Made by a program: the position numbers and the translations under genes. Source: Ilumatobacteraceae bacterium (GTDB taxonomy: Bacteria > Actinomycetota > Acidimicrobiia > Acidimicrobiales > Ilumatobacteraceae). From it: a DNA stretch of 42,788 nt. Location: the NCBI GenBank assembly GCA_017859395.1, contig JAFMNE010000019.1:1-42788 (forward strand), read 5' to 3'. Positions 1 through 42,788 of the stretch are shown piece by piece; the stretch's first letter is position 1, and every line of letters begins with the position of its first letter. The notes under the pieces were generated by a model. It saw only the letters and a program-made list of their open reading frames with translations. It was not told where the DNA came from and did no database searches.

Positions 1-330
1 AATCGCCAGGCCTGGCCGGCCTACAACTGGATGGGTGTGGCCAAGTCGGCACTCCAGAGCGTGTCGCGGTACGTCGCCCGTGAACTTGGTCCTGCCCAGA
101 TCCGCTGCAACCTCGTCGCTGCCGGACCGATCCGAACCATGGCGGCGAAATCAATCCCGGGCTTTTCACTCTTCGAAGAGACCTGGGACACACGCGCACC
201 CCTTGGCTGGAATGTGGAAGACCCGATTCCGGTTGCGCGTACCTGCGTCGCGATGTTGTCGGATTGGTTCACGGCGACGACGGGCGAAATCGTCCATGTT
301 GACGGCGGTTATCACGCGATGGGCGCCTAA
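1..330 (+). CDS. fabI: Enoyl-[acyl-carrier-protein] reductase (NADH), InhA/FabI type, 3' part only
   Basis: Only the last 109 codons are in the window; the frame is open from base 1 and ends at TAA 328-330. The visible part carries the active-site Tyr and Lys of the FabI/InhA branch of the SDR superfamily (Tyr at codon 8, Lys at codon 15, spacing Y-x6-K), followed by the conserved [10 protein letters not shown] cofactor loop and a C-terminal VDGGYH segment close to mycobacterial InhA. The family reduces the enoyl-ACP double bond in the last step of each FAS II elongation cycle, in the cytosol, using NADH. The Rossmann N-terminus lies outside the window. It converges on the aldo/keto reductase with 7 bp between stop codons. 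The InhA-like C-terminus supports an actinobacterial host. Confidence 0.93.
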
Positions 331-337
331 GCGCAGA

Positions 338-1321
338 TCAACGCAGCGCCGCTCGGATCTCCGCATCGAGATCGTCATCGATGTGATCGATGATGTTGAG
401 GGCGCCGAAGTTCTCGGTGACCTGCTCGGGCCTGCTGGCGCCAGTGATCACGCTGGACACCATCGGGTGCCGTGCACACCATGCAATTGCCAGCTGCGCC
501 ATGGTGGCTCCGAGGCGATCGGCGATCGGGCGCAAACGCTCAATACGTTCCAAACGCTGAGTGTCAGTCATCCGATCCTGTAGCCACTCGTATCCAGCGA
601 GAGCTCCGCGCGAACCCTCCGGAATCCCGTCACGATATTTGCCGGTCAACAGACCAGATGCCAGCGGCGACCAGATGGTGTTCCCGTACCCGGTGTCGCT
701 ATGCAGTCGGGCGTACTCCACCTCAACTCGACGGGTCTCCAAGAGGTTGTACTGGGACTGTTCCGTCACCGGCGCGTGCAGCCGATACTCAGCTGCAAGT
801 GACATCGCGTGGCGAATCTCGTCGGCGGTCCACTCGCTCGTGCCCCAATACAACGCCTTACCGGAACTCACCATGTTGCTCATCGCCCATACCGTCTCGA
901 GCATTGGCGTGTACGGATCCGAACGATGGCAGTAGACGATGTCAACAAAATCGAGGCCGAGTCGTTCAAGCGACCCATCGATTGCCTGCGTGAGATACTT
1001 GCGATTCAGGGTGTTGCGCATATTGGGATCATCACCATGGATGCCCCAAAAGAGTTTGGTCGTGACCACATAGGACCAACGGGGCCACTGCAATTCTGCG
1101 AGGGCTTGTCCCATGAGGGTCTCGCTTCGACCACCTGCGTACGCCTCGGCGTTGTCGAACAGGTTGCACCCCGCGTCGTGTGCAGCCTGCATACAGCCCA
1201 ACACCGGGTCGAGATCCATCTGGGTATCGAAGGTCACCCACGAACCAAAGCTCAGCGCACTGACCTTGAGACCAGTGGCCCCCAGTCGTCGATACGGCAT
1301 ACGTGGATGAGGTACGGCCAT
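338..1321 (-). CDS. Aldo/keto reductase (Kv-beta-like AKR family)
   Basis: A 327-aa TIM-barrel oxidoreductase expected to use NADPH on an aldehyde or ketone. The AKR catalytic tetrad is visible: Asp56 and Tyr61 in FDNAEAY, Lys89 in TTKLFW and His132 in YCHR. A GTSEW segment and a C-terminal SVITGAS-type cofactor-binding stretch match the voltage-gated potassium channel beta-subunit-like branch. The ATG at 1321 is 9 bp downstream of the hisF stop, so the gene probably rides on the his transcript as its last gene. Nothing in the sequence ties it to histidine synthesis. The substrate cannot be read from the sequence. Confidence 0.9.
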
Positions 1322-1330
1322 AACGGCAAC

Positions 1331-2101
1331 CTACCCCGGCGGGGGCGTTGGGCGCACCGTGATGCCATGGGCGTTCAAGGCCTGCTTAGCCTCATCGATG
1401 CTGTGTGTGCCGAAGTGGAAGATCGATGCGGCCAGGACGGCGTCGACCCCGCCATGAACGATGCCGTCAACGAGATGTTGCAGAGTCCCGACTCCCCCAG
1501 AGGCGATAACGGGCACATTGACGCGTGAGGTGATGGCCGCATTGAGGTCGTGATCAAACCCGTCGCCCGTGCCGTCACGATCCATCGATGTCACGAGAAG
1601 CTCACCCGCGCCGTGCTCGACCGCGGTCATCGCCCACTCAATGGCGTCGATTCCGGTTGGTGTCCGGCCCCCATGCAGATAAATCTCCCATCCGGTCCCC
1701 ACACGCCGCGCATCAATGGCGCACACGACACATTGGTCACCGAACTCGGCTGCAATTTCGGAAATCAGTTCAGGTCGCTCGACAGCGGCCGTGTTCACAC
1801 TCACCTTGTCGGCGCCTGCACCCAACAAACTTCGGGCATCGTCAACCTGTCGAATCCCGCCGCCCACCGTGAACGGAATAAACACACGGCTCGCAACCTC
1901 GCGCACCATGTCCAGGGTTGTGTCGCGTCGATCGCTGGATGCGGTTATGTCCAAAAAGACGAGTTCATCCGCTCCCGCACTGTCGTAACGCGCCGCCAGT
2001 TCAACCGGGTCACCGGCGTCGCGAAGCCCGACGAAATTCGTGCCCTTCACAACCCGTCCGCCGTCAACATCAAGGCAGGGAATGACGCGGGCAACTTTCA
2101 T
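1331..2101 (-). CDS. hisF: Imidazole glycerol phosphate synthase, cyclase subunit HisF
   Basis: A 256-aa (beta/alpha)8 barrel, normal length for HisF. The two catalytic aspartates are present: Asp11 in CLDVDGG and Asp130 in CAIDARR. Phosphate-binding loops follow as VGGGIR, SGGVGTL and AASIFHFG. HisF takes ammonia from HisH through the barrel and converts PRFAR to imidazole glycerol phosphate and AICAR. The ATG overlaps the hisA stop as ATGA at 2098-2101, so translation is probably coupled. The partner hisH lies two genes upstream in the same operon. The residues match the family closely and I see no anomaly. Confidence 0.98.
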
Positions 2102-2823
2102 CGTGTTCCCTCCAGAACAGCGATGGCCTCAGCGGCAGTGAAACGGTTCTCCATCAGGGCACGACCTGTGATCACCCCGTGAAGGCCCGTGATCATTCCA
2201 AGCGAGGTGATGTCATCAAGCGAGCCGACGCCACCGCTCGCGATGACATCTGCTTTCGTCGTGTTGACTGCCGCGGCGATTCCGGCGAGGTCAGGACCCG
2301 TCAACATCCCGTCGCGTCCGATATCGGTGATCAGAAACGCCTCGGCGGCGGTGAAGGTATCGAGAGCATCTGTAACGCTCACGTCGCTCTGTATGGTCCA
2401 GCCGTCGGTGGCGAGATAACCATCGCGGTGATCCAAACCAACGCACACCGGTATGAACGATGCGACCCTCGACACCAATGGCGGGTTTTGCACCGCCGCC
2501 GAACCGATCACGACCCGGTGGACACCAAGTCGGTGGAGTTCTCGTGCACGGTCAACGCTGCGCACACCGCCGCCGACCTGCACCCGCATATCGCTACCAG
2601 CATGGGCGACGAGGTCAGTGATGAGGGCCAGGTTCGGTGTGTCACCACTACGTGCCGCGTCGAGGTCAACGACGTGCAACCAACGGCATCCGGCCTTGGC
2701 GTAGGCGGTGACGAGCTCCGTCGGCGATGCCGCATAGTTGGTCACGCGGTCGTAATCGCCCTGCTGAAGGCGCACGACATCCCCTCCGAGCACGTCAATA
2801 GACGGATAGAGAAGCGCGCTCAT
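2098..2823 (-). CDS. hisA: Phosphoribosyl-ProFAR isomerase HisA (HisA/PriA family)
   Basis: A 241-aa barrel that performs the Amadori isomerisation of ProFAR to PRFAR. I place the start at ATG 2821-2823, which forms ATGA with the hisH stop; a longer in-frame start at 2850 would only add residues inside hisH. Catalytic Asp8 (PSIDVLGG) and the second acidic motif [13 protein letters not shown] are present, with phosphate loops VGGGVR and [10 protein letters not shown]. In many actinobacteria this slot is the dual HisA/TrpF enzyme PriA. Here the position two residues before the conserved Trp (DGW) is Asp, where mycobacterial PriA has Arg (RGW). That leans toward a HisA-only enzyme, but this is inference from an alignment by eye. 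Confidence 0.95.
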
Positions 2824-3440
2824 GCCGCTGCCGCCAATGTCTCGACCCAACGCTGCAACATCACGAGGCCATCCGGCGATGACTTCTCTGGATGGAACTG
2901 AACCGCAAGGGCAGCTCCCTGGCGGACGGCCGCCACCACGTCACCGCCGTAGTCGACAGTAGCGACAACGACTGTTGCATCCGTGGGCTCAGCATGTAGG
3001 GAGTGCACGAAGTACATCCAGGATTCGCTGTGGGCTGTTCCGAGGCAGGGATCATCAGCGGACAGTTGAAGGCGGTTCCATTGCATCTGCGGGCGCTTCA
3101 CGCCGGCGGGCAGCCATGTGACCTTCCCGGAGATGACGCCAAGGCCGGCCACACCAGGGCTCTCATCGGATGCGTCGAACAACATCTGCATCCCAACGCA
3201 GATACCCAAGAAGGGTCGCCCATCCAGTGCGGCAGAACGCGATGCATCGGTGAGCCCACAGTCCGATAGGGCCTGAATACAGGCACCGAAATTACCGACT
3301 CCGGGTAGCACCACCGCATCTGCGGCATCGATATCAGCAACCGACCGTGTGAGACGCGCGTCGGCGCCTACCGAGCAGAGCGCCTTATGCGCCGAGTGCA
3401 GGTTGCCAATGCCGTAATCGATGACTGCGACTCGCGTCAC
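2820..3440 (-). CDS. hisH: Imidazole glycerol phosphate synthase, glutamine amidotransferase subunit HisH
   Basis: A 206-aa class I glutaminase that supplies ammonia to HisF. The triad is Cys81 (GICVGMQML), His183 and Glu185 (QFHPEKS). The start is a GTG at 3438-3440 giving VTRVAVIDYGIGNLH, the usual N-terminus; it overlaps the hisB stop as GTGA at 3437-3440. The open frame continues upstream into hisB, but that extension has no HisH similarity. The stop overlaps hisA as ATGA. The gene order hisB-hisH-hisA-hisF is the classic actinobacterial one. Confidence 0.97.
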   Translation of the reverse strand: MTRVAVIDYGIGNLHSAHKALCSVGADARLTRSVADIDAADAVVLPGVGNFGACIQALSDCGLTDASRSAALDGRPFLGICVGMQMLFDASDESPGVAGLGVISGKVTWLPAGVKRPQMQWNRLQLSADDPCLGTAHSESWMYFVHSLHAEPTDATVVVATVDYGGDVVAAVRQGAALAVQFHPEKSSPDGLVMLQRWVETLAAAA

Positions 3441-4039
3441 AGGCGACCCTTTGTTGACGGCAAACTCGCATCGGTCACCGCAACGGCGGTGCGAAGGCAC
3501 CGTGCCAGGCCTTTGAAGGTCGCCTCGATGATGTGGTGCACGTTCACCCCTCGGACGAGTTCGATATGGGCGGTGATACCGGCTGAGGTCATCAATGACG
3601 AGATGGCATGCTCGGCAAGCTGCGGATCGAATGGCGGATTCCCCAATGGGAGGCATTCGGGCATCTGTACGTCCCAGTAAATGAAGGGACGACCGGAGAG
3701 GTCGATCGAGATATCGACCAGTGCCTCGTCGAGGGGGTAACGCCCGCTGGCGAAACGTTGCACGCCGACCTTGTCGCCAAGTGCTTCGGCAATCGTCTGG
3801 CCGAGCGTGATGGAGACGTCTTCCACCGTGTGGTGGCTGTCGATGTGGAGATCTCCACGTGCGGCCACGCGGAGATCAATGCCTCCGTGCCGCCCGAGCT
3901 GGTCGAGCATGTGATCGAAAAAGGGCAGGCCGGTAGTGACCTCGGTGGCCCCAGTGCCATCGAGGTTGACGTACACCTCGATCGAGGTCTCGGCCGTGTC
4001 CCGTGAACGGGTTGCGGTCCTTAGCTGTGTTGCGGTCAT
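3437..4039 (-). CDS. hisB: Imidazoleglycerol-phosphate dehydratase HisB
   Basis: A 200-aa monofunctional IGPD without the N-terminal histidinol-phosphatase domain of enterobacterial HisB. The duplicated manganese-binding motifs are clear: FFDHMLDQLGRHG, DSHHTVED and NVHHIIEATFK, and the protein ends with the usual STKG. It dehydrates imidazole glycerol phosphate to imidazole acetol phosphate. The ATG overlaps the hisC stop as ATGA at 4036-4039. As the phosphatase domain is absent, histidinol-phosphate phosphatase must be encoded elsewhere. Confidence 0.98.
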   Translation of the reverse strand: MTATQLRTATRSRDTAETSIEVYVNLDGTGATEVTTGLPFFDHMLDQLGRHGGIDLRVAARGDLHIDSHHTVEDVSITLGQTIAEALGDKVGVQRFASGRYPLDEALVDISIDLSGRPFIYWDVQMPECLPLGNPPFDPQLAEHAISSLMTSAGITAHIELVRGVNVHHIIEATFKGLARCLRTAVAVTDASLPSTKGRL

Positions 4040-5103
4040 GCGATGTCCTCCAGTGCCTCGCCGACGGCTGTTATGAACCTCTGATTTTCGGCGGGTGTGC
4101 CGATGGTGACCCGCAGGTGGTCAGAAAGTCCCGGCCAGCTCGAGCAGTTTCGGACCAAGACACCACGCATCACCAACGCGTCCCAGAGTGCATTTCCACG
4201 ATCGGGCCCTGGAGTAAACAGCACGAAGTTCGCACTGGACTCGTAGACGCTGACACCGTGCGTACGCAACGCGCTCATGACCTGCTCTCGACCAGCGACC
4301 AATTCGGCTACACGAGTATCAACAGCGCCCATCTGCTCCAGCGCAGCAATACCGGCGGCTTGGGTGACGGCTGACAGATGATACGGCAGCGTCACTACGT
4401 CGAGTGCGGAGACCATCTCAGGGGCGGCGACGGCATACCCCAAGCGAAGCCCCGCAAGGGCGAGTGTCTTGGAGAATGTCCGGGTGATGATGACCGATGG
4501 GTACTCGTCGATGAGGGCGAGCAGATCGCCTGGGGCAAATTCGACATATGCCTCGTCGATGACGAGTACCGCGTCAGCTTCCGCACACCACGGCACGATC
4601 GACCCGCGGACAGTGTCGTGCGACTCGGCGAGCCCCGTTGGGTTGTTCGGAGAGGTGATGAAGACAATGTCGCGAGCCTGGTCCTGACGCAGGCGAACCG
4701 GATCGATACGACCGTCGTCCCCACGTCCGAGATCCACCACCGACGTGCCAGTGATCGCCGCAATCTGGCTGTGCATCTGATACGTCGGGCCGAACGTGAT
4801 AGCTGTACGCCCCCAACCTCCGAAGGCAAGAAGGATGTGTTGCAACACTTCATTGGAACCATTTCCAACGTGCAGCATGCTCGGGTCTAGCCCATGCCGG
4901 AGGCCGAGAAGGCGCCGCAGTTCACCGGCCTGGCGGTCGGGATACCGGTTCAATTCCAGTTCCGCAATGCGATTCAACATGGCCCGCACAACACTGTCGG
5001 CAGGCGCAACAGGAGCCTCATTTGTGTTCAGGCGAACGTCAACGTCGACCTGAGGCGAGTGATACCCGCTCAGTGTTGTGAGATCGTCGCGCACCCGTGC
5101 CAC
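4036..5103 (-). CDS. hisC: Histidinol-phosphate aminotransferase HisC
   Basis: A 355-aa fold-type I PLP aminotransferase converting imidazole acetol phosphate to histidinol phosphate. Visible features are SPNNPTG (151-157), Asp183 and Tyr186 in VIDEAYVEF, and the PLP-binding Lys212 in RTFSKTLALAGLRLGYA; an Arg-containing LRVTIGTP lies near the C-terminus. The start is a GTG at 5101-5103. It is the first his gene of this run. hisD, which usually precedes hisC, is not here; the next gene upstream is divergent, beginning only 32 bp away, so the operon promoter must lie in or near 5104-5135. Confidence 0.97.
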   Translation of the reverse strand: MARVRDDLTTLSGYHSPQVDVDVRLNTNEAPVAPADSVVRAMLNRIAELELNRYPDRQAGELRRLLGLRHGLDPSMLHVGNGSNEVLQHILLAFGGWGRTAITFGPTYQMHSQIAAITGTSVVDLGRGDDGRIDPVRLRQDQARDIVFITSPNNPTGLAESHDTVRGSIVPWCAEADAVLVIDEAYVEFAPGDLLALIDEYPSVIITRTFSKTLALAGLRLGYAVAAPEMVSALDVVTLPYHLSAVTQAAGIAALEQMGAVDTRVAELVAGREQVMSALRTHGVSVYESSANFVLFTPGPDRGNALWDALVMRGVLVRNCSSWPGLSDHLRVTIGTPAENQRFITAVGEALEDIA

Positions 5104-5135
5104 AGCACAACGCTAGCGACCCTAGGGTGTGATCC

Positions 5136-5339
5136 ATGGAGGATCGACTCGCCACTCTCGCCGCAGAGCTGTCATCGGTGACCGAAGCAGTGACCAGGAC
5201 GCGGCATCGAGTGGCTGACTTAGCAGACCCCTTTCGCGGAACTGAGCGTGACGATGTCGTTCTTGCCATCTACGAGGCCGAACGTCTGCTGCGAGGAGCC
5301 GAACGGGCATTAGAGCGGACGACACGCGCCATCAGGTAG
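5136..5339 (+). CDS. Small uncharacterised helical protein, 67 aa
   Basis: I do not recognise a family. The ORF runs from ATG 5136 to TAG 5337-5339 and is rich in Ala, Arg and Glu with heptad-like spacing of Leu, Val and Ile over its whole length, so it should be helical and possibly coiled coil. It has no cysteines and no membrane segment. Codon third positions are GC-rich as in neighbouring genes, and no better ORF covers the interval between hisC and mshD, which supports a real gene. It is divergent from hisC (32 bp) and precedes mshD by 29 bp. Confidence 0.62.
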   Translation: MEDRLATLAAELSSVTEAVTRTRHRVADLADPFRGTERDDVVLAIYEAERLLRGAERALERTTRAIR

Positions 5340-5368
5340 TCATACCGGCGGCACGGTAGGGTCGCGTT

Positions 5369-6313
5369 GTGGTGTCGATGCTCGTGTCGTCAGGCGCTGA
5401 TCTCCAATCCGAGCGCCGTGTGGCGCGCGAATTCGTGACCGCGACCGAAGCAGAACATGGTCACTCGATCCTGTCCGATCACCTCCGCGTCATCCTTGAA
5501 TCGGAGCGCGACACGCCCCCCGACCTTGTCATCGGACGAGCACATAACAACGGAGAAACGATGGCGGTCGCGATGGCAGCACCCGGCCACGGCCGCCATG
5601 TGCTCGAGGTCGTGATACCCCACGCTCACGACAACACCGCGCTCCCGAGCGCACTCGCGGCGCAGCTGATCGCAGCGGTGGCCGACGAGACCGCCGAGGT
5701 CGGTGCGCATGCGTTGAACTGGTGGGTGAGCGCTCACGAGAATTGGGCCGACACAATTGCCCTGGCACTCTCCATGCGGCCCGAACGCGAACTCTTGCAA
5801 ATGAGGATGTCGCTCACCGAGGATCACCGATCAGAATTCGCATCCATCGCATGTGACACGGATTCGATTGACATCGGTTCCGACATCGATGGGGTTCTCC
5901 GCGTGAACAACCGTGCTTTCGCCAATCACCCTGAACAAGGTGGCTGGACACGCGATGATCTGTCACGCCGACTTGATGCGCCCTGGTTCAATCCTGCAGA
6001 TGTGAGAGTGCACCGGCGGGATGGAGATGTCATCGCCTTCTGTTGGACCAAGCGGCACGACGCCACCGAGCATGACGGGCTATTGGGCGAGATCTATGTG
6101 GTGGCCGTCGACCCGGACAACCACGGCACCGGGCTTGGTCGCGGGATCGTCGCCGCAGGCCTTCACCACATCGGTGCGGCAATATCGTCTGAGGCAATGC
6201 TGTACGTCGACGCATCGAACGAGGCCGCAGTGAACCTGTACACGAGGCTCGGAATGGGCGTTCACCATCGCGAGCGAGCCTGGGTCATGCAACTGGGATC
6301 ATCTCGCGCGTGA
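5369..6313 (+). CDS. mshD: Mycothiol synthase MshD
   Basis: About 314 aa with two GNAT acetyltransferase domains in tandem. MshD acetylates Cys-GlcN-Ins with acetyl-CoA in the last step of mycothiol synthesis. The C-terminal domain (about 155-314) has the MshD signature VNNRAFANHPEQGGWTRDDL, then the acetyl-CoA loop VAVDPDNHGTGLGRG and LYVDASNEAAVNLYTRLGM. The N-terminal GNAT copy is divergent, as is usual for MshD. The start is uncertain among GTG 5369, GTG 5372 and ATG 5378; a TAGGG upstream of the GTGs favours the first two. The stop overlaps rlmN as GTGA at 6310-6313. Mycothiol is essentially confined to Actinobacteria, so this gene is a strong lineage marker. Confidence 0.9.
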   Translation: MVSMLVSSGADLQSERRVAREFVTATEAEHGHSILSDHLRVILESERDTPPDLVIGRAHNNGETMAVAMAAPGHGRHVLEVVIPHAHDNTALPSALAAQLIAAVADETAEVGAHALNWWVSAHENWADTIALALSMRPERELLQMRMSLTEDHRSEFASIACDTDSIDIGSDIDGVLRVNNRAFANHPEQGGWTRDDLSRRLDAPWFNPADVRVHRRDGDVIAFCWTKRHDATEHDGLLGEIYVVAVDPDNHGTGLGRGIVAAGLHHIGAAISSEAMLYVDASNEAAVNLYTRLGMGVHHRERAWVMQLGSSRA

Positions 6314-7344
6314 CCGGGCGATTTGCCGCATCCCGCGAGACACTGGCTGACCTACTCGACGGCGAACCGCGCTACCGAATCGACCAAGTGTGGGCTGCGC
6401 TGCATAGTCCTCGTCTTGATCCGTTTGAGTGGTCTGAGCTGCCCACTGCCATGCGCGCGATGATCGCTGAGCGCCTACCCACTCAGCTTGAGGCGGTGAG
6501 GGAATCCCACGCCGACGACGGGCAGACCGTGAAGACCCTGTGGCGCCTCGATGACGGGGGGCTCATCGAGTCGGTCCTCATGCACTATCCCGACCGTTCA
6601 ACGCTGTGCGTGTCATCTCAGGTGGGTTGTGCGATGGGCTGCAGTTTCTGTGCCACCGGCCAAGCTGGCTTCACGCGTCACCTCACAACCGGCGAAATCG
6701 TCGAACAGGTCGCACGCGCCCGTGCGGCGGCACAGGCGACTGATCGTCGCCTCAGCAATGTCGTGTTCATGGGAATGGGCGAGCCACTGGCGAACGAACC
6801 AAATCTGTGGCCGGCAATCGAGACGATTCACCACGAGTACGGGCTGTCAGCACGCCACATCACGGTCTCCACGGTTGGAATGATCCCCGGAATCAGGCTC
6901 CTCGCTGAGCGTCCATTACCGGTCACACTGGCGGTATCGCTGCACGCTGCGGACGACACAACCCGTACCCGGTTGGTTCCCATCAACTCGCGCTACCCCA
7001 TTGCGGACCTCATGGATGCGTGCCGGTACTACTTGGAAAAGCGTCGCCGACGCATCAGCTTCGAATGGGCCCTGATCGCTGGGGTCAACGACACACGGGA
7101 GCAGGCGGAAGCGCTTGCTGACCTATGTCGCCAACTGCGACCGATCGCTCACGTCAATTTGATTCCTTTGAACGACACACCGGGGTACCCGGTGCGCGGT
7201 TCGGCGCGGAGCGTCGTCGACAGTTTTCGTTCGACGCTTGAAGGACGTGGTGTCAGCGCCACCGTTCGCCGCACCCGTGGCGATGAGATTGCCGCGGCCT
7301 GCGGTCAGCTCGCAGCATCAGTGTCACCACCACGCCGTCGTTGA
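6310..7344 (+). CDS. rlmN: Dual-specificity 23S rRNA/tRNA C2-adenosine methyltransferase RlmN
   Basis: A 344-aa radical-SAM enzyme that methylates A2503 of 23S rRNA and A37 of some tRNAs. The 4Fe-4S ligands are Cys107, Cys111 and Cys114 (CAMGCSFC), followed by the ATGQ segment and GMGEP at 155-159 for SAM binding. Cys331 in AAACGQL is the equivalent of the C-terminal methyl-accepting cysteine. The start is GTG 6310, overlapping the mshD stop by 4 bp. The 3' end overlaps the convergent DUF6285 gene by 40 bp. Confidence 0.96.
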   Translation: MTGRFAASRETLADLLDGEPRYRIDQVWAALHSPRLDPFEWSELPTAMRAMIAERLPTQLEAVRESHADDGQTVKTLWRLDDGGLIESVLMHYPDRSTLCVSSQVGCAMGCSFCATGQAGFTRHLTTGEIVEQVARARAAAQATDRRLSNVVFMGMGEPLANEPNLWPAIETIHHEYGLSARHITVSTVGMIPGIRLLAERPLPVTLAVSLHAADDTTRTRLVPINSRYPIADLMDACRYYLEKRRRRISFEWALIAGVNDTREQAEALADLCRQLRPIAHVNLIPLNDTPGYPVRGSARSVVDSFRSTLEGRGVSATVRRTRGDEIAAACGQLAASVSPPRRR

Positions 7345-7673
7345 TCGGGTGCGTCGACGCGCAGACGGTCGTCGGTGAGCTGGCGCAGCGCACTCAGTAG
7401 ATTCGCATCGATTGGAATGGACCCATCGCGGATGCTGCGAGCAAGTTCAGTCTCATCGGCCACCGTGAGATCGCGAAGGACTGCGTCCCGCCGAGAAGTA
7501 ATCGCAGAACCGTGCGCAATTTCTCGTCGCACCAGGTCGAGCACATGCGCAGCGACGCGACCGCGGTAAGCGATCGTCGCATCTGATCCGGTGACAACCT
7601 CAGAACGCAACCACTCGACGACTGCCTCCAGTAATTCGTCCATCGACGGAATGCCGACATTGTCGGAACTCAT
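7305..7673 (-). CDS. DUF6285-like protein, partner of phosphotransferase-family protein
   Basis: A 122-aa soluble protein from ATG 7673. This start overlaps the stop of the upstream phosphotransferase gene as ATGA at 7670-7673; a TTG at 7685 is less likely. The sequence pattern (DELLEAVVEWLR near the start, then AYRGRVAAHVLDLVRREI) resembles the small DUF6285 family. As I recall, that family commonly sits next to aminoglycoside-phosphotransferase-like genes and acyl-CoA dehydrogenases in actinobacteria and proteobacteria. The biochemical role is unknown. The C-terminal 40 bp lie antisense over the end of rlmN. Confidence 0.72.
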   Translation of the reverse strand: MSSDNVGIPSMDELLEAVVEWLRSEVVTGSDATIAYRGRVAAHVLDLVRREIAHGSAITSRRDAVLRDLTVADETELARSIRDGSIPIDANLLSALRQLTDDRLRVDAPDQRRRGGDTDAAS

Positions 7674-8611
7674 GCCGTCATCCAATCGATGAGCTCCATC
7701 TCGTTTTCGGTGACGCGCCGACCGATGACCGCCAGTTCGTGCGAGCGTCGGGCCCCGCTGCGGTGTGCCTCACATTGCCCAATACACATGACAGCCCACA
7801 CAAATAGGCCAACCGCTCGGTGCCAAGAGAACACAGCGGCGTCCGGTACCACTCCACCACTGTCGCGATAGGCCGCAAAGAAAGTTGCGGTCGACGCCAG
7901 ACCGCCAACTTCGCCAGGCCCTCCGAACCGCCATGGGGACAGCGTCATCCAAGCCAGATCAGCTACCGGGTCACCCCATCTGGCCAACTCCCAGTCGACG
8001 ATCGCTGCGAGCCGTCCTTGCTGCACAATCCAGTTTCCAAGCCGGAGATCGCCGTGCACAACCGCAGGCTTCGCCGCCGCAGGCCGGGTGCGCTCCAACA
8101 TCGTGGCCGCAGCCTCCAGAACGGGTCGCGACCAACCGCTTGCGTGGAGTCGCTCTATGTAAATCGTCAAGAGGTCAACTTCCTCAAGTCGCTGCGGACG
8201 CACGCAACGCGTGTGCAACGCAGCAGCGGCCGATCCGACATCACGAATCAGCGCCTCACATAAGTCTGTATCGAGTTCGCGCATGATGCGTCGCGGGACC
8301 GTGTCACCGGCAACATGGCGACTCACGAGAACTTGGCGATCATCGATCACAAACTGCCCGATGAGGGCCGGGACGGGCACCCCCGCGGCATGAGCATTAC
8401 GGAGCACGTCGGCTTCGATCTCCATGTCGGCTTCCGATTGCGCTCGAGCTACTTGGATGACGACTGCTCGCGACGCATCACTGATGCCATCTGCCGTGAA
8501 CGACACACGCGAGGCGCCACCGGTTAACGCGCGCAGGTTGCGCCAATCGACGTTGACGTCGCACATCTGCACAGCGCGTTGTGCGATTGAACGCTCCTGA
8601 TCGTCCACCAC
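7670..8611 (-). CDS. Phosphotransferase family protein (aminoglycoside phosphotransferase/choline kinase-like fold)
   Basis: About 313 aa from GTG 8609-8611. The kinase-like fold is shown by the catalytic loop VVHGDLRLGNW (His186, Asp188, Asn193) and the metal-binding IVDWELARWGDPVADLAW (Asp206). The N-terminal lobe has LTGGASRVSFTAD as a nucleotide-binding loop. Proteins of this branch paired with DUF6285 are usually linked to acyl-CoA metabolism, as in the eukaryotic ACAD10/11 N-terminal kinase domain, rather than to antibiotic resistance. The substrate is unknown. It is translationally coupled to the DUF6285 gene and divergent from the ABC ATPase across a 16-bp repeat array. Confidence 0.87.
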   Translation of the reverse strand: MVDDQERSIAQRAVQMCDVNVDWRNLRALTGGASRVSFTADGISDASRAVVIQVARAQSEADMEIEADVLRNAHAAGVPVPALIGQFVIDDRQVLVSRHVAGDTVPRRIMRELDTDLCEALIRDVGSAAAALHTRCVRPQRLEEVDLLTIYIERLHASGWSRPVLEAAATMLERTRPAAAKPAVVHGDLRLGNWIVQQGRLAAIVDWELARWGDPVADLAWMTLSPWRFGGPGEVGGLASTATFFAAYRDSGGVVPDAAVFSWHRAVGLFVWAVMCIGQCEAHRSGARRSHELAVIGRRVTENEMELIDWMTA

Positions 8612-8633
8612 TGTCTCAGTCTTTCATTCTTTG

Positions 8634-8713
8634 TTGCCGATGCTCATGGTTGTCGAGGTTCACGGTTGCTGATTGTCATGATTGCTGATGGTCATGGTTG
8701 CGATCGGCCACAC
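8634..8713. repeat. Tandem array of imperfect 16-bp direct repeats
   Basis: Four head-to-tail 16-bp units are visible: ttgccgatgctcatgg (8634-8649), ttgtcgaggttcacgg (8650-8665), ttgctgattgtcatga (8666-8681) and ttgctgatggtcatgg (8682-8697). A degenerate fifth unit starts at 8698 with ttgcgatcgg. Units 3 and 4 match at 14 of 16 positions, and units 1 and 4 also at 14 of 16. The array fills more than half of the intergenic region between the phosphotransferase and ABC ATPase genes. It has no spacers, so it is not a CRISPR. It could be a slippage-prone minisatellite or an array of protein-binding sites controlling one or both divergent genes. Confidence 0.85.
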
Positions 8714-8755
8714 CCGATCTGGGCAGCGTGGAAGGCCGCATGTGATGATGCTCGC

Positions 8756-9562
8756 ATGCAGAGCACCGCAACGGCCCTCCGAATGACCTCAATGACAGTT
8801 GATCGAGGCCTCAACCGCATTTGCGGACCGATTGACCTCACAATCGGACGTGGCGAATTCTGGATCGTTCTCGGCCCGAACGGATCCGGAAAATCCACCC
8901 TGGCCGCCGTAGCCGCCATGCGGGGACATCCGACGACCGGCAGCATCGTGGTGCTCGGGGCTGAGCTAGGAAAAATCGACCTTCGAGTGCACCGACGCAG
9001 AGTCGGGTATCTCTCCGCTGCGCTCATCGACCAGGTTCGTCCTGACGCTGTCGCCACCGATGTCGTAATGACGGCACTCAACGATGCACTTGACCCGTGG
9101 TGGCACACCTACACCGAGAGCGATCGAGAGGCCGCACTCGCCGCCTTGGCCATATTCGGTGTGAAGGACCGTGCAGATCGAACCATCGGCACGATGTCCT
9201 CAGGTGAGATCCAAAGGTGCCTACTTGCTCGCTCAATCGTGACATCACCTGGTCTTGTTGTTCTTGATGAACCATCGGCACGCCTCGACCTCGGCGGTCG
9301 AGAAGGTCTGATCAGCGCGCTGTGTGAACTCCATTCCCACGACCCCAGCCGATCGGTGATCGAGGTGACTCATCACGTCGACGAGATTCCGCCCATCGCA
9401 ACCCACGCTCTGGTCATGCACAGCGGTGTTGCCTTGGCATCCGGACCAATTGAGGAGGTCGTCACTGGCGACGTGCTCAGCAGCGCATTTGATGTGCAAC
9501 TCAAGGTGACGCGCGACCAACTCGGCCGCTTCAGCGCGCGTCGCGACGAGCGACCTCGCTGA
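8756..9562 (+). CDS. ABC transporter ATP-binding protein, no permease nearby
   Basis: A 268-aa single ATPase domain from ATG 8756; upstream in-frame TTG starts lie within the 16-bp repeat array and are unlikely. Walker A is GPNGSGKST (40-48), the signature is MSSGEIQRCLLAR (SSGE instead of LSGGQ), Walker B is LVVLDEPSARLDL and the switch histidine is in EVTHHVDEI. There is no permease or binding-protein gene beside it. It resembles the ModF/YlmA-like group of cytosolic ABC ATPases, so it may not be a transporter subunit; this is inference. The 3' end overlaps the convergent SRPBCC gene by 32 bp. Confidence 0.88.
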   Translation: MQSTATALRMTSMTVDRGLNRICGPIDLTIGRGEFWIVLGPNGSGKSTLAAVAAMRGHPTTGSIVVLGAELGKIDLRVHRRRVGYLSAALIDQVRPDAVATDVVMTALNDALDPWWHTYTESDREAALAALAIFGVKDRADRTIGTMSSGEIQRCLLARSIVTSPGLVVLDEPSARLDLGGREGLISALCELHSHDPSRSVIEVTHHVDEIPPIATHALVMHSGVALASGPIEEVVTGDVLSSAFDVQLKVTRDQLGRFSARRDERPR

Positions 9563-9968
9563 TGAGTCCATTGCGGGCGTCGTCGACCACTGCATCGAGT
9601 ACCCGTCCGAGTTGCTCTGGAATCCACCACCGCCCGTCATATTCCAAGGTTGCCAGCACATTGGTTCCCTCGGAGTCGGGGGTCATCCTCCACGACAGAG
9701 TCCAACTACCGTGACCCGGGCCCTCGTCTCGGCACACCGTCACCGTGCACCCACTATCGTTTGACGCCACAGTGGTCCGCATCACCAGGCGTTTTGACCG
9801 GGTGAATGGACCGAGACGGCCTGAGATCACAACCGCGGTTCGATCGTCGTCAACTGCCGTTGTCTCAGCGACCGCGGTGATCCACGACGGGTACATCGCG
9901 ACATCAGCAACGACGTCGGTCACCATGTCCACAGATGCGGCGACGAATTGCTGAATCTGTCGTTGCAT
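9531..9968 (-). CDS. SRPBCC (START/polyketide cyclase-like) family protein
   Basis: A 145-aa protein whose N-terminus (FVAASVDMVTDVVADVAMYPSW) is the usual SRPBCC opening, with a central beta-rich part and a C-terminal amphipathic helix (EQLGRVLDAVVDDARNGL). The fold forms a deep hydrophobic cavity for lipids or other small ligands; the ligand here is unknown. The ATG overlaps the stop of the DUF3499 gene by one base (TGATG), so the two are probably co-translated. Its last 32 bp are antisense to the end of the ABC ATPase gene. Confidence 0.82.
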   Translation of the reverse strand: MQRQIQQFVAASVDMVTDVVADVAMYPSWITAVAETTAVDDDRTAVVISGRLGPFTRSKRLVMRTTVASNDSGCTVTVCRDEGPGHGSWTLSWRMTPDSEGTNVLATLEYDGRWWIPEQLGRVLDAVVDDARNGLISEVARRDAR

Positions 9969-10468
9969 CAGCGTTCATCCAGCCCAAAGGCTCGGCCGAG
10001 AAGTGATCCTGGTGACGGTCGACGTCGCTGCACGACACGATCGTCGTCGGCACGATTGGTCGGCGCACTGCGCCCATCTGTCACATCGCCGGCTTCTGGC
10101 TCCGGCTCAGCGCCGTCATCAGGAGTCACCCCCGGCAACTTTTTTTGTGCCGCACGCTCAGATGCTGAGCGCCGTCTACGCTGACGCGGTCGCGTTGCCG
10201 ATGAGTCGGCGTTATCCCGTGTTGCTTCTGCGGCCGCAATCTCGTCGGGACCGGGTCGAAACAGACGCCATGTCGGGTCACGCCGATCATCAATCACCCA
10301 GCCAGCCGGAACAGTGAGTCCGTCAGCGTGACGCTGGCACAACACACCCTCGGTTGCCTCGGGCTCGCCGTCGAGCGGGGTCATCCAAAAAATCAGATCT
10401 TCTGGCACCATCCGGTAGCGCATCGTGCCAATGGCGGCGCACCCTGGACGATCGCAGCGTCGTGACAC
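9968..10468 (-). CDS. DUF3499-like actinobacterial protein with N-terminal zinc-binding cysteines
   Basis: A 166-aa protein starting at GTG 10466-10468. The N-terminal 60 residues have the DUF3499 pattern: CDRPGC, a short beta segment, then LCQRHADGLTVPAGW, giving a probable Cys2-Cys-His zinc site. Residues from about 75 on are low-complexity, basic then acidic, and probably disordered. DUF3499 is an actinobacterial family of unknown function. The start is only 18 bp downstream of the tRNA-Val 3' end with no terminator between, so the mRNA 5' end may be made by tRNA processing. The stop overlaps the SRPBCC start. Confidence 0.82.
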   Translation of the reverse strand: MSRRCDRPGCAAIGTMRYRMVPEDLIFWMTPLDGEPEATEGVLCQRHADGLTVPAGWVIDDRRDPTWRLFRPGPDEIAAAEATRDNADSSATRPRQRRRRSASERAAQKKLPGVTPDDGAEPEPEAGDVTDGRSAPTNRADDDRVVQRRRPSPGSLLGRAFGLDER

Positions 10469-10486
10469 ACGATCAGAGTATCCGAG

Positions 10487-10559
10487 TGGGCGATACGGGC
10501 CTCGATCCCATGACCTCCACGGTGTGAACGTGGCGCTCTTCCAACTGAGCTAATCGCCC
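10487..10559 (-). tRNA. tRNA-Val, anticodon CAC
   Basis: A 73-nt cloverleaf read on the minus strand: 7-bp acceptor stem GGGCGAT/ATCGCCC, D arm GCTC-AGTTGGAA-GAGC, anticodon arm CCACG-TTCACAC-CGTGG with anticodon CAC (codon GUG), a 5-nt variable loop and T arm ATGGG-ATCGAGG-CCCGT. The discriminator base is A (10487) and CCA is not encoded. The T loop begins ATCG instead of TTCG, so position 54 is A rather than the near-universal T. The gene lies between the Septum_form-like gene and the DUF3499 gene, all on the minus strand, 18 bp before the latter. Confidence 0.93.
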
Positions 10560-10588
10560 TCAGGCGCAACACGATACCGACTTGATCG

Positions 10589-11002
10589 TCATGCCCCACC
10601 GGTCACGGCCAAGCACAACCCGCGACCCGATTCGTTCTCCCACGCGTAGCGACTAGGAGCCACTGCCAATACGTCGGCGCGGACGGCAAACGGCGCACAC
10701 GCGGTGTCGACCAGGGCATCAACAGCGTCATTACCGGGATACTCCGCATCGTCAGGGTTCAGCAATACGACACGGAGAACAAGCGCTGCCGGACGTGTCG
10801 GCACCGCATCGCCAAGCACTTCATCACAGTCACCGACATCAACACTGTCGATATTCCCGGGCCCATCCAAGAGGAAACAGTCCCCTTCATTGATGTCCCG
10901 GTACGACGTCCCATCACGCGATGCGGTTATGGCTGCGATCCCAGCGATTGCGGCGACCGCACCGATACCGACCATGAGTCGTAGGGCGCGCCCCGAGGTC
11001 AT
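10589..11002 (-). CDS. Membrane-anchored protein, Septum_form/LppU-like extracytoplasmic domain
   Basis: A 137-aa protein from ATG 11002, which overlaps the J-domain gene stop as ATGA. Residues 7-27 are a single hydrophobic segment (LRLMVGIGAVAAIAGIAAITA), with no lipobox cysteine, so it should be an N-terminal anchor or signal. The exported part has four cysteines (42, 59, 102, 130) in a GDC...GDC...C...LCL pattern seen in the actinobacterial septum-formation/LppU-like families. The role is unknown. Pairing with the preceding protein, which ends in a similar four-cysteine domain, suggests that they act together. Confidence 0.72.
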   Translation of the reverse strand: MTSGRALRLMVGIGAVAAIAGIAAITASRDGTSYRDINEGDCFLLDGPGNIDSVDVGDCDEVLGDAVPTRPAALVLRVVLLNPDDAEYPGNDAVDALVDTACAPFAVRADVLAVAPSRYAWENESGRGLCLAVTGGA

Positions 11003-11544
11003 GGCATTTGGTCCACGCACACACGGCCGAGGCCGAGACGATCGAGGTACCCGTTATCACCTGCGCCGCAGCCAGAGTCCGTCGGCACGATAGCCCGGAC
11101 TACGAACCGTGCCCCATCACTAGTGCATGGTTCCTCAATTGCGAATCCGGCGGCATCAACCCGAACGCAACTTCCGATCTGCAACACCCCATCGGGGCGC
11201 TCGGGATCCTCAGGGGTGGCAAACAAAGCACCCGCAATGACGATCAATGAACCCACCACCGCCAACCCTGCAACAAGACGCCACGGGAACCGGGCCGCGA
11301 CGACCGGCGCGATTGGCCGTGCAGGCGGTTGGTCCGCAGGGGCGGCAGACATTGGCGGTCGCTCGTTGCGCCGTTGCAGCGCGGCATAGGCAGCATTTAG
11401 CTCGGCCATGTGGTCCGCAGCACGAGGATCGTGTCCTGCACGATCCGGATGAAGGCGTCGTGCTGCGGAGCGGTAGGCAGCACGAATCTCATCCTGGCTG
11501 GCCCCTGGTGCCACTCCGAGCACGTGGTGCGGGTCACGACCCAT
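10999..11544 (-). CDS. J-domain protein with one transmembrane helix and an exported four-cysteine domain
   Basis: 181 aa in three parts. Residues 1-60 are a J domain with HPD at 32-34 (RRLHPDRAG), the motif that stimulates DnaK ATPase. Residues 62-86 are a Pro/Ala linker. Residues 89-109 are a transmembrane helix. The rest (about 118-181) has Cys126, Cys140, Cys159 and Cys176, in a layout like LppU/Septum_form proteins. The J domain would face the cytosol and the Cys domain the outside. There is no Gly/Phe region or zinc finger, so it is not DnaJ itself. The start overlaps the dehydrogenase stop as TGATG; the stop overlaps the next gene. Confidence 0.85.
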   Translation of the reverse strand: MGRDPHHVLGVAPGASQDEIRAAYRSAARRLHPDRAGHDPRAADHMAELNAAYAALQRRNERPPMSAAPADQPPARPIAPVVAARFPWRLVAGLAVVGSLIVIAGALFATPEDPERPDGVLQIGSCVRVDAAGFAIEEPCTSDGARFVVRAIVPTDSGCGAGDNGYLDRLGLGRVCVDQMP

Positions 11545-12449
11545 CAGTAGCCGCCGATCTGATCGACGACTCCGAGCAGATCTTCACCGTGCCGCAACCG
11601 TCGCACGTTTTCGCTGACCAATGGCCCAACGAGCGAAGGGATCATGTCGGCTGTATTACCCGTATGGGGCGTGATGATGACATTGTCACGACACCACAAC
11701 GGATGGCCATCGACGAGAGGTTCCGGATCTGTGACGTCCAGCCCGGCCCCGCCGACATGGCCGGAATCAAGTGCTGACAACAGATCCGCGGTCACCACAT
11801 GCGCCCCTCGACCAACGTTGATCACCACAGCGCCAGGCGACAGCAGGGCAAGTAGGTCCGCGTTCACAACACCGACTGTCGATGGCGTCAATGGACATGC
11901 CACGACCACGACATCGACACCAGTCACAGCAAGCTTGAGTTCCGATGCCGGATATGTGTGATCCGCACCGTTCACTTCAGAGCCGGTCGTATTGACGACG
12001 GCCGTCGCGCAGTTGAACGGCCCCAAGAGCCGAAGAAGGGATCGTGCGATGCCTCCACCACCAATCACCGTCACCGATGCACGATGAAGCGTCTGGCCCT
12101 CGCGATCGCTCCAACGATCCCGTCGTGCATAGCTCACCAGACGCCGCCGAAGCGCGAGCATCATGCCGAGCGCAAGCTCAGCAACCGGTTCAGCGAAGGC
12201 ACCACGCGCACAGGTCCACAGTCGGCAGTCGTCGATGAGGTGCAGATATGCATCGACGCCCGTGGATGTCAACTGAACCCACGACGTGCCCGTATTCTCA
12301 AGAAGCAGTTCCAGCTGCCCCGGCTCATCACCACACCAGATGACACCATCAAGGCCGTGAGATGCTGCTGCAACGTCACCTCCCCCCGCTCGGACCGCCA
12401 GCTCGGCCCACTCCAGCGACGGAGCGACATGAACTCGAGGTGCTGACAC
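11544..12449 (-). CDS. D-isomer-specific 2-hydroxyacid dehydrogenase family protein
   Basis: A 301-aa NAD(P)-dependent dehydrogenase starting at GTG 12447-12449. The Rossmann motif is VIGGGGIARSLLRLLG, and the catalytic residues are the Arg in INVGRGAHVV, the Glu in TDPEPLVDGHPLW and the His in ITPHTGNTADM, the order expected for this superfamily (glycerate, phosphoglycerate and glyoxylate reductases). The N-terminal substrate half is short and divergent, so the substrate cannot be assigned, and serA is not supported because no ACT domain is present. Its stop overlaps the start of the J-domain gene. Confidence 0.87.
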   Translation of the reverse strand: MSAPRVHVAPSLEWAELAVRAGGGDVAAASHGLDGVIWCGDEPGQLELLLENTGTSWVQLTSTGVDAYLHLIDDCRLWTCARGAFAEPVAELALGMMLALRRRLVSYARRDRWSDREGQTLHRASVTVIGGGGIARSLLRLLGPFNCATAVVNTTGSEVNGADHTYPASELKLAVTGVDVVVVACPLTPSTVGVVNADLLALLSPGAVVINVGRGAHVVTADLLSALDSGHVGGAGLDVTDPEPLVDGHPLWCRDNVIITPHTGNTADMIPSLVGPLVSENVRRLRHGEDLLGVVDQIGGY

Positions 12450-12503
12450 CGAAGCGAAACTACCCGTCGTTCGAGTGGTCTGCGTGGTGCGGCGAGAGCT
12501 CTC

Positions 12504-12680
12504 TCAGTCACAGCAGGAGTCACGCCAGCCGCACCCCGCACACTTGAAGTGAGCGTGCTCGGCATGCAGTGCTCCACCGCACAGCGGACACTCGCTGAAC
12601 GGGGCAAACCGGGTGCGGCACGACTCCGTCGCCTCTCCAGTGGGTGATGTGCGCACTGGCTGAGTGTGTTGCTCGCTCAT
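12504..12680 (-). CDS. Small zinc-ribbon protein, 58 aa
   Basis: ATG 12678-12680 to TGA 12504-12506 encodes 58 residues. The C-terminal half has two CxxC knuckles, CPLCGG at 31-36 and CAGCGW at 47-52, followed by RDSCCD at the end. This is a treble-clef or ribbon-type zinc site with the CC tail seen in a group of very small bacterial and archaeal zinc-ribbon proteins. The N-terminal 25 residues are polar and probably disordered. The frame is distinct from longer ORFs that cross the region. It sits 54 bp upstream of the dehydrogenase and is divergent from the MFS exporter (57 bp). Function unknown. Confidence 0.75.
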   Translation of the reverse strand: MSEQHTQPVRTSPTGEATESCRTRFAPFSECPLCGGALHAEHAHFKCAGCGWRDSCCD

Positions 12681-12737
12681 CTATCCAGATTCGCACAACC
12701 ACTATCTCATTCGTCGGACCCCGATAGGTTCGCTCGC

Positions 12738-14012
12738 GTGCCCGACACCACCCCCCGTCGCGGTTCTGCAGACGGCGCGCGCGCTGTCCTACGGAACCGC
12801 GCCTTTCGCGCCATTTTTGTTGGGGCCACCGTGTCAAACATCGGGACATGGATGCAGAACTTCACTCTGCCGGCCTACGTCGATGAGCGAACAGGGTCTG
12901 CGGGACTGGTTGGGCTGCTCGTCTTCGCGCAACTCGGGCCGCTTCTATTGCTGTCGGTGCCGGCGGGTGTTGTGGCGGACCGGGTGAACCGCACCCGGTT
13001 GGTGGTCGCCATGCAATGCACCATGCTCGCCCTGTCGCTGGTGCTCGCAGTGTTGGTCAGAGCAGAGTCCGCGCTGGTGTGGGTCTTCATCGTGCAATTG
13101 GGCATCGGTATTGCGAACACGGTTCAAGCACCAGCGTTCTCGTCGAGTCTTCCGATGCTGGTCACGCCCGAACAGTTGCCCGCCGCCGTGAGCTTGAACT
13201 CTGCGATGATCAACGGCAGTCGCATCATGGGCCCAGCACTCGCCGCTCTGGCCGCGGTCCTTGGTGCACAGCTATGGCAACTGTTCGCATTGAACGCGGT
13301 CACCTACCTCGTATTTATCGTGGCTCTTCGCTCGGTGGGGCTTCCGGCTCCACCAACGCGACGCTCAGCGGGACTTCGAGCGTTGACCGACGGGATTCGC
13401 CTAGCTGCGCAGCGGGCGATTCTCGGCCGGATTCTGGTGACGATGTTTTCGTTCTCGTTGCTGTGCCTGCCCTTCATCGGGTTGTTTCCGTCGGTGGCTC
13501 GTCTCAATTTCGGACTCGAGCCAGACGGAACGGCGTATCGGTTGTTGTACGTCGTGTGGGGTATTGGTGCGTTCGTGGGATCGCTCGCCGTTGGATCGAT
13601 CCTGCACGGCCGCGATCGCCGGGATTTGATCCGCATCGGGTTCGCGGTTTTCGCTCTTTGCCTTGCGATTTTCGGCCTGACGTCATCACCTATGATCGCC
13701 TTTGCAATTGCGGGTGTGCTCGGCGCGTCCTATTTCATGACCGCGACGTTGCTCGTCACAGAGTTGCAGGTCAACCTGGCAGATACAGAGCGTGCGTCAG
13801 TGATGCCGCTGTGGTTCATGGTCTTCGGCGGAACGGTCCCCCTTGGCAATGTCATCGCCGGGCCCATCATGGACCACGTTGGGGCCCGCCCGGTGCTCAT
13901 CTTTGGAGCTCTCGCCGCGGTGGCAATCGGCTACGTCGGCGACATTGCGCGTAGCGAACGCCTCGGGCAGGTCGTCACAACGCCCACCACTGGACCGTCA
14001 CGGCAGATTTAA
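12738..14012 (+). CDS. MFS transporter, EntS/MFS_3-like exporter
   Basis: A 424-aa polytopic membrane protein with about 12 hydrophobic segments. The N-terminus LRNRAFRAIFVGATVSNIGTWMQ is typical of the MFS_3 (enterobactin exporter-like) family, followed by the loop PAGVVADRVNRTR, which corresponds to the MFS loop 2-3 motif. I place the start at GTG 12738; upstream in-frame starts as far as 12666 overlap the divergent zinc-ribbon gene. The substrate is unknown; exporters of this family handle siderophores, drugs or other small molecules. It converges on murF, the two stop codons sharing a TTAA at 14009-14012. Confidence 0.88.
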   Translation: MPDTTPRRGSADGARAVLRNRAFRAIFVGATVSNIGTWMQNFTLPAYVDERTGSAGLVGLLVFAQLGPLLLLSVPAGVVADRVNRTRLVVAMQCTMLALSLVLAVLVRAESALVWVFIVQLGIGIANTVQAPAFSSSLPMLVTPEQLPAAVSLNSAMINGSRIMGPALAALAAVLGAQLWQLFALNAVTYLVFIVALRSVGLPAPPTRRSAGLRALTDGIRLAAQRAILGRILVTMFSFSLLCLPFIGLFPSVARLNFGLEPDGTAYRLLYVVWGIGAFVGSLAVGSILHGRDRRDLIRIGFAVFALCLAIFGLTSSPMIAFAIAGVLGASYFMTATLLVTELQVNLADTERASVMPLWFMVFGGTVPLGNVIAGPIMDHVGARPVLIFGALAAVAIGYVGDIARSERLGQVVTTPTTGPSRQI

Positions 14013-15322
14013 GGACGGAACGCAGAGATGATCTCGGCGGCCACTGTCTCGAGTTGGGCACTACGTGACGCTTTCACAATAATTCCGACCCGGCGCGACC
14101 CCGCTGTCAGCTCCCGCAGGGCGCCGATGACGTCCTCGACAGGTGGCTGCCCATATGCCGATGTTCCAACGGCGACCACATCAATTCCGCGCTGTGCAGC
14201 CTCGGCCGCGATGTTGCGATGTTGCTCGTCGCTGTCGGCGATTTCTGCCATGGCCCCAAGCACCGCCACTCGTCGATCCACATCCATGGATGCCAGCGCA
14301 TCAAGTGCCGCCACCATCGACGTTGGATTTGCGTTGTAGGAGTCATCCACCACGATGCAGCGGCCAAGATCGACCGTACGCATGCGATGTGACGACAACG
14401 ACACTGCCTCGACCGCTCCAAGACCGTCGAGGGACCCGGTGACGACACCACACACGGCAGCGGCGGCAAGGGTGTTCGACACCATATGGGCACCCGGAAC
14501 CGGAATACGCAGCTCACTACTCCCCCACGGCGAACGCACGATGACCCTGTGGCAGCCGAGGTAATCAATGTCGAGGGTCTCAGCGCGAACATCTCCCCTG
14601 CTCCCGTACGTCACCACGTCGGCGGTTGTGAGAATGGCCATCGCCACTACCCGATCGTCATCTGAGTTCAGTACGGCGGTACCGGACGCGGGAAGTGCCC
14701 GGACGAGTTCTGCTTTAGCGGTCGCCACATAGTCGAGTCCGCCGAGCAGTTCGGTGTGCGCTGCACCGACCCGGGTCACCACCCCGATATCGGGATGCGC
14801 CACATCACAGAGTCGCGAAATCTGTCCGAGACCGCGCATGCCCATCTCGCAGAGAATCACGGGAATCCGATCCGGGGCGTTGACAATTGTCGAGGGCACA
14901 CCGAGGTCGTTGTTCAGGCTGGCGACCGCCGCGTGCACGCCATGAGATGCCAATGCAGCCGCGACCAAGTCCTTCGTCGTGGTCTTGCCGACACTGCCCG
15001 TCACTCCAACAACGCATTGGGGGGCATGTCCATCGGTCGATCGCAACCAGCGAGCGAGCGCGCCGAATGCGTCGGTGGCCGATGTGACGTCGATTGCGGT
15101 CAGCGAGTCATAGCCGTGGCCGCGCTCGGTCAGGGTTGCCGCCGCACCACTCGTAACAGCATCAGCGATGAACTCATGGCCATCGCGCTCGGCTACGACG
15201 GGTACAAAGAGCATGCCGGTGGCGAGATCACGGGTGTCGAATGATGCACCATCGATATCGACATCAGGGCCGATCAGTCGCCCACCGGTGGCACGAGCGA
15301 CGTCGGATGCACGAAAGCGCAT
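14009..15322 (-). CDS. murF: UDP-N-acetylmuramoyl-tripeptide--D-alanyl-D-alanine ligase MurF
   Basis: A 437-aa Mur ligase from ATG 15322, the start that gives the normal MRFRASDVARATGG opening; the frame remains open upstream into ddl but adds no homology. The ATP loop is GVTGSVGKTTTKD (106-118). Further family features are NNDLGVPSTI, MGMRGLGQI, HTELLGG and VDDSYNANPTSM. MurF adds D-Ala-D-Ala to UDP-MurNAc-tripeptide in the cytosol. It lies back to back with ddl, which makes its dipeptide substrate, only 24 bp apart, so the two share one promoter region. Other dcw-cluster genes are absent. Confidence 0.96.
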   Translation of the reverse strand: MRFRASDVARATGGRLIGPDVDIDGASFDTRDLATGMLFVPVVAERDGHEFIADAVTSGAAATLTERGHGYDSLTAIDVTSATDAFGALARWLRSTDGHAPQCVVGVTGSVGKTTTKDLVAAALASHGVHAAVASLNNDLGVPSTIVNAPDRIPVILCEMGMRGLGQISRLCDVAHPDIGVVTRVGAAHTELLGGLDYVATAKAELVRALPASGTAVLNSDDDRVVAMAILTTADVVTYGSRGDVRAETLDIDYLGCHRVIVRSPWGSSELRIPVPGAHMVSNTLAAAAVCGVVTGSLDGLGAVEAVSLSSHRMRTVDLGRCIVVDDSYNANPTSMVAALDALASMDVDRRVAVLGAMAEIADSDEQHRNIAAEAAQRGIDVVAVGTSAYGQPPVEDVIGALRELTAGSRRVGIIVKASRSAQLETVAAEIISAFRP

Positions 15323-15346
15323 GGCTGTGAAAGGTACCGTGCGGCG

Positions 15347-16432
15347 ATGAGCTCTGGCACGGCATCGGGCGTATTCGCCGCTGATGAGATCCCAGGATCC
15401 GAGCTCGTCATCGTTGCTGGTGGCCGGTCGGCGGAACACGACGTATCACTCGTCAGCGGTGCTCACCTCTGGAGTGCCGCCGTCGAAGGTGGCGCCGATG
15501 TCACCGGCATTGGCATTTCACGCGATGGTGTGTGGCATCACATTGCATCTGACCATGGGCCGGAAACAGGAGCCCCCTTCGCAATCAATGGTCCCGAGAT
15601 TGGCATCGGTGCGCTGGTGGCAGCGGCACAGCGAGGTGCAGTGGTCGTCCCCGCGCTCCATGGCCCACTCGGCGAGGATGGCACCTTCCAAGGAGCCTGC
15701 GAGGTGGCTGGAGTTGCCTATACGGGAGCGGGGGTTCTCGCCTCGGCACTGTGCATGAATAAGGCGGTTGCAAAACGGTTCTTAGCCGGAGCTGGGATAC
15801 CCCAGACTCCCTTTGTTGTCGTCAACGGCAGCGACAGCATCGATACGGTTCGCGAACGATCGCAGCACCTCGGTTTTCCGCTGTTTGTGAAGCCGTCGAG
15901 CATGGGATCCTCTATCGGCGTGTCCAAAGTCGGTGACCAGGATGCACTGGCAGCCGCTGTTGCCCGCGCGGGGGCGTACGACGACTGCATCGTGATTGAA
16001 CAGGCTGTGATCGGACGCGAAATCGAGATCGCGGTCCTCGGACGTCGCGACACCATGGTCTCCCGACCCGGCGAGATCCACGTCGGTGCGGAGTTCTACG
16101 ACTACCACGACAAGTACACAGATGACCGGGCAACGGCTAGCGTGCCCGCAGATCTTCCAGCGGCGGTAGCCCAACGGGTGCACGAACTCGCTCTGGAAGT
16201 CACCAGTGTTCTCGGGTGCCGAGAAATGGCGCGCTGCGACATGTTCGTCACCGAAGACGGCGCTGTCTTGCTCAACGAGGTCAACACGATCCCTGGTTTT
16301 ACGCCGATCTCCATGTACCCGAAGATGATGAACGACGTCGGCGTAAGCACGGTGCACATCTTGAACCGCCTTGTGGCCGACGCGCGTGCGCGACACGCAC
16401 GTTCCCAACAGCGTTCAACTGCTCACGGCTGA
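15347..16432 (+). CDS. ddl: D-alanine--D-alanine ligase Ddl
   Basis: A 361-aa ATP-grasp ligase. Family features are GGRSAEHDVSL (Glu30, Ser34), HGPLGEDGTFQG (105-116), the ATP-grasp segment FPLFVKPSSMGSSIGVSKV, and the C-terminal metal-binding LNEVNTIPGFTPISMYPKM. It joins two D-Ala molecules, and the product is used by MurF encoded divergently next door. The start is ATG 15347; 24 bp separate it from the murF start. The length fits actinobacterial Ddl. The 3' end overlaps the convergent TetR gene by 18 bp. Confidence 0.96.
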   Translation: MSSGTASGVFAADEIPGSELVIVAGGRSAEHDVSLVSGAHLWSAAVEGGADVTGIGISRDGVWHHIASDHGPETGAPFAINGPEIGIGALVAAAQRGAVVVPALHGPLGEDGTFQGACEVAGVAYTGAGVLASALCMNKAVAKRFLAGAGIPQTPFVVVNGSDSIDTVRERSQHLGFPLFVKPSSMGSSIGVSKVGDQDALAAAVARAGAYDDCIVIEQAVIGREIEIAVLGRRDTMVSRPGEIHVGAEFYDYHDKYTDDRATASVPADLPAAVAQRVHELALEVTSVLGCREMARCDMFVTEDGAVLLNEVNTIPGFTPISMYPKMMNDVGVSTVHILNRLVADARARHARSQQRSTAHG

Positions 16433-17053
16433 ATTCATCACCGCTGCGCGAACAAACGCGCGAACTTCACGCCGCAAGCGCCGAAGTCCGGCAATGCCGC
16501 CGCCCGGAGTCATCACGCCACGCGCCACCGGATCGGCTGCAATCCCCCCGATACAGGCGTACAACAGACCCACCATCACCGCAGGGTCGCCACGCCGGAT
16601 TCGCCCCTGACCCATCTCTCGTTCCAGCACATCCACTGCAGCTTTGACGAGGGGCCGTAATCGACTCGTCACCGCATCGGACCTGTCAGACGGAAGGTGA
16701 CGAAGATCGCGCAACACCCCGAGTAAATGCGGGCGACGCACGGCTGCGTCAAATACGGTCACAACGATGGTGTCCACCTGTGCCAGCGCATCCGTTGGCC
16801 CCTCAGCAATGGCGGCGAGGACCTCGGTCACAAGTTCATCGACAGTCACGTCGATCACGGTGTCGACAAGTGCAGCCCGGGAGCCGAACCAATACAGGAC
16901 CGTCTGCTTGCGCACGCCAGCGGCAACGGCGATCTCATCAAGTGAGACATGGTCGATTCCCCGGGTGCCAAGCAGCTGCGCGGTGACAGCAACGATCTGC
17001 TGCGCTGTTGGGCTTGTGCGTCGCCCGGATCGCATCACGGTGGCCCCGGTCAT
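16415..17053 (-). CDS. TetR/AcrR family transcriptional regulator
   Basis: A 212-aa protein from ATG 17053; an ATG at 17035 is also possible, and a longer frame to 17125 would run through the operator. The N-terminal helix-turn-helix is clear (GIDHVSLDEIAVAAGVRKQTVLYWFGSRAAL, written here across two helices). The C-terminal ligand domain is helical and ends with a basic tail. The 57-bp gap to the divergent acyl-CoA reductase gene holds a perfect palindrome, so this protein very probably represses itself and the four-gene operon. An acyl-CoA or fatty-acid ligand would be in keeping with the enzymes controlled, but that is inference. Confidence 0.9.
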   Translation of the reverse strand: MTGATVMRSGRRTSPTAQQIVAVTAQLLGTRGIDHVSLDEIAVAAGVRKQTVLYWFGSRAALVDTVIDVTVDELVTEVLAAIAEGPTDALAQVDTIVVTVFDAAVRRPHLLGVLRDLRHLPSDRSDAVTSRLRPLVKAAVDVLEREMGQGRIRRGDPAVMVGLLYACIGGIAADPVARGVMTPGGGIAGLRRLRREVRAFVRAAVMNSAVSS

Positions 17054-17064
17054 CCCATGATGTG

Positions 17065-17100
17065 TAGCAGGTTCTCTACCAACTGGTAGAGAACCTGCTA
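17065..17100. promoter_or_regulatory. Perfect 2x17-bp palindromic operator between tetR and the acyl-CoA reductase operon
   Basis: The left arm tagcaggttctctacca (17065-17081) and right arm tggtagagaacctgcta (17084-17100) are exact reverse complements with a 2-bp spacer (ac). The dyad lies 11 bp upstream of the tetR ATG on one side and 10 bp upstream of the GTG of the reductase on the other. Its position, symmetry and length match a TetR-family operator serving both genes; the arms could hold two overlapping dimer sites. Because so little space remains, the promoters must overlap the dyad and the transcripts may be nearly leaderless. Confidence 0.88.
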
Positions 17101-17110
17101 GAACACTCCT

Positions 17111-19450
17111 GTGATCCCCGATCAATTGGCTGGCTCGACCATCGCCATCACCGGTGCAACCGGCTTTGTTGGTACCGCATTGGTCGAACGCCTCTTACGG
17201 TGCGTTCCCGATTGCCATCTGGTTCTGATTGTGCGCAACGGTCGACGTACGAATGCCCAACGGCGCACCGCTCGAGAGATTCTGTCCAACGACGCCTTCG
17301 ATCGATTGCGTTCCGAACTGGCCGACGGCCCAGAGTCATTCGATGACATGTGCGCGCGGCGCATCACCACGCTTTCCGGCGATGTCGGCAGCGACGGCCT
17401 GGGCCTCGATGACGACGCACGTGCCATCTTTGCTCGCTGCGACACCATCATCCACTCCGCTGCAACGGTGTCGTTTGATTCACCGCTCGACTCTGCGGTG
17501 GAGATCAATCTCTTGGGCCCAACCCGGATCGCCACGCTGTGCCAGGACCTCGGGGTGACACCCCATCTGGTTGCTGTGTCAACGTGCTACGTCGCTGGCA
17601 ACCGACGCGGTACCGCACCCGAGGACCTGGTGTCTGCGGGGCCATTTGGTATCGGCCTCGACTGGCGTGCCGAGGTCACAGCAGCGCGCCGGCTGAGATC
17701 AGACACCGAAGCAGCAAGTCGCGAACCGGATCGCCTCGCCGAAATCAGGCGACGCGCACATCGCGAACTCGGTCCTGCAGGCGCGCCGGCCCTCGCCGCC
17801 AAGGTTGAGCAGCTCCGCGAACGATGGGTTCGCGATCGCCTGGTAGAGGCAGGTCGTGCACGAGCTGCCAGTGTCGGCTGGCCCGATGCCTACGCCTTCA
17901 CAAAAGCCCTTGGTGAACAGGCTCTTGTCGAGTCGTGCGGAGATCAGCCCGTCTCGATTGTGCGCCCCTCCATCATCGAGTCCGCCTGGGCTGAACCACG
18001 ACCCGGGTGGATTCGCGGCTTCCGGATGGCGGAGCCGGTCATCATCTCGTACGCGCGCGGTCTGCTGCGCGAATTCCCCGGTGTCCCTGAAGGCACCATT
18101 GATGTCATTCCGGTCGACATCGTGGTCGCCGCCATCATCGCCGTCGCCGCCCGCGGGCCCGATGGGCCATTGGTCACCCAAGTCGCATCAGGGGGTGTCA
18201 ACCCACTGCGTTATCGCGCAATGGTCGATGAGGTGGCCGCGTGGTTTGGAGAACACCCCCTCTATGACCAAAAAGGCCAACCCATCGTGGTGCCAGAGTG
18301 GCGGTTTCCGGGTCGCGGTCGAGTGCAAGGTCAACTTCGTCGGGCGCAGCGCGCACTTGGCGTCGCCGAGCGTGGATTACACGCACTTCCTCTGCGAGGC
18401 CGACAGGCGGAATGGTCCGCAGCCGTCGAAGCCCGTCGTTCGGACATCGACCGAGCGATGGAATACGTCGAGCTGTACGGCCTGTACACCGAATGCGAAG
18501 CGATCTACCAGGTCGACAATTTGATGTCGCTGTGGGAGTCCTTGGATTCTGACGATCAGGACGCATTTTGTTTTGACCCCAGAGTCGTTGACTGGCCGCA
18601 CTACATCAGCCACATCCACCTTCCATCGGTCATCCAACATGCGCGCGTGCGTACGACCCCTGGACGTTCTCGCTCCACTGATCGATCGGCACGGCTGCGC
18701 TCACAGGTGCTTGCCCCGTCCAGGCATGTGGCAGCCTTCGATTTGGAGAACACCCTGATTGCATCGAATGTCGTGACCAGCTACAGCTGGCTCGCCACGC
18801 GCCGTCTCGATCCCGTTGATCGCGTTCGGTATGTCGCCAAGACCTTGGCCGAGGCCCCCGGACTTCTTCGGCTGGACCGGCGTGACCGCACCGACTTTCT
18901 TCGACACTTCTACCGTCGCTATCGCGATGCCCCGGTGGAACAGGTGGCACACGACACCGAGGAGATGCTCGGTCATCTGATCTTGGCCAATTGTTTTCCC
19001 GATGGGTTGCGACGCGTGCGTCAGCACCGGGCCGCGGGTCACCGTACCGTATTGATCACGGGCGCACTCGACTTCCACGTCGCCGGCCTCGCACCTCTCT
19101 TCGACGAAATCATTGCCGCGGAGATGACCGTTGACGGCGACCGATACACCGGCGAGATGGTGACCGTTCCCCCAACGGGAGAGGCTCGAGCACAACTCCT
19201 CGATGAGTACTGCCAACGCGAGGGTCTCGACCTTGCCGAGTGCGTTGCCTATGCCGACTCGTCATCAGATCTGCCTCTGCTCGAGGCCGTTGGATTTCCC
19301 GTGGCCGTCAACCCCGAAACACGCTTGGCGGCAATTGCTCGAACCCGTGGCTGGCTCGTTGAGGACTGGCGCCGGGTGAAAGGTGCACGTCGACCTCCCC
19401 TGCCATTGGGCCCGCTCAGCACGCCAATCAACACACGGGTGCGACGATGA
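17111..19450 (+). CDS. Fatty acyl-CoA reductase (FAR/NAD_binding_4) fused to HAD-IB phosphatase-like domain
   Basis: 779 aa from GTG 17111. Residues 1-380 are a thioester-reductase-type SDR: cofactor loop GATGFVG (15-21), HSAATVSFD, Ser157 in VSTCYV and Tyr261/Lys265 in YAFTKALGE, with a charged helical insert at about 185-255. This is the fold that reduces acyl-CoA to aldehyde or alcohol. About 380-520 is a FAR C-terminal-like linker region. Residues 538-745 are a HAD-IB domain: motif I FDLENTLI (Asp544), motif II LITG, motif IV YADSSSDLPLL (Asp716, Asp720). The second catalytic Asp of motif I is Glu546 and the motif III Lys appears to be Arg693, so phosphatase activity may be altered. First gene of the TetR-controlled operon; ATGA overlap with the next gene. 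Confidence 0.87.
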   Translation: MIPDQLAGSTIAITGATGFVGTALVERLLRCVPDCHLVLIVRNGRRTNAQRRTAREILSNDAFDRLRSELADGPESFDDMCARRITTLSGDVGSDGLGLDDDARAIFARCDTIIHSAATVSFDSPLDSAVEINLLGPTRIATLCQDLGVTPHLVAVSTCYVAGNRRGTAPEDLVSAGPFGIGLDWRAEVTAARRLRSDTEAASREPDRLAEIRRRAHRELGPAGAPALAAKVEQLRERWVRDRLVEAGRARAASVGWPDAYAFTKALGEQALVESCGDQPVSIVRPSIIESAWAEPRPGWIRGFRMAEPVIISYARGLLREFPGVPEGTIDVIPVDIVVAAIIAVAARGPDGPLVTQVASGGVNPLRYRAMVDEVAAWFGEHPLYDQKGQPIVVPEWRFPGRGRVQGQLRRAQRALGVAERGLHALPLRGRQAEWSAAVEARRSDIDRAMEYVELYGLYTECEAIYQVDNLMSLWESLDSDDQDAFCFDPRVVDWPHYISHIHLPSVIQHARVRTTPGRSRSTDRSARLRSQVLAPSRHVAAFDLENTLIASNVVTSYSWLATRRLDPVDRVRYVAKTLAEAPGLLRLDRRDRTDFLRHFYRRYRDAPVEQVAHDTEEMLGHLILANCFPDGLRRVRQHRAAGHRTVLITGALDFHVAGLAPLFDEIIAAEMTVDGDRYTGEMVTVPPTGEARAQLLDEYCQREGLDLAECVAYADSSSDLPLLEAVGFPVAVNPETRLAAIARTRGWLVEDWRRVKGARRPPLPLGPLSTPINTRVRR

Positions 19451-20622
19451 AGGCATTGCGCATTCACGACCGTGATCGGCGTTTTGCGGCGTCGCGGCTT
19501 GGTTCTGTGCTTGGCTCGCCCAACGCGCGTGGCCGCGGGCCCCTCAGTCTCGACACATCCGCGTTTCAACAGGCCCCAACGACGGAATGGCAGGAACTCA
19601 AGGTCATGTTGTCGGGCATCTGTGGTTCCGACCTTGCGCTGATCGAGGGTCGGGCATCGGCCTATTTCGACCCCTGGGTGACCATGCCGTTTATTCCTGG
19701 TCACGAGATACTTGCTCGGACCGCAGAGGGACACCGTGTCGTCATCGACCCTGTCCTTGGGCACCAATGTCGTGGTCTACCGGTTCCCGACGACGTCAGC
19801 GCCCCGGCCGATGGCCACGACTACAGCCACATGGTCGGCGGGCAAATCGAGCCTGGTATCCAAACAGGATTTTGTTGCTCGGCAGGAGGAGGTTGGGCCG
19901 AACGACTGTGGGCTCATCCGTCACAGATGCACTCCGTGCCCGAGTCCTTCAGCGATGAGCAGGCCGTCTTGATCGAACCCGTGGCAGGAGCCGTCCACGC
20001 CGCACTCATCGCCCTGAGGTCACGCGATGAGGCCCCACTTCTCAGCGTGATTGGATTGGGGACAATTGGAATCTCGACAGTTGCGGCGCTTCGGCATTTC
20101 CGCCCAGACGCGCGCATTGTCGCTGCTGGCCGTTACCCACACCAGTTGGAGGCTGCCCGGCAGGTCGGTGCCGATGTTGTCACCCGTTTCGATGGTTTGG
20201 CACGAGCACTGCGTCGGCTCACGGGTACCGCCATGATCGGGCCAGACACAGGCGGTGGAGCGGACAGCACATTGGACTGTGTCGGTTCTGGTGACACCCT
20301 CCGCACCTCGATCGGCACCACTCGCCCTCGTGGTCGTGTGGTTGCTGTCGGTATGCCGGCGGAGGTCACGGTTGACCTCGCTCCGCTGTGGCACCGCGAA
20401 ACTGAGCTGGTCGGTGCGTATACCTATGGCACCGAAGATGTGGCCGGTGTACGACGCCATAGTTTCGAACACGCAATTGACGTGATCTCCTCGTTCCCAT
20501 CACCCTGGCTGCTGAGCGCGACCTATCCGCTCAACCGGCATCGTGACGCACTAGCTCATGCCGCCACCGCCGGTCGGCGTGGCACGTTCAAAATCGCCTT
20601 TGATCTTCGAGAGGAAAACTGA
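19447..20622 (+). CDS. Medium-chain zinc-type alcohol dehydrogenase without structural zinc cysteines
   Basis: A 391-aa MDR-family dehydrogenase. The catalytic zinc ligands are present: Cys59 (GICGSD), His86 and Glu87 (PGHEI) and Glu177 (LIEPVA). The cofactor loop is VIGLGTIG (201-208). The lobe that normally carries four structural-zinc cysteines (about 103-145) has only Cys108 and the adjacent pair Cys143/Cys144, so that site seems lost. An N-terminal extension of about 25 residues precedes the catalytic domain. The ATG overlaps the reductase stop as ATGA, and the stop overlaps the larA-like start as TGATG. Likely role: oxidation or reduction of an alcohol/aldehyde in the same pathway; substrate unknown. 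Confidence 0.88.
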   Translation: MKALRIHDRDRRFAASRLGSVLGSPNARGRGPLSLDTSAFQQAPTTEWQELKVMLSGICGSDLALIEGRASAYFDPWVTMPFIPGHEILARTAEGHRVVIDPVLGHQCRGLPVPDDVSAPADGHDYSHMVGGQIEPGIQTGFCCSAGGGWAERLWAHPSQMHSVPESFSDEQAVLIEPVAGAVHAALIALRSRDEAPLLSVIGLGTIGISTVAALRHFRPDARIVAAGRYPHQLEAARQVGADVVTRFDGLARALRRLTGTAMIGPDTGGGADSTLDCVGSGDTLRTSIGTTRPRGRVVAVGMPAEVTVDLAPLWHRETELVGAYTYGTEDVAGVRRHSFEHAIDVISSFPSPWLLSATYPLNRHRDALAHAATAGRRGTFKIAFDLREEN

Positions 20623-22208
20623 TGCCACGTCCCGGATTCGTCCTCGATGTCGACCGCTCAACTCCACCGATGCTGTTCTGGCACGGCGAGCGCTTCAGTT
20701 TGGAGCGCCTCCCGGCCGATCGGTCACGGGTCATATATCCCGCCGAGCCTCACCCTGGTCTGCGCGATGTACGCGCGGAGATTCGACGGGCCATCGCCGA
20801 ACCGCTGGATTCGGAGCCCCTTGCTGAACTCCTCAACCCAGACATGAAGCTCACCATCTGCTTCGACGATGTCAGCCTCTCCTTGCCGAAGATGCGTCGA
20901 CCAGATGTCCGCCAGCTCATTGTTGAGGCCGTGCTGACCGAAGCCGCAGCCGCTGGCGTCGATGATGTGCACATCATCGCTGCACTGGGGCTACATCGCC
21001 GCATGCATGATCACGAATTGCGCCATGTGTTGGGCGATCGGGTGGTCGACTCATTCGCGTCGTCTGGGCATCTCTACCAGCACGATGCCGAAGATCCCGA
21101 CAACCTGACGGTGATTGGCACCACTGATCATGGTGAGGTCGTGGAAATCAACCGTCGCGTCGCCGAAAGCGACCTTGTTGTCTACGCAAACGTCAACCAG
21201 GTCGCGATGGACGGTGGATGGAAGTCGCTCGTGACCGGTGTCGCGTCATACAGATGCCTGAGCCACCACCACAATCCGCAGTCTCTGGAGAACACGCGCA
21301 GCCTCATGGACCGTCACCACTCAGCGCTGCATCATTCGATTTGGCGGATGGGGTCGGTGTTGCGCGACCATGGCCCTCGCGTTTTTCAGATCGAGACCAC
21401 AATCAATACCGACGCATTTCCAAGTCCCTTTGATTTCCTATCCAAGCGCGAGTGGGAATGGACTGCGCGTGACCGCGCCAGTTACCTCGCGACATCCAAA
21501 AGCCTCGATCGGACACCAACACGTATTTCCCGGCGCATTTTCCACTCGATCAAGGCGCCATACGCGGTCACTGGTGTGAACGCAGGTTTCACCGAGACGG
21601 TGCACGAACGAACCCTTGCTGAGGTGTATCGCCAGCATGTTGTCGAAGTCGAGGGGCAGACCGACATCTTGACGATGGGCATTCCCTTCATCTGCCCGTA
21701 CAACCCTGACTCGGTCATGAACCCGATCCTGGTCATGTGTATGGGACTGGGCTACATGTTCAACATGTACCGCGGTCGGCCACTCGTTCGTGAGGGCGGA
21801 GTCATCATCATGACGCACCCGACGTATCGCGAATTCGACCCGGCGCACCATCCGTCGTATATCGACTTCTTCGACGAAGTACTCGCCGACACGACTGACC
21901 CCCATGAGATGTCCGTGAAATGGGAGCGCAAATACGCCGAGGATGAGTGGTACCGGCATCTCTACCGCACGCAGAACGCTTACCACGGTGTGCACCCGTT
22001 CTATGCGTGGTACTGGGGTGCACACGGCCGAGCATGGGCATCACGGGTCATCATCGTTGGTGGCCACCCCGACACCGTTCGGCGGCTCGGATTCACGCCG
22101 GCATCCACGATGACCGACGCGTTCGAGCTGGCTTCGGATGTGGTCGGAACCCGCCCCACGATCACCCACCTGCATGTCCCGTCGGTCCTCGTTGCCGATG
22201 TGAGGTAG
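20622..22208 (+). CDS. LarA-like (lactate racemase domain, DUF2088) protein
   Basis: 528 aa, about 100 longer than typical lactate racemase LarA. The N-terminal domain keeps the pattern of nickel-pincer enzymes: FDDVSLSLPKMRRPD (Asp83), ALGLHRRMHDHELRHVLG (His125), HDAEDPDNL (His154), GGWKSLVTGVASY (Lys201, in the position of the lysine that binds the NPN cofactor) and LSHHHNP (His215-217). LarA homologues racemise or epimerise 2-hydroxy acids or sugars. The maturation genes larB, larC and larE are not in the window, so the cofactor must come from elsewhere or be absent. A GAGAGG lies 7 bp before the ATG. Third gene of the operon; specificity cannot be inferred. Confidence 0.83.
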   Translation: MPRPGFVLDVDRSTPPMLFWHGERFSLERLPADRSRVIYPAEPHPGLRDVRAEIRRAIAEPLDSEPLAELLNPDMKLTICFDDVSLSLPKMRRPDVRQLIVEAVLTEAAAAGVDDVHIIAALGLHRRMHDHELRHVLGDRVVDSFASSGHLYQHDAEDPDNLTVIGTTDHGEVVEINRRVAESDLVVYANVNQVAMDGGWKSLVTGVASYRCLSHHHNPQSLENTRSLMDRHHSALHHSIWRMGSVLRDHGPRVFQIETTINTDAFPSPFDFLSKREWEWTARDRASYLATSKSLDRTPTRISRRIFHSIKAPYAVTGVNAGFTETVHERTLAEVYRQHVVEVEGQTDILTMGIPFICPYNPDSVMNPILVMCMGLGYMFNMYRGRPLVREGGVIIMTHPTYREFDPAHHPSYIDFFDEVLADTTDPHEMSVKWERKYAEDEWYRHLYRTQNAYHGVHPFYAWYWGAHGRAWASRVIIVGGHPDTVRRLGFTPASTMTDAFELASDVVGTRPTITHLHVPSVLVADVR

Positions 22209-22211
22209 TTC

Positions 22212-23204
22212 GTGACACCTGATCGTTTCCAGTTACAGCGTGTGCTCGGCACGACTGAGCGCGCGGTGCGCTTCGCCATGAAGCCCCTTGCGGGTATGGG
22301 CTTTCCTCTGCGCGCGCCGACCACTCCGCGCGGGGTCATCGTTCCCGATCAACCCGACACTCTTGGAGCCGCGTACGACACGGAGTGGGCGCGACGTCCT
22401 GTCGCCACAATTTCCAGATCTCTTATCGTGAACGGCCCCTTACGACTTGCCGTTGGGGTTCTCACGCGTCCGCGTGTCAGCGGACTCGATCGCCTCAGCG
22501 CTCTGGAGAACGGTGACGACACCATGCCGGTGGTATTTGCTGCGAACCACGAGAGCCACCTAGACACCGCAATTCTGATTCACGCAATACCTCGTTGCTG
22601 GCGCCGAGAGCTCGTCGTGGCTGCAGCCGCTGATTATTTCTTTGATCGCCGATGGAAGGCGGCGTCGGCTTCGCTGGCATTGAACGCCGTGCCAATCGAT
22701 CGTCACCAGACAGGTCGGCGATCGGCAGAGACATTCAGAGGTCTCCTCGACGACGGATACAGCATTTTGATCTATCCAGAGGGTGGACGGTCACCCGATG
22801 GCTGGGCACAGGAGTTTCGGGGCGGCGCGGCCTATCTTGCCCAGCGCGCAGGAGCACCGATTATCCCGATCTATCTCGAAGGCTCGGGGGCGATCTGGGG
22901 TAAAGGCGCTCGCCGCTTTGTGCCCGGGCGCACACAGGTTGTGTTCGGAGAACCGATCATGCCGGATGCCGACATGTCATCGCGCAAGGTCGCTGCTCGT
23001 CTCGGGAGCGATGTGGCCCGTTTGGCCGACGAGGCGACATCGTCATGGTGGGAAGCGACACAGCGATTCGCGCGCGGGTCAACGCCTTCGCTCAGCGGCC
23101 CCGAGACCACCTCGTGGCGACGATCATGGGCGTTGCATGAACGGCGTCGACGCACGAAGTCCGGTCGGCCCCGGCCGCGTCCCGAATGGCCACACCTCAG
23201 TTGA
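22212..23204 (+). CDS. PlsC-type 1-acylglycerol-phosphate acyltransferase family protein
   Basis: 330 aa from GTG 22212, three bases after the LarA-like stop. Acyltransferase block I is NHESHLD (His113, Asp118) and block III is YPEGGRSPDG (Glu190, Gly191), followed by PIIPIYLEGSGAIWG as block IV. About 100 residues precede block I, more than in minimal PlsC, with a moderately hydrophobic stretch near 63-90. The C-terminus is basic and probably disordered. The family transfers acyl groups from acyl-CoA or acyl-ACP to glycerol-phosphate-like acceptors at the membrane. Being the last gene of the TetR-controlled operon, it suggests that the pathway product is an acylated lipid. Confidence 0.88.
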   Translation: MTPDRFQLQRVLGTTERAVRFAMKPLAGMGFPLRAPTTPRGVIVPDQPDTLGAAYDTEWARRPVATISRSLIVNGPLRLAVGVLTRPRVSGLDRLSALENGDDTMPVVFAANHESHLDTAILIHAIPRCWRRELVVAAAADYFFDRRWKAASASLALNAVPIDRHQTGRRSAETFRGLLDDGYSILIYPEGGRSPDGWAQEFRGGAAYLAQRAGAPIIPIYLEGSGAIWGKGARRFVPGRTQVVFGEPIMPDADMSSRKVAARLGSDVARLADEATSSWWEATQRFARGSTPSLSGPETTSWRRSWALHERRRRTKSGRPRPRPEWPHLS

Positions 23205-23225
23205 TCTTCCGACAGGACTAGACGG

Positions 23226-23807
23226 TCAGCAGTCCCCGACCGGAATGGTGAGCGTGCCGCCCAGAATGAAACTGGTGTATGTGGCATTGGTCGCGTTGGC
23301 GCGAGCAAGATCTGCGATTGTGACCCCGTACTGTTCGGCCACAACCGTTGGGTTGTCGCCCTCGACGATCGTGTGCTCCAGGCTGGTGCACTCCCCTGCT
23401 TGAGCTGTGCCATCTGTCGCGGCGGCGGTGCTGAGCCCACCCGGCATGATCGCGCCGGCGGGAATGATCACTGTTCCGCCGATAATGAAACTGGAGTAAT
23501 CGGGATTTGTGGCGTTGGCCTCGGCCAGACGAGACAGCGAGATGCTGAACAGATCAGCCACATATGACGGGTTGTCATTCGACTGAATCGTGTACTCGTA
23601 CGCCTCGGCAATCTGACCGGGGATTGTCGTCGTTGTCGGCGGCAGAGTGGTCGTGGTGGTGGTCACCAATTCTTTGACCACATACGACGTCGGCTGAATC
23701 TGTGCGACGGTCCCCGTCGACGCCTCGTCGACCTCGCCGCATCCAACCGCCGACAACGTCACACCACCAAGAACCGCAACGGCAAGAATTGTCCGTCGTG
23801 ATCTCAT
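23226..23807 (-). CDS. Secreted lipoprotein-like protein with two LysM domains
   Basis: 193 aa from ATG 23807. The N-terminus MRSRR, a hydrophobic stretch, then AVGCGE looks like a lipoprotein signal with Cys23 as the lipidation site, although Ala at -3 is not ideal. A linker containing TTTTTTLPPTTTT follows. Two LysM-like repeats end the protein, each with a RLAEANATN or DLARANATN core, then SFI.GGT..IP; they should bind peptidoglycan. An alternative ATG at 23864 forms ATGA with the gltD stop but adds a polar leader ahead of the signal peptide, so I prefer 23807. It converges on the acyltransferase gene (21-bp gap). Threonine-rich linkers of this kind are common in Acidimicrobiia. Confidence 0.85.
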   Translation of the reverse strand: MRSRRTILAVAVLGGVTLSAVGCGEVDEASTGTVAQIQPTSYVVKELVTTTTTTLPPTTTTIPGQIAEAYEYTIQSNDNPSYVADLFSISLSRLAEANATNPDYSSFIIGGTVIIPAGAIMPGGLSTAAATDGTAQAGECTSLEHTIVEGDNPTVVAEQYGVTIADLARANATNATYTSFILGGTLTIPVGDC

Positions 23808-23860
23808 TTCCACGATGTTAGGCCGAGCCACATCGCCACTGCCGTCACCTCGCCATCGCC

Positions 23861-25312
23861 TCATGTGAGCGGCCGGTCGGTCGGCCCGATGGGACGCGGA
23901 AGCCGTGTGGCCCCCATCAAGTACTCGTCGACTGCCGCAGCAGCGGCGCGGCCTTCAGCAATCGCCCACACAATGAGGCTCTGGCCACGACCCATATCAC
24001 CCGCCACGAACACACTGTCGACATTGCTCATGTATCGATCATCACGTGCAATATTGCCGCGCTGGTCATAGTCAACTCCCAAAGTCTCGAGCCAGGACCC
24101 ACGCTCCGGGCCCACAAAACCCAGCGCCAAAAAGACGTAGTCCGCGGGGATATCGCGCTCGGTTCCCTCCACGGCCCGGAACGAACCATCGACAAACTCA
24201 ACATCGACAACGCGAAGCGCGGACACTCGGCCATTGCCGTCGTCGATGAAGGATTCGGTGCTGATGCTGTACACCCGGTCTCCCCCTTCTTCGTGCGCTG
24301 ATGAGACGCGATGCACCATTGCGTATTGCGGCCACGGATTTCCCTCACTCCGTTCTTGCGGAGGATGAGGCATGATCTCTAACTGCGTGACCGAGGCCGC
24401 ACCCTGACGATGCGCAGTGCCCAAACAATCGGCACCGGTATCGCCACCACCGATGATCACGACATGCGCGCCGCGCACATCAATCGGTGATGATTCGCTA
24501 TCGCCCAACTGCACGCGATTTGCCAGCGGTAGGTATTCCATCGCCTGATGAATCCCTGATAGCTCGCGCCCTGGCACATCGAGATCACGCCACGCAGTGG
24601 CGCCCGCGGCCAGCACGATCGCGTCATTGTTCGCACGAAGAACGTCGATGTCGACGTTCTCTCCAACGGCAGCCGATGTTCGGAACTGCGTCCCCTCGGC
24701 CACCATCTGCTCGAGGCGACGGTCGATATGACGCTTCTCCATCTTGAACTCGGGGATGCCGTAGCGCAACAGCCCTCCGATGCGGTCGGCACGTTCGAGA
24801 ACTGTGACATCGTGACCCGCTCGTGTGAGTTGTTGCGCGGCGGCGAGGCCAGCGGGGCCCGAGCCGATGACGCTCACCCGACGTCCGGTTCGCACGGTTG
24901 GTATCTGGGGAGTGACCCAGCCCTCGTCAAATGCACGATCGATGATTTCGACCTCCACCTGCTTGATCGTGACGGCGGGTTGGTTGATCCCCAAAACACA
25001 CGCAGATTCGCAGGGCGCCGGACAGAGACGGCCGGTGAATTCCGGAAAGTTATTCGTCGCATGCAGCCGATCGATGGCTTCGCGCCATCGATCTCGATAC
25101 ACCAGGTCATTCCAGTCGGGTATCAGATTGCCAAGAGGACAGCCGTTGTTGCAGAAAGGAATGCCACAGTCCATGCACCGGCCTGCTTGTTCTTGAAGTT
25201 TCTCGTGCGGGAAATCCTCGTAGACCTCCTTCCAATCGCGCAGACGCACCGGCACCGGTCGCCGCTCCGGCAGGGTTCGCCCCCACTTCATGAAACCTGT
25301 CGGTTCACCCAC
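23861..25312 (-). CDS. gltD: Glutamate synthase (NADPH) small subunit GltD
   Basis: 483 aa from GTG 25310-25312, overlapping the gltB stop by 8 bp; an ATG at 25291 is a less likely start. N-terminal cysteines for the 4Fe-4S clusters are [13 protein letters not shown] (46, 49, 54, 58) and CPAPCESAC (97, 101, 105). The FAD site is VIGSGPAG (148-155) and the NADPH site [11 protein letters not shown] (about 286-296); a GD segment ([10 protein letters not shown]) near the end binds FAD. It passes electrons from NADPH to GltB. Length and motifs are normal for the family. Confidence 0.97.
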
Positions 25313-28300
25313 GTGCCGCCTCCATCACTCGGTCCAAGGTCGACTCTTCATCGAGACCTTCGTCTTGGGCTTGGGCCATCACCGTCAGCACACGTCGGAA
25401 GTCGCGTGGCATCACCTTCGTCATCCGGTTCACCAGCCCATCTCTGTCGCCGAGAAGTTCACGCGCGATGGCCGAATCAGTAAGTTCGAGGTGTCGCTCG
25501 ACGAGGGAGACCACAGTGTTCCGGTCGTCCTCATCGAGTTCTTCAATCTCGACCATCTCAGGATTGATGGAGTCGAGATCACCATCGAGCAGATACGCGA
25601 TGCCACCCGACATGCCTGCACCGAAGTTTCGGCCCGTTGGTCCCAAAATGACGGCGACGCCTCCGGTCATGTATTCGCAGCCATGGTCGCCGATGCCTTC
25701 CACCACAGCTGTGACACCGGAGTTCCGCACGCAGAATCGTTCACCGACCAGACCACTCAGGAACATCTCACCTCCGGTTGCCCCGTAGCCGATCACGTTG
25801 CCCGCGATCACCTGTTCATGGGCGGCGAACGGAGAACTCTCAGGTGGACGAACAACTATTCGCCCCCCAGAGAGGCCCTTGCCGACATAGTCGTTGGCAT
25901 CACCAACGAGTTCGAGAGTGACCCCCGCGGGAACGAATGCCCCAAAACTCTGCCCAGCGGAACCGTTGAAGGTGATGTGAATTGTTCCATCGGGAAGTCC
26001 GGTACCGCGATGAACCTTGGTGATCTCATGACCGAGCATCGTGCCGACCGTGCGGTGCACATTGCGGATGGGAACATCTATTCTCACCGGTGTCTTGTTC
26101 GCGATCGCCTCGGCCGATGCGGCGATTAACTGCTGATCAAGCGCCTCGCCAAGGCCGTGGTCTTGAAGTTCGACACAGTGACCAATCTGGTTGTACGGGT
26201 TTGCAACGGTTGCAAGGATCGGCGAGATGTCGAGACCTGCGGCCTTCCAATGTTCCACAGCGGGTGCCACATCTAGGGCCTCGACATGGCCAATCATCTC
26301 GTCCAGAGTTGCAAACCCAAGTTCTGCCATGTACTCGCGGACCTCTTCAGCAATGAACTCAAAGAAGTTCACGACGAACTCGGGCGTGCCACTGAACCTG
26401 CGTCGCAACTCGGGATTCTGCGTCGCGATACCAACGGGGCAGGTATCGAGGTGGCAGACCCGCATCATCACGCAGCCCGACACCACCAACGGCGCTGTTG
26501 CAAAGCCGAATTCCTCTGCACCGAGCAAGGCCGCGATCACCACATCGCGACCCGTCTTCATCTGGCCGTCGGTCTGGACGACGATACGATCACGCAGACC
26601 GTTGAGAACAAGGGTCTGCTGCGTTTCGGCAAGGCCAAGTTCCCACGGGCCGCCGGCATGCTTGAGCGACGTCAGCGGTGACGCCCCCGTGCCGCCATCA
26701 TGCCCGCTGATGAGCACCACATCGGCCTTGGCTTTCGCTACCCCGGCCGCAACGGTGCCAACCCCGACCTCGGCTACAAGTTTTACATGTACCCGAGCGG
26801 ACGGATTCGCGTTCTTCAGGTCGTGGATGAGCTGCTTGAGGTCTTCGATCGAATAGATGTCGTGGTGGGGCGGGGGGCTGATGAGACCAACACCCGGGGT
26901 GGAGTGTCGGGTCGATGCGATCCACGGGTACACCTTGTGGCCGGGAAGTTGTCCACCCTCACCAGGCTTCGCCCCTTGGGCCATTTTGATCTGGATGTCA
27001 TCGGAGTTGGTCAGGTACTCCGCGGTAACACCGAATCGGCCGGACGCCACCTGTTTGATCGATGAACGTCGTTCGGCGTCATACAGCCTCTCGGCATCCT
27101 CGCCGCCCTCGCCTGTGTTGGACTTGCCACCGATGCGATTCATGGCGACCGCGAGTGTCTCGTGGGCTTCGGCCGAAATGCTGCCGTACGACATCGCACC
27201 AGTCGAGAACCGGGCCATGATGGCTGCGGCCGGCTCGACCTCATCGATACTGATCGGCGGTCGTTCACTGGCGAAACTGAACAGGCCGCGAAGCGTCGCC
27301 AGGCGGCCACTCTGGTCGTCCACTCGGGAGGTGTACTCCTTGAAGATGTCGTAGCGGCCAGCCCGCGTCGCGTGCTGCAGCTTGAAGACGGTCTCGGGAT
27401 TGAAAAGGTGATACTCCCCTTCTCGACGCCATTGATATTCACCGCCTACTTCGAGCCGGCGATGCGCGCGTTCCTCGGGACGCTCGGGGTGAGCATCAGC
27501 GTGGCGCCGTCGGACGGCCTCAGCGATCTCACCAATACCAATACCTTCGATCCGGCTGACGGTGCCAGTGAAATGACGGTCCACAACCTGTGAGCTCAAG
27601 CCAATTGCTTCAAATATTTGCGCCCCGGTGTAACTCGCGACGGTCGATACCCCCATCTTCGACATCACCTTAACGACGCCTTTTCCGCAGGCCTTGATGT
27701 AGTTGCGGATGGCCACCGAGGGCTCAATATCCGACATCGAGTAGAGCCCGGCATCGATGAGATCTTCAATCGACTCGAAGGCGAGGTACGGGTTCACCGC
27801 TCCGGCTCCAAATCCGATTAGCAATGCCATGTGGTGGATCTCACGAGCGTCACCGGCCTCAACGACGAGACCACACTGCGTCCGCTGCCGAGTCCTTACG
27901 AGGTGGTGATGAACGCTTGACGTCAACAACAGCGAAGGAATTGGAGCGAGATCCGCATCGGCATTTCGGTCTGACAGCACAATGATCCGTGAACCCGCGT
28001 CAATAGCGGCACTGACCTCGGCGAAGATCTCCTCGAGGCGAGCTTCCAGCGTGTCGCCTCCACCCGTCACTGGATAGAGGCCTCGAACGACATGAGCACG
28101 GAATTCATCGTGACCGCCCTCATCCGCGGCATGGATGATCTTTGCCAACTCGTCATTGTCGAGAATCGGGAATGGCAGAGTGAGCTGGCGACAACTCTCT
28201 GGGCCTGGCGCCAACAGATTTGCTTCGGGTCCCACACTTGAGCCCACCGCCGTCACCACCTCTTCTCGAATGGCATCGAGCGGAGGATTTGTCACCTGTG

Positions 28301-29834
28301 CGAACAACTGCTGGAAGTAGTCGAATAAAAGCCGCGGCCGATCGCTGAGAACCGCTAGCGGTGTGTCGGTGCCCATAGATCCGATCGGCTCTGCGCCCGT
28401 ACGCGCCATGGGAGCGAGAATGATCTTCAGTTCCTCGTCGGTGTAGCCAAACATCTGTTGGCGGCGGAGCACACTGTCATGCGAATAGACCCGATGCTCT
28501 CGGTCTGGCAGTTGGATCAACGACACGTTGCCATCACGGAGCCAATCGCCGTAGGGGTGCTCCGCTGCCAGCGCATCCTTGATCTCGTCGTCGCCGACGA
28601 TGCGACCCTCGGTCGTATCGATCAAGAACATGCGTCCGGGCTGTAGGCGCCCCTTGGCGATCACGCGCTCAGGCTCTACATCCATCACGCCAACCTCGGA
28701 GGCCATGACCACGATGTCGTCGGCGGTGACCCAGTAGCGACTCGGCCGAAGACCATTGCGGTCGAGTACCGCTCCGATGATGTCGCCGTCGGTGAACGTG
28801 ACGCTTGCGGGTCCGTCCCAGGGCTCCATCATCGCTGCGTGGAACCGGTAGAAGTCACGACGCGCCGGATCCATTGAGGTGTTGTTCTCCCAAGCCTCGG
28901 GGATCATCATCAGCACAGCGTGATGTAACGGACGGCCACCGAGGTGCAGAAGCTCAAGAACTTCATCAAATCGAGCAGTGTCCGACCCGCCCTCGGTGCA
29001 GATCGGGAACGCCGCTGACAGCCCCGGAATCAGCTCAGAATCCAGCAGCGCTTCACGCGCCCGCATCCAGTTCTGGTTTCCCTGCACCGTGTTGATCTCG
29101 CCGTTGTGCGCCACATATCGATACGGATGCGCGAGAGGCCACGACGGGAACGTGTTCGTCGAAAAGCGCGAATGCACCAGCAGCAGGGCGCTCTCGATTC
29201 GCTCGTCCGTGAGGTCTCCGAAGAACAACTCCAACTGTGGCGTCGTCAACATGCCTTTGTAGACGATGGTGCGCGACGACAGTGATGGCAGGTACACCCC
29301 GTCGGCTGCGAGTTCGTGCTCGCACCTTTTCCGGGCGACGTAGACCGCGCGGTCAAGATCAATGCCGGCGCGCCGATCGGCTGTGGCAACGAAAATCTGT
29401 TGAATCGACGGCTGGGCCTCGCGGGCAGTTGCTCCGAGACATGACGGATCGATGGGAACATCACGCCACCCAAGGACTTCCACCATGTGCTCCGCGAAGA
29501 TGGTCTCCATCGATGCTTGCACGCGTGACCGTTCCCCGGCGTCGGTTGGGCAAAAAACCAAGCCAGTGGCGTATTCACGAGCTGCTGGCAACTCGAAGTC
29601 GACCACCGCTCGATACAGCCGATCGGGTACCTGTATCAAGATGCCGGCACCATCTCCGGTGTCGGGTTCGGCACCGGTGGCACCGCGATGCTCGAGATTG
29701 GTGAGTGCAGTGAGACCAGTGCGGACTAGGTCATGGCTCGCAACGCCACGAAGGTGCGCCACGAATGATACACCACACGCATCGTGTTCAAAGGCGGGGT
29801 CATAGAGCCCGGTTTGGGACGGAGTGTTGGTCAT
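25305..29834 (-). CDS. gltB: Glutamate synthase (NADPH) large subunit GltB
   Basis: 1509 aa, the standard size. The propeptide is 19 residues, leaving Cys20 (HDACGVSF) as the N-terminal nucleophile of the glutaminase domain. The central and FMN-binding synthase domains follow; the 3Fe-4S cysteines are Cys1121, Cys1127 and Cys1132 ([15 protein letters not shown]). The C-terminal beta-helix domain has GG..G.GM.GG repeats ([27 protein letters not shown]). It makes two glutamates from glutamine and 2-oxoglutarate, with ammonia channelled internally. A TAATAT hexamer on the minus strand (29890-29895) could be the -10 of its promoter, but I see no good -35. Confidence 0.98.
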
Positions 29835-29948
29835 CGTGGGTCCTCAATCGCTCGAGATGGGACTGGGACGACACTGGCCCAGGACTCACATATTACGGGC
29901 AAACGCCTCCGGCGCCCATGTTGTTCACTTGTGCATTGGTGCTGTTCG

Positions 29949-30761
29949 TCACGCGGGATCAGCGAATACCGCTGGCCGGTCCTCAAGGTTCGCCCGAATC
30001 GCTTCGGTCTGATTCGGAGTACCGATAAGGCCATGCACCTCTGTGCGCTCCATGGCGAACTGCTCCGCAGGTGAGCGATTCAAAGCCCCGCCGAGCAGAC
30101 GCTTCGCGGCTCGCAGCGCATCGGGGTTACGTTCAGCAATCGACGAGGCGATGTCGCGAGCCGCCGTGAGCGGCTCGTCATTGAGACGCGTTACCAACCC
30201 GAGTTGGGCACCTTCTCGCGCGTCAAACACCCGTCCCGTAAACGTCAACTCGCGTGCAACGTCATCGCCGACAAGACGCGGCAAGAAATAAGTCCCCGTC
30301 ATATCAGGGATGATTCCCCAGTGGATCTCCCTGACGGACAACTTGGTGTCGGGGTGCGCTACGCGGATATCCGCCCCGAGGGCGATTTGCAGCCCACCAC
30401 CCAATGCGTGGCCATGCAACGCTGCAATTACTGGCACCTGCACCTCTTGCCACACCCAGCACACCTGCTGGCCCAGATGAGTGAGACCACTATCGGTGAG
30501 CCGACCAGGGTTACCGGTGCCTCCGCCATCTCCGTCACCCATCATTGCGGCGAATCCACTGAAGTCGAGCCCTGCGCAGAACGAGGCACCTTCACCCGTC
30601 AGAATCACCGCGCGGATAGAGTGATCGGTGGCGACCTGCGCGCCAGCAGCCGCGATCGCGCTGAACTGCTCACCGTCGAGTGCATTGCGCTTTTCGGGCC
30701 TATTGAAGACCACGGTTGCGATGTGATCTTCGACGGTGACGACAACACGTTCTTTGCTCAT
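29949..30761 (-). CDS. Crotonase/enoyl-CoA hydratase family protein with dienoyl-CoA isomerase-like active site
   Basis: 270 aa from ATG 30761. The crotonase oxyanion-hole segments are FCAGLD (61-66) and HALGGGLQIALGADIR (117-132). Of the two catalytic Glu of enoyl-CoA hydratase, the first is Gln125 (GGGLQ) and the second is kept as Glu145 (VREIHWG). Asp153 lies eight residues later (IIPDMTG), the E-x7-D spacing of the Glu/Asp pair in delta3,5-delta2,4-dienoyl-CoA isomerase (ECH1). So the enzyme probably acts on an acyl-CoA but may isomerise rather than hydrate. It is 114 bp upstream of gltB and divergent from a nitroreductase (104 bp). Confidence 0.88.
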   Translation of the reverse strand: MSKERVVVTVEDHIATVVFNRPEKRNALDGEQFSAIAAAGAQVATDHSIRAVILTGEGASFCAGLDFSGFAAMMGDGDGGGTGNPGRLTDSGLTHLGQQVCWVWQEVQVPVIAALHGHALGGGLQIALGADIRVAHPDTKLSVREIHWGIIPDMTGTYFLPRLVGDDVARELTFTGRVFDAREGAQLGLVTRLNDEPLTAARDIASSIAERNPDALRAAKRLLGGALNRSPAEQFAMERTEVHGLIGTPNQTEAIRANLEDRPAVFADPA

Positions 30762-30865
30762 GCGCCGAGTCTCCCATGCACCGCACCACAGGAACGACCC
30801 GCAGATGGGATGCTGCCAGATGCCACGATTCGTGCCGAGCGGGCCGCACCCGTGACACTTTGGGT

Positions 30866-31525
30866 ATGGCTGACCACTTGAACCTCTCCGCTGATGACGT
30901 CTTGATGACCACCCGCAGTGTGCGCAAGCGCCTCGATTTTGATCGCCCTGTTCCCGACGACGTCATCATGGACGCGCTTGACATTGCGCTTCAGTCACCG
31001 ACGGGGTCCAATCGGCAGGGCTGGCAATGGGTTTTCATCGACGATCAGGCCACCAAGGACCGGATCTGCGAGGTGTACGCGCGCAACTTTGCAACCTACA
31101 GATCCATGCCACGAGCCACCTACGCCGAGGACGATCCGCGCACCCTCGCTGCTGACCGTGTTGTCGATTCGGCGCAGTATCTGGCCGACAACTTTGCGAA
31201 GTCCCCGGTGGTACTCATTCCCTGCCTCGAGGGGAAACCAGATGCCGCAACATCGGGAGCTTTCTGGGGGTCGCTCCTTCCAGCGGTGTGGAGTTTCATG
31301 TTGGCGTTACGGCCTCGTGGTCTCGGATCGGCATGGACCACGCTGCACCTCATTAACGGAGGCGAACAAGAGGTTGCCGACATCGTTGGCATTCCCTTCG
31401 ACACATATAGCCAGGGCGGCCTATTCCCAATCGCGTACACGATCGGTACCGACTTCAAGCCAGCGAGTCGGCTACCGGCCCGCGAGGTGAGCCACTGGAA
31501 TCGCTGGGGACAGCGCTCGCGCTAG
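30866..31525 (+). CDS. Nitroreductase family protein (FMN-dependent)
   Basis: 219 aa from ATG 30866; upstream in-frame starts lack family similarity. The N-terminus TTRSVRKRLDFDRPVPDDVIMDALDIALQ and SPTGSNRQGWQW are the FMN phosphate/ring-binding elements of the nitroreductase fold; the central GSAWTTLHL and the C-terminal FPIAYTIG are also usual. The family reduces nitro groups, quinones or other acceptors with NAD(P)H; the natural substrate is unknown. A second, different nitroreductase lies on the other side of the aconitase gene. A 6-bp inverted repeat directly follows the stop (31525-31543) but lacks a T tract. Confidence 0.9.
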   Translation: MADHLNLSADDVLMTTRSVRKRLDFDRPVPDDVIMDALDIALQSPTGSNRQGWQWVFIDDQATKDRICEVYARNFATYRSMPRATYAEDDPRTLAADRVVDSAQYLADNFAKSPVVLIPCLEGKPDAATSGAFWGSLLPAVWSFMLALRPRGLGSAWTTLHLINGGEQEVADIVGIPFDTYSQGGLFPIAYTIGTDFKPASRLPAREVSHWNRWGQRSR

Positions 31526-31579
31526 GCCGACATTGTTTCGGCCAACTACCAAGGATCGCTCGTCGCTAGTGTTGAGCGC

Positions 31580-33841
31580 ATGACAGTCGGTTCTCGCACC
31601 CCTCTCGACCTTGTCCGCGGCGTCTACGCCACACTCCCCGAAAGGGTTGCCATTGGACGGCGACGCTTGGAGCGTCCGTTGACGTTGGCCGAGAAGATCC
31701 TCATCAACCATCTCGATGATCCCGAAGGCCAGGATCTCGTGCGGGGTGAGAGCTACGCCGACCTGCGCCCCGACCGAGTCGCAATGCAGGACGCCACTGC
31801 ACAGATGGCGCTTCTGCAATTCATGACCGCTGGGTTGAACGAAGCAGCCGTGCCCTCGACCGTCCACTGTGATCACCTCATCCAAGCCAAGGTCGGTGCG
31901 GCCATCGATCTCGGAGTCGCTGTCGACACGAACCGTGAGGTCTATGACTTCTTGCGCAGCGTCTCCGCGCGGTACCGCATCGGTTTCTGGGGGCCGGGCT
32001 CGGGCATCATCCACCAGGTCGTATTGGAGAACTACGCATTCCCCGGCGGCATGATGATCGGCACCGACTCGCATACGCCGAACGCTGGTGGGCTCGGCAT
32101 GATCGCCATTGGTGTCGGCGGCGCCGATGCGGTTGACGTCATGACCGGATTTGCCTGGAATGTGCGGTGGCCGAAGGTGATCGGCGTTCGCTTGACCGGT
32201 TCGTTGAGTGGGTGGGCCTCGCCCAAGGACGTCATTTTGGAAGTCGCCCGTCGACTCACGGTGGAGGGCGGCACCGGAGCAATCGTCGAGTACCACGGAC
32301 CCGGTGCGGACTCAATTTCGGCAACGGGTAAGGCAACGATCTGCAACATGGGTGCGGAGATCGGTGCCACCACATCACTTTTTGGCTACGACGCCGAAAT
32401 GTCGGCCTATCTCGTCGCCACGGGTCGATCCGATCTCGCGGACGCCGCCGATGCGGTCGCCGACGATCTCCGCGCGGACGAGGGTGCGCTCTACGACGAA
32501 CTCATCGAGATTGATCTGGATTCGCTCACGCCATTGATCAACGGCCCACACTCACCTGATCGCGCGCATCGCGCTGGCAGTGACATCGCCGCTGCCGCCC
32601 AGGAGAACAACTGGCCAACTCAGGTGTCAGCCGCTCTCATCGGTTCGTGCACGAACTCCTCCTATGAGGACATCACCAGGGCCGCATCGATCGCGCGCCA
32701 AGCTGCTGCTGCGGGCATCACGGCATCGTGTGAGCTGCTCATCACCCCCGGCTCGGAGCAGACACGCGCAACGATCGAACGCGACGGACTCTTGGCGGAC
32801 CTCGAAGCCGTCGGTGCCACTGTGTTGGCGAACGCGTGCGGCCCATGCATCGGCCAGTGGTCACGTCCAGAATCGGTCACCGGGGTGCCGAACACCATCG
32901 TGAACTCGTTCAACCGCAACTTCCCGAAGCGCAACGACGGGTCAGCCAACACGCTGTCGTTCGTCACGTCCCCTGACACCGTGATGGCGATCGCTCTATC
33001 GGGTCGACTGGACTTTGATCCAACCTCCGAACCGCTCATCGCGCCCGATGGTTCCGAAGTGTGGCTCGACGCGCCGCAGGGAACCGTGCTGCCCGACAAC
33101 GGCTTCGACCCGGGCGAAGACACCTTCACGGCACCACCGGAAGATTCCTCCGGCGTCGACGTTGCTGTGAGCCCGACGAGTGATCGACTCCAACTTCTGT
33201 CGCCCTTTGCCCCGTGGGACGGTCACGACATGTTGGACCTGCCGATTCTGATGAAAGCCGCCGGAAAGTGCACCACCGATCACATTTCGGCGGCGGGTCC
33301 ATGGCTGAAATATCGCGGCCATCTCGAGAACATCTCCGGCAACCTCTTCGCCGGTGCCGTGAATGCGTTTGACTCCGAGGTTGGTGTCGGGCTCGATATC
33401 ACCGATGGAGAGCGTCGCACCTATCCGGAGATTGCACGCCGCTACCACGAGGCCAATATCCGGTGGGTGGCCATTGGGGATCGCAACTATGGCGAGGGGT
33501 CCTCACGCGAACACGCCGCGATGGAACCACGATTCCGCAACGGTGTCGCTGTCCTCGCACGGTCATTCGCTCGGATTCACGAGACAAACCTCAAGAAGCA
33601 GGGGATGCTGCCGTTGACCTTTGCCCATCCCGATGACTACGACGGTATTGGCGAACACGACCGCATCAGCATCGTGAATCTACCGCCAGTTCCGGGCCAG
33701 CCCGTGACCGTCATTATCACGTCGCCTGATGGGAACCAGCGCGAGATCACCACCCTACACACCTTCAGCGAGGATCAGGTTGAGTGGTTCACGGCCGGAT
33801 CGGCTCTCAACATCGTGCGCGAACGCGTGTCGCAGGCCTGA
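31580..33841 (+). CDS. acn: Aconitate hydratase, mitochondrial-type (about 750 aa)
   Basis: 753 aa. The 4Fe-4S ligands are Cys357 (GSCTNSS), Cys420 and Cys423 ([11 protein letters not shown]). The N-terminal [12 protein letters not shown] and [11 protein letters not shown] motifs and the C-terminal swivel-domain loop [15 protein letters not shown], with the catalytic Ser, are intact. The size and motif order match the mitochondrial aconitase branch rather than the roughly 900-aa AcnA/IRP type found in most well-studied actinobacteria. It interconverts citrate and isocitrate; citrate synthase is encoded 4 kb downstream. The stop overlaps the next nitroreductase start as TGATG. Confidence 0.97.
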
Positions 33842-34497
33842 TGGACATCACAGAGGCGCTCCGAACCACCGCCGCCGTCCGCGATTTCACGGGTGAACCC
33901 GTCGACGATGCCACCGTTGCAGCGATCCTCGATGACGCTCGGTTCGCGCCGTCAGGTGGAAACCGGCAGCCATGGCGCGTCGCTGTGGTGCGGTCACAAG
34001 ACACCATGCAGCGTTTCGCTGAAGTCACTCGGCCAATCTGGGATGCGTACATGGCCACGGGTGAACAGGGTCGCGTTCCATTCAATGTGATCGACGGAGC
34101 CCCACCTGAGGATCACGCCACCGGGTATCCGAATCCCCTGCTCGATGCACCCGAACGCACCGGGGTTGTGCTGGCCATCGCTGCTGACCTTCGTCGCGTT
34201 GCGGCGGTGGATGCCGACGCCGATCGCCTCCCGATGGCGGGAGGCGGTTCGGTCTTTCCATTTTGCTGGTCCATCTTGCTGAGTGCTCGGTCGCGCGGGG
34301 TGGGTGGAGTTCTCACCACGTTCATGTCGCGAGCCGAACAAGAGGTGGCCGGCGAGTTGGGATTGCCTCCCGAACATGCGCTCTGCGCACTGATCTACTT
34401 GGGAGTCCCCACCCGGATTGTTACGCGACTTCGCCGCGAACCAGTCGCAGCGTTCGCATCACACGAAACATTCGATGGGCCGACATTCGGGGACTGA
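33841..34497 (+). CDS. Second nitroreductase family protein
   Basis: 218 aa from ATG 33841, overlapping the aconitase stop by one base (TGATG), so probably co-translated. FMN-binding features are TTAAVRDFTGEPVDDATVAAIL and FAPSGGNRQPWRVAVV near the N-terminus and RGVGGVLTTFM with ALIYLGVPT near the C-terminus. It is only distantly similar to the nitroreductase upstream of acn. The last 77 bp overlap the convergent PAP2-type gene, the longest antisense overlap in the window. Substrate unknown. Confidence 0.9.
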   Translation: MDITEALRTTAAVRDFTGEPVDDATVAAILDDARFAPSGGNRQPWRVAVVRSQDTMQRFAEVTRPIWDAYMATGEQGRVPFNVIDGAPPEDHATGYPNPLLDAPERTGVVLAIAADLRRVAAVDADADRLPMAGGGSVFPFCWSILLSARSRGVGGVLTTFMSRAEQEVAGELGLPPEHALCALIYLGVPTRIVTRLRREPVAAFASHETFDGPTFGD

Positions 34498-35215
34498 CGC
34501 GCAGGAGTAGCGCGGAGACTCCGATCAGTAGAACAGCCGAGACGGCGTCGAGCCACCAGTGGTTCGCTGTGGCCAGAATCGACAGCAGCATGGCCACGGG
34601 ATGAAGGGCGAGCAACCATCGGCCTCGCCACTGAACGCTGGAGATGACCGCACCTGCACACAGCACCGCCCACCCAAAGTGGAGCGAGGGCATCGCGGCG
34701 ATCTGGTTGGCCGCACCCTGGAGCACGTCACTTGGATAGATGTTGGGGCCGTGACTATGCATGGTGTCCACAAACCCAGGAAGCAACCGCGGTGGCGCTA
34801 GGGGGTACACAACATGCACGACGAGCGCCGTTCCGGTAGTGAGAGCCATGAGATTACGAAATGGCCGGTAGCGATCAGGCCGCCACACCAAGAGCCACAG
34901 GAGAGTGCCGACCGCAACCGGAAAATGGAACCAGATGTAGTAGTGGTTAAGCATCGTGACCAAAGCGTCGTGGGAGAGAATCCATCGCTGAAGGTCATCT
35001 TCAACCAGCAGACCAAGCATTGACTCCACGCCGATCACATCCGCCGCGTTCTCGAATGCGATGGCGAGATCATCGCGCCGGAAGCCCCTGACAACTCGGT
35101 AGATACCGAAAAGTGCTGCGACAACGGCGAATTCGACCACGAGGCGGTACCCCAGCGTCCGGGCCGTCCAGGCCACGCCCGTTCGAGACGGGGTCGACAT
35201 TGTGACATCGGTCAT
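34421..35215 (-). CDS. PAP2-superfamily membrane protein, Aur1/inositolphosphotransferase-like (PAP2_3)
   Basis: 264 aa from ATG 35215; an ATG at 35200 is possible, and the longer frame to 35404 crosses the regulatory region. It has about six hydrophobic segments. The PAP2 histidine motifs are MPSLHFGWAV and ANHWWLDAVSA, with the catalytic His-Asp pair in the latter. The classical first motif KxxxxxxRP is absent, as in the PAP2_3 branch that includes inositol phosphorylceramide synthases. It likely hydrolyses or transfers a lipid phosphate or phosphoinositol group at the membrane. It is divergent from the LysR gene, which may control it. Confidence 0.84.
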   Translation of the reverse strand: MTDVTMSTPSRTGVAWTARTLGYRLVVEFAVVAALFGIYRVVRGFRRDDLAIAFENAADVIGVESMLGLLVEDDLQRWILSHDALVTMLNHYYIWFHFPVAVGTLLWLLVWRPDRYRPFRNLMALTTGTALVVHVVYPLAPPRLLPGFVDTMHSHGPNIYPSDVLQGAANQIAAMPSLHFGWAVLCAGAVISSVQWRGRWLLALHPVAMLLSILATANHWWLDAVSAVLLIGVSALLLRVSPRMSAHRMFRVMRTLRLVRGEVA

Positions 35216-35269
35216 GAGAGCCAAGAGCGTACAGACAGTTGGGTGTGGACGCCAGTGGATTATAGGGAA

Positions 35270-35291
35270 ACGCCCCGATTGCTCGGGGCGT
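35270..35291. other. 9-bp perfect hairpin (acgccccga / tcggggcgt, 4-nt loop)
   Basis: Arms at 35270-35278 and 35283-35291 are exact complements with loop ttgc. There is no following T tract on either strand, so it does not look like a rho-independent terminator. A second, smaller hairpin follows at 35305-35323 (accgga / tccggt). Both are in the 224-bp gap between the divergent PAP2-type and LysR genes, and could be RNA structures in a leader or protein-binding sites. Confidence 0.6.
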
Positions 35292-35377
35292 CTCGACCTG
35301 GGATACCGGAGGGGGGATCCGGTTCCCGCAGACCTCACACTTGGGGGGGATGTGATGTCTGCTGTGTTTGTGAAAGT

Positions 35378-35397
35378 ATGCACGTTCCGTCGTGCAT
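35378..35397. promoter_or_regulatory. Inverted repeat, candidate LysR recognition site
   Basis: atgcacg (35378-35384) and cgtgcat (35391-35397) are perfect 7-bp arms with a 6-bp spacer, ending 42 bp upstream of the LysR ATG. LysR-type regulators usually bind an interrupted dyad upstream of their own gene and a divergent target. The site fits that role for the LysR/PAP2 pair; the assignment is inference from position. Confidence 0.5.
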
Positions 35398-35415
35398 CTC
35401 GCAAGCCGAAATTAC

Positions 35416-35430
35416 CGATAGTTGATATCG
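35416..35430. promoter_or_regulatory. Second inverted repeat close to the LysR start (cgata-N5-tatcg)
   Basis: cgata (35416-35420) and tatcg (35426-35430) are complementary with a 5-bp spacer, 9 bp before the LysR ATG. Together with the dyad at 35378-35397 it may form the recognition and activation half-sites typical of LysR promoters. The arms are short and a chance match is possible. Confidence 0.35.
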
Positions 35431-35439
35431 TTTCCAGAG

Positions 35440-36354
35440 ATGGATTTGCGCCAACTGACGACTCTGGTCGCTATCGCCGAACATGGAAGCTTCTCGTCAG
35501 CCGCGCGAGCCCTGTACACGGTCCAGTCAAATGTCTCGGCCCATATCGCGAAACTTGAACGCACGCTCGGAGTCAGCCTTGTAGAACGGACGACCGGGCG
35601 GCTTACCGAAGAAGGGCAACGAGTCGTCGACGGCGCCCGGCGAATCCTGAACGAGTTGGACGACATCCGTTCGGACATCACAAGCGCCGACACCGACGTC
35701 GCCGGTGACGCCCGCATCGGTGTGATCGGAACCGTTGCCAGGTGGTTAATGGCCCCCCTGCTGAACCGTGTCGCGGCCGAGCATCCGCGAGTTCATCCGA
35801 TTATCAGTGAGGGAAGCACGTCCGCGCTCATTCCGAATGTTGTCAGTGGTCATCTCCATGCCGCGCTCGTTCACCTCCCACTCGACGAAGCCGACCTTGA
35901 TGTTCGACCGTTGTTCGAAGAAGAGTTGGTACTGCTGATACCCCCATCGCACCAGCTCGCTGATCGTCCTCCCACACAGTTATCAGACCTCGATGGTGTC
36001 CCCCTATTACTCCCCCCGCGTGGTTCGGCGTTACGACGTGTTCTCGAACGAGCAGCCGCGGATGCCGATATCGGGCTGGTTGCCATGAGCGAAATCGACG
36101 GAGTGCGATTGCTCGCGGCGCTTGCACTTGATGGACACGGAGCGGCGATTGTGCCCGCACCCGGAATTGCTGCCGAACCCGACAGCGGAGCAATCATTGC
36201 CAGACCTGATGGTCTTCCACGACGCACCGTCGGACTCGCCACACGTCGACGTCCGCGCCCGAGCGCCGCGACACGAGTTGTGATTGATGCACTCGAGGAA
36301 ACAATTAACGAACTACTGGACCCAGACACCGGCGTCCACCGTTTACAGCAGTAA
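35440..36354 (+). CDS. LysR family transcriptional regulator
   Basis: 304 aa from ATG 35440 (MDLRQLTTLVAIAEHGSFSS), the normal LysR opening. The winged helix covers about 1-60 (AARALYTVQSNVSAHIAKLERTLG), followed by a linker helix and a periplasmic-binding-like effector domain from about 90 (GDARIGVIGTVARW). The gene is divergent from the PAP2-type gene and followed, 46 bp after its stop, by a carboxyltransferase gene on the same strand. It could regulate either; the inverted repeats in the divergent gap favour control of itself and the PAP2-type gene. Confidence 0.93.
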   Translation: MDLRQLTTLVAIAEHGSFSSAARALYTVQSNVSAHIAKLERTLGVSLVERTTGRLTEEGQRVVDGARRILNELDDIRSDITSADTDVAGDARIGVIGTVARWLMAPLLNRVAAEHPRVHPIISEGSTSALIPNVVSGHLHAALVHLPLDEADLDVRPLFEEELVLLIPPSHQLADRPPTQLSDLDGVPLLLPPRGSALRRVLERAAADADIGLVAMSEIDGVRLLAALALDGHGAAIVPAPGIAAEPDSGAIIARPDGLPRRTVGLATRRRPRPSAATRVVIDALEETINELLDPDTGVHRLQQ

Positions 36355-36400
36355 TCAGCTGTCACCGAGTTGTCGGAGCGAGCGTCTAAGTTTGGCGCCG

Positions 36401-37789
36401 ATGTCCATCAGCGCCGATCCCATCGTGCCCACCTCTGGCGGTGGCACCGATCGCCTCAGTGTTCTCGCCCGTGTCCCCGGCAACGTTCGTGCCGATGTGT
36501 GTGCCATCGCTGGCCGGAAGGTCGTCCTAGTTGAATTCGACGAGAGTGACCCCGCACCACCACTGACGTCGGAGATGACCACGGTGATGGGTGCGGGGGT
36601 TACCCACGCGATCAATGAGGCCATTCCCTTCGTTCTCATCGTGAATTCCGCCGGTGCAGATGTGCGGGAGGGAATAGCTCCCCTCGCCGGATGGGGCGCA
36701 GTCGCGGCCCACATGACCCGCGCCAGCGGCCTGATACCCATTTTCGCAATCGTCGACGGGCCAGCAGTGTCCGGTCCTGCACTGCTTCTCGGTCTCGCCG
36801 ATGTTGTCGTGATGACCGAAGATGCGTACGCATTCGTCAATGGGCCAATGATGGTCGAGCAGTTCACAGGGGTTGCTATCGACAAGGCCGAGCTTGGTTC
36901 GGCCGCGATGATGTCCTCCCACGCCGGTGTCGGCGCGGTCGTTGTGCCACGTCGCCGCGACGCGGTCGACGCGGTTGGTGAATTGCTGGCCTATTTTCCA
37001 GATAGCGCCAGTGTTGCGCCGCCGCGCCACGATCGCCACGATCCTGCCGATCGATTGTGCCCAGAACTTGCCGACGTCCTGCCCGAATCATCGTCAGGCG
37101 GGTACGACGTGCGCCGGGTAGCAGAGTCGATCGTTGACGACGGATCTCTCTATGAGGTGCGCAGCGGATGGGCCACAAATGTTGTCACCGCATTCGCCAC
37201 AATTGACGGACGACCAATCGGAGTCATCGCCAATCAACCCATCGCGTTGGCCGGAACGCTCGACATCTTGGCATCGCAGAAGGCGGCTCGGTTCGTGAAC
37301 ACCTGTGACGCCTTCGGGCTCGGACTGCTCACGCTGGTGGACACGCCAGGCTTTTATCCCGGCAAAGATCTCGAGTGGCGCGGAATGATTCGCCACGGTG
37401 CACAGCTGGTGTACGCCTACGGCCAGGCAACTGTGCCCCGTGTCTGTGTGGTCCTCCGCAAGTCATATGGCGGCGCGTACATCGTGATGGATTCGAAGAC
37501 CATGGGCAACGACGTGTGCCTCGCGTGGCCATGGTCGGAACTTGCGGTGATGGGCGCGGGGCAAGCGGCAGCAATTCTGCGTCGGGGTGCCGATCCGGAC
37601 GAGACCGCCGCCTTCATCGAGGACTACAGCGAACGACTTCTCAACCCCTACGTGGCAGCTGAGCGGGGCTTCGTCGATGACGTCATCGAGCCACATGAAA
37701 CACGGCAACGTGTGGCGGCTGCATTCGAGATGCTCGCGACCAAACGTGAGGCACTCCCCCGACGCCGGCATGGAAATAGCCCTCTGTGA
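36401..37789 (+). CDS. Acyl-CoA carboxylase, carboxyltransferase (beta) subunit-like protein
   Basis: 462 aa from ATG 36401. Two crotonase-fold carboxyltransferase halves are visible. The N-terminal half has GADVREGIAPLAGWG and GLADVVVMTEDAYAFVNGP. The C-terminal half has TLVDTPGFYPGKDLEWRGMIRHGAQLVYAY, RKSYGGAYIVM and AWPWSELAVMGAGQAA. The N-terminal oxyanion segment usually reads GPCAGGA; here it is GPAVSGPA. The protein is shorter than typical AccD/PccB (510-550 aa). No biotin-carboxylase or biotin-carrier gene is nearby, so a partner must be encoded elsewhere. Substrate (acetyl-, propionyl- or other CoA) cannot be decided. Confidence 0.87.
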   Translation: MSISADPIVPTSGGGTDRLSVLARVPGNVRADVCAIAGRKVVLVEFDESDPAPPLTSEMTTVMGAGVTHAINEAIPFVLIVNSAGADVREGIAPLAGWGAVAAHMTRASGLIPIFAIVDGPAVSGPALLLGLADVVVMTEDAYAFVNGPMMVEQFTGVAIDKAELGSAAMMSSHAGVGAVVVPRRRDAVDAVGELLAYFPDSASVAPPRHDRHDPADRLCPELADVLPESSSGGYDVRRVAESIVDDGSLYEVRSGWATNVVTAFATIDGRPIGVIANQPIALAGTLDILASQKAARFVNTCDAFGLGLLTLVDTPGFYPGKDLEWRGMIRHGAQLVYAYGQATVPRVCVVLRKSYGGAYIVMDSKTMGNDVCLAWPWSELAVMGAGQAAAILRRGADPDETAAFIEDYSERLLNPYVAAERGFVDDVIEPHETRQRVAAAFEMLATKREALPRRRHGNSPL

Positions 37790-37865
37790 CCCTGACTGCA
37801 TGAGTCCCATTGGTCGCTGATCGGCGTCAGGGGGTACATTGCCCCGGTACACCCCGCGAACACAA

Positions 37866-37872
37866 CGGAGGA
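37866..37872 (+). promoter_or_regulatory. Strong Shine-Dalgarno site (cggagga) that fixes the citrate synthase start
   Basis: The sequence ggagga at 37867-37872 lies 5 bp before GTG 37878. It is one of the clearest ribosome-binding sites in the window, where many genes instead start by stop/start overlap. It supports GTG 37878 over upstream in-frame starts as far as 37839. Confidence 0.8.
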
Positions 37873-37877
37873 CCCCC

Positions 37878-39146
37878 GTGCCCGAGACGATCACCATCAC
37901 CGATGACCGCACCGGCAAGACAGTGACCGTACCGATCGAGGGAGGCGTGTTTCCCGCCTCGGCGATTCGCGAACTCGACGCTTCGTTGTACGTCTACGAC
38001 CCCGCGTACATGCAGACGGCGTCGTGCAAATCCGCAATCACCTACCTCGACGGTGGCAGCGGCATCCTCCGGTACCGCGGCTACCCCATCGAACAGCTCG
38101 CGGAAAAGTCGACGTTCCTCGAGGTTGCCTACCTTTTGCTGAACGGAGATCTGCCAACACAGGCCGAACTCGATGTGTGGACCCATGACGTCACTCACCA
38201 CACTTTCATTCACGAGAACATGCGCAAGCGGTTCGTCGATGGGTTCCACTACGACGCCCACCCCATGGGCATGTTCGTGTCAGCTCTTGCCGCTCTCGGC
38301 ACGTTCTATGACGGTGCCAAAGACATCGACAGCGCTGATAGCCGCCACAAGCAGGTCCTCCGGCTGATCGCGAAAACCCCCACAATTGCCGCGATGTGCC
38401 ATCGCTTCTCAGTCGGTCTCCCCTTCAACTACCCCGACAACGATCTGAGTTTCCCGGGCAACTTCTTATCGATGATGTGGAAGGTTGGCGATGACTACGC
38501 CGTCGATCCCGTGCTCGAACGCGCGATGGACGTTCTCTTCATCCTCCACGCCGACCACGAGCAGAACTGCGGCACGACCGCGATGAGGGTCGTCGGATCC
38601 TCAAATGCCGACCCGTACTCGTCGGCCGCTGCAGCCGCAAGCGCGCTCTACGGCCCCTTGCACGGCGGCGCCAACGAAGCGGTGGTGCGAATGCTCACCG
38701 AGATCGGATCGGTGGACAACGTCCCGGCATTTATCGACTCGGTCAAGGAGGGCAAAGGTCGCCTCATGGGCTTTGGTCACCGGGTGTACAAGAACTACGA
38801 CCCTCGCGCGCGCATTATCAAAGACACTGCCTACGAGGTGTTCGAGGTCACCGGCAAGAACCCACTACTCGACATTGCTCTCAAGCTCGAAGAGGCCGCG
38901 TTGCAGGACCCCTATTTCGTGGATCGCAAGCTGTACCCGAACGTCGACTTCTACTCCGGCTTGATCTACCAGGCGATGGGCTTCCCAGTTGAGATGTTCA
39001 CCGTTCTGTTCGCAATTCCCCGGACCGCCGGGTGGCTGGCGCACTGGCAAGAACTCCTGGCTGACGGCGACCAGAAAATTTCTCGGCCACGCCAGTGGTA
39101 CACGGGTCCAAACGAGCGCGATTACATCGCGATGTCTGATCGCTGA
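37878..39146 (+). CDS. gltA: Citrate synthase (type II)
   Basis: 422 aa from GTG 37878, chosen because of the SD 5 bp upstream. The N-terminal small beta domain (ITITDDRTGKTVTVPI) marks the type II hexameric branch with potential NADH or ATP sensitivity. Catalytic residues are His262 (LYGPLHGGANEAV), His301 (GFGHRVYKNYDPRA) and Asp357 (NVDFYSGLIY). It condenses oxaloacetate and acetyl-CoA. Methylcitrate synthase activity cannot be excluded, but this length and N-terminal domain fit true citrate synthase. The acyl-CoA dehydrogenase starts 2 bp after the stop. Confidence 0.97.
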   Translation: MPETITITDDRTGKTVTVPIEGGVFPASAIRELDASLYVYDPAYMQTASCKSAITYLDGGSGILRYRGYPIEQLAEKSTFLEVAYLLLNGDLPTQAELDVWTHDVTHHTFIHENMRKRFVDGFHYDAHPMGMFVSALAALGTFYDGAKDIDSADSRHKQVLRLIAKTPTIAAMCHRFSVGLPFNYPDNDLSFPGNFLSMMWKVGDDYAVDPVLERAMDVLFILHADHEQNCGTTAMRVVGSSNADPYSSAAAAASALYGPLHGGANEAVVRMLTEIGSVDNVPAFIDSVKEGKGRLMGFGHRVYKNYDPRARIIKDTAYEVFEVTGKNPLLDIALKLEEAALQDPYFVDRKLYPNVDFYSGLIYQAMGFPVEMFTVLFAIPRTAGWLAHWQELLADGDQKISRPRQWYTGPNERDYIAMSDR

Positions 39147-39148
39147 TC

Positions 39149-40255
39149 GTGGATTTCTCCTGGACCCCGCAGCAGGAACAGTTGCGCCAGGAGGCGCGGG
39201 AGTTCGCTGCTGATGCGGTCGCTCGGTATGGGCGCCATAACGACTCGTGGATTAACGGCTACTCGGCTGAGTTTGCGCACGAATTAGGAGAGCGCGGCTG
39301 GATTGGCCTCACTTGGCCCACTGAACATGGCGGTGGCGGGCGACCCGCTATCGATCGTCTGATCATCGGGGAGGAACTCATTGCCGCCGGTGCACCGATT
39401 GCTGCGATGTGGTTCGCCGACCGTCAAATGGGGCCAGCACTGATCGGGTTCGGCACGCAGGACCAACGCGATGCCTACATTCCTGGAATCTTGGCTGGGC
39501 GCACCACATGGTGCATCGGGATGAGCGAGCCCAACTCCGGCAGCGATCTCGCATCTCTCACGACATCCGCAGTGCGTGACGGCGATGACTTCGTGATCAA
39601 CGGTCAAAAGATCTGGACCAGCTTCGGCGCCGTAGCGGACTACTGCTATCTGATCTGCCGCACGTCCTCGGACGGCCCACCGCATCAGGGCATCAGCGAA
39701 ATCATTGTCCCGATGGACACCCCCGGTATTGAAGTGCGTCCCATCAAGGACATGACCACAAACCTCCACTTCACAGAGGTCTTCTACACCGACGTCCGGG
39801 TGCCTGCACACAATCTGGTGGGGGTTGAGGGCAATGCCTTCCGCCAAACCATGAAACAACTTGAACATGAACGAGGCGGCATCGATCGGTTGGTATCCAA
39901 CCGTGCACTATTTGAGATTGCCCGTGATCGGGCCGACACATCTCATCCGCTGATTCGTCAAGAGCTCGCAGCTTTGGAAACCGGCTACCGCTTGGGGCGT
40001 ACGCTGGTCATCCGAGAGGTCCTCGGACAGGCGCCGGCGGGATTCTCCGCCGCGACAAAGTGCTTCTGCACAGAGCACGAATGGCGCGTGGCCCAGTTCG
40101 CCGCACGTGTCCTCGGAGCAGATGCGATGGTGTGGGACGACATCACGCGCGGCCTTGTGTACGCGCCTGGGTACACCATCATGGGCGGCACATCAGACAT
40201 CATGCGCAACATCTTGGGTGAACGGGTGTTGGGCCTTCCTCGCGAACCTCGCTGA
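39149..40255 (+). CDS. Acyl-CoA dehydrogenase family protein (FadE-like)
   Basis: 368 aa from GTG 39149. FAD-binding features are WCIGMSEPNSGSDLASL (about 121-137) and KIWTSFGAVADYCYLICRT; the C-terminus ends GYTIMGGTSDIMRNILGERVLGLP. The position of the catalytic Glu in MCAD (YEGT) is Gly here (GGT). In long-chain and isovaleryl-type enzymes the base lies on another helix; the segment QLEHERGGIDRL may supply it. It oxidises an acyl-CoA to the 2-enoyl-CoA, passing electrons to ETF. Only 2 bp separate it from gltA, so they are likely co-transcribed. It converges on the LLM gene (25 bp). Confidence 0.92.
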   Translation: MDFSWTPQQEQLRQEAREFAADAVARYGRHNDSWINGYSAEFAHELGERGWIGLTWPTEHGGGGRPAIDRLIIGEELIAAGAPIAAMWFADRQMGPALIGFGTQDQRDAYIPGILAGRTTWCIGMSEPNSGSDLASLTTSAVRDGDDFVINGQKIWTSFGAVADYCYLICRTSSDGPPHQGISEIIVPMDTPGIEVRPIKDMTTNLHFTEVFYTDVRVPAHNLVGVEGNAFRQTMKQLEHERGGIDRLVSNRALFEIARDRADTSHPLIRQELAALETGYRLGRTLVIREVLGQAPAGFSAATKCFCTEHEWRVAQFAARVLGADAMVWDDITRGLVYAPGYTIMGGTSDIMRNILGERVLGLPREPR

Positions 40256-40280
40256 GGCCGACCAACGCGCTGCAACTTGC

Positions 40281-41327
40281 TCAGTCGAGAAGGGTGCGCA
40301 GGCGCTCCACAACGCGAACCGGGTCATCACCGACGGGAGTAATGGACAGGTGCGAGACGCCGGCCTCCCGGTACGCCGCCAGGCGCTCTCGTACCTCACC
40401 GGGAGTCCCGACGAGATTCGTGCGTTCCAGCATTTCGGCGGGCACGGCTTGGGCAGCGCCAGCCTTGTCGCCGGACAGGTACAGATCTTGGATGCGGATG
40501 GCTTCGTCGACGTACCCATATTTCTGGCAGATCGTGTTGTAGAAGTTCTTGTCGCGCGCTCCCATGCCACCCACATAGAGCGCCACATTCGGCCGCGCGG
40601 CATCAAGAATTGCCGACCGCTTTTCGGGGGTCATTGATTCGTCGATTGCGACCATGCCTCCAGCTGAAATCTGTAATGGCGGCAATGCCGGATCACGGTC
40701 GGCCGTACCTGCCTTCAAATCGTCGCCCCACACCGTGTGGAATTTCTCGGGGTCGAAGAAAATTGGCAGCCAACCGTCGGCATAGCGTGCGGTCGCCTTC
40801 ACCGACAGTCCCATGAGCGATGCCCAGAAAATCGGGATGTCGCTGCGCACCGGATGGTTGATGAGCTTCAATGCCTTCCCCAGACCGGTGCCGTAACCCT
40901 CGGGGAGAGGAACAGACACGGCCGACCCCTCGTAAACGACCGGTTCGCGGCGCCACACCATCCGACAGATGTTGATGTAGTCCCTGATTCGCGCCATGGG
41001 TTGCTCGTATGGAACCCCATGGAATCCTTCGATGACCTGTGGCCCCGAGGCGCCGAGCCCGAGCACAAAACGCCCATCGCTGACATAATCCAAACCGGCA
41101 GCAGTCTGAGCCATGCACGACGCTGTTCGGGAGTACACATTCAAAATCCCCGAACCGATCGTGATCGTTGACGTCTTTGCGGCGAGATAACCCATCTGCG
41201 AGACCGCGTCAAAGCTGTAAGCCTCAGGTACCCAGACGAGGTCCAATCCGGCAGACTCAAGATCAACAACCCTGTCGACATCTGCATGGAAGTCACCGGA
41301 GTAACTGATCATCATCGAGAGTTTCAT
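40281..41327 (-). CDS. LLM class F420-dependent oxidoreductase
   Basis: A 348-aa luciferase-like monooxygenase-fold protein. Characteristic elements are DLVWVPEAYSFDAVSQMGYLAAKT near the N-terminus, LDYVSDGRFVLGLGASGPQVIEGFHG, and the C-terminal LVGTPGEVRERLAAYREAGVSHLSITPVG. Actinobacterial members with this layout generally use coenzyme F420 (some use FMN). The substrate is unknown. The 103 bp between its ATG and the upstream DUF1295 stop contain no other gene that I can support. Confidence 0.92.
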   Translation of the reverse strand: MKLSMMISYSGDFHADVDRVVDLESAGLDLVWVPEAYSFDAVSQMGYLAAKTSTITIGSGILNVYSRTASCMAQTAAGLDYVSDGRFVLGLGASGPQVIEGFHGVPYEQPMARIRDYINICRMVWRREPVVYEGSAVSVPLPEGYGTGLGKALKLINHPVRSDIPIFWASLMGLSVKATARYADGWLPIFFDPEKFHTVWGDDLKAGTADRDPALPPLQISAGGMVAIDESMTPEKRSAILDAARPNVALYVGGMGARDKNFYNTICQKYGYVDEAIRIQDLYLSGDKAGAAQAVPAEMLERTNLVGTPGEVRERLAAYREAGVSHLSITPVGDDPVRVVERLRTLLD

Positions 41328-41430
41328 GCGGTCAACCTAGCCCGCAACGCATGGCACGGCCGTGGTGGACTGTTCATTGCAGTCGGCCCGGCACAGCAGT
41401 GCTTCACGATGCCGAACCGGCAGCGCCGGG

Positions 41431-42210
41431 TCAGCGCGCCGGGGGTCGCGGCAGGAACGCTGGCGTGCGTCGCACGTAGTCGTCCCAGCCCTCTTTGCGC
41501 TTGCTCAGGGAGCGCTCGAGCATGGCAACCCCCGACACCCGGACAAGCAGGAAGTTCATGAGCGTTCCGCCAATGATCCCCCACCATGCGACACCCACTG
41601 ACAGAACCGCGATAACGACGCCCCACCAGAACACGACATCGCCGAAATAGTTCGGGTGTCGCGTCCACGCCCACAGGCCCCGATCCATCAGCTTGCCGGC
41701 ATTGGACGGATCCGCGCGAAATGCGCGTAGTTGGATGTCCGCAGTGGTCTCAATGGCCAGACCGCATACCGCAACAAACGCACCAATCACAGCGAACACG
41801 CCGATACCGGGTGACGTGCCTGCGCGCACCAACTGCACGGGTAGCGACACGACCCACATCATCACGCCTTGAAGTACGAATACGGTGAGAAGGGAAATTA
41901 ACCAGAACCGCGGGCCCCAGCGTTTACGCATTGCACGGTACCGAAAGTCTTCTCCCCCGCCGTGATTTCGTATACCGAGGTGCGCCGACAGCCGCAGGCC
42001 CCACGCAGCAACAAGGACGGTCACCAACCAGTCGAGGGCGCCGGTGGTGTCGTCACGTACATGGGTCGTGATCGCGATGACAACAAACCCGCTGCCCCAC
42101 ACGATGTCAACAATGGATGCATTCCGAATCGCAATGCTCACCAACCACGTAGCGACCATGAGGATCGCGATCGCAACCACGGCAGTGAGAAGACTTGCTG
42201 GAGCACTCAT
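41431..42210 (-). CDS. DUF1295 (steroid 5-alpha-reductase-like) membrane protein
   Basis: 259 aa from ATG 42210, which overlaps the acyltransferase stop as TGATG; a longer frame to 42258 would lie inside that gene. It has about six or seven hydrophobic segments. The C-terminal signature LMDRGLWAWTRHPNYFGDVVFWWG is the DUF1295 and ICMT/5-alpha-reductase motif that binds NADPH or SAM. The family is usually annotated as 3-oxo-5-alpha-steroid 4-dehydrogenase-like; the reaction here is unknown. It is probably co-transcribed with the upstream acyltransferase. Confidence 0.88.
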   Translation of the reverse strand: MSAPASLLTAVVAIAILMVATWLVSIAIRNASIVDIVWGSGFVVIAITTHVRDDTTGALDWLVTVLVAAWGLRLSAHLGIRNHGGGEDFRYRAMRKRWGPRFWLISLLTVFVLQGVMMWVVSLPVQLVRAGTSPGIGVFAVIGAFVAVCGLAIETTADIQLRAFRADPSNAGKLMDRGLWAWTRHPNYFGDVVFWWGVVIAVLSVGVAWWGIIGGTLMNFLLVRVSGVAMLERSLSKRKEGWDDYVRRTPAFLPRPPAR

Positions 42211-42788
42211 CACTGCTGTTGTAGTCGCTTGGACACCTCGGCGTCCATCTCCAACCATCGTTGATCAAGCCAGGCCAGGCGGTCGTCACCCATGGGTACC
42301 TCGCTCCCCACCACACGTGTAAATGACAACTCGATCGGACCGACACCAGAGGCCAAACGTCGCCACATACCAGAGAAGGTATCCATCCCATCGAGACCCG
42401 TGTGCCGCGCAAAAATCACATCAATGCCAGGGGCAGCGTCCAATAATGCGTTCGTTCCGGCAGGCCGAATCGGCAGCAGTGCCGTGAGTGATTCGAGACG
42501 CGCGGCCCGCTCGGGCGACGTCTCACGAATTTTGGCCACTGCGCGCTGCCGCTTCGCAGAGTTGGCCCGGGTCCCTTCTGGGAAAATCACAACCACGGTT
42601 CCTGATTCAGGCTCGACGTCACGCGTGAGCGCACCAATCGCGGCCAATTCCTCACCACCATCCGCCGCAGACCGATCAAGGAAATGGTTCGGCAGTCGGA
42701 GCCCAACAACATCGAGACACGGGTCAGCGAGAAGTTCTCGCTTCAGCACATACCGAGGCTCCACACCACACTGAGTGATCGCCCACGC
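42210..42788 (-). CDS. PlsC-like acyltransferase, N-terminus beyond the right edge
   Basis: The frame is open to the last base of the window, so only 192 C-terminal codons are visible; an in-frame GTG at 42764 is inside the gene, not its start. IFPEGTRANSAKRQR is acyltransferase block III, and before it LLADPCLDVVGLRLPNHFLDRS resembles block II. The His-x4-Asp catalytic motif must lie upstream, outside the window. The C-terminal part has the LPIRPAGTNALLDAAP segment seen in the long-insert group of 1-acylglycerol-3-phosphate acyltransferases. The stop overlaps the DUF1295 start. Confidence 0.82.
   Translation of the reverse strand, partial: AWAITQCGVEPRYVLKRELLADPCLDVVGLRLPNHFLDRSAADGGEELAAIGALTRDVEPESGTVVVIFPEGTRANSAKRQRAVAKIRETSPERAARLESLTALLPIRPAGTNALLDAAPGIDVIFARHTGLDGMDTFSGMWRRLASGVGPIELSFTRVVGSEVPMGDDRLAWLDQRWLEMDAEVSKRLQQQ

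Follow-up and report, generated by a model that had tools for sequence, protein, structure and literature searches.

This locus raises the question of which pathway may need a predicted fatty acyl-CoA reductase (FAR) fused to a HAD phosphatase-like domain, a zinc-type MDR dehydrogenase, a LarA-like protein and a PlsC acyltransferase, all encoded side by side. A sequence-only reading of the window, i.e., the whole stretch of 42,788 nucleotides which was analysed, could not name the pathway, and neither can we; a search of literature excerpts gave, among the matches listed, no paper naming the gene combination. The model we tentatively favour, at a probability of about 45%, is a TetR-gated glycerophospholipid-backbone operon probably making 1-O-alkyl (ether) glycerophospholipids.

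The operon is intact, is broadly conserved and consists of four abutting plus-strand genes, with tetR diverging on the other side of a palindrome. The FAR–HAD fusion (17111-19450, GTG start) is joined to the MDR gene (19447..20622) by ATGA at 19447, the MDR gene to the LarA-like gene (20622..22208) by TGATG at 20620-20624, and the LarA-like gene to plsC (22212..23204) by a 3-bp gap. The Pfam domains, in order from tetR, are TetR_N; NAD_binding_4, Sterile and HAD; ADH_N and ADH_zinc_N; Lar_N; and Acyltransferase. The palindrome at 17065..17100, between tetR and the operon, is a 36-bp operator, TAGCAGGTTCTCTACCA-AC-TGGTAGAGAACCTGCTA, with 17-nt arms matching perfectly around two central bases (17+2+17), and it is the single such site in the 2.25-Mb genome when up to 3 mismatches are allowed. 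The putative dedicated repressor gene tetR (16415..17053, minus strand; TetR_N 36.7 bits, cut-off 24) is best started at the minus-strand ATG 17053, which gives a protein of 212 aa and places the operator 11 bp from the tetR start and 10 bp from the GTG of FAR; an alternative longer ORF of 236 aa would overlap the operator. From the junctions we infer that the four genes are on one transcript, and the unique perfect palindrome agrees with the single transcription unit behind one TetR operator which had been suggested from the window. A search for sigma-70-like promoters gave none, where shuffled sequence gives 1.5 ± 1.3.

Of 51 related loci in which tetR is divergent, 38 have the core of the operator, CTACCA-N0-4-TGGTAG, between tetR and FAR, and the remaining 777,223 bases of those loci contain no match to it. 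The operon is present in 9 of the family's 11 sampled genomes, and in 8 of these the core lies directly ahead of it; G123 carries the operon and has no core site, G188 has one extra stray site, and the core is absent from both genomes without the operon. It should be noted that the core pattern reversed, used as control, matches 0 to 5 times per family genome, so that the count per genome is uninformative and it is the position which informs. A wide regulon was rejected for the exact core, none being seen among the family genomes. Such local TetR-type control, with the exact core essentially limited to the operon, could also be expected of a catabolic or detoxifying operon which breaks down alkyl-glycerols or polyol-lipids in the oxidative direction and whose TetR senses the substrate, and dehydrogenases do work both ways. 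However, PlsC and PlsY are biosynthetic and FAR belongs to a reductase family, and together with the placement of PlsY in Rubrobacter (see below) this makes a catabolic role very unlikely.

The N-terminal part of the fusion protein (residues 1-520; 17111..18670, plus strand) has a Rossmann domain and a Sterile-type C-terminal domain (NAD_binding_4 194.2 bits, Sterile 36.6 bits) and matches PDB 7eoz, ‘Fatty acyl-CoA reductase’, with 206.7 bits across residues 4-520. The motif TGxTGFxG and the catalytic Y261xxxK265 are conserved. With both domains and the YxxxK present this part is predicted to be a fatty acyl-CoA reductase, and domains and motifs together speak for the reduction of an acyl-CoA postulated in the earlier reading. 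The MDR protein (PF00107 65.4 bits) is of the zinc type and has the residues C59, H86, E87 and E177 conserved; its best PDB match is the NADP(H)-dependent ketose reductase 1e3j (63.5 bits), followed by sorbitol dehydrogenases. The HAD-IB phosphatase-like domain of the fusion (residues 541-738; 18731..19324, plus strand; TIGR01490 104.5 bits, cut-off 98.3; PF12710 100.2 bits) has kept the first Asp and the Thr in motif I and the two Asp residues in motif IV. This intact phosphatase-type domain is left without a step in the ether scheme, which counts against the ether reading.

Do the four genes belong together? In a sample of the phylum 86 genomes carry a LarA-like gene over the cut-off, and 82 neighbourhoods were used, leaving out the window genome itself (G000), G146, G021 (contig ends) and G270. 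Too little flank was available in 24 of these (5.5 kb upstream and 1.6 kb downstream were needed), and among the 58 counted FAR–HAD is present in 57 and MDR in 56. A second set, the best 80 matches of a scan of named loci, left 52 after loci with less than 4.5 kb upstream or 1.5 kb downstream were dropped; among the matches listed FAR, HAD, LarA-like gene and PlsC are found in all 52 and a divergent TetR in 45, and MDR was not found in 11, so MDR is not essential. In 38 sampled genomes of the order and class the full FAR–HAD is present in exactly the 21 which have the LarA-like gene, in G156 split across two contigs. The earlier reading had named rare co-occurrence as the result that would speak against its single pathway; co-occurrence proved strongly positive, and chance clustering was rejected on these counts (57/58, 21/21, and 52/52 among the matches listed). 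The loci without MDR count against the ether reading, as does one locus (L122) over the cut-off whose flanks lack any partner gene. Plasmid-borne copies were considered and rejected, since none of the remote LarA matches in 6 records spans 80% of the query.

The acyltransferase hints at the kind of product. PlsC (PF01553 72.8 bits; H113xxxxD118 and PEGxRS motifs conserved) matches PDB 5kym, a 1-acyl-sn-glycerol-3-phosphate acyltransferase, with 48 bits, and an acyltransferase is present in 55 of the 58 flanked loci, 38 times PlsC and 17 times PlsY. That the slot is filled by either of two unrelated enzymes suggests a glycerol-phosphate lipid as the common substrate, and an acyltransferase of either kind in the operon is consistent with the acylation into a lipid proposed before. 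In three of the four Rubrobacter-family genomes examined (G076, G011, G053) the PlsY of the operon is the sole PF02660 match; G041 has two extra, weaker ones. The family was recognized as that of Rubrobacter by a 4,558-bp plasmid stretch of Rubrobacter indicoceani which recurs in G076 with 100% identity and unchanged coordinates.

The ether-lipid model proposes, and here we infer every chemical step as well as the product and the TetR ligand, that FAR reduces acyl-CoA to fatty aldehyde or alcohol, that the alkyl group would be placed at sn-1 of glycerol-phosphate, that the ketone (glycerone) level would be handled by the LarA-like protein, a predicted user of the nickel-pincer nucleotide (NPN), together with the MDR, which resembles ketose reductases, and that PlsC would acylate sn-2. 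In Rubrobacter, PlsY would supply 1-acyl-G3P to the same route. TetR may sense a lipid or an acyl-CoA, upon which its single dedicated operator would be freed.

FAR is a usual source of the alcohol in wax esters. The operon might accordingly serve storage lipids, with the FAR alcohol going into wax esters, PlsC leading to triacylglycerol, and the LarA-like protein and MDR supplying or recycling glycerol-derived carbon or redox. Excerpts of one paper (PMC10351704) report several WS/DGAT genes in Ilumatobacter and Microthrix genomes and triacylglycerol storage in Microthrix. We consider this quite unlikely, however, as a search of the operon proteins with Pfam found no WS/DGAT, it leaves unexplained why an NPN enzyme is there and why it is inherited together with FAR–HAD, and the sole PlsY of three Rubrobacter-family genomes sits in the operon.

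The LarA-like protein matches the NCBIfam family LarAH14/15/16 (NF052592), part of the LarA (lactate racemase) superfamily, over its full length with 846 bits (cut-off 740), and its Lar_N domain scores 133.6 bits (cut-off 23.3). We know of no substrate for LarAH14. The best fold matches of the AlphaFold2 model (pLDDT 83.7) are 9q3k (Foldseek E 1.5e-28) and 9q3j, and the best sequence matches are 9q2u/9q3k (178.8 bits) and 9q3j (144.9 bits). These come from Streptococcus plurextorum and Blautia wexlerae (species from excerpts of PMC12611868) and are LarA proteins of the single-histidine kind, for which a role in carbohydrate metabolism has been proposed; the window protein shares their one catalytic His, but identity is about 20% and the second-His loop aligns shorter.

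In an alignment to the solved LarA proteins, Asp83 (codon 20868..20870) corresponds to LarA Asp72, His125 (20994..20996) to the catalytic His108, Lys201 (21222..21224) to Lys184, the covalent holder of NPN, and His217 (21270..21272) to the nickel ligand His200, all codons being on the plus strand; each of the four is invariant in 82 rows, made up of 81 loci over the cut-off plus the window. Asn192 (21195..21197, plus strand), Asn in 81 of the 82 rows, falls where LarA has its second catalytic His, His174, or directly beside it; this pairing hinges on a gap in the alignment. No row has a His at positions 190-192. Position 86, equivalent to LarA Arg75 which binds the NPN phosphate and the substrate carboxylate, is Leu in 54 rows, Ile in 17, Cys in 10 and Val in 1, and never Arg or Lys. 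The protein is thus, as judged from its residues, of a single catalytic histidine type with the NPN residues kept. It resembles LarAH groups 14 and 15, for which loss of the second His is described in excerpts of PMC12611868. Group 16 shares the family name and is stated in part of PMC7583248 to be without NPN residues, yet all 82 rows retain them. Three relatives, L139-L141 (family f51), with about 150 bits to NF052592 and without the Lys and His for NPN, were excluded from the rows.

Loss of the His174 and Arg75 equivalents makes ordinary 2-hydroxyacid racemisation unlikely, and the canonical LarA racemase mechanism was rejected. Operon, single pathway, acyl-CoA reduction and acylation of the sequence-only reading were supported; its racemase-type stereochemical adjustment of a hydroxylated intermediate is supported neither by these residues nor by single-histidine LarA proteins as closest solved relatives. 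Close to that proposal stands a route in which the LarA-like protein would isomerise or redox-shuffle 2-hydroxyacyl chains, FAR would turn them into 1,2-diols or hydroxy-alcohols, and these would be acylated, so that long-chain diol lipids replace glycerol. Long-chain 1,2-diol lipids occur in some thermophiles, and FAR and MDR could yield diols. LarA relatives of known activity use 2-hydroxy acids (excerpts of PMC7583248 and PMC11770544). Against it speak the missing second His and the replaced carboxylate-binding Arg in 82/82 rows, the PlsY in the acyltransferase slot, which points to glycerol-phosphate, and the LarAH14 of Frankia, inactive in seven 2-hydroxyacid isomerisation assays according to part of PMC7583248; we hold the route to be rather doubtful. 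LarAH numbers may not denote one function, since a Phytophthora protein named LarAH15 belongs to the GntE branch and acts as a gluconate 2-epimerase (excerpt of PMC11770544). The single-His site is shared by a sister LarA clade with different neighbourhoods, where none of 10 flanked loci has FAR–HAD, MDR or an acyltransferase, so that the LarA-like chemistry need not be lipid-specific. Through its FAR and glycerol-phosphate acylation partners the orphan nickel family LarAH14/15/16 would gain a putative lipid role which is directly testable.

Could an already described route make the ether bond? The DUF2229-containing reductase, which we take to be the marker of the Ger/PlsA ester-reductase pathway, was found in none of 7 genomes (PF09989; profile control positive in 4 of 14 known genomes), and that pathway was rejected. 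The AGPS-type pathway was likewise rejected for the window genome: the FAD-oxidase_C domain (PF02913), presumably marking alkylglycerone-phosphate synthase (AGPS), has no match in this genome, which is 95% complete. In the other six genomes 16 of 17 places with PF02913 have the E-H-G motif of glycolate-oxidase type, and the 17th is a short fragment adjoining one. Compared with the animal and myxobacterial sequence of FAR1, GNPAT, AGPS, alkyl-DHAP reductase and AGPAT, the operon has candidates for FAR, acyltransferase and a ketone-reductase-like enzyme, but the LarA-like enzyme would have to fill the slot of AGPS. With the elb operon of Myxococcus xanthus (ElbD, ElbB HAD, ElbE; excerpts of PMC9131029) it shares the FAR-type domain, the HAD and an AGPAT-like acyltransferase. 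An elb-type operon was rejected, as Pfam found no acyl-CoA synthetase, ACP domain or ElbE-like protein among the operon proteins, which instead include MDR and the NPN enzyme. Pontiella has elbD homologues, yet ether lipids were not detected in it, as excerpts of PMC11868695 have it, so the presence of such genes does not prove that the lipid is made.

A literature search gave, among the matches listed, no paper reporting Acidimicrobiia with ether lipids, which counts against the ether reading, and nothing relevant on a link between NPN and ether lipids. A 2023 paper by Sinninghe Damste et al. (doi 10.1016/j.syapm.2023.126404; in the references of PMC11150832), by its title, reportedly finds mixed ether/ester lipids dominant in five Rubrobacterales species; the link of Rubrobacter to ether lipids rests on this title. 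To our knowledge none of the operon enzymes is a known ether synthase, which counts against the ether reading. On the other side we counted the co-occurrence, the PlsC/PlsY slot, the sole PlsY, the Rubrobacterales lipids, the other routes not being found, and the NPN genes. Should it make an ether lipid, the operon would supply a missing actinobacterial ether-lipid route, and a rare nickel cofactor would be put to a new use.

A more specific version, which we regard as unlikely, hypothesizes that the LarA-like protein is itself an NPN-dependent ether-lipid synthase making the sn-1 ether bond without AGPS or Ger/PlsA. From C2 of 1-acyl-sn-glycerol-3-phosphate a proton would go to His125 and a hydride to NPN, giving a bound glycerone whose activated C1 would swap the acyl group for the FAR-made fatty alcohol, after which the hydride would return to the same face, so that only one histidine is needed. 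One enzyme would then replace AGPS and alkyl-DHAP reductase, with NPN used for group exchange and not for isomerisation.

The NPN biosynthesis genes larB, larC and larE are all present in the window genome (LarB 235.6 bits, cut-off 175; LarC1 170.5, cut-off 90; LarC2 123.8, cut-off 50; LarE 265.1, cut-off 150). Throughout the phylum sample a tally by eye gave LarC in 76 of 86 carriers of the LarA-like gene, 10 being without a match, and in 172 of 310 other genomes. Two near-complete carriers, G263 and G294, have no LarC match, which counts against the ether reading. In the sampled order and class genomes LarC is present in 19 of 21 carriers and in none of 17 non-carriers, and each carrier has just one match to the LarAH14/15/16 profile; as far as this profile reaches, the LarA-like enzyme may therefore be the main reason for keeping NPN biosynthesis there.

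When the open reading frames, junctions and repeats of the window were read again, the four plus-strand genes (17111-23204), their junctions and the operator (17065..17100) matched the description in the sequence-only reading. The Pfam and NCBIfam calls give a TetR regulator (divergent tetR, 16415..17053, minus strand), a fatty acyl-CoA reductase (FAR; NAD_binding_4 plus Sterile) fused to a HAD-IB domain, a zinc-type MDR dehydrogenase, a LarA-like protein and a PlsC-type acyltransferase. The idea that the four genes belong to a single pathway is strongly supported by their co-occurrence across the phylum sample, the order/class sample and the named loci; all counts from these samples are raw tallies of genomes or loci and include shared ancestry.

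The phylum sample consisted of 396 evenly drawn genomes. A LarA-like homologue over the cut-off was found in 86 of them and any match at E 0.001 in 170; the profile matched one of 14 control genomes, with a score under the cut-off. Neighbourhoods were fetched for 82 of the 86, and the 58 with enough flank were counted: FAR–HAD is present in 57, the MDR in 56 and an acyltransferase in 55 (PlsC in 38, PlsY in 17). Four loci are incomplete: L080 is without the MDR, L090 and L095 are without an acyltransferase in the stretch covered, and L122 is without any partner. Flanks were long enough in 52 of the best 80 named loci; these 52 carry FAR, HAD, LarA-like and PlsC without exception, the MDR in 41 and a divergent TetR in 45. 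Judging from these partner counts, the core is FAR–HAD, the LarA-like protein and a glycerol-phosphate acyltransferase, while the MDR is dispensable and can be missing. One locus, L171, has a record titled Bifidobacterium breve and a layout identical to L168 and L169 (unclassified Actinomycetota and Ilumatobacteraceae); this title probably mislabels the assembled genome.

In the order/class sample the LarA-like gene is found in 21 of 38 genomes, and the same 21 have a full-length FAR–HAD (the copy in genome G156 is split over two contigs). None of the 17 LarA-like-negative genomes has a full-length FAR–HAD; 16 give HAD-domain matches alone and one gives nothing. LarC is present in 19/21 carriers and 0/17 non-carriers here, against 76/86 carriers and 172/310 others in the phylum sample, so LarC follows the LarA-like gene closely within the class and loosely beyond it. 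Two carriers, G263 (98% complete) and G294 (96%), have the LarA-like gene and no LarC match was found in them, which is due either to assembly gaps, to a split larC or to another cofactor source.

The operator occurs once in the whole 2.25-Mb draft genome (95% complete) to which the window, contig C69, belongs. The start of tetR should best be placed at the ATG at 17053, so that the operator lies between the starts of tetR and the FAR gene, with 10 to 11 bp on either side, and one bound repressor could thus cover both promoters; a promoter search recognised none. The core CTACCA-N0-4-TGGTAG is present in 38 of 51 tetR/FAR junctions and absent from the rest of those loci. Of the nine carrier genomes in the host family, eight have it upstream of the operon; G188 has one further site away from the operon, and the two non-carrier genomes have none. 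The regulator looks local and dedicated to the operon. Next to tetR (14009-16432) a MurF-like ligase gene (minus strand) stands head to head with a D-Ala-D-Ala ligase-like gene (plus strand), both named by eye from their translations.

The LarA-like protein scores 846 bits against NF052592 (LarAH14/15/16; cut-off 740). Its best five relatives among the best 80 named are 84-82% identical and come from metagenome genomes, of which two are titled Ilumatobacteraceae, one Acidimicrobiaceae and two unclassified Actinomycetota; the host is therefore probably an Ilumatobacteraceae-like bacterium within the Acidimicrobiia. Solved LarA proteins served to place the key residues, which were then tallied in 82 aligned rows. 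The Asp, the first catalytic His, the Lys holding the nickel-pincer nucleotide (NPN) and the nickel His are invariant in all 82. The racemisation step proposed in the sequence-only reading finds no support: the second catalytic His is missing, with Asn192 at or beside its place in 81/82 rows (the exact pairing is gap-dependent), and the Arg that binds the carboxylate and the NPN phosphate is replaced by Leu, Ile, Cys or Val in 82/82. The first fold matches of an AlphaFold2 model (pLDDT 83.7, pTM 0.86) are single-histidine LarA structures. We file the protein as a LarAH14/15/16 member and not as a hydroxyacid racemase. The window genome has larB and larC abutting on contig C92 and larE on contig C94, so the NPN cofactor can be made.

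The LarA homologues of the sister clade (L125-L138; 419-540 bits to NF052592) share the NPN residues of the operon protein, and most have Asn where the second His would be. They form a second single-histidine clade, in which FAR–HAD, MDR and acyltransferase occur in 0 of the 10 flanked loci. The LarA-like proteins L139-L141 of family f51 (about 150 bits to NF052592) lack the Lys that would hold NPN as well as the His residues for nickel and catalysis, and are probably not NPN enzymes.

The best solved relative of the reductase domain is 7eoz, named fatty acyl-CoA reductase (206.7 bits, residues 4-520), whereas other solved thioester reductases give at most 38.2 bits. The MDR has ketose reductase and sorbitol dehydrogenase as nearest solved relatives and scores 31.4 bits against the NCBIfam fatty-aldehyde reductase model Ahr. 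The catalytic motifs are conserved across alignments of 142 (reductase), 149 (HAD), 133 (MDR) and 125 (PlsC) rows. A partial, weak PlsC-family match (24 bits) lies at the contig end (42552-42767, minus strand).

We file the operon as a lipid operon which works most like an ether-lipid operon, and as none of the three known systems, elb, AGPS and Ger. Known routes to ether lipids were looked for by profile: PF09989 matched 0 of 7 genomes, with 4/14 control genomes positive. AGPS carries PF02913, and a profile search found none in the window genome at 95% completeness. Six other genomes have 17 PF02913 places; 16 show the E-H-G motif of the glycolate-oxidase type, and the 17th is short, a fragment adjacent to one of these 16. 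The AGPS motif is His-rich, unlike E-H-G. The slot left empty in an AGPS-type pathway would be the ether-forming exchange, and the NPN enzyme would be the operon member able to fill it, because FAR, the acyltransferases and a ketone reductase fill the other slots; this is an argument by elimination, and the HAD domain is a second operon member without a role. The one-histidine NPN enzyme would oxidise C2 by borrowing a hydride, allow the exchange at C1 while C2 is oxidised, and give the hydride back to the same face. Such a scheme would agree with which residues the LarA-like protein has retained and which it has lost. It leaves unaccounted for the HAD domain, the absence of the MDR in 11/52 loci and the carriers without LarC. 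Homologues of an ether-lipid gene are no guarantee of the lipid (PMC11868695).

Family f25 is the Rubrobacter family, since its genome G076 shares a 4,558-bp stretch, 100% identical and at the same coordinates, with the R. indicoceani plasmid NZ_CP031116.1. In 20 f25 loci a PlsY-type gene lies directly upstream of FAR–HAD; it was named by eye from one representative and by PF02660 in G076, G011, G053 and G041. It is the sole PF02660 match in the first three genomes, and G041 has two weaker ones besides. A committed step of phospholipid synthesis thus sits within the operon, which argues that the operon serves bulk membrane lipid. The abstract of a study on Rubrobacterales reportedly mentions a putative 1-O-alkyl glycerol phosphate operon. 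It may be the present operon, and if so the functional link is already partly in print. By its title, that study reports mixed ether/ester lipids as dominant in five Rubrobacterales species (Sinninghe Damste et al., 2023). In three loci of the Rubrobacter family (L089, L090 and L095) about 6 kb of extra genes, among them by eye a MOSC-like protein in all three and a globin-like protein in L089 and L090, separate the MDR from the LarA-like gene; the operon is interrupted there, yet the order of its parts is kept.
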